A stretch of 49,088 nt of DNA from Candidatus Nitrosocaldus sp. (lineage in GTDB: Archaea > Thermoproteota > Nitrososphaeria > Nitrososphaerales > Nitrosocaldaceae). Where the stretch lies: the NCBI GenBank assembly GCA_025054855.1, contig JANWZS010000005.1:49126-98213 (forward strand). The letters run 5' to 3'. The notes beneath the pieces were generated by a model. That model had not been told where the DNA came from and did not search any database. It saw nothing but the letters and a program-made list of their open reading frames with translations. Made by a program: the position numbers and the translations under genes. This document shows, in pieces, positions 1 to 49,088 of the stretch; position 1 is the first letter of the stretch, and every line of letters starts with the position of its first letter.

Positions 1-119
1 CCATCGCAGTACGGTTTGTTGTTTGATGCACCGCACCTGCATAGCGCAGAGTGCGTCTTCCCATCCAACTCTACCACATACGGCCCATTCTCAACTGCAT
101 GTATCCTTATCTTTACCAT
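1..119 (-). CDS. CDGSH iron-sulfur domain protein (partial, C-terminus beyond window)
   Basis: The reverse strand reads 39 codons from an ATG at 119 to the window edge. The translation holds CRCGASNNKPYCDG, which matches the CDGSH-type 2Fe-2S binding motif (C-x-C-x2-S/T-x3-P-x-C-D-G); the final Ser-His lies outside the window. CDGSH proteins carry a redox-active or transferable 2Fe-2S cluster held by three Cys and one His. The N-terminal stretch (MVKIRIHAVENGPYVVELDG) is a short beta-rich lead, as in small archaeal stand-alone CDGSH proteins of about 60-80 residues. A TATA-like GTATAAATA on this strand at 141-149 lies about 26 nt before the ATG, so the mRNA is probably leaderless. The family call is firm; the cellular role is unknown. 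Confidence 0.85.
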   Translation of the reverse strand, partial: MVKIRIHAVENGPYVVELDGKTHSALCRCGASNNKPYCD

Positions 120-140
120 GATGCTGGTTATGCTATAGCA

Positions 141-149
141 TATTTATAC
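141..149. promoter_or_regulatory. Shared TATA element between divergent CDGSH and phosphoesterase genes
   Basis: TATTTATAC (+) reads GTATAAATA on the other strand. Its centre lies about 26 nt from the CDGSH start codon at 119 and about 45 nt before the ATG at 190. It can serve both genes. If it is used on the + strand, transcription starts near 171, downstream of the possible TTG at 151, which rules that codon out as start for the phosphoesterase. Confidence 0.5.
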
Positions 150-189
150 TTTGAAAAGGTTTATCAACTGCTTGCATATTAACGCAGCC

Positions 190-816
190 ATGGGCATAAG
201 GATACTGGCCTTCTCAGATATCCATGGTGATAGAGCGCTCATAGCAAGGCTCAAGGATACCCTTAATGCATCTAGATCAGGTATAGATATAGCTGTGTGC
301 TGTGGTGATATAACCCCTGTGCATGGTAGCACAATAGATGCAGCGAGGATGATAGGGAACCTGGGTGTGAGGACTCTCATAGTGCCAGGGAACTTTGAGA
401 TGCCCAACGATCTGCGTACAGCATGCAAGGAGCTTAACTGGACGGATCTGCATGGGAAGTACATAGAGTTCAAGGGGTATGTGTTCGCTGGATGTGGAGG
501 GGGCAACGTAAGCCCATTCTCAACCCCATACGAACTTGGCGAGGACCAGTTCAGTGAGCTGTTGGGCAGGCTCAGGGGTATAAACAGGGATGGGAGGCTT
601 GTTCTCCTCACGCACTGCCCACCGTATGGAGTGGTGGATGAGCCTAGGCAGGGGATGCATGTAGGCTCGAGCGCAATAGCAGGTTACGTAATGGAGGAGA
701 GGCCCATGATGCACTTCTGTGGGCATATACATGAGCAGGGTGGAAGGGAGGGTACCCTAGGAGGCACACGTGTAGTGAACACTGCAAGAAATATAATGCT
801 GGTAGAGCTCCCATAG
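190..816 (+). CDS. Calcineurin-like metallophosphoesterase
   Basis: A 208-residue protein with the full metallophosphoesterase signature: D10-x-H12 (FSDIHGD), G39-D40, G67-N68-x-E70 (GNFE, where GNHE is usual), H142 in THCPPYG and G178-H179-x-H181. These residues bind two metal ions and hydrolyse phosphomonoesters or diesters. Length and motif spacing fit the small cytoplasmic YfcE/Mre11-related single-domain enzymes with no transmembrane segment. The start at 190 was chosen because homology begins there and the TATA box at 141-149 places transcription downstream of an in-frame TTG at 151. The substrate cannot be told from sequence. It is transcribed away from the CDGSH gene and toward the epimerase gene. 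Confidence 0.85.
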   Translation: MGIRILAFSDIHGDRALIARLKDTLNASRSGIDIAVCCGDITPVHGSTIDAARMIGNLGVRTLIVPGNFEMPNDLRTACKELNWTDLHGKYIEFKGYVFAGCGGGNVSPFSTPYELGEDQFSELLGRLRGINRDGRLVLLTHCPPYGVVDEPRQGMHVGSSAIAGYVMEERPMMHFCGHIHEQGGREGTLGGTRVVNTARNIMLVELP

Positions 817-842
817 CACTCCATGTTGATGGTGGGCCACTT

Positions 843-1238
843 TCACGGATGCGGCTCACACAGCTCCATCAGCACACCATGCAGTGACTTGGGGTGCACG
901 AACGTTATCTTCCTGCCATAGCTCCCAGGCCTTATGCCTCCTATTATCCTCACTCCATTCCTGCTTGCATTCTCCACATCCTGCTCGAGTGTATCCGTGC
1001 ATATGGAGATGTGGTGTATGCCCTCGCCCCTCTCCTGGAGGAACTTCTTTATTGGGCTGTCATCGGTCAAGGGCTCCAGCAGTTCGATCCTTGTATCCTC
1101 GAGTTGGAGCATGGCGAGCCTGACCTTCTCATGCTCCACAACCATTATCTGCTTCTTATCCACCTTGAGCACCTTCTCGAATGTCTTGAGTGCCTCATCC
1201 ACATTGTTCACCGCTATAGCAACATGGTCTATCCTCAT
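843..1238 (-). CDS. mce: Methylmalonyl-CoA epimerase
   Basis: A 131-residue protein of the vicinal oxygen chelate (glyoxalase) fold. It interconverts (S)- and (R)-methylmalonyl-CoA, needed before the B12-dependent mutase makes succinyl-CoA. Visible features are the opening MRIDHVAIAV with metal ligand H5, E52 in RIELLEP, H75/H76 in GIHHISI, and E125 in GVLMELCEP, in the two-module arrangement typical of the family; length is normal. It lies 36 bp downstream of mcmA on the same strand, so the three genes meaB-mcmA-mce probably form one transcript. In Thaumarchaeota this step belongs to the autotrophic 3-hydroxypropionate/4-hydroxybutyrate cycle; that role is inferred from the group, not shown here. 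Confidence 0.92.
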   Translation of the reverse strand: MRIDHVAIAVNNVDEALKTFEKVLKVDKKQIMVVEHEKVRLAMLQLEDTRIELLEPLTDDSPIKKFLQERGEGIHHISICTDTLEQDVENASRNGVRIIGGIRPGSYGRKITFVHPKSLHGVLMELCEPHP

Positions 1239-1274
1239 GCCTAGCAGTTGGGTGAGGAGTTATATAAAAATTCT

Positions 1275-2921
1275 TTAGATCACGAGCTTAGGCTGGTATA
1301 CCCCGAATACCCTCCTGAATGCGTTGCTTATCTCCCCTAGCGTAACACGTGCCTTCACGCTCTCAACTATGTACGGCATGAGGTTGTGACCGCTCTCTGC
1401 AGCATCCTCTAGTCTAGAGATCATATGCTCAACCTTGGCCTTATCCCTGTCTGCCTTGAATGCCTTGAGTCGCTCCACCTGCTTCCTCTCGAGCGCTGGG
1501 TCTATCCTCATGATCTCTGGCACCTCAGCCTCCTTCTCCACGAACTTGTTGACACCTACTATCACCCTGGAGCCCTCATCAACCTCCTTCTTTATCCTGT
1601 ACGCATTCTCCCTTATCTCCTGCTGGAAGTAGCCCTTCTCTATCGCCTTGAGCGAGCCCCCCATACGCTCTATCCTCCTCAGATACTTCCAGACCCTATC
1701 CTCTATCTCATCCGTAAGATGCTCTATGTAGTATGATCCTCCAAGCGGGTCCACAACCCTGGTCACTCCACTCTCATACGCTATTATCTGCTGCGTCCTC
1801 AACGCTATCCTTACAGACTCCTCCGTTGGCAGTGAGAGTGCCTCATCCCTTGAGTTTGTATGCAGTGACTGGCACCCTCCAAGCACAGCGGCGAGTGCCT
1901 GCAGTGTAACCCTGATCACGTTGTTGTCTGGCTGCTGTGCCGTCAGTGACTCACCACTGGTCTGCACATGGAACCTAAGGTGCATGCTCTTCTCGTTGCT
2001 TGCATTGTACCTCTCCTTCATTATCGTAGCCCATATCCTCCTGGCTGCCCTGAACTTCGCCACCTCCTCAAGTATATCCATGGTGCAGCAGAAGAAGAAC
2101 GAGAGCCTTGGAGCGAAATCATCGACCTTGAGCCCCCTCTCTATGCATGCATCAACGTATGCTATTGCGTTGGAGAATGTGAATGCGAGTTCCTGTACAG
2201 CATTGGAGCCAGCCTCCCTTATATGGTAGCCTGAGATGCTCACAGGGTACCATGATGGCATGTTCTTGCTGCAGAACTCCATCGAGTCGACGAAGAGCCT
2301 CATCGACTGCTCTGGTGGGTATATGTATGTGTTCCTCGCTATGTACTCCTTGAGTATATCGTTCTGGAGCGTACCCCTCAGTATGCCTATTGGTACGCCT
2401 TGAGACTCTGCTACACCTATGTAGAATGCTAGAAGGGTCGTCGCTGTAGAGTTTATGGTCATCGATGTGCTAACCTTGTCAAGCGGGATGCCATCGAAGC
2501 ACCTCATCATATCATCTATGCAGCTTATGGCCACTCCTACCCTACCAACCTCGCCCTCGGCCCTGGGATCGTCAGAGTCATAGCCAGTCTGTGTTGGTAG
2601 GTCGAATGCTAGGCTCAACCCAGTCTGACCATGCTCCAGCAGGAACTTGAACCTCCTATTGGTCTCCTCAGCGCTCCCGAACCCTGTGTACTGGCGCATG
2701 GTCCATATCCTCTCCCTGTACATCTCTGGGTATATGCCACGGGTGAATGGGTACTTGCCAGCATCCTCAACACCACCACCATCCCTCTCCTTCTTCCTCC
2801 TTTTGGCATCCCTCTCAGTGTATATCCTCTTCACCTTTATGCCAGAGTCGGTGAAGAGCACCTTCTCCTTCTCGCCATTAGCCTTGCCCTTATCCTTGCT
2901 GCCAGCATCACTGCTACCCAT
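1275..2921 (-). CDS. mcmA1: Methylmalonyl-CoA mutase, catalytic (large) subunit
   Basis: A 548-residue protein matching the TIM-barrel catalytic domain of B12-dependent methylmalonyl-CoA mutase. It has the substrate-binding [17 protein letters not shown] region near residues 75-90, the [16 protein letters not shown] segment, SMTINSTA, and [15 protein letters not shown], and ends before any cobalamin-binding domain (no DxHxxG). It is therefore the separate large subunit found in archaea; the small B12-binding subunit must be elsewhere. The acidic/basic N-terminal 45 residues ([19 protein letters not shown]) look disordered. The ATG overlaps the end of meaB by 8 bp, implying translational coupling. 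Reaction: (R)-methylmalonyl-CoA to succinyl-CoA. Confidence 0.95.
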
Positions 2922-3834
2922 CCCTCACCACCCTTGAGACTATGCTCTCAGCAGCCCTGTACGGGTCGATCTCCCTCTTCATAACCCTATCCACCATATC
3001 ATGCTCCCTCCTTATCCTCTCCTGCGCCACCTTGAGTAGCATGCCAAGCACTATATCCATCAACTCACTCTCAACCCTCTTCCTCTCCCTCTCCTTATAA
3101 CCATTGCTCAGCTTCTTCTCCAATGAACGCTCTATAGCATCAACCAACTCATCGACCCCCTTGCCAGTTGATGCTACTGTCTTGAGCACTACGGCATCCC
3201 TACCATCCACAACTAACGACCTCACATCGTTGTAGAGCAGATTCGCCCCAGAGATATCTGCCTTGTTGACCACGTATATATCCCCAACCTCGGTCAGCCC
3301 AGCCTTTATAGCCTGTATGCTGTCCCCAGTCTGAGGGTTGAGCACTACTATAGTAACATCCGCTATGCTAGAGATCTTCACATCAAGTTGACCAGCACCA
3401 ACGCTCTCAACTATTATCCTGTTGAAGCCAGCGACATCCAGCACCCTTATAGCATCCCTCAGCGCTGATGATATGCCCCCAGATGCCCCTCTAGATGCCA
3501 TACTCCTTATGTACGTACCCTCATCCAGTGCATGCTCCTGCATCCTAACCCTATCGCCGAGGATGGCTCCACCTGAGATGCTGCTGCTAGGATCAACGGC
3601 AAGTACTCCAACACGGAACCCCCTCGCCCTATACACGCCTATCATCTTGCCCACGAGGGTGCTCTTGCCTGCACCAGCAGGCCCAGTCACACCGACGACC
3701 CTTGCCTTACCAGAGTGCCTGAATATCATCTCTACTATCTCCCTAGCCTGTATGCCATCATCCTCAAGCACTGATATTGCCTTTGCTATTGCCCAACGTT
3801 CACCCTTGAGCAGTGCATCCACTATGCTATCCAA
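2914..3834 (-). CDS. meaB: MeaB/ArgK-type GTPase, methylmalonyl-CoA mutase chaperone
   Basis: A 306-residue P-loop GTPase with Walker A GPAGAGKS at 51-58, the family block [15 protein letters not shown] at 81-95, VESVGAGQ at 142-149 and the guanine-specificity motif NKAD at 190-193. MeaB proteins gate cobalamin loading of methylmalonyl-CoA mutase and protect it from inactivation. It is first in the operon and overlaps mcmA by 8 bp, which supports this role over the older LAO/AO transport ATPase label. The start is a TTG at 3834: the reading frame has a stop 27 nt upstream and no ATG between, and an AT-rich TATA candidate (TTTTTAA, reverse strand) lies about 28 nt before it, so the mRNA is likely leaderless. 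Confidence 0.9.
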
Positions 3835-3869
3835 TGGTAGTGTAGATGCCAGAAGGTGTTAAAAACCGT

Positions 3870-3893
3870 TTCCTTCCTTCCTTCCTTCCTTCC
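3870..3893. repeat. (TTCC)6 tetranucleotide repeat
   Basis: Six perfect TTCC units in the 101-bp spacer between meaB and the cytidylyltransferase gene. It sits just upstream of the TATA candidate for meaB. Slippage here would change distance to upstream elements only, so any effect on expression is speculative. Confidence 0.9.
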
Positions 3894-3935
3894 TGCTACC
3901 TGCCTATCTACCTTCCTTCTTGCGTGTGCTACATG

Positions 3936-4562
3936 CTATATGGTGTATATGGATGATCTCAGCTCTGCCTTTATCATGGAACTCTTGAGTTCTGGTATTG
4001 GTGATGTTAGCCTCACTATGTGCACCTTCAGGCCCCTCCTCTGGCACTCCTTGCTTATGAACTGCTCCTCATGCACCTGATCGTAGCCCAAGGCTATCAC
4101 ATCAGGTTTGATGAGCTCTACCGTCCTGAATATATCGCCCTCATACCCTATCAGTGCGAGATCGACGAAGCGAAGTGATGCCACCAGTTCCCTCCTCTTC
4201 CCCTCATCATGTAACGGCCTCTTGCCCTTGAGCCTCTCTACCGTAGAGTCCCTTGCTATCACAACCACGAGGATATCGCCAAGGCTCTTGGCAGTCCTCA
4301 GCGTGTGTATATGCCCTGGGTGTATTATATCGAAGACCCCTCCAGTGAATATCACCCTCAGTGCGCTCCTCCCCAAGTCGGTGAGCCTGCCATCCCTGAT
4401 CATGCCAAGGGACTCCAGCCTCCTCCTATGCTCCTCTACCCTCTCATGCGTGTATACACTGCTGAGCGTGCCTAGTGTATCCCCCGTCACGGCAGTCTGC
4501 TCCCTTCTTACCACATCTGCCATGTAGAGGGATGCAAGTATACCCTTATCTATCGCATCCAA
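3936..4562 (-). CDS. Cytidylyltransferase-family nucleotidyltransferase with N-terminal HTH (FAD synthetase RibL candidate)
   Basis: Residues 1-66 look like a winged-helix segment (repeated E-R-H-R-R-L-E-S-L-G helices ending TDLGRSALR). Residues 68-205 are a class of nucleotidyltransferase with the HxGH motif H81-P-G-H84 in GGVFDIIHPGHIHTL, DSTVERLKGKRPLHDEGKRRELVASL, and a C-terminal SSMIKAEL matching the family S-x-T/S-x-I region. Archaeal RibL FAD synthetases and glycerol-3-phosphate cytidylyltransferases share this core. FAD synthetase is the likeliest role in an archaeon but the substrate is not certain. The start drawn is a TTG at 4562; an ATG at 4523 (MADVVRRE) is possible. A reverse-strand TATA (TTTTATATC) lies near 4600. 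Confidence 0.7.
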   Translation of the reverse strand: MDAIDKGILASLYMADVVRREQTAVTGDTLGTLSSVYTHERVEEHRRRLESLGMIRDGRLTDLGRSALRVIFTGGVFDIIHPGHIHTLRTAKSLGDILVVVIARDSTVERLKGKRPLHDEGKRRELVASLRFVDLALIGYEGDIFRTVELIKPDVIALGYDQVHEEQFISKECQRRGLKVHIVRLTSPIPELKSSMIKAELRSSIYTI

Positions 4563-4645
4563 ACCTGAACCAACCCATCATCTACTGCTTTCTATGTAAG
4601 ATATAAAAGATTTGTTTGGGTGTATTTATGATGCTACGACCACTG

Positions 4646-5053
4646 CTACTGATACCTGTCGACTACATCCTGCAGGAAGAGTTGGAGGTTCTCTCTGAGC
4701 CTCTTATCCTTCTTGAGGTAGTGCCTAGCCTGCCTTATACCCTCCTCGGTCTTCCTGTGCAACTCCTCCCTCACCTTCCTGCTCAGATCGCTACCAACCA
4801 CAGGTATCCACGAGAAGTCTGGAGCATTCTCCCTCACTATCCTGTGCACTACAGGGTTCACTATCAACTCCATTAGCCTATCTATATCCCCATCGAGCTC
4901 ATCCAGGTTGACCCTCTTCCTGACATTGCTCCTCTCGAGGTACATCGTGAGTACGGGGTGGATCTCATCGTACAGGGAACCCAACCTCGATCTCAGGAAT
5001 GTAAGGAGATCCTTGTAGGAGTTCACCTTAGCCCTATCCGTCAGGATCGTCAT
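4646..5053 (-). CDS. Conserved hypothetical helical protein
   Basis: A 135-residue soluble, charged, mainly helical protein with no motif I recognise. It is rich in Arg, Leu and Glu, has a central FSWIPVVGSDLSRKVREELHRK segment of amphipathic character, and lacks Cys and membrane segments. The ATG at 5053 is supported by a reverse-strand TATA (TTATATTA, about 5078-5088) roughly 26 nt before it. It lies between the cytidylyltransferase and diphthine synthase genes on the same strand, each with its own spacer. Composition and codon use match neighbours, so it is a real gene of unknown function. Confidence 0.7.
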   Translation of the reverse strand: MTILTDRAKVNSYKDLLTFLRSRLGSLYDEIHPVLTMYLERSNVRKRVNLDELDGDIDRLMELIVNPVVHRIVRENAPDFSWIPVVGSDLSRKVREELHRKTEEGIRQARHYLKKDKRLRENLQLFLQDVVDRYQ

Positions 5054-5154
5054 TTAGCCTTGCTATATCATACCATAATATAAGTTTAGAGCGTGATCGA
5101 TGCCTTACCTTACCTCCATCATCCATCATGCCCGTATGCAGTATTCATGCTCAT

Positions 5155-6222
5155 TCATGTGCGCCTGCTGGTCCACGGATCTATCCCAGTCAGGTACCTG
5201 AATGCATCTATCAGCCCCTCAGCGTAACCAAGCGCAAGTATCGCATGCTCGTACCTGTGCTCCCTCGCAAACCTCTCAGCATCGCTCAGGTAGTATCCAG
5301 CATTATCCATCATATCCTTCATGCTCGAATACATTGCATCCCGTTCAACTCCACTGGCAAGATACCCTCTAGCCCTGGATAGTGCTGAGTATGCCCTAGG
5401 TATGTAGCTGGAGAGCATCACCTCAGCCCTTGCCCTAACATGCCTGCTGTTATCTATAGGCTCATCGAGCAGGTTGGCAGATACCCTGAGGGCCTCTACC
5501 TCAGTGAAGTGCAGTGAGCCAGTGACTATGATGGTATGCGGATGCCTCCCAAACTCATGCCTGAGCAGCGAACCTATCTTACCCCCGACTATGCTCATAT
5601 CCTCCATACCAACCCTGGATGCCACTATGGCAAACGTATCGCTGCTGATCACACCCATGCGCTCCCTAGCCTCACACTCGAGGAGTATCCTTAGAGCATC
5701 ATCTGGTGCAAGGGAGTATCCACGCTCCTGATCGTACTCGAGTAGGAGCATCGTGTGGTTCATCTGCATGAGGTTGCTGTAGAGTACGTAGTACGTGCTT
5801 GTGCTTGCCATGGGATCAGAGACCAATGTTGCTACCCTCCCCAACCTGTATACATGGAGCCCACACTCACCAAGTACTGCAGTGACTATGGATGAGGAGT
5901 GTATAACCCTGCACCCTATCCCAAGGCTCCTTGCCCTAGTGATGAGTTCTGTATGCGTTGTAGCAACGAGTGGATCACCGTACGTGATGAGCACCACATC
6001 ACCCACCTTAGCCTCATCCAGCAGCATCCTACCATCCTCAACGAACCATCTATGCACGATCACCACATCAGCCCTCAGAGCCCTCAGCGCATCCATATCC
6101 TCATCCCTAACAGGGCTTGTGTATGCCTCAACATACACCTTATCTGCGCCCTTTATGGCATCTACAGCATCGATACTCAACCCCCTGTAGCCATACACGC
6201 CCATACCTGCGAGTGTAAGCAT
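5155..6222 (-). CDS. dphB: Diphthine synthase fused to a C-terminal DUF357-like helical domain
   Basis: Residues 1-260 are a tetrapyrrole-methylase-fold SAM methyltransferase of the DphB type: LTLAGMGVYGYRGLS at the N-terminus, ADKVYVEAYTS, and YGDPLVATTHTEL. DphB methylates the modified histidine of elongation factor 2 on the way to diphthamide. Residues about 270-350 form an extra helical domain (AYSALSRARGYLA, MDNAGYYLSDAERFA, HAILALGYAEGLIDAFRYL) that resembles stand-alone archaeal DUF357 proteins. Euryarchaeal DphB is about 260 residues, so this 355-residue form is a fusion. The ATG is at 6222, with a TATA (ATTTTATT, reverse strand, about 6246-6254) some 27 nt upstream, so it is leaderless. 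Confidence 0.85.
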   Translation of the reverse strand: MLTLAGMGVYGYRGLSIDAVDAIKGADKVYVEAYTSPVRDEDMDALRALRADVVIVHRWFVEDGRMLLDEAKVGDVVLITYGDPLVATTHTELITRARSLGIGCRVIHSSSIVTAVLGECGLHVYRLGRVATLVSDPMASTSTYYVLYSNLMQMNHTMLLLEYDQERGYSLAPDDALRILLECEARERMGVISSDTFAIVASRVGMEDMSIVGGKIGSLLRHEFGRHPHTIIVTGSLHFTEVEALRVSANLLDEPIDNSRHVRARAEVMLSSYIPRAYSALSRARGYLASGVERDAMYSSMKDMMDNAGYYLSDAERFAREHRYEHAILALGYAEGLIDAFRYLTGIDPWTSRRT

Positions 6223-6245
6223 GCCTACTAGGGTATCAGCACATA

Positions 6246-6276
6246 CAATAAAATGCTTTACAGGAAAGTTTATTTC
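6246..6276. promoter_or_regulatory. Divergent TATA boxes of dphB and ino1
   Basis: AATAAAAT at 6248-6255 reads as a TATA box on the reverse strand about 27 nt from the dphB ATG at 6222. GTTTATTTC at 6268-6276 is a forward TATA whose centre is 26 nt before the GTG at 6298. Both spacings predict leaderless transcripts and favour GTG 6298 over the in-frame ATG 6253, which would lie upstream of its own TATA. Confidence 0.55.
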
Positions 6277-6297
6277 TCATCCAGTGCTACCCGTAGC

Positions 6298-7368
6298 GTG
6301 CGTAGGAAGGTAAGGGTGGCCATAGCAGGTGTCGGTAACTGTGCCTCAGCACTCGTTCAGGGAACAAGGTACTATGCACAGGCACATGAGGGTGATGCCA
6401 CAGGGCTTATAGCATACAGCCTAGCTGGTATAGAGCCCAGGGATATAGAGTTCGTTGCTGCATTCGATGTTGCTGCTAACAAGGTAGGCAAGGACCTTGC
6501 TGAAGGTATATTCGAGGAGCCTAACAACACGCTCAAGGTATGCGATGTCGAGAGTACTGGGGTCAGGATAGAGAAGGGCGAGGTTCACGATGGTATAGGG
6601 AGGCATCTCAGCAGTATAGTGAAGGTATCCAGCGAGGCGCCAGTGGATGTAGCCAAGAGGCTCAGGGAGGTCAAGGCAGATGTGCTCATAAACTACCTCC
6701 CAGTAGGTAGCGTAAAGGGTACTATGTACTACGCTGAGCAGGCGCTCAGTGCTGGTACAGCGTTCATCAACGCCATGCCAGTATTCATCGCCTCTGATGG
6801 CAAGTGGCAGGAGAGGTTCTCCAGCAGGGGTCTACCAGTCGCAGGGGATGATGTGATGAGCCAACTGGGTGCAACTGTACTGCACAAGACGCTGATCAAG
6901 TTGCTGGTCGATAGGGGGGTTAAGGTTGAGCAGACATACCAGTTGAACATTGGAGGGGATGCTGACTTTTACAATATGCTCGATGAGGAGAGGCTTGAGC
7001 AGAAGAGGGAGAGCAAGGCAAGTGCTGTAAGAGCCATGCTGCCATACGATGTACCTATGCGCATAGGGCCCAGCGATTACATACCATTCCTTGCCAATGA
7101 GAAGGTCTGCTACATACACATAAAGGGCAGGTACTTCTGCAACGTGCCATTGGAGATAAACGTGAAGCTGAATGTTATAGATGCGTTCAACAGTGCTGGT
7201 GTGATGATAGATGCTGTTAGAGCAACGAGGATAGCACTGGATAGGGGGGTATCTGGGCCATTGGTGAGCGTATCTGCTTACTGCTTCAAGCACCCACCAG
7301 TACAGATGCCCTACAATGAGGCCAAGGAATCGTTCATGGAGTTCGTCCAAGGCAAGAGGGAGCGATGA
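6298..7368 (+). CDS. ino1: Inositol-3-phosphate synthase (myo-inositol-1-phosphate synthase)
   Basis: A 356-residue NAD-dependent isomerase converting glucose 6-phosphate to 1L-myo-inositol 1-phosphate, the precursor of archaeal inositol phospholipids and of compatible solutes such as di-myo-inositol phosphate in thermophiles. Visible: the Rossmann start VRVAIAGVGNCASALVQG, AAFDVAANKVGKDL, VLINYLPVGS, the catalytic-region GDDVMSQLGATVLHKTL, and IGGDADFYNMLDEERL. Its length is that of the short archaeal/actinobacterial family, not the 500-residue eukaryotic form. The GTG start at 6298 is chosen on promoter spacing and because homologues begin at VRVAIAG; an ATG at 6253 would add 15 residues unlike the family. 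Confidence 0.93.
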   Translation: MRRKVRVAIAGVGNCASALVQGTRYYAQAHEGDATGLIAYSLAGIEPRDIEFVAAFDVAANKVGKDLAEGIFEEPNNTLKVCDVESTGVRIEKGEVHDGIGRHLSSIVKVSSEAPVDVAKRLREVKADVLINYLPVGSVKGTMYYAEQALSAGTAFINAMPVFIASDGKWQERFSSRGLPVAGDDVMSQLGATVLHKTLIKLLVDRGVKVEQTYQLNIGGDADFYNMLDEERLEQKRESKASAVRAMLPYDVPMRIGPSDYIPFLANEKVCYIHIKGRYFCNVPLEINVKLNVIDAFNSAGVMIDAVRATRIALDRGVSGPLVSVSAYCFKHPPVQMPYNEAKESFMEFVQGKRER

Positions 7369-7417
7369 TAGATAGATAGATGGTTCTTTACTCTACCGCT
7401 CTACTCTGCCAATTATA

Positions 7418-8224
7418 TCATAGTGTATAATCGCTCCTCAACTCCCTCATCCTTGCTGCTCTGACACTCCTACTCAACTCCACATCTATATCGCTTATCA
7501 GCACATGCTCTCCAGGAGGTGCGACGACCACGTTGGGCAGTACTATATCGACCGACTCGTTGTACGCTAGATCGACTACAATGCTCATACCCCCATACTC
7601 CCTGCTGCAGAGGTTTGGTGCTATCACTGGTACACGGTTCTCCAACGCCCTTGCCTTCACGTATATGTGCCATGGCTCTATACCCTCGCCGAGTATCTTG
7701 GATGGGAAGAAGAGTAGATCTGCACCATTCCTCACGGCAAACCTTGCTATCTCAGGGAAGACGACATCATGGCATATACCTATGCTAAACCTTATACCGT
7801 TATGCTCGAATATCCTGATCCTCCTCCCTGCCCTGACCATGCCCAGCTCCCTCCCAAACGGGTGCAGCTTGAACTGCCTCCCAAGTATGCTACCGTCTGG
7901 GCCTATAACGGGGGCAGATAGGTATATGCTACTGCTACCTGTCCCGCTGCTACTACCATCATTACCTTCACTATAGCCTTCACCCTCCTCCCCGATGCTC
8001 TCAAAGAAGGCCCCTGCTATAATGACCATCCTGTGCTCCCTCGCCATCTCCTGTATGGGCTTGAGTTCATCTATGCCCTCCAGATGCTTTGGATACCACT
8101 GCTCTGGCAGGCATACTATCTCAGAGTTCGCTGCCCCGACCTGCTGGAGCCTCCTCACAGCATGCTCCATAGCCTCATCTGGGCTATCCTTCAACTCCAA
8201 CTGGAGTAGTGCTACCCTTGTCAC
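7418..8224 (-). CDS. Carbon-nitrogen hydrolase (nitrilase superfamily)
   Basis: A 268-residue amidase-fold enzyme with the Glu-Lys-Cys triad visible: E41 in LPEQWYP, K119 in QFKLHPFG and C151 in IGICHDVVFPE. Such enzymes hydrolyse nitriles, amides or carbamoyl groups. The substrate is not clear; omega-amidase and N-carbamoyl-amidase-like branches share these motifs. Residues about 80-99 carry a Glu-Gly then Ser/Gly-rich insert (NDGSSSGTGSSS) in a loop before the active Lys, an example of the low-complexity inserts seen across this window. The start is a GTG at 8224; a reverse-strand AT-rich TATA (TAATAAATT) about 25 nt upstream fits a leaderless mRNA. It is convergent with ino1. Confidence 0.85.
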   Translation of the reverse strand: MTRVALLQLELKDSPDEAMEHAVRRLQQVGAANSEIVCLPEQWYPKHLEGIDELKPIQEMAREHRMVIIAGAFFESIGEEGEGYSEGNDGSSSGTGSSSIYLSAPVIGPDGSILGRQFKLHPFGRELGMVRAGRRIRIFEHNGIRFSIGICHDVVFPEIARFAVRNGADLLFFPSKILGEGIEPWHIYVKARALENRVPVIAPNLCSREYGGMSIVVDLAYNESVDIVLPNVVVAPPGEHVLISDIDVELSRSVRAARMRELRSDYTL

Positions 8225-8338
8225 TTCCTACATGTAATACAATGATAATTAATTTATTACTATCTATCTCCCTCCTTTGCAAGGAGCATAAAAATAGCTC
8301 ACCCCCACCTATTTATTCAAGCATGAGAGGTGATGTTC

Positions 8339-11300
8339 ATGGTGTATATAAAGAGGGTTGAGATATATGGCTTCAAGTCGTTTGCTAGGAGGAGCACTGT
8401 ACTTAACCTAGATAGGGGGCTCGTATGCATAACAGGTCCCAATGGCTCTGGTAAGAGTAACATACTCGATGCCATAGCCTTCGCACTTGGGGAGAATAGT
8501 GTGAGATCGCTCAGGGTAGATAGGTTGCAGTCGCTCATACATGATAACGGTAGGGGTGCGATGGATGGTAGGTCTGGGGAGGAGGGTGAAGGTGAGGATG
8601 GGCTGAGTGCTGAGAGTAAGGGGGATGCTGGTGGTGATAGTAGTAATAGCAGTAGGAAGAGGAGGGCTGTGAAGGTGAGCATAACGTTCGATAATAGCGA
8701 TAGGGGCATACCAGTGGACTCCAACACCGTGACCATAGCAAGGGAGATGTACGATAACGGGGAGAACCAGTACTACCTGAACGGTAAGCATGTGAACAAA
8801 TCAACCATAACCAACCTCCTGGACGTTGTGCTCGCAACCCCAAGCAAGCTGAATATAGTGCAGCAGGGCATGGTCATGCGTATAGCAGAGCTCAACCCTG
8901 AGGAGAGGCGCAGGATAATAGAGGAGATAATAGGGTTAGCGTACTTCGATGAGAAGAAGGAGGAGGCCATGAAGCAGCTCGCTGAGGCTGACAGGAGGCT
9001 GGAGGTTGCACTGGCGAGGATGGATGAGGTCAGGGGCAGGATAGATGAGTTGGAGCAGGAGCGTAACGACCAGCTGAGGCTTGAGTTCCTTGCCAGGGAG
9101 ATAGAGAGGCTCAGGGGCATAAGGTTGAGGGGCATGCTCAAGCGTACAAGGGAGAGGATAACAGCACTGGAGCAGATGATAGAGGAGAAGAGGGGGGAGG
9201 TGGAGGGTATAAGCAGGAGCATGGAGGAGTTGAGGGCAAGGATAACAGCGCTAGAGGATGAGAGGGGTAGGTTCATGAGGCAGGTGGAGGAGTCATCCAG
9301 GGCAAAGGCAGAGATAAGCAGGCAGCTCTCTGGTATGATAGTCAGGGTTGAGCAGCTGAAGGCCATGATCAATGCAAACCAGGGTAGGATAGTCAGTATA
9401 GGGAGGAGCATACCCATGCTCATGAGGGAGAGGGATGGCCTCCTAGGGAGGGTCAAGGCCGTTGAGCAGGATGTGAAGGCACTGGCATGTACCCTCGATA
9501 GGCTCATGGGGGAGAGGAGGGGTGTGGAGGAGGAGCTCAGCAGGGTCAACGGTAAGATAGGTGCACTGCTCAACAGGTACACGAGTGCAAGGGAGGAGGA
9601 GAAGGGTGTGGAGGCTGAGATGAGGAGGATGCTGGATGGTGCCTCAAGCATAGAGTTGAAGATCGCATCTATAGGCGAGAGGATCAAGGTATCCAGTGAG
9701 AGCATGGCTATGATGGAGAGGAGGAGTGCAGAGATGCTTGAAGAGATAAGCAGGCTCAGGATGCTGCTCTCAAGGTTATCAAGCAAGAGGGCAGAGTACG
9801 CCCAAGGGCTTGAGGCCCTTAACGATAGCATAGCCAAGGCCCATGCAAGGAGGGATAGACTGCTCAGGCAGGTGGAGAGCGCTACAGCCATACTCGAGAG
9901 GGCTGAGTACATAGCAACGAGGTATAGGGCGGAGGTGGATGCTGCAATGCAGGGGGAGGATGGTGCTATAGCGAGGTTGATTGAGGGTGCAGATAGGCTT
10001 GGGATAGTGGGTGTGCTTCAAGGCATCGTATCATGGGATGCAAGGTACTCCAGGGCGGTGATGGCAGTAGGCTCCAACTGGCTCAAGGCACTGATAGTGA
10101 GGGATACCGCATCGATGATGGACGTGCTGGAGCAGGCTAAGGGTCTGGGGTTGGCCAGGGTCACTGTGATACCACTGGATATGGTTGAGGGGTGTGAAGA
10201 GATAGAGAGTTTGAGGCTTAGGAGGAGGGTGGGTAAGGGGAAGAGTAGGAGGAGGGCTGGAGGTGGTAGCGGTAGTGGTGGTAGTGGTGGTAGCGATGAT
10301 GCCAGTGCTGGTGATGGTACAAGTGAGTACATGGTGCATCCTCTCTCGCATTTCATAACATCAGGGTATAGGGGTCTCGTCAACTTCGTGTTCGGTGATA
10401 CCCTGCTTGCATACTCTAGGGATGATGCGCTCAGCCTAGCAGAGAGGGGGTACAGGGCGGTGACCATCGATGGAGAACTCTTCGAGCCCAGAGTAAGGGC
10501 AGCAACTATAGAGATCAACACGAAGGTATCTGACATAATCAGACTGGTAGCAAGGAGCAGATCAGTAGATGAGTTGAGGGATGCGCTCTCACTGCTCAAG
10601 GAGATGATAGTGAGGAGGAGGGAGGAGGTGAAGGGTATAGAGGCTAGCATAAGGGATATGGAGGAGGGGAGGAGGGAGATCATAACCAACATAGCAAGGA
10701 TAGATGCGGAGATCGAGCAGGCTAATGGCACACTGGCAAGGTACGAGCAGATGGTCAGGGAGAGCACTGAGAGGATTGGGAGGTTGAGGGATGAGATCCA
10801 AGGCATGCAGGGGCAGATGAATGCGCTGACCTCGGAGCGTGCAGTGGTTGAGGAGAAGATCTCAACGCTGAGGGAGCGTATGAGCGCTCTGAGCAGGGAT
10901 AGGGAGGATCTGGAGAGGGCGTTGGAAGAGACCAACAAGATGAAGGCTTCCATGGCATCCAGGCTCGAGCATCTAGATAGAGAGATCAGGAGTGTGATGG
11001 CAGGTATATCCTCAAAGAACTCGGAGAGGGACGGTATGTCAAGGCGCATAGATGAGATAGTGAGGGAGATAGAAGGGGCAAAGGCGGAGGCCAGGGAGAG
11101 TGCTGGAGTCGTGAAGAGATGCAGGGATGAGTTGAATGGACTCACTGAGGAGCTTAGGGCTATGAGGGATAGAGAGCAGGAGGTCATAGATGCATCATCC
11201 TCATCGCTGACAAGGCTACAGAGATATGATGAGGAGTTGAGGTCTCTGAGTAGTGAGGAGAAGAGGCTCAGCAGACAACTCTCCACACTTGAGAGGGAGC

Positions 11301-12088
11301 TTGCACTTTACAGTAAGGAGCAGAGCGATCTTAGATCTAGGGAGGAGAGCCTCATGAGGGAGATTGCGGTCAGCGAGAGTAGTCATGGGCATGGTGTTGA
11401 TGGTGAGCATGAGAATGGGCATTATGACTCCATCGATACTATCCTGGGAGAGTTGGAGGAGGAGTACAACATGCTCAAGAGCAATGTAAACCAGCTTGCA
11501 AACAGGAGTTACATGCAACTGATCGATGGCTACAGGGGCATGTCTGAGAAGAAGAACCAGCTTGAGGAGGAGAGGAACGCCATAGTAAGGTTCATAGAGC
11601 AGATAGAGGGGGAGAAGAGGCAGCTCTTCTCCGATGCATTCAGCAGGGTTGACAGGGAGGTGAGGAGTATATTCACTACGATGACAGATGGTGCTGGTTC
11701 AGCCTGGCTTGAGATTGATGATGATGGGGGGAGGGAGGATATACTCTCCTCTGGCATAACGTTCATGGTACAGTTCCCATCCAAACCTGCAAGGGAGTCC
11801 AACTCGCTGAGCGGGGGTGAGAAGACCATAGCAGCCATAACCTTCCTACTCGCACTGCAATCACTCAAGCCAGCACCATTCTACCTCTTCGATGAGATAG
11901 ATGCGCATCTAGATAGCGTGAATACCGAGAGGTTGGGGAGGATAGTAAGGGAGAGGGCAGATAGAGGGCAGATAATAATGGTCACTCTCAAGGATGCACT
12001 GGTCGCTGCTGCAGACATGATATATGGGGTGTATGCAAGGGATGGTGTATCACAGGTAGTAAGGTACAGGATACCCATCGCAAGGTAG
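8339..12088 (+). CDS. smc: Chromosome segregation ATPase SMC
   Basis: A 1249-residue SMC protein. N-terminal head: YGFKSFARR and Walker A GPNGSGKS at 33-40. Two long coiled coils (about 185-540 and 730-1080) flank a hinge near 545-720 (GIVGVLQGIVSWD, YRGLVNFVFGD). The C-terminal head has the ABC signature LSGGEKT near 1156 and Walker B FYLFDEIDAHLD near 1180. It organises and segregates the chromosome with kleisin partners not found here. The ATG at 8339 is preceded by an excellent Shine-Dalgarno GAGGTGAT (8327-8334) with a 4-nt spacer; GTG 8330 and ATG 8333 overlap that site and are disfavoured. Two low-complexity inserts are odd: Glu/Gly/Ser-rich about 75-105 in the head, and Lys/Arg then Gly/Ser-rich about 630-665 in the hinge. 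Confidence 0.95.
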   Translation: MVYIKRVEIYGFKSFARRSTVLNLDRGLVCITGPNGSGKSNILDAIAFALGENSVRSLRVDRLQSLIHDNGRGAMDGRSGEEGEGEDGLSAESKGDAGGDSSNSSRKRRAVKVSITFDNSDRGIPVDSNTVTIAREMYDNGENQYYLNGKHVNKSTITNLLDVVLATPSKLNIVQQGMVMRIAELNPEERRRIIEEIIGLAYFDEKKEEAMKQLAEADRRLEVALARMDEVRGRIDELEQERNDQLRLEFLAREIERLRGIRLRGMLKRTRERITALEQMIEEKRGEVEGISRSMEELRARITALEDERGRFMRQVEESSRAKAEISRQLSGMIVRVEQLKAMINANQGRIVSIGRSIPMLMRERDGLLGRVKAVEQDVKALACTLDRLMGERRGVEEELSRVNGKIGALLNRYTSAREEEKGVEAEMRRMLDGASSIELKIASIGERIKVSSESMAMMERRSAEMLEEISRLRMLLSRLSSKRAEYAQGLEALNDSIAKAHARRDRLLRQVESATAILERAEYIATRYRAEVDAAMQGEDGAIARLIEGADRLGIVGVLQGIVSWDARYSRAVMAVGSNWLKALIVRDTASMMDVLEQAKGLGLARVTVIPLDMVEGCEEIESLRLRRRVGKGKSRRRAGGGSGSGGSGGSDDASAGDGTSEYMVHPLSHFITSGYRGLVNFVFGDTLLAYSRDDALSLAERGYRAVTIDGELFEPRVRAATIEINTKVSDIIRLVARSRSVDELRDALSLLKEMIVRRREEVKGIEASIRDMEEGRREIITNIARIDAEIEQANGTLARYEQMVRESTERIGRLRDEIQGMQGQMNALTSERAVVEEKISTLRERMSALSRDREDLERALEETNKMKASMASRLEHLDREIRSVMAGISSKNSERDGMSRRIDEIVREIEGAKAEARESAGVVKRCRDELNGLTEELRAMRDREQEVIDASSSSLTRLQRYDEELRSLSSEEKRLSRQLSTLERELALYSKEQSDLRSREESLMREIAVSESSHGHGVDGEHENGHYDSIDTILGELEEEYNMLKSNVNQLANRSYMQLIDGYRGMSEKKNQLEEERNAIVRFIEQIEGEKRQLFSDAFSRVDREVRSIFTTMTDGAGSAWLEIDDDGGREDILSSGITFMVQFPSKPARESNSLSGGEKTIAAITFLLALQSLKPAPFYLFDEIDAHLDSVNTERLGRIVRERADRGQIIMVTLKDALVAAADMIYGVYARDGVSQVVRYRIPIAR
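10262..10295 (+). repeat. In-frame GGTAGT-type microsatellite in smc hinge
   Basis: GGTAGCGGTAGTGGTGGT-type units encode a Gly/Ser linker inside the hinge domain. The repeats are nearly pure hexanucleotide/trinucleotide units, so they look like replication-slippage expansions rather than selected sequence. Confidence 0.8.
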
Positions 12089-12168
12089 GATGCTGCCACC
12101 ACTGTTGTGTGTTGTGATGCTATGATTATAGATGGGATGAAGTACGATTAGGGCGGTATCATCAGCAC

Positions 12169-12906
12169 TCATACATCGCCTAGCCTCTCACTGTACTCCC
12201 TGTACGCATCCATGTACGCCCTCTCATTCCCTATATCCCTGAACCTCCCATCTATCTCATATACGTAGATCCTCTTACCCCTTGCTATAGCATCCATGAA
12301 CACACTATTCATGCTGCTTACCGTATCCCTAGGTATGAACTCCAGTATACCTCTCTCCATAACATAGCATCCTATATTTATGAGCCCCCTGAACTCTGGC
12401 TTCTCCCTCCATCCCACTACCCTGCCACTGCCATCAACGTCTATGAACCCGTAATCAAGCCTTGCAGTGTACTGTGCCACTGCCATAGTGGCAACTACAC
12501 TATCATCCTCCCCATGCCTAGCCTCATGTGCACCAACCATAGTGCTCAGGTTGAACTCGTAGAGGGAGTCACCGTAGAGGCATACGAACCTATCGTGGTT
12601 GGTGAGTAGGGGTTCAGCACTCTTGAGTTGGCCACCTGTGCCTAGTGGCCTACCTGCTCTAGCATACTCTATCCTGACACCCAGCATCCCCCCATCCCCA
12701 AAGTAGTTCTCTATTATCCTACCCAGGTAACTCGTGCATATTATGATATGCTCTATGCCATTTGATCGTAGCCACTCTACCGTATGCTCAAGTAGTGGCT
12801 TATCACCCACTGGGAGCATGGGCTTGGGCATGACCAGCGTCAATGGATGCAGCCTTCTCCCAAGCCCCCCAGCGAGTATAACTGCAACATCTACACTACC
12901 GCTCAT
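12169..12906 (-). CDS. Sugar-1-phosphate nucleotidyltransferase
   Basis: A 245-residue NTP_transferase-family enzyme. The signature is LAGGLGRRLHPLT with PKPMLPVGDKPLLEH at residues 11-40, which binds the NTP and metal. GTGGQLKSAEPLL, LYGDSLYEFN (metal-binding Asp) and the late MNSVFMDAI/FRDIGNERAYMDA blocks follow. It makes an NDP-sugar from NTP and a sugar 1-phosphate; the glucose, mannose or other specificity is not readable. There is no C-terminal beta-helix acyltransferase domain, so it is the short form. It probably feeds glycan or surface-protein glycosylation. It is convergent with smc, with an 80-bp spacer. Confidence 0.85.
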   Translation of the reverse strand: MSGSVDVAVILAGGLGRRLHPLTLVMPKPMLPVGDKPLLEHTVEWLRSNGIEHIIICTSYLGRIIENYFGDGGMLGVRIEYARAGRPLGTGGQLKSAEPLLTNHDRFVCLYGDSLYEFNLSTMVGAHEARHGEDDSVVATMAVAQYTARLDYGFIDVDGSGRVVGWREKPEFRGLINIGCYVMERGILEFIPRDTVSSMNSVFMDAIARGKRIYVYEIDGRFRDIGNERAYMDAYREYSERLGDV

Positions 12907-12999
12907 ATCTGATCTCTACCTTACCCATCGTATCTTACCTACCTATCACCTACCCCCTCCTCCCTTCATGATCTGCTCCCTGCATGCACTCTCTACCCT

Positions 13000-14469
13000 T
13001 CATCCCTTCTCCTCTCCCCCTCTCCCTCCCTCCCTTCCTATCCCATCCTCCATTTCACGTGTGCCCTTCATGAACCATCCCTCATCCCTGTACCCCTCAA
13101 GTATGCTCCTCACCTTCTTAATCACATCCATTGGATCATGACCAAATATTATGATCATAGGCTCCTTGCCCCAGTCCCCCCTATGGTATACCACATCTGG
13201 TACCTTCGATACCGCCAGTATGGCCTGCTCTATACCCCATCTCACACTCATCCCCTCCCTCCTCTTCACGTGCTCTGGCTCATCACCCCTCTCATATGTA
13301 GATATGCTCATACCCAACCCCCTACATACATCAAGTAGCCTACCATCATACCTTATGTTCATGGCAGACCTTATGCTGGAGTCGTACCTCATCGCTGTCA
13401 GTACTGCATCGGCAACATGCCTCGATGCGCCATAGCGTATGGGCCCTGCTGCCCTAGCATACATGATCCTATAGTCACCCTCATCACTACCAGCACCATA
13501 CCCATGCTCATACCTAACGATCCTCCCAACGACCCCAGCAACATCATCACGGGATGATGCCTGAGGCTTTGCGAATACCAGGTTACTCTGTGATTCAGGT
13601 ATGAGTAGTGCTATACCCTCTGCGAACTGAAGTATATCCACTGCCCTTCTGAGTTCCGATATGATGCCATCTCCAGCCATGGACTCGCTCCCAACCAGTG
13701 GTACCCTTGTAGCATCTCCCATGCTTGACGCATTCAGTATGGAGATGTGTGTGAAGTGACTTGCTATCTTCACTGATGATACTACATCGTTACCCTTGGC
13801 CAACTCCGCTGCTATTGCTGCTGAGAGTATCGTGCCAGCACCATGGAGCCTTGAGCCCCTGATCCTCCTCTTCGTAAATCTATGGAATCTACCATCGTGG
13901 TAGAGCAGGTCTGTAACATACATGCTATCGCCTTCATGCATATGCCCCCCCTTGATCACAACACTCCTTGCTTTAGATGCGATCATCTCTGCTGCCCTAC
14001 ATGCATCATCATGATTCCTTATCTTAATGGATGATAGCCACTCAGCCTCCATGATATTTGGTGTTACTATACTTGCCAATGGTAGCATCCTCTCCACATA
14101 GTACGATCTTGCATCTCGCTGGAGGAGGTATCTACCACTACCCGCTCTAAGGACTGGATCTAGCACCACATTCACCTTATCACTGATACGTTCCAATGCA
14201 TCAGCAACAACATCTATTATACCCCTGCTGTATAGCATGCCTATCTTCATTGTAGCGTGAGCATGAAGGTTCGGTAGTAGTGCTGATATCTGTGCCCTTA
14301 CCGTATCAGCATCCATTGGCTTTATCTTGATTATGCTGGATGCGCTCTGTGCTGTTACTGCAGTTACTATGCTCATACAGTATACACCTAGAGCAGAGCA
14401 CGTCCTTATATCTGCCTGTACTCCAGCGCCAGAGCTGCTATCCGATCCTCCTATACTCAGTACATACAT
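13000..14469 (-). CDS. thiDN: Bifunctional HMP(-P) kinase / thiamine-phosphate synthase (ThiD-ThiN fusion)
   Basis: Residues 1-265 are ThiD, a ribokinase-fold enzyme phosphorylating hydroxymethylpyrimidine and its phosphate: SIGGSDSSSGAGVQADI, NVVLDPVLRAGSG, VIKGGH and RIRGSRLHGAGTILSAAIAAEL. The last block has His-Gly where GTGC-type (G-S-G/T-C) sequences are usual near the catalytic Cys. Residues about 275-455 match ThiN (LLIPESQSNLVFAKP, IRYGASRHVADAVLTAMRYD, MNIRYD, WGIEQAI, MIIIFGHDP), the archaeal thiamine-phosphate synthase that replaces ThiE. The C-terminal 30 residues are Gly/Glu-rich repeats from a polypurine tract. The ATG at 14469 has an AT-rich TATA (ATATTTGAT, reverse strand) about 26 nt upstream, so it is leaderless. 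No THI-box leader is present. Confidence 0.9.
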   Translation of the reverse strand: MYVLSIGGSDSSSGAGVQADIRTCSALGVYCMSIVTAVTAQSASSIIKIKPMDADTVRAQISALLPNLHAHATMKIGMLYSRGIIDVVADALERISDKVNVVLDPVLRAGSGRYLLQRDARSYYVERMLPLASIVTPNIMEAEWLSSIKIRNHDDACRAAEMIASKARSVVIKGGHMHEGDSMYVTDLLYHDGRFHRFTKRRIRGSRLHGAGTILSAAIAAELAKGNDVVSSVKIASHFTHISILNASSMGDATRVPLVGSESMAGDGIISELRRAVDILQFAEGIALLIPESQSNLVFAKPQASSRDDVAGVVGRIVRYEHGYGAGSDEGDYRIMYARAAGPIRYGASRHVADAVLTAMRYDSSIRSAMNIRYDGRLLDVCRGLGMSISTYERGDEPEHVKRREGMSVRWGIEQAILAVSKVPDVVYHRGDWGKEPMIIIFGHDPMDVIKKVRSILEGYRDEGWFMKGTREMEDGIGREGGRGGEEKG

Positions 14470-14600
14470 TACTATAGTTACATGTTAGTAATCAAATATC
14501 TACTTATCCATACATAGATCTCTACATATAGTATATTCATCGAATGGTTCTAATCTCACATATAATTCCATGATTTATTTAATCGAGCGTAAAATAATGA

Positions 14601-14616
14601 GTTCTACAAGTAGAAC
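14601..14616. promoter_or_regulatory. Palindromic operator candidate upstream of HTH-PLD regulator
   Basis: GTTCTACAAGTAGAAC is a perfect 7-bp inverted repeat around AA. A matching half-site GGTTCTA lies at 14546-14552, in inverted relation to TAGAACC at 14611-14617. The palindrome sits just upstream of two TATA-like boxes (TTTATA near 14635 and CTTTAAAAA at 14677-14685) for the regulator at 14707 and within the shared region with thiDN. Autoregulation by the adjacent HTH protein is the obvious guess. Confidence 0.5.
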
Positions 14617-14706
14617 CATGTAATGAATGGAATATTTATAAGTTATGAATGTTAGATGTGGTTGTTACACACTAACTTTAAAAAGTATATAATCATTAAT
14701 TTTAGC

Positions 14707-15540
14707 ATGGAAGATGAAGTGCTAAGGGAAGCTTCCAAGGTATTGACAATACTCTCGAAATATGATGGGTTAAAGGTATTTCTGCAGAGCGTGGAGGGGA
14801 TAGAGGCCGAGACCGATGCGCCAGAGAAGATAGGCCTGACAAAGAAGCAGTACTACACTAGACTCAAGCAGCTGGTCGATGCTGGGCTGATAGAGAAGAG
14901 CAAGGGCAAGTATGTACAGACCACTCTTGGCAGGATAATCTACGAGAAGTCTCTGCAGGTGCTCTTCGAGCAGGTGAGGAATGCGAAGAAGTTGCAGATG
15001 CTTGATGTGCTCAAGAGCAGTGGCAAGTTCGATATGGATGAGATATACAGGCTACTGCAGATAAAGGTGGATGAGGATAAGGCAAGGATGTTCATGGACT
15101 ATGATACTCTAGTGAACAGGCTGGTAGAGAGGATGGGTAACGCATCAAGCGAGATACTGTGCGTGACGAGGTTCTTCAATGAGGCTCTCACGAATGCGAT
15201 AATAGAGGCGCAGAAGCGTGGTGTCAACGTGAGGATGGTGATAGACAGGATGCTGGTTGAGGAGTACACAAGGGAGAGGGCTATGAAGGAGTACAAGGAG
15301 AGGATGACGGTAACTACTGTGCCGTTCTATCCCGATAAGGTGGATAGGAAGGTCACTGATGTGCCGTTCAGCTTCATGGTAATAGATGGGAAGGAGGTAT
15401 GCATAGAACTGATCAATGCCAGTAGCCCAGAGAAGTTCTATGCTGGGGTATGCGTGTGTGATGAGATGCTTGCAAAACAGATGGTTGGTCTGTTTGAGAC
15501 GCTGTATGCTGGTACAGCGATAGCCAGAGCCAACAGATGA
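14707..15540 (+). CDS. Transcriptional regulator: winged helix plus PLD-like C-terminal domain
   Basis: A 277-residue protein. Residues about 5-75 form a winged-helix DNA-binding segment (VLTILSKYDGLKVFL, then GLTKKQYYTRLKQLVDAGLI as recognition helix, then KGKYVQTTLGRIIYE). Residues about 125-270 resemble the phospholipase-D-like sensor half of TrmB/HTH-PLD regulators (EILCVTRFFNEALTNAIIEAQKRGVNVRMVIDRM, PFSFMVIDGKEVCIELIN), without catalytic HKD residues. This family is common in Thaumarchaeota. The ATG at 14707 is chosen because CTTTAAAAA at 14677-14685 lies 26 nt before it (leaderless) and the upstream in-frame extension overlaps that box. A palindrome at 14601-14616 suggests self-regulation. 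The ligand is unknown. Confidence 0.75.
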   Translation: MEDEVLREASKVLTILSKYDGLKVFLQSVEGIEAETDAPEKIGLTKKQYYTRLKQLVDAGLIEKSKGKYVQTTLGRIIYEKSLQVLFEQVRNAKKLQMLDVLKSSGKFDMDEIYRLLQIKVDEDKARMFMDYDTLVNRLVERMGNASSEILCVTRFFNEALTNAIIEAQKRGVNVRMVIDRMLVEEYTRERAMKEYKERMTVTTVPFYPDKVDRKVTDVPFSFMVIDGKEVCIELINASSPEKFYAGVCVCDEMLAKQMVGLFETLYAGTAIARANR

Positions 15541-15610
15541 AGTCAGAGAAGTGCTGATCGGTGGCATGCGTACAGGTTTATTGTATTGTAAAATAACCTC
15601 TGGTTAATAG

Positions 15611-15729
15611 TGGACCGGGCGGGATTCGAACCCGCGACCTCTCGCTGGTCCCGACGTGCTACTCACCCATCTGCACGTGCAGGACCATCCGCGTGCGAGG
15701 CGGACATTCTACCGCTGAACTACCGGCCC
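15611..15729 (-). tRNA. tRNA-Ala (anticodon CGC) with a 47-nt intron in the variable region
   Basis: Read on the reverse strand, exons fold into a 72-nt cloverleaf. The acceptor GGGCCGG/CCGGTCC contains the G3-U70 pair that defines alanine. D stem GTTC/GAAT, anticodon stem TCCGC/GCGGA with loop CTCGCAC (anticodon CGC), T arm GCGGG-TTCGAAT-CCCGC, and discriminator A; CCA is not encoded. Between position 43 and the variable loop lie 47 extra nt (about 15641-15687) that pair into TGGTCCTG/CGGGACCA and ACGTGC/GCACGT helices, as expected for an archaeal intron cut by the bulge-helix-bulge endonuclease at a non-canonical site. Exact splice points could shift by a few nt. Confidence 0.88.
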
Positions 15730-15854
15730 AATGTCGCTACCATCATCGCAGCTGCTATCTACCATGCTCTCTTATTAGCCTTTGATCATGCTGCGAGGGG
15801 ATCGATACTTACCGTCACAGATACCACCATGGTATACACACTGCAATAAACCAC

Positions 15855-16295
15855 TCATACCTGCTCTATCCCGCATTCAGTGCAGAACCTTGCATCAACA
15901 TCGATCCTCGCCCCACACGATATACAGAATTTAGAGTCTGCACCACTTGCCTCTCTCACATCTCTCCTTGCTCCTTCCTCACTCTTGCCCTTGACCTGAT
16001 CCTTGACCCGTGAGAATAGTGTAGTCACTGCACCAGTGGGTAGGAACTCTTCGCTCACATCCATCCTGTACTCCTCTGCCCTCTCTTCGATGTAAAGCAT
16101 GAGTCTAGGCATCTTGTGCCTTGGGTGTAGACCATCGTCGTTGGGGCACTCCTTGGCATCCATCTTGCACTCAACATCAACCATCTCCCCAAGCCACTTT
16201 GCAAACTTGAGGAGAGTCATCTCTGGTGTAGAGTAGGTGAGTGTATGCACTGACATGTAATCCTCTGCAGCGCTCTTTGCATTGAATACCTTCAT
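15855..16295 (-). CDS. Zinc-ribbon protein with an N-terminal unknown domain
   Basis: A 146-residue protein. Residues 1-90 are an alpha/beta region of unknown function with two Cys (ECKMDAKEC); residues 95-120 are a charged linker; residues 123-143 form a zinc ribbon with paired CxxC knuckles (FCISCGARIDVDARFCTECG). Such ribbons usually mediate protein or nucleic-acid contact. The ATG at 16295 lies about 26 nt after a reverse-strand AT-rich TATA near 16317-16328. The adjacent gene at 16511 and the gene at 17622 also end in a zinc ribbon, but I see no evidence they are one pathway. Function unknown. Confidence 0.7.
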   Translation of the reverse strand: MKVFNAKSAAEDYMSVHTLTYSTPEMTLLKFAKWLGEMVDVECKMDAKECPNDDGLHPRHKMPRLMLYIEERAEEYRMDVSEEFLPTGAVTTLFSRVKDQVKGKSEEGARRDVREASGADSKFCISCGARIDVDARFCTECGIEQV

Positions 16296-16510
16296 GTGGA
16301 GATCTACGGCCAGATATTATTTATTTTATACCCTGTATAGCTGTGGACAGCAAGCAACATTGATCAACAGGAATATACGCCATCAACAACTACCATATGA
16401 CTCTGTGCCGGAGGAGTAAATAACCACTGCCGTATCGCTAACCAGACCCACTGATCACCATCTAATAGCTGATACTACATCATCATGCTACATCGCTGCT
16501 CCTAGAGCTG
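16296..16510. other. Intergenic stretch, only a promoter seen
   Basis: 215 bp between two reverse-strand zinc-ribbon genes. Apart from the TATA-like run at about 16315-16330 for the gene ending at 15855, I see no tRNA, no paired C and D boxes and no inverted repeat of note. The stretch 16440-16510 has many CTG/CTA triplets without an open frame. Confidence 0.5.
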
Positions 16511-17062
16511 CTAGCTACCCTTTCTCCTCCTCTCCTTCTTGCTCCCCTTCTCCTCTCCACCAGCCGATGCTGCTCCCGTGACGCCTTCCCCGCCGCCTCC
16601 TCCTTCCTTCTTCCTAGCATCCTCCTGCTGCTTACCACACTTTGGACAGAACCTTGCCCTTGCGGGTATTACAGCATTACAGTATATGCATGTCTTGGTA
16701 TCCTTCTGCACATCCTTGGATGGTTGGGGAGCCTGCACTACCCCCTGCACGAACTGCTCCATCGATGGTGATGGTCTGACTAATGGTGCAGCCATCTGCC
16801 TAGCCTCCTGCTCTTGCTGCTTCCCCCCTCTACCTATACTGGCATCCAACTCGAGTATCACCTTGACCATAAGGAATCCAAGGGATGAGAACTGCCTGAG
16901 AAAGTCCCCCATCCTTATGAAGTATGTCCTCTCATCCATCTTGCCCTCTTGGTAGAGGGTATGTGCATCCAGGAATGCCTCGTAGCTGCCCTGGACATCG
17001 TTGAGTAGGTTCTTCAACTTATCCACCAGTGGCCCACGTGTATTATAACCAAGTTGGCCCAT
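16511..17062 (-). CDS. Zinc-ribbon protein with low-complexity C-terminus
   Basis: A 183-residue protein from the ATG at 17062. Residues 1-75 are helical (KLKNLLNDVQGSYEAFLDAH, RTYFIRMGDFLRQFSSLGF), residues 85-120 are a Gln/Ala/Pro linker, and residues about 124-145 are a zinc ribbon (CIYCNAVIPARARFCPKCG). The last 35 residues are Lys/Glu/Gly-rich, ending KKERRRKG, probably disordered and nucleic-acid or membrane-surface binding. A longer frame to 17140 exists, but a reverse-strand TATA (AATTTATT, about 17084-17092) sits 26 nt before 17062 and inside that extension, so 17062 is preferred. Function unknown; the ribbon is clear. Confidence 0.7.
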   Translation of the reverse strand: MGQLGYNTRGPLVDKLKNLLNDVQGSYEAFLDAHTLYQEGKMDERTYFIRMGDFLRQFSSLGFLMVKVILELDASIGRGGKQQEQEARQMAAPLVRPSPSMEQFVQGVVQAPQPSKDVQKDTKTCIYCNAVIPARARFCPKCGKQQEDARKKEGGGGGEGVTGAASAGGEEKGSKKERRRKGS

Positions 17063-17203
17063 GGATAGGGTTGGTCTGGGGAATAAATTAAGTGTTTTTA
17101 ATATGTGTAGATCATTGCTCCATCGCTGAATGACTTGCATGAGATCTTTCTCTATTCCATAGGAGATCTGATTGTATGTGACTGCTGATACCTAACTAAC
17201 TAA

Positions 17204-17533
17204 CTAACTCCTCAGTGACTCTTCTATGAACCGCCTTATGACGTCCTTGGGAGCAGCGCCTATGTGTTGCCCTACAACCTGCCCATTCCTGAAGAGCAGG
17301 AGTGTTGGTATGCTGTATATCTCGTACTCCCTCGCAACATCCTGATTCTCATCCACGTTGAGCTTGAGGAACCTTACCCTACCGTCGTACTCCCCTGCAA
17401 GCTCTTCGAGTACCGGAGCTACCATCCTACATGGTCCACACCACTCCGCCCAAAAGTCAACCAGTACAGGTATGCTCGACCCCAAGACATCCCTCTCCCA
17501 TGACTCCAGACTGGTCTTCTGTACCTTTGCCAT
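17204..17533 (-). CDS. trxA: Thioredoxin
   Basis: A 109-residue classic thioredoxin, reducing protein disulfides in the cytoplasm. The active site W31-C32-G33-P34-C35 follows VDFWAE, the cis-proline is P76 in YSIPTLLLF, and GQVVGQHIGA is the usual late beta-strand. Length is normal and there is no signal peptide. The gene ends within a (CTAA)4 repeat at 17192-17209 that supplies its TAG stop. It stands alone on the reverse strand between two zinc-ribbon genes; its reductase is not in the window. Confidence 0.95.
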   Translation of the reverse strand: MAKVQKTSLESWERDVLGSSIPVLVDFWAEWCGPCRMVAPVLEELAGEYDGRVRFLKLNVDENQDVAREYEIYSIPTLLLFRNGQVVGQHIGAAPKDVIRRFIEESLRS

Positions 17534-17621
17534 GGATGGGTAGAATGGTAACCTACTAATAATTTTTTAGAAATGGGTAATATTTTCCAGGGTAGAGGTT
17601 ATATTTATCGTTGGGGAATGT

Positions 17622-18326
17622 ATGGTGTTGATAGTAAGAGTGAAGGGCTCTGGTGGCTACATACTAGCAGATCTCAACGATGATGAGGTTGGTAGGGCAA
17701 GGCTTGCAGGGGAACTCTTCATAGGTGCGCTGGGGAGGATAGATGAGTCTAGGATACTCTCATACCACTGCACCTCATGCAGCAGGGAACTGGAGGGCTC
17801 TCCAATAATAAGGAGTAGCGATGCCATGGAGGAGGTTGGTGTAGGGCATATCCTGGTGGAGCAGGGGGAGTACATATGCAGGGAGTGCAAGGGTGTGATA
17901 GCAAGGTACAAGGTATTCGGTAGAACAGGTAGAGCGAACAGAGGCCATGCTACACCAGATACCAGCGCTGTATACAGGGGTGTCAAGGCCCAGGGTAGAG
18001 CGGAGGAGGCTAGGAGGGTCACGATGGAAGGTAGGGAGGGGATAAGCCTGAGGAGGGTCATCGAAGAGGGGGCGGGGGTCTTCTACAAGGGTGACAGGGT
18101 AGGGGTCATCAGGGATGTCATAGTCAGGGATGGGAGGGTGCTGCTGTTGGTTGGTAGGGATGATGGCAGTCATGGTGATGATGGCGATGAGCTGGTCCTG
18201 CCATGGGAGGCTGTTGAGAGCATAGGATACGATGGCATAAGGTTGAGGGGCAGGGTATGCAGCAGGTGCAGGTATGAGAACTCGATACTGGATGCTTACT
18301 GTGCTGAATGCGGGAATAGGTTGTAG
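17622..18326 (+). CDS. Zinc-ribbon protein with a probable PRC-barrel-like domain
   Basis: A 234-residue protein. Residues 1-90 contain one CxxC pair (YHCTSCSREL) and a second (YICRECKGV), which could form an N-terminal zinc site. Residues 100-150 are a basic linker. Residues about 150-212 (GDRVGVIRDVIVRDGRVLLL, LVLPWEAVESIGYDGIRL) have the alternating hydrophobic pattern of PRC-barrel domains. Residues 214-233 are a zinc ribbon (VCSRCRYENSILDAYCAECG). The ATG at 17622 has TATATTTAT about 20 nt upstream (17600-17608), so the transcript is leaderless or nearly so. PRC-barrel plus ribbon suggests an RNA- or ribosome-linked role, but this is inference. Confidence 0.6.
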   Translation: MVLIVRVKGSGGYILADLNDDEVGRARLAGELFIGALGRIDESRILSYHCTSCSRELEGSPIIRSSDAMEEVGVGHILVEQGEYICRECKGVIARYKVFGRTGRANRGHATPDTSAVYRGVKAQGRAEEARRVTMEGREGISLRRVIEEGAGVFYKGDRVGVIRDVIVRDGRVLLLVGRDDGSHGDDGDELVLPWEAVESIGYDGIRLRGRVCSRCRYENSILDAYCAECGNRL

Positions 18327-18360
18327 TTAATGATAAAAACTAGCAGGCAAAAGATATCGG

Positions 18361-20001
18361 TCAGTTGTGCATGCTCCTCAACTCCTTCCTCTTTATCTTC
18401 CCTGTGTCGGTCTTTGGCAGTTCGTTTATGAACTCGATTAGCCTTGGGTATGCGTACTCTGCAAGCCTCTTCCTCACAGACTGCTGTATCTCCTCCTTGA
18501 GCGCCTCGGATGGCTCATACCCTGGTTTGAGCACAACATAGGCCTTGATCACATGCCCCCTTATCTCATCATGCCATGGCACCACAGCACTCTCAAGCAC
18601 TGCTGGGTGCTGGTTTATGGCCTCCTCAACCTCCGCAGGGCCTATCCTGTACCCTGCTGCCTTGATGATGTCATCGGTCCTTGCAACGAACCATATGAAC
18701 CCCTCTGCATCCTTGTATCCGTTATCCCCAGTGTATAGCCAACCATTCCTGACCTTCCTCGATGTATCCTCTGGCCTATTCCAGTAGCCTATGAATGCCA
18801 CAGGGTTCGGCATCTTCACCGCTATCTCCCCGATCTCGTTGGGCTTCGCTATATTCCCATTCTCATCCAGAACCTCGACTATGAACCCTGGGGTTGCCTT
18901 GCCTATGGAGCCTGGCTTGGGGCCCATGAGCGAGTAGCAGTTGGTGACCACTATGTTCGCCTCCGTCTGCCCGTATATCTCGTTCAATGGCACGTTGAGC
19001 CTGTCCATGCACCACCTCACGAGTTCTGCGCCCACCGGTTCCCCAGCGCTACCCAGTGCCCTCAGTGCAAGATCGTACTCCTTCCTGGGCTCATCCTTGA
19101 ACCTGCGCATCATCCTCAGCGCTGTTGGGACTATGTATGCGCACGTCACCCTGTAGCGCTCCATTATGCTGTATGCCCACGCTGGATCGAACTTGCCGCT
19201 CCTGGGTGTGACAACCACAGGGTATCCGAAGTAGAGTGAGGGGAAGAGCACATCCCCTATCGCTGCGACCCATGCCCATTCAGATGGCGTCCAGAATACA
19301 TCCCCTTCCCTCGGTGCCATCTCTAGGTAGAGCTGGTAGCAGGGTATGCATCCCAGGAGGAAGCTGTGGGGTAGGAGCACGCCCTTCGGTAGCCCAGTAG
19401 TGCCAGAGGTGTAGAGCATGTGTGCAGGGTCCCCTATCCTCGTATGTACTGGCTTGAAGTTGGTTGAACCATGCCTCAGTATGCTATCGATGTCATTGAA
19501 CTCGCCACTACCACTGTTATGGACGGAGAAGACCTCTATGCTCAGACCATCGAGTGCTGGCCTCACCTTATCCCTGAGGGTATCATCGAAGATGAACACC
19601 TTCGCACCGCTATCAGCTAGCCTGTACTTTATCGCATCTGTACCGAACAGTGTGCTCATGGAGAGGGCTATGGCACCTATCCTGTATGCTGTAAGCATGG
19701 CAACCAAGGCCTCTGGGCCCTGAGGCACGAGTATGGCTATCCTGTCACCTCTGCCAACCTTGAGGTCCGTTAAGGTATTCGCAAGCCTGTTGGACATGTT
19801 GAGAAGGTCCCTGAACCTGTACATCCTTGTGCTACCATCACTCCCCTCGTAGTACATGGCTACCTTGCTGGTATCTGCGTGCTTGTCCAGCATCTCACTG
19901 CCCATGTTGAAGTACTCTGGCAACTCCCATACGAAGCTCCTGCATAGGGCATCGTAGCTTGAGCAGTCGAACCTCCTCACATCGAAGTTGGAGAAGCCCA
20001 T
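18361..20001 (-). CDS. AMP-forming acyl-CoA synthetase (medium-chain/acetyl-CoA synthetase-like)
   Basis: A 546-residue ANL-superfamily ligase activating a carboxylic acid with ATP, then CoA. Visible: P-loop YTSGTTGLPKG near 196-206, EIYGQTEANIVV (A5), GWLYTGDNGYKD (A7), ARTDDIIKAAGYRIGPAEVEEAI (A8), and the catalytic Lys K535 in PKTDTGKIKRKE (A10). The WTPSEWAWVAAIGD segment is typical of the ACSM/medium-chain branch. It could use acetate, propionate or a medium-chain acid. In Thaumarchaeota related enzymes activate 3-hydroxypropionate or 4-hydroxybutyrate, but that cannot be told here. A reverse-strand TATA (GATTTATTAAT, about 20030-20040) lies about 30 nt before the ATG. Confidence 0.88.
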   Translation of the reverse strand: MGFSNFDVRRFDCSSYDALCRSFVWELPEYFNMGSEMLDKHADTSKVAMYYEGSDGSTRMYRFRDLLNMSNRLANTLTDLKVGRGDRIAILVPQGPEALVAMLTAYRIGAIALSMSTLFGTDAIKYRLADSGAKVFIFDDTLRDKVRPALDGLSIEVFSVHNSGSGEFNDIDSILRHGSTNFKPVHTRIGDPAHMLYTSGTTGLPKGVLLPHSFLLGCIPCYQLYLEMAPREGDVFWTPSEWAWVAAIGDVLFPSLYFGYPVVVTPRSGKFDPAWAYSIMERYRVTCAYIVPTALRMMRRFKDEPRKEYDLALRALGSAGEPVGAELVRWCMDRLNVPLNEIYGQTEANIVVTNCYSLMGPKPGSIGKATPGFIVEVLDENGNIAKPNEIGEIAVKMPNPVAFIGYWNRPEDTSRKVRNGWLYTGDNGYKDAEGFIWFVARTDDIIKAAGYRIGPAEVEEAINQHPAVLESAVVPWHDEIRGHVIKAYVVLKPGYEPSEALKEEIQQSVRKRLAEYAYPRLIEFINELPKTDTGKIKRKELRSMHN

Positions 20002-20129
20002 CTCACTTGCTAATGGGATCTACTGTTGTATTAATAAATCTTATCAGCAATATGTGCGTATAGGCTGATTATAGGTAGGTAGGTGGGAGGTAGTTGCTGA
20101 TGACTCGTGCAATGGAAGGATACACGTGG

Positions 20130-20426
20130 TTATCCATCGGTGACCACCTTCCCTCCAGCATCACTAACCAACTCATCGATCCGTGCAAGTACCAACCTCA
20201 CGAACTCCTGGAACTCATCATCGCTAGGATCACGCATGAGTATACGCCTGCTCTGATAGTAGAATGAGTTGTATAACCTCCCTATTACTATGCCCAGTGC
20301 TAGAGCATGCTTACCTTCCATGGCATGGAGTGGGCTCAGGGCATCTACGAGCATGTTGACCCTAGCAGTATCGCTTCTACACTCATCTATCTTCGAGTTG
20401 ATCACATCCCTTATCCTCTCATCCAT
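20130..20426 (-). CDS. Small conserved hypothetical helical protein
   Basis: A 98-residue acidic, helical protein (RIRDVINSKIDECRSDTARVN, HALALGIVIGRLYNSFYYQSRR) with no recognised motif and no membrane segment. It sits 48 bp downstream of the coiled-coil gene at 20475 on the same strand, so the two may be co-transcribed. Codon use matches neighbours. Function unknown. Confidence 0.6.
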   Translation of the reverse strand: MDERIRDVINSKIDECRSDTARVNMLVDALSPLHAMEGKHALALGIVIGRLYNSFYYQSRRILMRDPSDDEFQEFVRLVLARIDELVSDAGGKVVTDG

Positions 20427-20474
20427 ACCATACTCTTCCCATGATCACCTTTTAACCTCTCGTCTATCGTCTTA

Positions 20475-21023
20475 TCACTGGAGTGATGCTATAACGCTCA
20501 CCTTCCTGCCCAGTATCCTCTGCATCTCCCTTATGCTATTGACGAACTTGTACTTGGCCTCCCTCTCATCCTTGGCATCTATAGCAATCCCATCCTGCAT
20601 GAACGACAGGTCCCTTATGTTGGCCTTTGGTAGTAGGGTTGATAGCATGGCAACGAAGTTCGTGAACGTGGCGCCATCCCTGTACCTGTATACCAGTCTA
20701 CCCCTTCCCCTCCCACTGCCATCCTCCACTGGCCTAGGCTCTATAGGTATTACGAGGTCCTGCGATATAAGCCCGTTTATGAACGCCTCCATATCGTTCT
20801 TGACGGCCTCCTCTAGAGCATCTATCTCACTGTTCAACCTCGCCCTCATGCTCTCGGCATCCTCATCATCGTACTCATAGCCTATGATCCTAGCGAACTC
20901 CATCTCCATGGCCTTATCCCTCATCCTTGAGTCCAGCTCAGCGAGCTCCTGCCTGAGCCTTGCTATCCTATCTCTATTGGTCTTTATCTTTGATGCGAGT
21001 TGATCAAGGTAGTAGAGGTCCAT
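20475..21023 (-). CDS. Hypothetical protein with N-terminal coiled coil
   Basis: A 182-residue protein. Residues 5-80 are a predicted coiled coil (heptads of LASKIKTNRDRIARLRQELAEL and ESMRARLNSEIDALEEAV). Residues 90-182 are an alpha/beta domain with a Gly/Arg patch (GSGRGRGR) and a closing KYKFVNSIREMQRILGRKVSV. No catalytic motif is visible. It may form an operon with the 98-residue gene just downstream. Function unknown. Confidence 0.6.
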   Translation of the reverse strand: MDLYYLDQLASKIKTNRDRIARLRQELAELDSRMRDKAMEMEFARIIGYEYDDEDAESMRARLNSEIDALEEAVKNDMEAFINGLISQDLVIPIEPRPVEDGSGRGRGRLVYRYRDGATFTNFVAMLSTLLPKANIRDLSFMQDGIAIDAKDEREAKYKFVNSIREMQRILGRKVSVIASLQ

Positions 21024-21095
21024 ACCATGGGTGAGTCATCCTGCTCCGTATTTTAGTGGTGGTGTGTAGATGAGTAGACCCCTTGTGACCATATT

Positions 21096-22112
21096 TTACT
21101 GGTGCAGTTGTGATGGTTCATACATACTATTGCCAGCATAAGCATCCCTAGCATACACATTGTACTCTTTGCCTGGGTCTCCCCTGAGTCCGTATGTGTA
21201 TGCAAGGCAGTTGCCGAGGCAGCCACACCTCTCGCATATTGGGCTCGGCATATCTGGATCAGCGCTACCCATGCTGCATGGGCTCTTTATCCTACCGAAT
21301 GCATCTACCGCAACACACATCCAGTTAGGGCACCTGTTGCCCCATGGCCTCCTGCTCACATTCAACTGTGCTTCAGTGTTGAGTATGAACCCATAGTGCT
21401 CCCTCTTCAGCCTTATCAGTTCGTCTATGAGCGTATCCCTCTCCCTCCCGAACGGAAGCCAGAGGGGGTCGTTCTCACTGAACGGTGTGTAGAACTGGAA
21501 GACCATTCCCTCGACCACATCCTCCCACTCATCCACCATCCTTGCCACATGCTTGTAGTTGAGCGAGTTTATGGTAACGTTGACCGTTGTGTAGAAGCCC
21601 TTGCCCTTCCTCCCGTATGTGCTTGTGAACTCAGTTATGTTCTGCCTCACCCTATCGTACGTCTTGCCCCTTATCATATCGTGCACCTCCCTAGGCCCAT
21701 CTACTGAGAAGATGTAGAGCACTATGCCCTTGAAGAATAGTATGGGTAGTGTTGCATTAGTTACTACTGTGCACTTGCCATGCATCTCTTTGCTGAATAG
21801 TTCGATGACATCAGGCCTGAGATATGGTTCCCCTCCAAGCAGGTATACGTGCACCACATTGTAACGCTTCTTGAATATCTCATCTATAACACGCTTCCAT
21901 CCCTCGACGCTCAACTCCTGCATGCTAGAGTTTCTGCTTGCCCACCAGTAACAGTGCGAGCAGTGCAGGTTGCAGTAGTTGGTGACATCGGCAGAGCCGT
22001 AGAATGGGCTCCTCTTGCCCAGCATCGACCTTATGGCTTTGTAGGATATGTGCCAGTATGTGGGGTCCTTCAGCATATTTATTATATTCTTAACATCGTG
22101 CTGGTGGAGCAT
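21096..22112 (-). CDS. Radical SAM protein with C-terminal Cys-rich (SPASM/twitch-like) region
   Basis: A 338-residue protein with the radical SAM cluster motif C47-x3-C51-x2-C54 (NYCNLHCSHCYW), the SAM-binding GGEPYLRPD near 105, and a C-terminal Cys set (CPNWMCVAVDAFGRI, SPCSMG, CERCGCLGNC) that probably holds a second 4Fe-4S cluster as in SPASM proteins. It uses SAM cleavage for a radical modification of an unknown substrate, perhaps a peptide or a lipid-linked molecule. The ATG at 22112 follows a reverse-strand AT-rich run (TTTAAATATTTATA, about 22125-22138). Its promoter region abuts that of arlB but lies on the other strand; a link to archaellin modification is only a thought. Confidence 0.82.
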   Translation of the reverse strand: MLHQHDVKNIINMLKDPTYWHISYKAIRSMLGKRSPFYGSADVTNYCNLHCSHCYWWASRNSSMQELSVEGWKRVIDEIFKKRYNVVHVYLLGGEPYLRPDVIELFSKEMHGKCTVVTNATLPILFFKGIVLYIFSVDGPREVHDMIRGKTYDRVRQNITEFTSTYGRKGKGFYTTVNVTINSLNYKHVARMVDEWEDVVEGMVFQFYTPFSENDPLWLPFGRERDTLIDELIRLKREHYGFILNTEAQLNVSRRPWGNRCPNWMCVAVDAFGRIKSPCSMGSADPDMPSPICERCGCLGNCLAYTYGLRGDPGKEYNVYARDAYAGNSMYEPSQLHQ

Positions 22113-22208
22113 GTATATGAATTATAATATAAATATTTAAAGATTATTTTTATTAGCTTGCATAGCAGATGGATGATGCTATACCTATTACTACTCCTAC
22201 CACTGTCT

Positions 22209-22230
22209 GTTTGTAACTCTGCTTACAAAC
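22209..22230. promoter_or_regulatory. Inverted repeat upstream of the archaellum operon
   Basis: GTTTGTAA and TTACAAAC, perfect 8-bp arms around a 6-bp spacer, centred 45 bp before the arlB ATG and overlapping the expected BRE/TATA zone (TACAAACTA). This placement fits a repressor or activator operator. Similar GTATGTAA motifs occur at 31128 and 45496. Confidence 0.5.
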
Positions 22231-22264
22231 TAAAGGATATCATCCATACCATTATACTAATCGC

Positions 22265-22936
22265 ATGGCCGCAATACGTGCAAGAAGGGGTTCAGGCAGG
22301 CACAGCAGGAGAGGTATCCTAGGTATAGAGTCTGCAATAGTGATGATAGCATTCGTCGTAGTTGCTGCAGCGCTGGCATTCGTGGTTCTGAATGCTGGAT
22401 TTGGCACTACACAGAAGAGCAAGACCACGATAAGTGAAGGCTTAAAGTCCGCAACTGGTGCAGTAGAAGTTGCAGGGCTGGTTACTGGTGGTGGTGATCC
22501 TAGTGGAGGAAAGTTACTGTACTATAGCATACCAATAAAGCTGGCAAGTGGAGCAGGCGAGGTTAACCTTCAGAAGGAGCTGACGGCAGTAAAGTACTTC
22601 AGCAAGTCAGTGAACTTTGACAATATATACATTGGTACAGAGAGAACTAGCGCATCATACACTAGTGTAACAGCGGTATTTGATGACTCTGATTGCAATC
22701 CTGATGATGTAGCTGACGATGAGGTCTGTGCAGTGATATGGTGGAGCAACAGCATACAGGACAATGATATACTGGATGGTGGTGAGGTAGCAGTTCTAAC
22801 CATAGTATTTGGTATGGACAATCAGCCAGAGCAGCTAGATGTGCTTCATGCAGAACTGATAATATCTGGCGGTTCAGTCTTGACAGTAGAGAGAACAGTG
22901 CCAGTAATAACAACGAGTGTAGTGAACCTAGGATAA
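22265..22936 (+). CDS. arlB: Archaellin (archaellum filament subunit)
   Basis: A 223-residue class III signal peptide protein: a basic leader (MAAIRARRGSGRHSRRG) with cleavage expected after G17, then the hydrophobic filament core ILGIESAIVMIAFVVVAAAL. The remainder is a beta-rich, Ser/Thr/Asp-rich exposed domain (VTGGGDPSGGKLLYYSIPI, WWSNSIQDNDILDGGEVAVLTIVFG) as in archaellin C-terminal domains. It is exported and polymerised into the rotating filament. The prepilin peptidase needed to cut it (ArlK/PibD) is not in the window. It is first of the arl operon, with an inverted repeat at 22209-22230 upstream. Only one archaellin gene is present. Confidence 0.92.
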   Translation: MAAIRARRGSGRHSRRGILGIESAIVMIAFVVVAAALAFVVLNAGFGTTQKSKTTISEGLKSATGAVEVAGLVTGGGDPSGGKLLYYSIPIKLASGAGEVNLQKELTAVKYFSKSVNFDNIYIGTERTSASYTSVTAVFDDSDCNPDDVADDEVCAVIWWSNSIQDNDILDGGEVAVLTIVFGMDNQPEQLDVLHAELIISGGSVLTVERTVPVITTSVVNLG

Positions 22937-22948
22937 AGGTGAGGTAGG

Positions 22949-24187
22949 ATGCAGGCAAAGGTAATAACAACCCCCCTACTTTTTTTGTTGAAGATAAACT
23001 CCTCATCAAGAATACTCCTAACAGGTATACTTCTCTCGTTATTATGGTTCTTTATCTACTATAATGCTAGAGTGTATTTCTTTCATCCATTATACTTCAT
23101 GCTACCATCACTTCTAATAGTACTTGCACTTGTAGTATTACCATCATTGCTGGCAAGGAAGCACGGCATGATGAGCAGTGATAGTATGGAGAATAGCAAT
23201 AATAGTGATAGCAGTTACTCACCCTCTGATATGGATGCAAGCAATATGCAGGTTGAGGAGGTGCAGTTATCACAACAGACTGATTCCAGTACAATAGCCA
23301 CTGAAGGAATTACCATGCCTCAACAGGCAGTGGATGAATCGATGATACAGCAGATGGTAGATGAGAAGATAGCATCGATAACAAGCAGTGTGGGAGAAGC
23401 TGTGCAGAAGGCTAGCGATGCAATAAATACTGTAAATGCAGTGAAGACAGATATAGAGAATCTCAAGAAGAGCATGAAGGATCTGACAGAGGCGTTCGAG
23501 ACTACACTAGTTGATTTCAAGGCATTCCAGGCGGAGATAGCAAATCCTTTGAACTTCATGCGTAAGTACTTTGATCAACTCAACATAGATGCACTGTCAG
23601 ACCCAACTCTACCCTTGCAAAAGTCAGATATCAACTTTGGCAATAATAATGGTAATGGTGATCACAAGTCTACTGATAGCGATATCAAGAGCAACGCAGA
23701 TCATGACGATGAACCTCTTGGCACCAGAAAGGAAGGAGATGTGGTTACTGTTAGAAGCGAGAACGGTGATATGGCAGCTACTAGCATAGTATCGAATGGG
23801 GAGAATGATGCACAAGGCACATCTACAGTAAGTAAGAACATAATATCTCTTGCACAGTCAAACGGGATAACCCTAGCAAGACTGATGGAACTCATACTAA
23901 CGATAGGAGAGTTCATGAAGACGTTCGGTAATGAATATGCTAATATACTGCATGTGCAGTGCAAGTTACTCAATCTGAGCAATGAGGCAGAGAAGATAGT
24001 ATATAGTGTAGTGGATATGCTCAGCAAATCGACTCTAACGCCAGAGGAGTGTGCAGTCTCACTCTACATGCTTGCAGATGTACTTGGATTCAAGGACAAG
24101 GATGCAGATACGCTCTATGCAAGGCTTAGGATGAGCATAAAGAGCCACCAGTTCGATTCAAGTAAGAGCGTTGATAGTCATGGATGA
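22949..24187 (+). CDS. arlX: ArlX-position membrane-anchored coiled-coil archaellum protein, with ArlC/D/E-like traits
   Basis: A 412-residue protein. Two N-terminal membrane spans (about 21-40 and 46-68), a Ser/Asn/Gln-rich linker, a coiled coil at about 125-200 ending EIANPLNFMRKYFDQL, a second low-complexity Asn/Asp/Ser stretch at about 225-290, and a helical C-terminal domain (about 290-395). Its place between arlB and arlG matches arlX of crenarchaea, whose product forms a ring round the motor. The coiled coil followed by N-P-x-N/F also recalls euryarchaeal ArlC/D/E, which relay chemotaxis signals. It is about 1.7 times the size of Sulfolobus ArlX. Start at 22949 has an AAGGTGAGGT Shine-Dalgarno. 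The name rests on synteny. Confidence 0.6.
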   Translation: MQAKVITTPLLFLLKINSSSRILLTGILLSLLWFFIYYNARVYFFHPLYFMLPSLLIVLALVVLPSLLARKHGMMSSDSMENSNNSDSSYSPSDMDASNMQVEEVQLSQQTDSSTIATEGITMPQQAVDESMIQQMVDEKIASITSSVGEAVQKASDAINTVNAVKTDIENLKKSMKDLTEAFETTLVDFKAFQAEIANPLNFMRKYFDQLNIDALSDPTLPLQKSDINFGNNNGNGDHKSTDSDIKSNADHDDEPLGTRKEGDVVTVRSENGDMAATSIVSNGENDAQGTSTVSKNIISLAQSNGITLARLMELILTIGEFMKTFGNEYANILHVQCKLLNLSNEAEKIVYSVVDMLSKSTLTPEECAVSLYMLADVLGFKDKDADTLYARLRMSIKSHQFDSSKSVDSHG

Positions 24188-24193
24188 TCAGCC

Positions 24194-24655
24194 ATGGTAT
24201 CTGCAGTATTCGCTGAGAGCATACTGCTCATAGCATCAATAACCATAGCAGCTATATTTGCAAGTACAGTCATAAGCAAGAGTACGATAATCCAGTCGTT
24301 CTTTGCTACACAGACACAGATGCAGAGGGAGACCGCACTGACTAGCATAAAGATAATCTATGTCAATGCCAACGCTACTACTGTCAAGGCGTGGGTGAAG
24401 AATACTGGTATGTATAGCATATCTAACCTTGATGCGGTAGATGTGTACTTTGGAGAGGTTAATGCACTACAGAGGATACCGTACAATGCAGCGTCAGCAC
24501 CCAAGTGGGTTTATGATAACACTGATACATGGAATCCAAAGCAGACAAAGGAGCTCACAGTAACACTGAGCAGTGCAATCCAATCCAACAAGACATATAT
24601 GCTGAAGGTAGCCTTGCCGAATGGTGTGACTGATGAATACATATTCTCAACATGA
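24194..24655 (+). CDS. arlG: Archaellum stator/pseudoperiplasmic protein ArlG
   Basis: A 153-residue protein with an N-terminal hydrophobic helix (residues 4-30, AESILLIASITIAAIFAST) resembling a type IV pilin core, then a beta-sandwich exposed domain (KIIYVNANATTVKAWVKNTG, LDAVDVYFGEV). ArlG with ArlF anchors the motor to the S-layer. The VKNTG motif and position between arlX and arlF support the call. It follows arlX by 6 bp, so translation is probably coupled. Confidence 0.85.
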   Translation: MVSAVFAESILLIASITIAAIFASTVISKSTIIQSFFATQTQMQRETALTSIKIIYVNANATTVKAWVKNTGMYSISNLDAVDVYFGEVNALQRIPYNAASAPKWVYDNTDTWNPKQTKELTVTLSSAIQSNKTYMLKVALPNGVTDEYIFST

Positions 24656-24665
24656 TTGATCTACC

Positions 24666-25190
24666 ATGGGTTTCAGCATAGTCATAGCATCTGCGATAAT
24701 GTTCATAGCATTACTGACCTCTCTGGCAGTGATGCTTACAGTTGCAAGTAACATGCACAAGGCAAACGATGCGATGGTTAAGGGTACCATGCTAAGGAAG
24801 GATATTAGCGATACCAGCATAGATATAGATGATCTGACTATAAATAGTAGTGATAGAAGGCATATATCGTTCCTGTTAAGCAACGATGGCAAGAGTAAGT
24901 TATTCAACTATACACACTTTGACTTAATTGTTACTTACTACTATAAGGATGCTATGAACAATGATATTCTGGGTGTAGAGAGATTATCATATGGCAATGC
25001 ACTGCAACAAGGTTACTGGAGATTGAGCATACAGGATGATATAATAGATCCTAAAGTACTCAATCCAAAGGAAGGGGCTCTAGTAGAGGCCATGCTGAGT
25101 AATCCCATAACCTCTACTACTGGTAGAAGCATAGTTGTGACTGTTGCGACGGATAATGGTGTCACTGCAACACTAGCAAGTACAACATGA
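24666..25190 (+). CDS. arlF: Archaellum stator protein ArlF
   Basis: A 174-residue protein beginning MGFSIVIASAIMFIALLTSLAV, an N-terminal membrane helix typical of ArlF, followed by an exposed beta-sandwich (RRHISFLLSNDGKSKLFNYTHFDLIVTYYYKD). In Sulfolobus ArlF binds the S-layer protein and acts as stator. It is 10 bp after arlG and 17 bp before arlH. No features are missing compared with the family. Confidence 0.85.
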   Translation: MGFSIVIASAIMFIALLTSLAVMLTVASNMHKANDAMVKGTMLRKDISDTSIDIDDLTINSSDRRHISFLLSNDGKSKLFNYTHFDLIVTYYYKDAMNNDILGVERLSYGNALQQGYWRLSIQDDIIDPKVLNPKEGALVEAMLSNPITSTTGRSIVVTVATDNGVTATLASTT

Positions 25191-25207
25191 TGATATGGTG
25201 AGAGCTG

Positions 25208-25909
25208 ATGGTAAGGATAATCTCTACAACCAATGAAGAGATAGATAGGCAATTAGGAGGAGGATTGCCCTTACCGTCACTCATACTTGTGGAGGGGGAG
25301 CATGGCTCTGGCAAGAGTGTTGTGGCAGCACTCTTCACATATGGCATGCTTGCAGCAGGGATGAGGGTACTCATGATAAGCGAGAACAACATAAGAGAGT
25401 ATATAGATAAGATGAAGGCCATAACGTACAACTTCTCCATACACTTCCTTAAGAGGAGGCTCATAATGCTTCCTCTATACGTATACGGTGCAAAGTGGTC
25501 AAGGGAACATGCGAAGCACCTTCTTCCAATAATAAGCAGGTACATGAGTGCAAATGCAGACAAGTTTGATGCAGTGGTCATAGACTCAATATCACTGCTC
25601 ACGATGTATGCTGAAGAAGAGGCGATACTTGACTTTATAACTAGATGCAAGAACCTGGTTACGAATGGCATAAGCATACTCGTCACAACACATCCATCAT
25701 CCATAGATGAGAATATAGGCTCGAAACTCAGAGCAGCATCTGACTGCTACATAAGGCTCAAGTCGGTCAATGTTGCTGGAAGGGATGTGAAGTCGGTTGA
25801 GATTGTAAAGATCCTAGGCTCCATGGGGCAGGTTAATTCACAGTTCAGTGCTGAGGTTAGTAGTATATTTGGTTTGAAGATAGTGCCAATAGCAATGGCC
25901 AATGCATGA
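25208..25909 (+). CDS. arlH: Archaellum motor ATP-binding protein ArlH (KaiC/RecA fold)
   Basis: A 233-residue RecA-superfamily protein with Walker A G30-EHGSGKS37 and Walker B DAVVIDSIS near 120-128, plus an I-L-V-T-T-H-P sensor strand. ArlH binds ATP, probably without fast hydrolysis, and couples to ArlI and ArlJ at the base of the motor. Start ATG 25208 has GGTGAG about 6 nt upstream. Its stop lies upstream of the preferred arlI start; an alternative arlI ATG at 25902 would overlap it by 8 bp. Confidence 0.92.
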   Translation: MVRIISTTNEEIDRQLGGGLPLPSLILVEGEHGSGKSVVAALFTYGMLAAGMRVLMISENNIREYIDKMKAITYNFSIHFLKRRLIMLPLYVYGAKWSREHAKHLLPIISRYMSANADKFDAVVIDSISLLTMYAEEEAILDFITRCKNLVTNGISILVTTHPSSIDENIGSKLRAASDCYIRLKSVNVAGRDVKSVEIVKILGSMGQVNSQFSAEVSSIFGLKIVPIAMANA

Positions 25910-25919
25910 TACAGGTAAA

Positions 25920-25927
25920 GAGGTGAT
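25920..25927 (+). promoter_or_regulatory. Strong Shine-Dalgarno deciding a TTG start for arlI
   Basis: GAGGTGAT, complementary to the 3' end of archaeal 16S rRNA, lies 4 nt before TTG 25932. The same motif and spacing precede smc (8327-8334). It lies inside the reading frame of the upstream ATG 25902, which lacks such a site, so TTG 25932 is preferred. Confidence 0.6.
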
Positions 25928-25931
25928 TACA

Positions 25932-27605
25932 TTGTCTCTGCAGATAAAGAACAAGAAGTTTCAAGAACTTGTAGGTAAGCACAGATACCTCAAGGAATAC
26001 GTTGAGAGGTTTGTAGGCACAGGTTATGGTGTACCAGCATTCTATGAGAAGTTGGAGGATAGCCTCAAGTTCGTCAAGAAGCCCAATGTACTCTACCCTA
26101 TAAGCGAGCAGGTATTCATACATGTTTATGCCATGCAGGAGAGTGCTGATGGTTATACTCTGTATGGTGTGATAGAGCCTCCAGAGCCCCATCCCCTTCT
26201 GATCCAGGCTATAAACAAGATATTTGCTATACATGCAGGTTCCATAAATCCTCCAAATGAGTACCAGGAGAAGTTCCTCATCCTGGATGAGTTCCTGGCG
26301 AAGACATGCGTGAAGGTCAATGGTTATGTGGACTACTCTAAAGCCATACTCAAGAACAACACTGTACTTGTTAACACTGAGGAGTTCGAGTACCTAAAGT
26401 ACCACTTCGTAAGGAAGAGGATAGGCCTGAGCCTGCTAGAGCCATTCCTAACAGATCCCTACCTCGAGGATATAACTATAATGGGGAATGGAAATGTGTA
26501 TGTGGTTCACAAGCTCTTCGGTCCATTGAAGTCTAATGTATGGCTCAACAACGATGATGTTGAGGAACTGATGATAAACATGGCTGAACAGGTAGGCAAG
26601 ACCATATCTCACGCTAGACCTGTTGTAGATGCTACGCTTCCTGAGGGCTCTAGGATAAACATAGTATTCGGCAAGGATATAAGCAGGAGGGGTACGAATG
26701 CGACGGTGAGGAGGTTTGCCAGCGTACCCCTGTCTATAACGCAGATAGTCTCATCCAATACAATTGATGCTAGGGAGGCAGCATACCTCTGGATGATGAT
26801 AAATGAGGGTATGAGCATATTCATATGCGGGGAGACTGCATCTGGCAAGACAACGACGCTCATGGCATCATGTGCATTCATAAGTCCAACATGGAAGGTT
26901 GTGAGTATAGAGGATACACCCGAGATAACGCTACCGCATGCAAACTGGACTAGTGAGGTTACTAGGGATACTGGCAATCCCCAGTCCAGTGTTACTATGT
27001 TCGATCTGCTCAAGGCAGCGCTAAGGCAGAGACCGAACTACATACTGGTTGGGGAGATAAGGGGTGCTGAGGGGAATATAGCCTTTCAGGCAATGCAGAC
27101 TGGGCATCCGGTGATCAGCACCTTCCATGCAGCAACTGTAGCAAGCCTAATACAGAGGTTGACCAATGAGCCTATAAACGTACCCAAGACCCATATAGAC
27201 AACCTCAACATAGCGCTATTCCAGAGTGCAGTACAAGGCAAGCAGGGCAAGTTGGTGAGGAGGGTGCTCAGCATAAATGAGATAATGGGATACAATCCAG
27301 CAACAGATGGTATAATGTTCATACCAGTATTCAACTGGGACCCTGGGGAGGATATAGCGCTGTATAGGGGCAAGGGTAGCAGTGCGCTATTTGCTACAAA
27401 GCTTCTGGTTAGAAGGGGCTTATCGAAGAAGGATGAGTCACTGCTCTATGATGAGTTGGAGATGAGGGCAGCGATAATAAGGCATTGGATAAGCAACAAG
27501 ATATTCAACTACCATGACGTGTACAACCATATAGTGAAGGTCAAGGAGATGGGCTTACAAGCATACATGGAGAGGATGGGTGTAAGGTATGAGGTTGCTA
27601 AGTAA
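25932..27605 (+). CDS. arlI: Archaellum assembly and rotation ATPase ArlI
   Basis: A 557-residue type II/IV secretion superfamily hexameric ATPase. The N-terminal domain carries PISEQVFIHVYAM and LEPFLTDPYLEDITIMG. The C-terminal RecA core has Walker A GETASGKTTTL near 300, the Asp box VVSIEDTPEITLPH, Walker B YILVGEIRGAEG, and the His box GHPVISTFHA. It powers both assembly and rotation of the archaellum. The TTG at 25932 is chosen because of the GAGGTGAT site at 25920-25927; an ATG at 25902, which overlaps arlH, would add 10 residues. Its end overlaps arlJ by 17 bp. Size is normal. Confidence 0.95.
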   Translation: MSLQIKNKKFQELVGKHRYLKEYVERFVGTGYGVPAFYEKLEDSLKFVKKPNVLYPISEQVFIHVYAMQESADGYTLYGVIEPPEPHPLLIQAINKIFAIHAGSINPPNEYQEKFLILDEFLAKTCVKVNGYVDYSKAILKNNTVLVNTEEFEYLKYHFVRKRIGLSLLEPFLTDPYLEDITIMGNGNVYVVHKLFGPLKSNVWLNNDDVEELMINMAEQVGKTISHARPVVDATLPEGSRINIVFGKDISRRGTNATVRRFASVPLSITQIVSSNTIDAREAAYLWMMINEGMSIFICGETASGKTTTLMASCAFISPTWKVVSIEDTPEITLPHANWTSEVTRDTGNPQSSVTMFDLLKAALRQRPNYILVGEIRGAEGNIAFQAMQTGHPVISTFHAATVASLIQRLTNEPINVPKTHIDNLNIALFQSAVQGKQGKLVRRVLSINEIMGYNPATDGIMFIPVFNWDPGEDIALYRGKGSSALFATKLLVRRGLSKKDESLLYDELEMRAAIIRHWISNKIFNYHDVYNHIVKVKEMGLQAYMERMGVRYEVAK

Positions 27606-29058
27606 GTTAGTGACCAAGCAGAGCAGTGTAAGCAGATCGATGCTATACTTCGTAGCCTTCCTATACTCCGTCTCAACTGGACAGGTATCAGCAACGGAAC
27701 TGATAAATGTGGCAAGATCATCCGATTATGCACATTACTCTAGGGCTATGAGGGATATATATGTTCTAGGTATAACATGGAGGTATAATCTTGCACATGC
27801 ATGTGAGTTGGTGGCAGCAAAGTTCCTTGCCAAGGATCTTGCATTCAACCAGTTGCTCATGAAGTTTGCACAGATAATAAGGTTAGGCGAGAATCTCTCA
27901 CACTTTCTGAAGCAGGAATTGGAGGTTACAATACAGGCATACAAGACATACTATGAGAAGCAGCTGGAGAGTATAAAGTTGATGACAGGACTATACTCAA
28001 CGATGATGTCAACAGCAATATTCATGATTGCAGCCTCCATAATAATGGGTATATTCTCTGGCTCTGCTGATAGCAATATGATGATGATGAGCATATTCGC
28101 TTCTCCAGCAGGTCTTGGAGCATTCGTCTTCCTCATGTACAAGGGCTTCCCTAGAGATGAGATAGTATATGAGAATGCGAGTATAGCGAAGGGGTACAGA
28201 TTATTTGCCTATCCGTGCATAGCAAGTAGTGCAGGCATCGCAGTGTTACTGATCACAACGGATATCCTTGGTAGTAAACTCCTTGCTCTAGCAGTAGCAG
28301 CGTTGCCCCTGCTTGCTCTAGGTTACTATGCAAGAAGGATAGAGAATAGAGTCTATATACTCAACTACTGGTACCCAGCGTTTGTAAGGTACTTTGGAGA
28401 GATCTACTCAACCATAGGCTCATTACGAAATACGCTTCGCACAGCATTGAAGAGTGACTTTGGTCCATTGAACCAGCATCTTAGAGCATTGCTCAACAGG
28501 GTTGAGAATAAGGTCAGTGCTGAGGATGCGTTTGAGCAGTTATCTAGTGAGACAGCAAACAGGATAATCGCAGATACCAACACGATAATAGTAAGGGGTT
28601 TACACAAGGGTGCGAATATGGGTACTGTGGGGTTCACTATAGCAAACATAGTTACAGTATTAAACGAACTCTATAATAGAAGACTACAGATAGCAAAGGT
28701 ATTTGATATGACACTACTCATACTTCACGTACTCTCACTAGCAACGTTAAGTCTAATGGCTACATTAACACAGATATTCTCTAGACTGTTCAGCAGCAAG
28801 GAGGTACAGATGATAATGCCATTGACAGTTGTTGATCCCGCATTGCTACAGACACTACTTCCAGTGATAGTGGTTGTGATCTCAATAATAAATGCACTAG
28901 CAGGGAAGATAGCGAGAGGGGGATACTTCAAGACAGTATGGTTCAACCTTGGGTTATATATATCGATAGGGGCAGCAACCATGTATACAACGGATATATT
29001 CATGTCGAAACTCATGGATCTGGTTATGAACATAGATCCAACCAGCATATTAGGCTGA
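27589..29058 (+). CDS. arlJ: Archaellum membrane platform protein ArlJ
   Basis: A 489-residue polytopic membrane protein of the T2SSF/TadC-related platform family. A cytoplasmic N-terminal helical domain (MKFAQIIRLGENLSHFLKQELEV) is followed by membrane spans near 137-180 and 205-245, a second T2SSF domain (NYWYPAFVRYFGEIYSTIGSLR), and C-terminal spans (about 370-395, 420-440 and 450-470). It anchors ArlI and ArlH. It is the last gene of the operon and is convergent with cheR. Confidence 0.93.
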   Translation: MRLLSKLVTKQSSVSRSMLYFVAFLYSVSTGQVSATELINVARSSDYAHYSRAMRDIYVLGITWRYNLAHACELVAAKFLAKDLAFNQLLMKFAQIIRLGENLSHFLKQELEVTIQAYKTYYEKQLESIKLMTGLYSTMMSTAIFMIAASIIMGIFSGSADSNMMMMSIFASPAGLGAFVFLMYKGFPRDEIVYENASIAKGYRLFAYPCIASSAGIAVLLITTDILGSKLLALAVAALPLLALGYYARRIENRVYILNYWYPAFVRYFGEIYSTIGSLRNTLRTALKSDFGPLNQHLRALLNRVENKVSAEDAFEQLSSETANRIIADTNTIIVRGLHKGANMGTVGFTIANIVTVLNELYNRRLQIAKVFDMTLLILHVLSLATLSLMATLTQIFSRLFSSKEVQMIMPLTVVDPALLQTLLPVIVVVISIINALAGKIARGGYFKTVWFNLGLYISIGAATMYTTDIFMSKLMDLVMNIDPTSILG

Positions 29059-29139
29059 TGGATGCAGATCAGATGCGTGTACACTGATGAGTGTATATCA
29101 TATCATTCGAATATATGCTTGATTGAATGGATAGATGGG

Positions 29140-29898
29140 CTAGACACTCTTCCTGTATATCTTGGTCTTGTTATCTATGCAGGATAGTACAGCAGGATAG
29201 TTTACATACTCTGACTTGCCGAGTATGAGGTAGCCATGTCGCTTCAGTGCATTGCATATATTCCCTATTATGGTCTCCTTACTCTGAGCATCCATGTAGA
29301 TGAGCATGTTCCTGCAGAAGATGAAATCGAAGGAACCTGTGGGCATACTGCCTGTAACATCCCTGATCTCAAATGTGACCATATCCTTCACATCTCTCCT
29401 CACCAAGTAACCACCATCTGTCATCACGAAATACCTAGCAAGGGTATCCTTAGGGACGTTCCTGATGGATTTGAATGAGTACAGTCCATTCTTTGCACGC
29501 TCTATGGCATCCCTGTTTATATCGCTGGCAAGTACACTGCACCTGATACCATTCTCCTTTGCTATTATCGCTATCGTGTATGGTTCCTCACCACTCGCAC
29601 AGCCTACACTCCATATCCTTGCATTGTCGTAGTCCTTGAGCAGATCAGCAAATCTAGCAAACACATCAGGATCCCTGAAGAACTCTGTGACATTTATGCT
29701 CAGGTGTGCTGTGAATACTTTGACCTCATCACTATGTTCAAGTAGCCTAAGGTAATCATCATAATCCTTGATGTTGCATGCGTTCATCCTGAACTCAAGT
29801 CTTCTCGTTATGAAACTCCTGCTGTAACATACAATATCTATACCAGTCCTACTCCTTATGATACTCCTCAACCTTGTATAATTGCGTTCATCTATCAT
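29140..29898 (-). CDS. cheR: Chemotaxis protein methyltransferase CheR
   Basis: A 252-residue SAM-dependent methyltransferase that methylates glutamates of chemoreceptors. It has an N-terminal helical CheR domain (YSRSFITRRLEFRM) and a Rossmann core with VGCASGEEPYTIAIIA, LASDINRDAIERA and DFIFCRNMLIYMD. Length is normal. ATG 29898 is chosen because an AAGGTGAG Shine-Dalgarno lies about 6 nt upstream; GTG 29907 and ATG 29901 overlap or crowd that site. It lies last in a cheC-cheD-cheR operon on the reverse strand. Confidence 0.93.
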   Translation of the reverse strand: MIDERNYTRLRSIIRSRTGIDIVCYSRSFITRRLEFRMNACNIKDYDDYLRLLEHSDEVKVFTAHLSINVTEFFRDPDVFARFADLLKDYDNARIWSVGCASGEEPYTIAIIAKENGIRCSVLASDINRDAIERAKNGLYSFKSIRNVPKDTLARYFVMTDGGYLVRRDVKDMVTFEIRDVTGSMPTGSFDFIFCRNMLIYMDAQSKETIIGNICNALKRHGYLILGKSEYVNYPAVLSCIDNKTKIYRKSV

Positions 29899-29919
29899 CA
29901 TGCTCACCTTCTCATAACA

Positions 29920-30456
29920 TCAGAGCACCCTCTCATGCCCCTGGCTCTTCACCCTGATCGTCAGTGTTGAAGGATCGAAGGTTATGCTCCTGCCCCCTCT
30001 CCCCCCTATATCCTCAGCAACCAGCCTTATCCCGTATGCCTTGAGCACCTCCTTAACCTTCTCAGCGTTCCTCATCCCTATATTGAACATATCCTCATCG
30101 CTCTCATGTGCAAATACTCTCGCCCCACCGACTATCTTCGCCTTTAGACTGTTGATATCTGCACCATATCTGAGTAGTGTATCAACGAGATTCTTTACTC
30201 CAGTATCTGCATACTTGGCCTTTGTATCAGCATGGGCATCGTCACTACTACTACCATTATCACGCCTTCTCTTGTCTGTTGGGAGCATTATGTGCGCCAG
30301 CCCAATTATCCTCTGCCTATCATCGTATATACAGCATGCTATGCATGAACCAACTATGGTGGTTAGTGGTACGTCCCTACTTACAGCCAACTCACCTATC
30401 TTCACATGTATTGCACTATTACTCCTACTACTGCCTACAGAGCTCATCTCTATCAC
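29920..30456 (-). CDS. cheD: Chemoreceptor glutamine deamidase CheD
   Basis: A 178-residue CheD protein. The catalytic triad is visible with family spacing: T32, C38 in VGSCIACCIYD and H55 in LAHIMLP (the 17-residue Cys-His gap equals that in Thermotoga CheD). It deamidates receptor Gln and forms an adaptation pair with CheC. A Ser/Asp-rich insert (RRRDNGSSSDDAHADTK, about 63-80) is low complexity. The start drawn is a GTG that shares one base with the cheC stop (TAGTG); ATG 30447 is an alternative. Confidence 0.9.
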   Translation of the reverse strand: MIEMSSVGSSRSNSAIHVKIGELAVSRDVPLTTIVGSCIACCIYDDRQRIIGLAHIMLPTDKRRRDNGSSSDDAHADTKAKYADTGVKNLVDTLLRYGADINSLKAKIVGGARVFAHESDEDMFNIGMRNAEKVKEVLKAYGIRLVAEDIGGRGGRSITFDPSTLTIRVKSQGHERVL

Positions 30457-31097
30457 TATCTGAACATCGCATCGACCAGTCGCTTCGCATCCTCGCTGGG
30501 TATGAGGACAGAGATGTGCAATGTAAGGTCCTTATTCCCTATGAATGATAACTTACCGTCAGCGTATATGAACTCAGTAGAATCGCTATCAGCGACTATA
30601 TACTCGAGTATGCTTGCTAGACTATCCTTGGCATACCCTGGCGCAGTACAGTTTATATGGAAGCCAGTGAAGCTCGTGAGGGCGTTGGTGAATGCCCCTG
30701 CAAGGAGTATGTTGCCAAACTCCGCTATAGCTGATGTTGCGAGTTCATCCGTCTCAGCGCTGCCTATAGCATTGCCTATCAGTATGGATGCCAGCCTCTT
30801 ACCATCCTCAACCTCTATAACCAATAAGAGGGTTAGTGTTATCTCTCCTATACCCTTTATGTACACAGCAAATACGACATGCTCTGGATCGAACCTCTCG
30901 TATATATCATCAAGGGTTATATGCTTTATGCTTATAGAATCTATACTACTTCTATCGTTTAGCATGGTATCTATTGCATGAACACAACGGTTCAATATTG
31001 TGAATTTTATAACGTTGGATATGGTGTCTAGCCTGCTATCATGCTGATCGTTGGTGGTACCGTCCATCTCACGCCCTGCTGTAGTACTCATGACCAT
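30456..31097 (-). CDS. cheC: CheY-P phosphatase CheC
   Basis: A 213-residue CheC-like protein. The conserved block TSAIAEFGNILLAGAFTNALTSF holds the E-x2-N phosphatase motif, and CheC-like symmetry appears weakly in the second half. The first 30 residues (GREMDGTTNDQHDSRLD) are a poorly conserved tail. CheC removes phosphate from CheY and binds CheD. Only one clear E-x2-N site is visible, whereas many CheC proteins have two, so activity may be low. It is first in the cheC-cheD-cheR operon and divergent from the large surface protein gene. Confidence 0.85.
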   Translation of the reverse strand: MVMSTTAGREMDGTTNDQHDSRLDTISNVIKFTILNRCVHAIDTMLNDRSSIDSISIKHITLDDIYERFDPEHVVFAVYIKGIGEITLTLLLVIEVEDGKRLASILIGNAIGSAETDELATSAIAEFGNILLAGAFTNALTSFTGFHINCTAPGYAKDSLASILEYIVADSDSTEFIYADGKLSFIGNKDLTLHISVLIPSEDAKRLVDAMFR

Positions 31098-31127
31098 AGA
31101 TTGCTTGAGGCGAGGAATTATCGTTTA

Positions 31128-31177
31128 GTATGTAACATGCATTCAATACACAGAGATAATATGGATGCATTACATAC
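31128..31177. promoter_or_regulatory. Inverted repeat between cheC and surface protein 1
   Basis: GTATGTAACATGCAT (31128-31142) is mirrored by ATGCATTACATAC (31165-31177), with two bases missing from one arm. It fills the 96-bp divergent promoter region and could control both directions. The GTATGTAA core resembles the arlB and pilin upstream motifs. Confidence 0.5.
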
Positions 31178-31193
31178 AGATGCTTAATTATCT

Positions 31194-33839
31194 ATGGCAG
31201 CATCTAGATCTATGCCGATGGGTAAGGCAAGGATCGTGGTTGTGGTGATGCTAGCAGTGGCACTGATACTTGCATCGTTCAACCAATCACTGGTCGATGC
31301 TCAGAGCAGCAGTAATGCAAGCATGGATGGCTTGGATACCAAGAAGGATGGTAAGGCAAAGGTATTTGGGCTTAGGTTATCCACTATACCAGATAGGCTG
31401 GTTAGAGGGGAGGATGCATACCTCATCATACAGGCACACGATGATAGAGGTAATCCTGTACCATTGCTACCAGAGATAACGAGCATAAGCGTACTTAATA
31501 GCGATGCAGTGAGCATAAGCGACAGCGTAGAGAGGGTAGGTAGTGCGTATGCAGTCAAGATCAAGCCCTTGAAGAGCATGGATACAAAGGTGACCGTAGT
31601 GGCTAGAGGGCCGAGCATGATGCTCGGCTCGATGGATATAAGGGTGTATGAGCCACTCGATAGGCCGAGCGGGCTGGCGTTGAGCATAAAGCCCTCATCC
31701 ATCTCCTACATAGGCCCTAGGGAGGGTTATATCGCTGTACAGTTGCTCAATGCAAAGGGGGAGCCTGTAACTGCAGACAAGGATTACCTAATAGAGTTGG
31801 GCTCGTCGAACCCAGATCTACTGCAGTTAAGTAGCATCACCATAAAGCAGGGTTCCAACTATGCCTACACACAGTTCAGGATGAAGGATGTAGTACCATC
31901 CCCAAGCCAGCATATAACCATCACTGCTAGGCATGGTAGCATGTATGCTGAAGGTACCGTGAAGGTTGAGAGCCCAGGTAAGGAAGTTCTGAGGCTGTAT
32001 GTCATGGATACGGTTCCAGCGGTGAGGGGGCACGAGGTGTATGCATTCATCCAACTACAGGACTCAGATGGTAATGCCATATACGCTGAGCAGGATATGA
32101 AGGTAGAGGTCAAGCCAGATGGTATGCTCATGACGGGGGGTACTGGGGTGATAAGAAAGGGTGAGAGTACTACAGTGGTCTCGCTCTACGTGAATACGGA
32201 TAAGACCTGCGAGGCTATAGCACAGGGGAGTGATGGTGGGAAGGGGCAGTGTGTGAGCATCATAGCAACAAGTGGTAACCTGACCAGCAACAAAGCAATG
32301 GTGGAGCTTGTTGAGCCAGTGTACATAGATGGTAGCAAGTACATAGGCGAGGTAAAGGAGATTAGTGTGATGCCGAGAATCTTCCCAAGCAACATGCCTA
32401 TAATAGCAGATGGGAGGAGCAAGGTTATAGGGGCGGTGCAGTTGGTGAGCAGTGATGGTGGGAATGGTGACAGTAGTAGTAGTGGTGGTAGGAATGGTAA
32501 GAGTACAAGCATCAGACCTGTAATAGTACCCATGGATACCCCCATAGATATCGTATCTGACAACAGGCTTGCGGTAGAGGATACGAGGGTTACTGTAGCA
32601 AGGGGCAAGTCTGCAGCGCTTATACAGGCGAAGGTAGGTTACGATGCATCTGGTACGATGGTCTATACAGTCTCTGATTACGTTGATGATGCATCGTTCA
32701 GGCTTAGCATGCAGGGGCATAAGGGTATAACAATAGTAGGTGAACCACTGTTGAGCAAGGTGAGCAAGGGTATGAGCATCCCATACATAGTGTACTTTAG
32801 CGATGCAGATGGTTACTCATCATATGCGCTAGATGATATGAGCCTTAGGGTGAGCACGAATGATAAGGTTGAGGTGATCAAGGGAAGTAGTATAGCAAAG
32901 GGTCATGCAAGTACCATAGTACAGTTGAGGGCGGTTAAGGGTGGTGATGCTACTGTGCATGTGGAGGCTGTAGGCTCAACCGTGAGGTATACAGGCAGTG
33001 GGGGTATCAGTATAGCAGATGTAGGCAACCTCAAGGTTAACATCAGCACACCTGATGTAATGCTCTCCAACTCGAAGACACTCGCAGCACTGGAGATGGT
33101 TGATGCCGATGGTTACCCAGTTCATGTAGGGGGTGATGTTAGGGCGCTGTTGTTCTCAACAGGTGCAAGTGTGCCAGAGATGCTCGTGATCCCTAAAGGT
33201 AAGTACTTTACGCTATTCACTGTTGAGACAGATGACAAAGGTTATGGTTCAGGTGCAGGGATAACTGCTATGGTAGATGGATTCGGGATAGTGGAGAGGA
33301 CCATCAGCATCATTGATAGCAATACGCCGACACTGAAACTCTCCGCTCCTGAGAGCGTCAGACCCATGGAGCCGTTCGATGTCGTGCTTGATGCATCATA
33401 CGCAGGGGTACAGTTGAGTAACGTGCTGGTGAGCTGGAGCAGTGACCTTGCTGTACTCACCAACATGTACGATAGCAGTACCGATGGTCAAGGCAAAGCA
33501 ATGGCTAGGTTCATAGCATACAGGGAGGGAGCCATAACCGTAAATGCAAAGATCTCTGGCTATGGAATAGAGGAGAGTGCAAGTATAATGATAAACGGTA
33601 CTACTAGTAGCAGTACCATTGGCAGTAACGATGGTAAAAGTGATAGTGGTGAAGTGGAAAGTAACGATAGCCTTGGCAATGGTAACAATGATGATAGTAT
33701 AAGCATACCTACTACGGATGATGTTACAAGCATGTTAGATCAGATTCCAATAGACACAGAGTACCTTCTAATGCTACCTGCACTGGGAGGAATAGCAACG
33801 TGGTACGTTAACAAAAAGTTCAGGAAGAGGGGAGTATAA
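31194..33839 (+). CDS. Large membrane-anchored surface protein 1 with Ig-like repeats
   Basis: An 881-residue protein with an N-terminal signal peptide (hydrophobic ARIVVVVMLAVALILASF, cleavage near VDAQ), about seven beta-sandwich modules of 90-110 residues, a Ser/Asn/Asp-rich stalk (about 800-850), and a C-terminal membrane anchor with basic tail (LPALGGIATWYV then KKFRKR). Modules repeat a pattern of V-x-L-x-D-x-D/N-G-x-P-V, then D-x-x-V-x-V-x-S-S, then I-x-x-G-x-S, like bacterial Ig/invasin folds. It is probably on the cell surface outside the S-layer or bound to it. It shares architecture with the protein at 45559. ATG 31194 is drawn; ATG 31218 would suit the signal peptide equally. Role unknown. 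Confidence 0.8.
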   Translation: MAASRSMPMGKARIVVVVMLAVALILASFNQSLVDAQSSSNASMDGLDTKKDGKAKVFGLRLSTIPDRLVRGEDAYLIIQAHDDRGNPVPLLPEITSISVLNSDAVSISDSVERVGSAYAVKIKPLKSMDTKVTVVARGPSMMLGSMDIRVYEPLDRPSGLALSIKPSSISYIGPREGYIAVQLLNAKGEPVTADKDYLIELGSSNPDLLQLSSITIKQGSNYAYTQFRMKDVVPSPSQHITITARHGSMYAEGTVKVESPGKEVLRLYVMDTVPAVRGHEVYAFIQLQDSDGNAIYAEQDMKVEVKPDGMLMTGGTGVIRKGESTTVVSLYVNTDKTCEAIAQGSDGGKGQCVSIIATSGNLTSNKAMVELVEPVYIDGSKYIGEVKEISVMPRIFPSNMPIIADGRSKVIGAVQLVSSDGGNGDSSSSGGRNGKSTSIRPVIVPMDTPIDIVSDNRLAVEDTRVTVARGKSAALIQAKVGYDASGTMVYTVSDYVDDASFRLSMQGHKGITIVGEPLLSKVSKGMSIPYIVYFSDADGYSSYALDDMSLRVSTNDKVEVIKGSSIAKGHASTIVQLRAVKGGDATVHVEAVGSTVRYTGSGGISIADVGNLKVNISTPDVMLSNSKTLAALEMVDADGYPVHVGGDVRALLFSTGASVPEMLVIPKGKYFTLFTVETDDKGYGSGAGITAMVDGFGIVERTISIIDSNTPTLKLSAPESVRPMEPFDVVLDASYAGVQLSNVLVSWSSDLAVLTNMYDSSTDGQGKAMARFIAYREGAITVNAKISGYGIEESASIMINGTTSSSTIGSNDGKSDSGEVESNDSLGNGNNDDSISIPTTDDVTSMLDQIPIDTEYLLMLPALGGIATWYVNKKFRKRGV

Positions 33840-33917
33840 TATAATATAGTATAGTATTATAATAGTACGGATAACTTTATTATTATATTACATTACTATT
33901 AAGCTATCTTGATTAGA
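33840..33917. terminator. AT-rich convergent terminator region
   Basis: A 78-bp, strongly AT-rich spacer between two convergent genes, with a near-palindrome ATAATATAGTATAGTATTAT at 33839-33858 and T-rich runs on both strands (CTTTATTATTATATTAC). Archaeal termination needs T-rich tracts, so it could end both transcripts. Confidence 0.4.
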
Positions 33918-34997
33918 TTAGAACAACTCCTGTATAAGTAATGAGTGTAGGCCAGATGCATAGTTCTCATAACCCTGTGATAGCGCATGTGCAACTATAC
34001 ACTTCCTCCCCTTGACCTCACCAACCATGAAATCCCTTGCAGTGCTGAATAGCTCGTTCCTGCCATTGAACTCCATGACATCGAATATCCTTCCAGCAGA
34101 GTCTGCAAGCACTACTCCCTCACTATTAGTTATACATGCCCTTGTATGCCTCTTCTCCCTCTCTGGCAATGGTATATTCTCAACTATTCTCTGAGCAAAC
34201 TCCTTCCACTTGAATATATTTGCTAGTACGCCTATAGTATTACCACTACTACCATTATCATCCTTGATTACGCTTGAGAATATGAGCACTAACCTGTTAT
34301 CTGCCAGGGGTGAGTGATGTACGCTCTCGAACCCGAATCTGTTCCTGAATGCTGTTCTGAACCACTCAGCATCCTTACAGTTCCTGCCCTTAAGCATAGC
34401 ATTCCTACCACTAGCAACTACATTACCATCTACATCACATACAACTATATCATGATAGACTGTATAGGCATCAAGTATTATTGCTAGCCTCTTCTCAAGG
34501 TTCCTTATGCTATCTCTACTCCTGCTCTTCAATGCTTCTATCGCATAAGAGTCATGTGCCCACCATGTAACATCGCTTGCCCTCTCGTAGAGGCTCCTAT
34601 CAACTATATCTATGTTGGTTAGTGCGATATCTGCGAGCCTGTTACCCTTCACGATAACTGACTGCTCCATTATCGCGCTGCTCAACTCCTGCATATTCAT
34701 CTCACCCTTTATCCTCCTCGTTATACTCTCAACCTTCTTGTTGAGTTCACTCATATAGCTTGCAACGACACTGAATGTCTTCCCTGCTTCACCAGCCCTT
34801 GCTGCCTCTATGAGCGCATTGACAGCAAGGAGGTGTATCTCCTCGTTTATCTTCTCTATCTCATCTATTGCCTTGACGGTGTTATCAGTCAGCCTGTACG
34901 CTAGATCCGCTATCTCCTCAAGTGTAGCCTCCTTGCCTTTCCTGCCATTAGCCTTGCCCTGTATGGTACTTGCAGCATCATGCACCTGCATATCCAT
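33918..34997 (-). CDS. Soluble MCP-like protein with inverted domain order (signalling tip first, sensor last)
   Basis: A 359-residue protein without membrane segments. Residues about 30-95 match the tip of the methyl-accepting receptor signalling hairpin ([20 protein letters not shown], then [18 protein letters not shown]), which normally binds CheA/CheW and lies near a receptor C-terminus. Residues about 130-350 look like a Cache/PAS-type sensor ([51 protein letters not shown]). Sensor-after-signal order is rare. The hairpin is short, with no clear methylation helices, so CheR/CheB may not act on it. Reverse-strand TATA (ATTAATAAATC, 35013-35023) about 22 nt upstream of the ATG is shared with the divergent mcp. 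It may be a cytosolic receptor or a modulator of the array. Confidence 0.75.
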
Positions 34998-35082
34998 AAT
35001 TCATGGAGGAGATTTATTAATAGTGTGCAGTGAAGTATGGTACAGACAATACCTTATCTCGACCTCAGTCTCTACTAGGTGC

Positions 35083-37326
35083 ATGAAGATGAAGTGGAGC
35101 ATCCAGCGCAAGTTCGCCATGATGTTCATAGCAATGGCACTTATACCACTGGTTGCTGTATCCATGCTTCTTTTACAGGGTACAAGGGACAATCTATTGA
35201 ACGGGATAAGCACGAAGTACACCAACATAGCCGAAGATAGGGCAAACATAGTCAGGAGTGTTATAGAGACCAGGATGAAGCAGGCATCTGTGCTAGCATC
35301 AAACATAGGTTCAAGCATGGACGATGAGCAATTGATTAGGGGTAACATGGAGTTTCTCTGGAAGGAGTTGAGTGCAGTGGGGGCTAACCCCAAGATCATA
35401 TATGTTGCAGATAGCAGTGGTAAGGTGATAGCAAGTAGTGATGGGAGCAGGGAAGGGAGTAGCATAAGTGGGCATGAGATATTCGGTGAGGTTAGCAGTG
35501 GCAAGAGTATAGGAAGGATAGGCAGGGATGAGCAGGGTATGGTACTGCTCATAGGTGCGCCGATCATGCATGATGGTAAGGTTATAGGCGTAGTTATATT
35601 CGAGACCAGGGGAGGGGTGTTCATGAAGGCTCTTCTCAACAGGGAGAACCTTGGAGAGACTGGGGAGACGTATCTGGTGAATAGGGATATGCTGATGGTA
35701 ACCCCGTCGAGGTTCATCGAGGGGGCTGAGTTCAAGCAGGTAGTAGATACCATGCCAGTGAGGGAATGCTTCACCAATGGCAAAAACGTAGATGGCCAGA
35801 TCTATCCAGATTATAGAGATGTGCCTATATTCGGAAGCTCATACTGCATGAGCGATCTTGGGTTGGTGCTACTTGCAGAGATAGATGTGGCTGAGGCACT
35901 TGCCCCAGTACATGCCATGGAGCAGACTACATGGTTGATAGTTGGTGGTGTGGGGGCAGGTGTAGGAGCACTCTCGCTATTCGTGAGCAGGTCAATAGCA
36001 AGACCGCTGGTAGCGATAAGCAGCAAGGTTGGCATGTTAGGTTCTGGCAATCTGAATGTGAGTATAGATGGGGTTAAGAGCAACGATGAGATAGGTAGCT
36101 TAGCATCATCGCTGAATGGTACTATAGCCTCGTTCAGAGACCTAATAAGCAATGTTAAGATGAGTGCAGATAGCGTGGTCAGGAATGTGCAGGAGCTAGG
36201 GACATCCGTAGAACAGATAAACTCATCTATGCAGCAGATATCCACAGGAATACAGCAGGTTTCAAGGGGCTCACAGGATCAGGCATCAAGGATCAATGAG
36301 ATAAGCAAGAATGTCGAGGGTATAACGATAAGCATAAACGATACCAACAAGAAGATGAATACACTCGTAGAGTTCTCGAACGAGGTTGCAGAGACTGTGA
36401 GGAAGAGCATGAACTCTGCTGAGCAGGCAAGTAGAAGTCTGGAGAGTATGATGAATGTCAGCAATGAATCGTCTAACAAGATGAATGCATTGCTTGAGAA
36501 GACTGCTAGAATAACAACCGTACTAGATGTTATACAGAAGATTGCAGAACAGACCAACATGCTTGCACTCAACGCTGCTATAGAGGCAGCAAGGGCTGGT
36601 GAAGCAGGGAGAGGGTTTGCTGTAGTTGCTGAGGAGGTTAGAGCATTGGCAATGAACTCTGCAAAGGCGAGCGAGGAGATTGCCAGGATAATAGAGGATA
36701 TACAGAATGATGCAAAGAGTACTGCCGATATAATAAACATGAATGCAAAGGAGGTTGGTGAAGGCAAGGTAGTCATAGAGCAGGGAGTGAAGGGTCTAGA
36801 GAATATAGCATCAAAGGTTCAGGAGATGATAGGGCTGGTGAATGGGGTCAGCTCACAACTACAGGCACAGATAAGCTCCATAGATGAGATAAATAAGAGC
36901 ATATCTGAGATAGCTGCGGTATCGGAGGAGAATGCCTCAGCGACTGAGGAGATAACTGCTGCTGTTGAGGAGCAGAGTGCAGCACTACACGTTATAACAG
37001 AGAAGGTGCAGGAACTGATAAGATTGAACGAGGAGTTGAAGAGGTCCATGGCAGGATTCAAGTTTGATAAGGAAGATGGTAGGCATGATGTGATGGTGAA
37101 GGAAGAAGGGCAAGCAGGTGGTAAGCGTGGAGAGGGCAAGTTAAAGCAAGAAGCGGAAGAGAGAGTAGTAGGGAAGGAGAAGATGAACGATGGAGGTAAG
37201 AGCGGTAAGAAGGGTAAGATAATAGAGGTCAGAGCACCTGCGCCTACAAGATATGCAGATGGAGGGACTAGTATAGGCAATGGTCATGATGACACTAGTG
37301 ATATTGCAAATGGTAGCAATAGGTGA
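35083..37326 (+). CDS. mcp: Transmembrane methyl-accepting chemotaxis protein
   Basis: A 747-residue chemoreceptor: membrane span 1 (about 10-28), an extracytoplasmic Cache-like sensor (about 30-280, with [16 protein letters not shown] and [20 protein letters not shown]), span 2 (about 283-302), HAMP (about 303-355), and a long cytoplasmic coiled coil with the conserved tip [20 protein letters not shown] at about 485-505. The last 70 residues are Lys/Glu/Gly-rich with no CheR-docking pentapeptide. It senses an external ligand and controls CheA. ATG 35083 is drawn; ATG 35089 has AGGTG at better spacing (7 nt). The frame stays open upstream to 34810 only because it overlaps the divergent gene. 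It is first of mcp-cheW-cheY-cheB-cheA. Confidence 0.93.
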
Positions 37327-37331
37327 TGGAT

Positions 37332-37787
37332 ATGATGAGCAGCAGCGTCAATAACATCCTCAACTTACTTTTATTCAAACTACAGATAAGCAATGATAAT
37401 GTTGAGTACTATGCTGTTGATGTGGATAAGATATACGAGATAAGAGCAATGGAGAAGATAACCAGGATACCAGAGGCGAGGGTGATATCTGGCATAATGA
37501 ACCTTAGAGGTAAGATAATATCTGTAGTTGATATAAAGAATATCCTGGGCTATAACAGTAACACTGACCCCAAGAGGATACTTATAGCGGATGTGAATGG
37601 TACTATGCTGGGTCTGATGGTTGATGATGTTGAGCAGGTAGCAAAGATTGCAAGTGATAGCATAGAGTTCAATGCAGCAATACTCGATAACGTACCATAC
37701 ATAAAGGGGATAATAAAGATGCAGGATAAGCTGGTTGTCTACATAGATATCGATAAGCTATTTGATATAAAGGGAGGTATAGGTTGA
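37332..37787 (+). CDS. cheW: Chemotaxis coupling protein CheW
   Basis: A 151-residue two-subdomain beta-barrel adaptor linking receptors to CheA. Typical segments: LLFKLQISNDNVEYYAVDVD, ITRIPEARVISGIMNLRGKI and PYIKGIIKMQDKLVVYIDID. The conserved NLRG motif is intact. ATG 37332 follows the AGGTGAT site (37321-37327) that overlaps the mcp stop; ATG 37335 is equally possible. Its stop overlaps the cheY ATG (TGATG), so translation is coupled. Confidence 0.93.
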   Translation: MMSSSVNNILNLLLFKLQISNDNVEYYAVDVDKIYEIRAMEKITRIPEARVISGIMNLRGKIISVVDIKNILGYNSNTDPKRILIADVNGTMLGLMVDDVEQVAKIASDSIEFNAAILDNVPYIKGIIKMQDKLVVYIDIDKLFDIKGGIG

Positions 37788-38170
37788 TGATGATACAGAA
37801 GAACCTGATCAAGATAATGGTTGTTGATGATGCAGCATTCATGAGGATTGTGCTGAAGGATATACTGAAGAACCTTGGCTACACAAACATCATAGAGGCG
37901 CCAGATGGGCTCGCAGCCATCGAGCAGTACAAGAAGTTCAAACCTGATCTGGTGACTATGGATGTCAACATGCCCAAGATGGATGGCATACAAGCATTGA
38001 AGCAGATAGTGAAGATAAATCCCATGGCCAAGGTGATAATGGTTACTGCAGTAGAGCAGCGCTACATAGTACAGGAGGCGATAAGGAATGGAGCAAAAGA
38101 TTACATAGTGAAGCCATTCGATCGTGCGATGGTGGGTACTGTGATAGAGAGAGTGTTGAATACACGATAG
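37787..38170 (+). CDS. cheY: Chemotaxis response regulator CheY
   Basis: A 127-residue stand-alone receiver with all key residues: acidic pair D14-D15, phosphoacceptor D59 (LVTMDVNMP), T87 (VIMVTA) and K109 (YIVKPF). Phosphorylated by CheA, it should carry the signal to the archaellum motor. Archaeal CheY normally contacts the adaptor CheF, but none is found in this window. ATG 37787 has GGGAGGT (37772-37778) 8 nt upstream. Confidence 0.95.
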   Translation: MMIQKNLIKIMVVDDAAFMRIVLKDILKNLGYTNIIEAPDGLAAIEQYKKFKPDLVTMDVNMPKMDGIQALKQIVKINPMAKVIMVTAVEQRYIVQEAIRNGAKDYIVKPFDRAMVGTVIERVLNTR

Positions 38171-38175
38171 GATGA

Positions 38176-38211
38176 ATGGATGGATTGATGGATGGATTGA
38201 TGGATGGATTG
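38176..38211 (+). repeat. Three perfect 12-bp tandem repeats between cheY and cheB
   Basis: ATGGATGGATTG repeated three times without error directly after the cheY stop and before the cheB Shine-Dalgarno (AAGGTG, 38215-38220). Unit gain or loss would leave reading frames untouched but would change the cheY-cheB spacing. Confidence 0.95.
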
Positions 38212-38227
38212 GATAAGGTGTATACCC

Positions 38228-39274
38228 ATGACAGATGGACAGATTGGTAACCGTGGCAGCAGTGATAGGATGATCAATGTTGTGATAGTCAATGATTCCC
38301 CCTATTTCTTATCTGTATTGGAGGAGATTGTTAAGAGTAACAACTTTAATGTTATAGGTAGGTTCACGAATGCAAAGAATGCGTTGAACTTTATTTGTAA
38401 CAGAAATGATGTTGATGTCATACTACTTGATCTTGAGATGCCAGATATGGACGGTATATCGTTCATCGAACATACGTTGCGGGAGAGGTTTATACCTACA
38501 ATAGTAACAACCAACTATGATGAATCATGGATAGCAAAGATATCTAGCATAGGGGCCGTTGATTTCGTTAGCATGAATGATAAGCAGATCACTGAACTGA
38601 ACAGCATAATAGCACAGAAGATAAGATTGGCATATATAATGAATACGATGACAAGACCTAGCAGTAGAAAGGCTAATGGTAGCACTCATAATAATAATAG
38701 ATATGTTCCCTATGATGGAAAGATAGTTATAATAGGTGCATCCACTGGTGCACCAAAGATAGTGACAGATATACTTGCATCTATACCCTCAGATATAAGG
38801 GCTTGCATTATGATAGTACAGCATATGCCCAAGGGGTTCACAGATACATATGTCACGATGCTGGCAAGTAAAGCAAGTATCAAGGTCAAGAAGGCATCTG
38901 ATAATGATAGAATACTCAATGGCACTGCATTGGTAGCCCCAGCGGATTACCATCTGATAGTTGATCATAACCATGTAAGGCTAGAACAGGGGCCAAAGTA
39001 TGCCCATGTAAGACCGTCTGCAAATGTAACCATGGTGACTGCAGCGAACACTTATGGACCGAAGGTAGTTGGTGTACTGCTCTCTGGCATGGGCTTTGAT
39101 GGTGCGCTTGGTCTGAAGGTTATAAAGCTCAATGGAGGATTCACGATGGTACAGGATGAGAGAACCTCAGTCGTATTCGGCATGGCCAAGACTGCATGCA
39201 TGGTCAATGCTGTAGATCAGGTCATTCCTGCAGATAAGATTGCTGATTGGATAGTAAGAGCGGTCAAGAGGTGA
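38228..39274 (+). CDS. cheB: Receptor methylesterase CheB with degenerate receiver domain
   Basis: A 348-residue protein. Receiver at 14-125: N22-D23 replaces the usual Asp-Asp pair, D68 is the phosphoacceptor, and the invariant Lys of VTKP is replaced (VDFVSMND, M116). Linker at about 140-162 is Asn/Ser-rich. The methylesterase domain has its full triad: S172 in GASTGAP, H199 in VQHMPKGF and D291 in GMGFDGAL. It demethylates or deamidates receptors against CheR. ATG 38228 was chosen for the AAGGTG 7 nt upstream and because upstream codons lie inside the 12-bp repeats. The receiver changes suggest weak or phosphorylation-independent control. Confidence 0.92.
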   Translation: MTDGQIGNRGSSDRMINVVIVNDSPYFLSVLEEIVKSNNFNVIGRFTNAKNALNFICNRNDVDVILLDLEMPDMDGISFIEHTLRERFIPTIVTTNYDESWIAKISSIGAVDFVSMNDKQITELNSIIAQKIRLAYIMNTMTRPSSRKANGSTHNNNRYVPYDGKIVIIGASTGAPKIVTDILASIPSDIRACIMIVQHMPKGFTDTYVTMLASKASIKVKKASDNDRILNGTALVAPADYHLIVDHNHVRLEQGPKYAHVRPSANVTMVTAANTYGPKVVGVLLSGMGFDGALGLKVIKLNGGFTMVQDERTSVVFGMAKTACMVNAVDQVIPADKIADWIVRAVKR

Positions 39275-39280
39275 GTATGA

Positions 39281-40987
39281 ATGAGTGACATAGACAGTAA
39301 CAAGGAGTACAGGGAATTATTTGTGATAGAGGCGAATGAGCATATCCAGAACATGAATAATGAACTACTAGCATATGAACAGGATGGTGCTAGAGAGCGT
39401 ATAGACAGCATATTCAGATCAGTTCATACGTTGAAAGGTATGGCAGGTACTATGGGTTATGAGAATATAAGGCTTCTGTGCAAGACCATAGAGAATGTCC
39501 TTGATGCACTCAGGAATGGAAGCATGGGATTTGAAAAGCGTATAGCAGATGTACTCTTCAAATGCTTTGACGTTCTGAGCAGGCTAGTCAATGATGAGAA
39601 TATAATGCTGGATATCTCAACATATATAGATGAGCTATCATCACTTGTAGTTAACAGAACTGCCGATGCTGCAGAGAATGATGATGGTAGTAATGGTACA
39701 GTTGGTGTTGGTAACAGTAACAAGAGCGAGATATCAAATGAGCAAGATCAGTTACCCACCACAATCACAGTTAGGCTCGAGGATCTAGATAGGCTCGTTG
39801 ATCTCGTGGGAGAGCTGGTCATAGCAAAATCTAGACTGAGGGGCATGATCATGAACAACAATGCTACCATGGAGGCCCAACTGACACACCTTGATAGACT
39901 GATCTCAGATCTCCAGTACAATGTTATGAAGCTCAGGCTAGTTCCATTGAGCACTGTATTCAGCAGATTCCCGAGGCTTGTTAGGGATACCGCATCCAGG
40001 GTGGGCAAGGAGGTCAAGCTTGAGATCGAGGGGGCTGAGTTGGAGGTCGATAGGAGCATACTCCAGGCGATAACCGATCCTCTGGTGCATATGCTAAGGA
40101 ATGCCATAGATCATGGTATAGAGAGCAGGGAGGAGAGGATCAGCAAGGGCAAGGGAGAGGTTGGTCTTGTGAAGGTTACTGCGAGCAAGGTTGAGGACAG
40201 GATAAGCATAACGGTGGAGGATGATGGTAAGGGTATAGATGTTGAGGCCTTGAAGAAGAAGGCCATAGAGAAGGGTCTGATAAGCAGTGAGGAGGCAGAG
40301 AAGATGAGCGATGATGAGGCACTAAGATTGATAGGGACTCCAGGGTTATCTACAGCGAAGGAGGTGACAGATATATCTGGTAGGGGCGTTGGTATGGATG
40401 TTGTATTCAGGCAGGTTAGCAAGTTTGGAGGTTATGTGAGCATAGAGAGCAGGAAGGATGTAGGCACCAGGATCACACTGAACATACCCATGAACGTGTC
40501 CATAATATCTGGTCTACTTGTACACGTATACGGGGAGAGGTACATAATACCCGCATCGAACGTTGTAACGACTATGAAGGTTAAGAGCAGCGAGGTGATG
40601 CATATACACGGTAGGAAGGTAATAAGGATAAGGGATAAGGATGATGGTGATGATGGAGGTGTGGATAAGATAATACCGCTTGTAGAGATGGCCTATATGC
40701 TAGGCATAAATGGTTACAGTCCTGGTAATGATAATGGTAATGGTAGTAGTGGTAATAGTAGTGGTGGTAGTAGTAGTAGTGGTAATGGTAATGACAGCAG
40801 CAGCAGTATAGTCATAGTCAACAACAAGGGCAAGAGTATAGGATTCATAGTGGACTCATTCGAGTATATGAAGGAGATAGTGGTCAAACGTGTTGCAGGG
40901 TTGAACGGGAGGTTCGTTGATGCAACGATAGCCTCTGATGGTTCGGCTGTGCTTATACTGGATATAGCACAGTTGGTAAGAGGTTAG
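39281..40987 (+). CDS. cheA: Chemotaxis histidine kinase CheA without a P2 domain
   Basis: A 568-residue kinase. P1 HPt domain 1-105 with phospho-acceptor H49 (RSVHTLKGMAG). Residues about 110-160 are a Ser/Asn/Asp-rich linker where the CheY-binding P2 domain usually sits; no P2 fold is seen. P3 dimerisation 162-225 (DRLVDLVGELVIAKSRLRG); P4 ATPase with N box HMLRNAIDHGIE, G1 EDDGKGID and G2 GRGVGMDVV; P5 CheW-like about 400-568, interrupted by a Gly/Ser/Asn insert at about 480-508. It phosphorylates CheY and CheB. ATG 39281 has GAGGTGA overlapping the cheB stop. A short piece of P3 sequence is duplicated at 44673-44749. Confidence 0.94.
   Translation: MSDIDSNKEYRELFVIEANEHIQNMNNELLAYEQDGARERIDSIFRSVHTLKGMAGTMGYENIRLLCKTIENVLDALRNGSMGFEKRIADVLFKCFDVLSRLVNDENIMLDISTYIDELSSLVVNRTADAAENDDGSNGTVGVGNSNKSEISNEQDQLPTTITVRLEDLDRLVDLVGELVIAKSRLRGMIMNNNATMEAQLTHLDRLISDLQYNVMKLRLVPLSTVFSRFPRLVRDTASRVGKEVKLEIEGAELEVDRSILQAITDPLVHMLRNAIDHGIESREERISKGKGEVGLVKVTASKVEDRISITVEDDGKGIDVEALKKKAIEKGLISSEEAEKMSDDEALRLIGTPGLSTAKEVTDISGRGVGMDVVFRQVSKFGGYVSIESRKDVGTRITLNIPMNVSIISGLLVHVYGERYIIPASNVVTTMKVKSSEVMHIHGRKVIRIRDKDDGDDGGVDKIIPLVEMAYMLGINGYSPGNDNGNGSSGNSSGGSSSSGNGNDSSSSIVIVNNKGKSIGFIVDSFEYMKEIVVKRVAGLNGRFVDATIASDGSAVLILDIAQLVRG
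40722..40807 (+). repeat. In-frame GGTAAT/GGTAGT microsatellite in cheA
   Basis: An 86-bp run of GGT, AGT and AAT triplets ending in AGC repeats codes for about 28 Gly/Ser/Asn/Asp residues inside the P5 regulatory domain. It looks like slippage-made sequence comparable to the smc hinge repeat. Confidence 0.85.
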
Positions 40988-41056
40988 GGTTGATCATGGT
41001 GTTGGTGTTGTGTTACCATGCATGATCCACGCTGCCTCCTAATCAGAGTATAATGG

Positions 41057-41153
41057 CGCCCTGGCCGGGATTTGAACCCGGGCCGCAGGTGTGACAGACC
41101 CGCATACTGGACCAGGTTTTACGGCTCGTAGCGAGCCTCTATACTACCAGGGC
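41057..41153 (-). tRNA. tRNA-Asp (anticodon GTC) with a 22-nt intron in the D loop
   Basis: Reverse strand. Exons form a 75-nt cloverleaf: acceptor GCCCTGG/CCAGGGC, D stem GTAT/GTAT, anticodon stem CGGGT/ACCTG with loop CTGTCAC (anticodon GTC), T arm CCGGG-TTCAAAT-CCCGG, and discriminator G, an Asp identity base. The D loop carries 22 extra nt (about 41117-41138) including a perfect GGCTCG-CTA-CGAGCC hairpin; removing them restores a normal AGCCTGGTCCA loop. This is a non-canonical archaeal tRNA intron. CCA is not encoded. It is divergent from tRNA-Lys, 116 bp away. Confidence 0.9.
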
Positions 41154-41269
41154 ACGCATACACCAGCACCGATCCTTCCCTTCCTACCATTACTCTTACT
41201 CATACCCCTTTAAAATTTTTCAGGCAGGTAGATAAGATTAAAATCTGGCTTGAGAGGTTGACTGCTAGA

Positions 41270-41424
41270 GGGCCCGTAGCTCAGCCAGGTAGAGCATCGG
41301 ATGCTGATGCACGTCGGGTGAGACTTTTAACCTGCTGGGATCAGAGGGATGGAGTAGGGAGGGAGGGAGGAGGGAATGAGGGAAGGATATCCGGTGGTCG
41401 CGGGATCGAAGCCCGCCGGGCCCG
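41270..41424 (+). tRNA. tRNA-Lys (anticodon TTT) with two introns
   Basis: Exons give a 74-nt cloverleaf: acceptor GGGCCCG/CGGGCCC, D stem GCTC/GAGC, anticodon stem TCGGA/TCCGG, loop CTTTTAA, T stem GCGGG/CCCGC with loop ATCGAAG (A54 where T is usual), and discriminator G. Intron 1 is about 22 nt (41302-41323) in the 5' side of the anticodon stem at position 31/32, a non-canonical site. Intron 2 is about 59 nt (41330-41388) at the canonical 37/38 site and is G-rich, including GGGAGGGAGGGAGGAGGG at 41357-41374. Splice points can shift by one base. ATTAAAATC at 41238-41246 is a TATA box 26-28 nt upstream. Confidence 0.88.
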
Positions 41425-41461
41425 CATATCCGTTCATCGATTGGGCTACGCTAGGCATGGA

Positions 41462-41908
41462 TCAGGCTATCCAGGTAGCGAGTGCCAATGGCTCTACCTT
41501 GACCACGATGTTATCCCTGCTAGAGTCTATCAGCCTCCTGCTCAGTTGCTTATCTGCTGAGCCCAGGTACTTGGTCACCTGCTCGACCATTATACCCCTT
41601 GCAAGTTCAACATCGTCTATTATGCTGGCGTTGCCCTTGCCCCTGACCCCTCTAGGCCTACCATCAACTACCTCATCGACGAGGAAGTAGACCCTGTTGT
41701 TGGCAGTAAGCAGTCTAGCCTTCTTGCTAGCCCTGTGGACCTCAAGGTAGAATACCCCGCCCCTGTACACGAACCAGAGGGGATGGACCATGGGGTATAG
41801 ATCCACATCTACCATCGCAAGGCGGAGTAGCAGTGGTCGCTTAAGGAACTCCTCAACCTCCTCCATGCTCATGCTCCTCCACCATGGGTCTGCCCTGATG
41901 ATCCTCAT
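41462..41908 (-). CDS. PNPOx-like (split-barrel) flavin or F420-binding protein
   Basis: A 148-residue protein of the pyridoxamine-5'-phosphate oxidase-like split-barrel fold: MSMEEVEEFLKRPLLLRLAM, YPMVHPLWFVYRGGVFYLEV, RASKKARLLTANNRVYFLVDE and the late RLIDSSRDNIVVKVEPLALATW. Such proteins bind FMN or F420 and reduce or oxidise small molecules; many act in F420-dependent reactions in archaea. The precise substrate is unknown. The ATG at 41908 lies after a weak reverse-strand TATA (AGGTTATT, about 41935-41942). Confidence 0.75.
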   Translation of the reverse strand: MRIIRADPWWRSMSMEEVEEFLKRPLLLRLAMVDVDLYPMVHPLWFVYRGGVFYLEVHRASKKARLLTANNRVYFLVDEVVDGRPRGVRGKGNASIIDDVELARGIMVEQVTKYLGSADKQLSRRLIDSSRDNIVVKVEPLALATWIA

Positions 41909-42003
41909 ACTCTTGTATGGGAGGAGGGAGGAATAACCTTATCGCTATGGTGTAGCATTGTTATCCATAGAATATATAAGGAAGGACAGTGCTGGTAATA
42001 GCA

Positions 42004-43395
42004 ATGAAGCCTGTAGGGATAGATGATATAGCGATATATGTACCCCCTCTCTACATAGACTTCAAGGATTTTGCTGAGGCAAGGAATATGGACCCGAGCA
42101 AGTTGGAGTATGGTATAGGTATAAGGAAGATGGCCATAGTCGATTCGGATCAGGACCCAGCATGCATGGCTGCAAACGCATGCCTCAGACTCATGCAGAA
42201 GAACAACCTCAAGCCAAGTGATATAGGCAGGTTATACGTTGCTACTGAGTCTGGCCTGGATGAGTCCAAGGCCATGAACTCCTATGTGATAGGGATGCTT
42301 GAGCAGGTATACGGTCGGGGCACGTTCGAGCACTGTGGAGGGATAGAGTGCAAGTTCGCATGTGTCTCTGGCTCCTATGCGCTGTACGATAACACGAACT
42401 GGATAAGGTGCGATGAGCACAACGGCAAGTACGCAATAGTCATAGTGAGTGATATAGCAAAGTACGATATAGGTTCGTCTGGTGAATACACGCAGGGTGC
42501 TGGAGCGGTTGCTATGCTTATAAAGGAGGAGCCTAGGCTCCTTGCATTCGACCAGAAGGTTACATCTACAGTTATAAGCAACGAGCATGACTTCTATAGG
42601 CCATTCGCCAGAACAACACCCATAGTCAATGGACACTACTCCAACCTCGCATACCTCATATATGTGAAGAAGGCCATGCTCATGTACAAGCAGAAGGCTA
42701 TAGAGACTGGGCTCATAAGGTTGAAGCCGGATGAATCGATAATAGATCATATAGACCTGTTGGCGATGCACCTACCATACTCCAAGATGGGCAAGAATGC
42801 CCTTGCGTTCCTGCTCAGGCATGAGTGGAGGAGCCTCCCAAAGTGGAAGCGTATACTGGCCAAGGTAGGGATGGAGGAACCAAAGCCACCAGAGGGCATG
42901 GGCACCATAGAGGCAATACTATCTGACAGGGAGTTCATGAAGAGGGATGAGGAGTTCAGGAGGAGGTTCATGGAGACCGAGGAGTACAGGGAGGTATTCG
43001 AGAACAAACTTGCGAGTTCGCTCAAGGCATCGGAGATTGTTGGGAACCTATACACTGGCTCGCTCTACATGGGCTTCAGGAGTGAGGTGGAGTATGAGTA
43101 CAGGAAGGGTAGGGATCTGGCAGGATTGAGGGTAGGGTTCGCATCCTACGGCTCTGGGTGCAGTGCCATGGCATTCTCTGGAGTGATACAGGAGAGGTAC
43201 AGGGAGGTAGTAGGTAGGATGGACCTTGAGAGGGAGATAGGGGAGAGGAGGAGGATAACGATGGAGGAGTATGAGCAGTTGCATAGAGGGGTGAGGGATG
43301 TACAGGAGAGGATAGTGAACAAGAGCGGGGAGTTTGTACTGGTTGGTATAGGGAAGAGGGGAGAGGGCTTCAGGGAGTACGTATTCTTGAACTGA
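42004..43395 (+). CDS. Hydroxymethylglutaryl-CoA synthase
   Basis: A 463-residue thiolase-fold enzyme joining acetyl-CoA and acetoacetyl-CoA in the mevalonate pathway for isoprenoid lipids. Visible catalytic residues: E82 (ATESGLDESKA), C120 (ECKFACVSGS) and H256 (MHLPYSKMGK), with HDFYRPF, GEYTQGAGAVAML and GFASYGSGCSAMAF. It is longer than the roughly 350-residue euryarchaeal enzyme and closer to the bacterial/eukaryotic type, with a Lys/Arg/Glu-rich helical stretch at 300-345. ATG 42004 lies 28 nt after the TATA AATATATAAG (41971-41980), so it is leaderless; GTG 41989 is disfavoured. Confidence 0.9.
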   Translation: MKPVGIDDIAIYVPPLYIDFKDFAEARNMDPSKLEYGIGIRKMAIVDSDQDPACMAANACLRLMQKNNLKPSDIGRLYVATESGLDESKAMNSYVIGMLEQVYGRGTFEHCGGIECKFACVSGSYALYDNTNWIRCDEHNGKYAIVIVSDIAKYDIGSSGEYTQGAGAVAMLIKEEPRLLAFDQKVTSTVISNEHDFYRPFARTTPIVNGHYSNLAYLIYVKKAMLMYKQKAIETGLIRLKPDESIIDHIDLLAMHLPYSKMGKNALAFLLRHEWRSLPKWKRILAKVGMEEPKPPEGMGTIEAILSDREFMKRDEEFRRRFMETEEYREVFENKLASSLKASEIVGNLYTGSLYMGFRSEVEYEYRKGRDLAGLRVGFASYGSGCSAMAFSGVIQERYREVVGRMDLEREIGERRRITMEEYEQLHRGVRDVQERIVNKSGEFVLVGIGKRGEGFREYVFLN

Positions 43396-43434
43396 GGTTA
43401 TATATCATCCTCTTTTATTGATTATACATTCAGA

Positions 43435-43698
43435 TCATGGTATAGGACCTTCACCGCCTACACCTGCACCCCCTCCCTGCAGTTGGGACTGTGTCTGTGC
43501 TTGTGCTTGTGCCTGCTCCCTTGCCTTCTCTCTCTCCTCCAGCATCTTCAGGCTAAAGTCGTTTGGTATAGCATACACTACTATCGCTATGAGGATGAGT
43601 GATACTGCCATGACAAGGATCTCCCACCTTATCTTGTATATGGCGCTCCTCTCACTCTCTTCCATACCATTACTTCTCCCCTCCAACTTATATGCCAT
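43435..43698 (-). CDS. Small single-span membrane protein with Gln/Ala tail
   Basis: An 87-residue protein: a basic/acidic N-terminus, one membrane span at about 27-45 (RWEILVMAVSLILIAIVVYAI), a charged helix, then a Gln/Ala repeat (AREQAQAQAQTQSQLQ) and a Gly/Pro-rich end. A reverse-strand TATA (GTTTAAAT, about 43725-43732) lies near 28 nt before the ATG. No family is recognised. It is convergent with HMG-CoA synthase. Confidence 0.55.
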   Translation of the reverse strand: MAYKLEGRSNGMEESERSAIYKIRWEILVMAVSLILIAIVVYAIPNDFSLKMLEEREKAREQAQAQAQTQSQLQGGGAGVGGEGPIP

Positions 43699-43816
43699 TC
43701 TGCCTCTGCTTCCATGTTAGGATCTATAGATTTAAACGTGTTCTAACAATAATAATACAAAAGGCTATCATCGTAATAGTAATCTTTTAAAGGAAATAAA
43801 AGTAAAGATAAAATAC

Positions 43817-44404
43817 ATGATAGGTATATATACATACATGGATGGAATGCATGTTGGGGATAGGGTGAAGGTACTGGCCATAGGATTGGTATCTGGGTTT
43901 GCTGCAACGCTTATGGTAGCAGGGGTGATATCTGCTGGAGAGGCACTCGCCAACTACCCCCATGGCCTATTCTACCTTGTTATAGGTGGTGCTCTAGGCT
44001 TTGGTACCAATGTAACATACGCCACAAGCATGGGTATAACGATGCATATCGCTGCAGGGACCATGCTAGGCCTAATCGCAACCGTACCTCTAGCAGTATC
44101 TAGTAGGATGCTTATGAGCATATCAAACATCAACCGCTCCCTGATCTATGGTGTGATATTTGGGCTCCTTGTATGGGCACTCTTCTTCATCCCAGTATCA
44201 TACATGCTGGTTATGCCGGCGCTGAGTACGCATGATGGTATGGTACTCGATAGATCTGGCAGTGTCATAATGGATATGAGCGCATTGTTCACCAAGGTAA
44301 TCTACTACGCTATAGGCATACACATACAGTATGGGGTGACGTACTCTATTCTTGCTGGTGTACTGATAAGCAGAACTGTGATGATGCTACCGCTTGAGCG
44401 GTAA
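43817..44404 (+). CDS. Polytopic membrane protein, unknown function
   Basis: A 195-residue protein with about four membrane spans (about 18-42, 50-92 in two parts, 107-130, and a C-terminal one near 160-185). No transporter or enzyme motif is visible; Gly- and Ser-rich helices with conserved-looking His (GITMHIAAGTML, GIHIQYGVTYSI) might bind metal or haem, but this is a guess. ATG 43817 is drawn; ATG 43838 and 43847 are in frame. The region upstream (43780-43815) is very A-rich. Confidence 0.6.
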   Translation: MIGIYTYMDGMHVGDRVKVLAIGLVSGFAATLMVAGVISAGEALANYPHGLFYLVIGGALGFGTNVTYATSMGITMHIAAGTMLGLIATVPLAVSSRMLMSISNINRSLIYGVIFGLLVWALFFIPVSYMLVMPALSTHDGMVLDRSGSVIMDMSALFTKVIYYAIGIHIQYGVTYSILAGVLISRTVMMLPLER

Positions 44405-44908
44405 GCTGAGATGGCCTGATGGTGTAATGATTATGGATTTAGATAAGATCATCCTACATACGTCAGTTTATACTTAACATTATAAGCAATTACCCGTCAG
44501 CCCATAGTTGGGTATGAATATGATCACGTGATGATCGTATCGTGTATACTCGTATATAGCATACCTAGAACCCTCCACATTCATGTATCCGCCTTGCTAG
44601 CCTCTATCATCTCCCCTGGCATCTACCTTAACCCCAATTGCTAATACTATCGCTCATATTGATAGGCCCTCCATCTGCTGAATACAGTGCTCAATGGAAC
44701 TAGCCTGAGTCTCTAACATTGTACTGTAGATCTGAGATCAGTCTATCAACTTGCCTATCTGGTACTCCTGTACCCTCTTGCTAACCAATAAACCCAAGGA
44801 TTCTCGCACCACTCTATTATACTAACGTAATATTTCAAGGCTAGTGTTATCAAGAATTCGTATAGTTCAGCCGAAGATAACAAATAAAAATAAAGAATAA
44901 TTATCGAG
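44405..44908. other. 504-bp spacer with gene debris and no intact gene
   Basis: No open reading frame of useful length on either strand. It contains a 77-bp inverted copy of cheA sequence (44673-44749), a 10-bp palindrome ATCACGTGAT (44523-44532), and short stop-broken stretches on the reverse strand with coding-like composition (for example around 44520-44640). It looks like a decayed gene region or a landing site for duplicated fragments. A non-coding RNA gene is possible. Confidence 0.5.
44673..44749 (-). pseudogene. Fragment of cheA (P3 domain) in inverted orientation
   Basis: The reverse strand of 44673-44749 aligns to cheA 39891-39968 with three mismatches and one missing base in 78 columns. 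In cheA the segment codes for about 26 residues of the P3 domain after THL. Here the single-base deletion shifts the frame and in-frame stops follow, so no CheA protein is made. Similarity stops abruptly on both sides. The + strand of this fragment is antisense to cheA mRNA. Confidence 0.85.
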
Positions 44909-45460
44909 CTAGAAGATCCTGTTTCCTGCAACTATATCATACTTGAACTGCTGGCCACTAGCCGTCTCAACTACCACCGTCAGATTTGTACCAGCACTAA
45001 CAGCACTGGTTAATCTCAGTGTCAGTGAATCAGTGCTTGATGGATTGATTGTGTTTGTACCGCTACTTACACTGGAGCCGAAGTGGAACTGTCCTGCTGC
45101 CAGTGTACCACTATTGAAGCTGTATAGGGCGCCGTTAACATACACCTTGCTTATCTGCACTGCCTGTGGGGAGTTGTTCTTTATGTACATCCCAACGTAT
45201 GCTATTGATGATGAGTTGTTTGCACCAGTTATACCCCCGCCTAGATGATTGAGTAGTGGATTCACCTGTCTAGCATCGTAACCCAGCAGCTGTAGGCTCT
45301 CCGCAACTACGTTCTGTGGTGCAACCTTGCTAGATATGTTCTGGAAGTATGTGTATACTACTACCCCTCCTACCACTGCAATTGCTACCAGCATGAGCGT
45401 TGCTATTATTGGTGATACACCTCTCTTCGCAGCCCTTCTTAACTCGGGTATCTCTTCCAT
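44909..45460 (-). CDS. Archaeal type IV pilin-like protein
   Basis: A 183-residue class III signal peptide protein. Leader MEEIPELRRAAKRG with cleavage after G14, core VSPIIATLMLVAIAVVGGVV then VYTYF, and a Ser/Asn/Gly-rich beta domain (IAYVGMYIKNNSPQAVQISK, LTLRLTSAVSAGTNLTVVVE). SPIIATLMLVAIAV is the hallmark of archaeal pilins rather than archaellins. ATG 45460 is chosen because a reverse-strand TATA (CAAATTATTTTC, about 45484-45495) lies 27 nt upstream; the frame is open to 45511. It is divergent from the second large surface protein and close to a secretion ATPase, so it probably builds an adhesive pilus. Confidence 0.85.
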   Translation of the reverse strand: MEEIPELRRAAKRGVSPIIATLMLVAIAVVGGVVVYTYFQNISSKVAPQNVVAESLQLLGYDARQVNPLLNHLGGGITGANNSSSIAYVGMYIKNNSPQAVQISKVYVNGALYSFNSGTLAAGQFHFGSSVSSGTNTINPSSTDSLTLRLTSAVSAGTNLTVVVETASGQQFKYDIVAGNRIF

Positions 45461-45492
45461 GTAAGATCGTTTATACTCGATATAGAAAATAA

Positions 45493-45519
45493 TTTGTATG
45501 TAAATACTCACAATTACAA
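45493..45519. promoter_or_regulatory. GTATGTAA motif and imperfect inverted repeat between pilin and surface protein 2
   Basis: TTTGTATGTAA (45493-45503) faces ATTACAA (45513-45519), giving TTGTA/TACAA arms, followed by a direct copy of GTATGTA near 45523. The site overlaps the expected promoter of the pilin gene and lies 40 bp before the surface-protein ATG. Same core as at 31128; close to GTTTGTAA at 22209. Confidence 0.45.
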
Positions 45520-45558
45520 TATGTATGTATCTAGAGTTGACTGACTCAATGTTATAAC

Positions 45559-48375
45559 ATGAATGTAAGAAGTGTAAGTATGAGCATGCGGATGTACATG
45601 TTGGTGTGCTTCATAGCATTTATGCTACTCCCCATACCCAAATCGTACACATCCACAGGTTACGAAGATCTCTTGATAAACTTAGCCATCGTTCCTGATA
45701 TAGTTGAGCGAGGAAGTGTGATAAAGGGTTTCGTCTATATCACTGATAGGGAGGGTAAGCCCGTTCCTGCGTGGGAGGATGTTACGGTAGAACTTGCATC
45801 CAACTCGCTAGTCTCACTGCCGCATAGTGTTACCATCAAGGAGGGTCACTTCTACACATCGTTTGAGTTGGAGACCAGAGGTACAGGGGAGGCGAGTGTA
45901 ACTGCAGTATATGGGAGGCAGATAAGTACAGATATCGTGAAGATCATTGATACACATAATAGCACCCATGCTAAAGGGAAGCTAATGTTTGAGATCAGAT
46001 CGCTCACAAGTAATCTACACATGCTTACTGATTCAGAACTCCCGCTAATCCTCTCTATAAAGGATGATGCTGGAAGATACGTGCCAGCACCAACAGACCT
46101 GTATGTTAGACTGTCTTACAGCACTGAACTGATAACCGTTGAGTATAATCCCTATATACCTAAAGATACATCATTCACGCTTCTGAAGGTAAGGAGTTAC
46201 AACTCTGTTGGTATAGCGTACGTAACTGCACACACTGATCTCGATGGTGAGAATGTGGTAACATCAACAAGCATATACATCACATCAGATGGTGCGACCA
46301 GACTGAATGTGAACTTACTTCCTCCAATAGTAAGTAAAGGCTTCACATATGTAGATATATTGATAACACTTATGGATGCCAATGGTGTGCCAGTACTTGC
46401 AGATAGAGATATAGTGGTTAAGATTACATCAGATTCGCCAGCATTGCACAAGCTCGATGAGAACTCTGCACGCTCCAAGTATGTTATAAGAAAGGGTGAA
46501 TATAGTCTCATAAGTAGGGAGCACGCTATATTCGCCTCTACAGGCAAGGTGAGTGTGAGCGCAAGTGCTAGTGGCCTGATGGGAGGCTCTGCTACCCTTA
46601 CCATAGTTGAGCCATTGAGTGAGAATAGTACGAAGAGTAAGGAGAAGGTTCTCAGACTATTTCTGCCTGAGAGCATAGCAAATGGAGGCACGATGAGTGT
46701 TGTATACCAACCATATGCCATTGAAGATGATGGTGATGACTGCCCTAGGTTGGATAAGATAGGCACTGTCAAGGAAGAAGATAGGCATGTTGGTACCATA
46801 GATTTGAGTAGTGTGGTAGAGGAGTGTGACGCAGAAGGCTATAAGGTTCACAATATAGACCTCTTAGAGCATGGGGAGGTATATCCCATAAGTAATGGTG
46901 TAGCAAGAGGGGCATACGTCACAGTCAACGATGCCTCACTGGAGGTTGTATCTAACAATGTAGTTCATAACGCTTATGGCGTAATCACGGTGAAGGGTAA
47001 TAGTAGAAGCAATGAAGAGGTAACACTCTCTGTAAACATGCAGGGTGCTGGTAGTACCAGTGCTAAAGTACAGATCATAGGCAGTAGATTGCCCCATCAA
47101 ACACTTACAGCGCTATATGAGGATACCTCTAGTTACAGATTATTCATAACGGTTGTTGAGTATGGGAACAGGCCTATAATGACCGATATGAGGTATATTA
47201 TAAATCCACTCGCCATATTGGTTGAGATCAAGGGTTCATCGTATGCAGAAGTGGTACTTGAAAAGGGTTCCATAGGCGCACAAGGCCTAGATATAGTGCC
47301 GATAGGAGTGGATGCTAATGTAGCCCTCACATCCCGTGTCAGTCTTGCAGATGACATCTACGATGATGTCATAATAACACTACCCTTCACTACCTTACTA
47401 TCGATCAATGGGGAATACAGGATAGGGTACGTGCAGCTCTTCAAGGGAAACACCATATATACTGCTACTAAGGATACGAAGATAAGACTCGCATCATCTG
47501 ACGATAGTGTGCTTGTACATGATGCTCTGGTAAGGAAGGGTAGTTCATTCGGTGAGTTCACGATAATTCTTACGAATACTAGTAGGGAGAGGAATGTTGA
47601 GATAACCGTGCTAGATAAGGGGAGAAGGAGCATCGATCTCTCTATAGTAGAGAGAGAATTTGATGAGCCAGACATTATAGCATATAGCAATGGTGATGAG
47701 ATAGAGGTCAGGTTATATACTATGAGGAATGCAGAGATAGTATGGAGAGAGATAGATGGCTATACCTATATCCAGAAGGATGATAAGGTTGTTAGGGCTG
47801 ATGGAAGGGGCTTCTACGCCAAGGCGGTGCTCAAACCACTCTCCGAGTGGCAGCAACTCAACGTAGATGCCATGATAGTTGCGCCTGGATACAAGGTATA
47901 CAGTCTGAATTACACCGTATATGAGCTACTACCTCGTGCAGAGGACGGAGATGGGATACTCAGCATATCTGTAAAGACCCGTGACCTGTACGCTGGAGAG
48001 ACTGGGTACATTGATGTATTCGTAAGTGATGTCATGGGAAATCCAGTCAGTGCAACCAAGATCAATATCTATGGGTCAGATGGTGTGGAGGTTCTCACCA
48101 ATACATTGTACACTACAGACGATGGTAGTGCTAGAGCATTCATCAAGGCGGTTAAGGACTCAACCATATACATAGAGGCTAGCAGGACTGGGTACAGTAG
48201 CGCAAGCATACAGATACCATTGCGTGTGACCATACAGGAGCATAAGTATCAAGATACCATTGCAGTAGGTATCAATCACTACATACTCATTGGCACATCA
48301 GTAGCGGGAGTTGCAGCAATACTAACCTTCATGATGAAGAGCAAGAGGAGAAGTTATGCAGATGAAGATTCGTAA
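45559..48375 (+). CDS. Large membrane-anchored surface protein 2 with Ig-like repeats
   Basis: A 938-residue protein with signal peptide (MYMLVCFIAFMLLPIPKSYTS), about seven to eight beta-sandwich modules, and a C-terminal membrane anchor with basic tail (YILIGTSVAGVAAILTFMM then KSKRR). Modules repeat VxDxxGxPVPA, DVTVELxSNSLVxLP and VxIKEGxFxTxFxL patterns as in surface protein 1 at 31194; the last module (LYAGETGYIDVFVSDVMGNP, DDGSARAFIKAV) resembles Big/invasin or carboxypeptidase-regulatory-like beta domains. It is likely displayed at the cell surface. It lies between a pilin gene (divergent) and a secretion ATPase gene 13 bp downstream, so it may be part of, or co-regulated with, a pilus. 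Function unknown. Confidence 0.8.
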   Translation: MNVRSVSMSMRMYMLVCFIAFMLLPIPKSYTSTGYEDLLINLAIVPDIVERGSVIKGFVYITDREGKPVPAWEDVTVELASNSLVSLPHSVTIKEGHFYTSFELETRGTGEASVTAVYGRQISTDIVKIIDTHNSTHAKGKLMFEIRSLTSNLHMLTDSELPLILSIKDDAGRYVPAPTDLYVRLSYSTELITVEYNPYIPKDTSFTLLKVRSYNSVGIAYVTAHTDLDGENVVTSTSIYITSDGATRLNVNLLPPIVSKGFTYVDILITLMDANGVPVLADRDIVVKITSDSPALHKLDENSARSKYVIRKGEYSLISREHAIFASTGKVSVSASASGLMGGSATLTIVEPLSENSTKSKEKVLRLFLPESIANGGTMSVVYQPYAIEDDGDDCPRLDKIGTVKEEDRHVGTIDLSSVVEECDAEGYKVHNIDLLEHGEVYPISNGVARGAYVTVNDASLEVVSNNVVHNAYGVITVKGNSRSNEEVTLSVNMQGAGSTSAKVQIIGSRLPHQTLTALYEDTSSYRLFITVVEYGNRPIMTDMRYIINPLAILVEIKGSSYAEVVLEKGSIGAQGLDIVPIGVDANVALTSRVSLADDIYDDVIITLPFTTLLSINGEYRIGYVQLFKGNTIYTATKDTKIRLASSDDSVLVHDALVRKGSSFGEFTIILTNTSRERNVEITVLDKGRRSIDLSIVEREFDEPDIIAYSNGDEIEVRLYTMRNAEIVWREIDGYTYIQKDDKVVRADGRGFYAKAVLKPLSEWQQLNVDAMIVAPGYKVYSLNYTVYELLPRAEDGDGILSISVKTRDLYAGETGYIDVFVSDVMGNPVSATKINIYGSDGVEVLTNTLYTTDDGSARAFIKAVKDSTIYIEASRTGYSSASIQIPLRVTIQEHKYQDTIAVGINHYILIGTSVAGVAAILTFMMKSKRRSYADEDS

Positions 48376-48388
48376 CACGGTGGTATGA

Positions 48389-49088
48389 ATGGATGGACTA
48401 AAGCATATGTGTATAGTAAATAATGTCCGTCTAAGAAAGGGTATTGGTGCTGGACTGGATATATTGAATAGAGTATTTGCACGCAGTGCAACGCAGATAC
48501 AGTCCAGTAATAATAAGGATTATCGTGGTAGCAATAATAGTAGTGATAACACTAGCCTAATCAAACCCAGATACAACATCATAACGATAGAGAGGTTAGA
48601 ACTATTCAATACAGCAATCTATGCTGCTATAGTTGATGATGCTAGTGCCAAAGGCGGCAAACGATATATACTAATAGAGCCTACTCTGACATCTAGAGAT
48701 GTTAAGAACCTTGCATTCATAAAGCAAGTTATAATCGATGAACTTCTCATAGATATGAGTATGGTGCAGAGATCTACTAAGAAAGAGATGGAAGATAAAC
48801 TCTCATACGAATTAGAGACGATAGCTAAAAAATACGACCTACATGTGAACAGATCGTTCAACAAGCTCAGATACTATCTTATCAGGGATCTCCTATATCT
48901 AGGCAAGATAGAACCACTGATGCATGATCACATGATAGAGGAGGTTAACTGTGATGGTCCAAATATACCACTCTACATATGGCATAGGGAGCATGAGTCA
49001 TTGCCAACGAATATAGTGTTCAGTGATGAAGAGCTTAACAGCATGGTGATCAAGATGGCATATCTTGCAGGGAAGCACATATCGCTCT
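48389..49088 (+). CDS. Type II/IV secretion (pilus assembly) ATPase, N-terminal part; continues past window
   Basis: A frame open from ATG 48389 to the window edge (233 codons). Residues 1-60 are a poorly conserved Asn/Ser-containing lead (SNNKDYRGSNNSSDNTS). Residues about 170-233 match the N-terminal domain of archaeal GspE/VirB11-like ATPases (IRDLLYLGKIEPLMHDHMIE, then EVNCDGPNIPLYIWHRE and MAYLAGKHIS). The Walker motifs should follow outside the window. It differs from ArlI and, with the pilin at 44909, suggests a type IV pilus system. GGTGG at 48379-48383 is a Shine-Dalgarno 5 nt before the ATG. It is 13 bp after surface protein 2, so they are probably co-transcribed. Confidence 0.82.
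   Translation, partial: MDGLKHMCIVNNVRLRKGIGAGLDILNRVFARSATQIQSSNNKDYRGSNNSSDNTSLIKPRYNIITIERLELFNTAIYAAIVDDASAKGGKRYILIEPTLTSRDVKNLAFIKQVIIDELLIDMSMVQRSTKKEMEDKLSYELETIAKKYDLHVNRSFNKLRYYLIRDLLYLGKIEPLMHDHMIEEVNCDGPNIPLYIWHREHESLPTNIVFSDEELNSMVIKMAYLAGKHISL

Follow-up and report, generated by a model that had tools for sequence, protein, structure and literature searches.

Why does a gene-free spacer in a Nitrosocaldus-type ammonia-oxidising archaeon contain a near-identical, inverted piece of cheA, about 4.7 kb from the gene itself? The sequence-only reading of this locus offered two answers: the piece could be the remnant of a duplication or inversion, left by a recent copy, or it could give rise to an RNA antisense to cheA mRNA that tunes CheA. 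We analysed the window, a stretch of 49,088 nucleotides from the source genome (G000, a 42-contig draft), and compared it with five other species of the genus (G001-G005). The fragment is, with good confidence, a non-functional inverted templated insertion at a rearrangement junction that is now inert.

The match itself is secure. When the spacer was compared with the window using blastn, 44673-44749 (+) aligned with cheA 39968-39891 (-) at 74 of 78 columns (94.87% identity; three mismatches and one gap; E ~1e-27, 120 bits), reproducing the coordinates, orientation and count first claimed. Chance does not account for it, as had been argued: the best of 200 order-1 Markov-resampled spacers reached 39 bits against the window. 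The differences are C/A, A/G and G/A plus the one-base gap, and the loss of this base relative to cheA confirms the reported frameshift and leaves the fragment non-coding. Across the whole genome (1.56 Mb), matches were found at cheA and the spacer only; there is thus a single extra copy. Table 1 lists the features of the locus.

Table 1. Features of the cheA fragment, its source and the surrounding genes (window coordinates).
Feature	Position	Strand	Basis
cheA, intact 568-aa histidine kinase, source gene	39281..40987	+	Pfam: Hpt, dimerisation, HATPase, CheW; orthologues in 5/5 congeners
Source stretch in cheA, codons ~204-229, end of P3 dimerisation domain	39891..39968	+	blastn, Pfam, pairwise alignments
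195-aa membrane-protein-like ORF (ORF 43817), last gene of conserved che-side block	43817..44404	+	sequence, gene order
Gene-free spacer of 504 bp on which two genes converge; species-specific synteny breakpoint	44405..44908		ORF list, gene-order comparison
Left arm GATAGGC of 7-bp inverted repeat just outside fragment	44661..44667	+	weak, noticed after the fact
Non-coding inverted 77-bp copy of cheA stretch, with a one-base loss and three substitutions	44673..44749	-	blastn, genome search, alignments
Right arm GCCTATC of 7-bp inverted repeat just outside fragment	44753..44759	+	weak, noticed after the fact
Pilin-like ORF, first gene beyond breakpoint	44909..45511	-	N-terminal sequence; no Pfam match
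938-aa protein, weak Ig-like-domain match, paired with pilin-like gene	45559..48375	+	Pfam; pair elsewhere in G004:C10, G003:C17

With the genome in 42 contigs, some of the junction might have been misassembled, and the fragment could then be an artefact of the draft. We consider this extremely unlikely: relative to cheA, the fragment has lost one base and carries three substitutions, and these four differences, together with exact runs that reach no more than 37 bases, argue against a simple chimera; cheA itself is intact. We also rejected a copy carried by a mobile element or virus, as no exact 32-mer match was found in viral contigs and the genome holds one extra copy.

Pairs of this kind are uncommon here. 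In 489 kb of this genome, a sample that includes the flagged window itself, the fragment and cheA form the only ORF-to-non-open-spacer pair at 85% identity or more. The same genome has a 142-bp direct repeat (90%) on contig C33 (L069, 4940-5081 / 5970-6100), its copies ~0.9 kb apart and both outside open frames. In 400 kb of G001, besides other repeats, we found one comparable pair, in which a non-open stretch matches an open frame of 117 aa over 89 bp at 92% (L088 13462-13550 / L094 245-333); it may be another gene scrap of this kind or a mobile element. Within the window, blastn returned two non-self matches at E<=1e-3, one being the fragment and cheA. The other, also inverted (34781-34867 / 36524-36610, 78%), joins two opposite-strand ORFs with a conserved chemoreceptor signalling motif and is ordinary. 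The window also holds a tRNA gene at 15611-15729 (-), recognised by Rfam (57 bits) and missed by ARAGORN as run; some 48 extra bases follow its anticodon stem and are probably an intron. Just downstream of cheA, 41057-41125 (-) gives a borderline tRNA-like match (29.1 bits against a gathering threshold of 29), and the relatives' loci have none at the same place and strand.

How long was the copied piece? The spacer lies between two ORFs, one on the + strand that stops at 44404 and one on the - strand that stops at 44909; its size had been given exactly, and it contains no recognisable gene and no Rfam match. The sharp end of similarity that had been noticed by eye also held up under anchored extension: alignments continuing past the fragment ends were equally good in 97 of 120 (left) and 35 of 120 (right) random placements in the cheB-cheA stretch. 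Since flank extension equals background, about 77 bp were copied, unless a longer piece has been cut back to this length. The fragment could instead be all that is left of a longer inverted duplication, or of a decayed cheA paralogue, after its flanks were deleted or overwritten. Parts of the spacer around the fragment are pyrimidine-rich on the + strand, as an old - strand gene would be, and with permissive settings the alignment runs on to about 190 columns, although the same controls place that extension at background. Neutral flanks copied together with the fragment should also be ~95% identical, and translated searches with the flanks found no match in the genus, the family or Pfam. A longer copy is therefore unlikely. 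Just outside the fragment, a 7-bp inverted repeat occurs in an arrangement seen in 0.7% of random placements; it is only suggestive, a hint of mechanism at most.

The relatives indicate the direction of copying. Each of the five congeners has one cheA (protein identity 77-81%). Searching their genomes with the spacer matched cheA or nothing, so that no second cheA-like copy was found genome-wide, and comparing their che-side loci with themselves gave no such duplicate. The comparison of the spacer with related genomes, which had been proposed as a check, thus finds the fragment absent from 5/5 congeners; such absence was one of the two findings that, taken together, were to mark it as inert debris. 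We read the four differing columns from pairwise alignments of the fragment stretch with the orthologues, and at these the relatives side with cheA (ATGAAG in 5/5, CTC in 4/5). The changes therefore lie on the fragment side, as one substitution and one cluster (the lost base and two substitutions), and the spacer copy is the derived, decaying daughter. In G005, a 39-bp near-perfect palindrome (87%) lies in cheA just upstream of the fragment-matching stretch (L037 2180-2218, turned so that cheA is on +).

From these comparisons, the copy arose after the species split. Fourfold-site differences in cheA between species are 51-60%, and three substitutions in 77 bases would, with a Jukes-Cantor correction, put the age of the copy very roughly at a tenth of that of the split, with a large error because only three changes carry the estimate. 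At cheA the congeners differ by about 20%, too much for any of them to serve as a close strain that would date the copy or tie it to the rearrangement described below.

Gene order changes at the spacer. G001, G002, G004 and G005 share with this genome the gene order cheB, cheA, PNPOx-family gene, HMG-CoA synthase, ORF 43817. After ORF 43817, G002, G004 and G005 all have one common gene, followed in G004 and G005 by ORFs that, judged by eye from sequence, are pdxS- and pdxT-like. Here, ORF 43817 is followed by the pilin-like gene and the long protein with the weak Ig-like match, a pair that occurs elsewhere in G004 and G003, and the homologue of the common gene lies on another contig (C39:39087). 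G001 is different, with an ATPase-like ORF after ORF 43817 and the common gene some 88 kb off. In G003, a fragmented draft, HMG-CoA synthase and ORF 43817 form a block that lies beside cheA in reversed orientation (G003:C23, L035, 10931-13310, cheA turned to +), and the right-hand break of this block falls at the position of our spacer. The comparison places a gene-order breakpoint of this species in the spacer, at a point that has changed repeatedly in the genus. The published genome of one congener, characterised as 'dynamic', carries a pilus locus adjoining its che cluster (PMC5797428). The match of the pilin-like gene to G003:C17 2055-2654 (L052) crosses three stop codons, and the open frame in G003 is 190 aa; because the stops lie near one end of the match, the start of 44909-45511 (-) may have been placed too far upstream. 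A reciprocal breakpoint was not recovered on C39, where the genes beside the displaced neighbour are not those expected. None of the five congeners has an alignable pre-insertion site, which leaves microhomology at the junction unreadable.

The second of the two original readings fared less well. It would have a + strand RNA from the spacer, started from its own promoter or by read-through from ORF 43817, pair with cheA mRNA over 77 bases and lower CheA. The orientation and the near-full complementarity would permit pairing, and ORF 43817 reads towards the fragment, so read-through could occur. There is also a TATA-like hexamer, TTTATA, on the + strand at 44467, but it is the sole one on that strand and sits 206 bases upstream of the fragment. 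Bacterial promoter and terminator scans are inapplicable to archaea and were excluded from the evidence. The complementarity is decaying on one side, with no compensating change in cheA, and it is confined to this species among those compared; the + strand pieces fold no better than shuffles (z -1.1 and 0.7); the spacer matches no Rfam family; and the target would be mid-gene rather than the start region. On these grounds, an antisense RNA tuning CheA is very unlikely. In one version of this reading, which we regard as highly improbable, the regulator would be newly born, a template-switch accident in one species having created a source of RNA able to pair with the parent cheA. Our search of the literature on sRNAs born from gene fragments found nothing relevant. 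If transcribed, the fragment would illustrate how an antisense RNA can emerge in a single step; nothing here supports transcription.

We return to a templated insertion. What is observed is a single inverted copy, present only in this species among those compared, with a readable direction of copying and abrupt ends, at a species-specific synteny break. These are features expected of templated insertions: origin from a nearby locus, a single extra copy, bounded ends and a gene order changed relative to relatives. The first of the original readings, a duplication or inversion remnant left by a recent copy, is borne out by the single extra copy, its absence in five congeners, the changes on the spacer side and the location of the breakpoint. 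In both E. coli and humans, short stretches of nearby sequence are often found where rearrangements join, and are explained by template switching in fork repair (PMC3161906). In our case, a replication fork may have broken or stalled around the point downstream of ORF 43817; during repair or restart, a DNA end would have taken the opposite strand of cheA, 4.7 kb off, as its template for a brief stretch of about 77 bases and would then have been joined to unrelated sequence. This join was plausibly part of the rearrangement that brought the pilin-like/Ig-protein pair beside the che-side block. We infer that copying and rearrangement happened in a single event and that the molecular step was either a template switch or end joining. 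Since then the copy has decayed, with no sign of selection. As debris, it is a small, clean marker of chromosome rearrangement next to the chemotaxis genes of thermophilic ammonia-oxidising archaea. Scraps of this sort, though uncommon here, are no new kind of object.

Several known systems resemble the fragment in part. Like trans-encoded antisense RNAs, an RNA from the fragment would be complementary to a coding mRNA, but its complementarity is not conserved among the five congeners. Like the template and variable repeats of diversity-generating retroelements, it is a short, non-coding near-copy close to a gene, but the stretch it matches lies away from the 3' end of cheA, and its mismatches and gap are not adenine-specific. 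Gene-fragment pseudogenes in spacers are closer, being non-coding, frameshifted and decaying partial copies of functional genes; compared with these, the fragment, at 77 bp, is very short, and it sits in inverted orientation near its parent gene. The MMBIR-type templated insertions described in starving E. coli (PMC3161906) differ in that the fragment is known from its product alone and its host is an archaeon, yet they share with it a short piece from nearby, inverted, in a single copy, with abrupt ends and a change in gene order.
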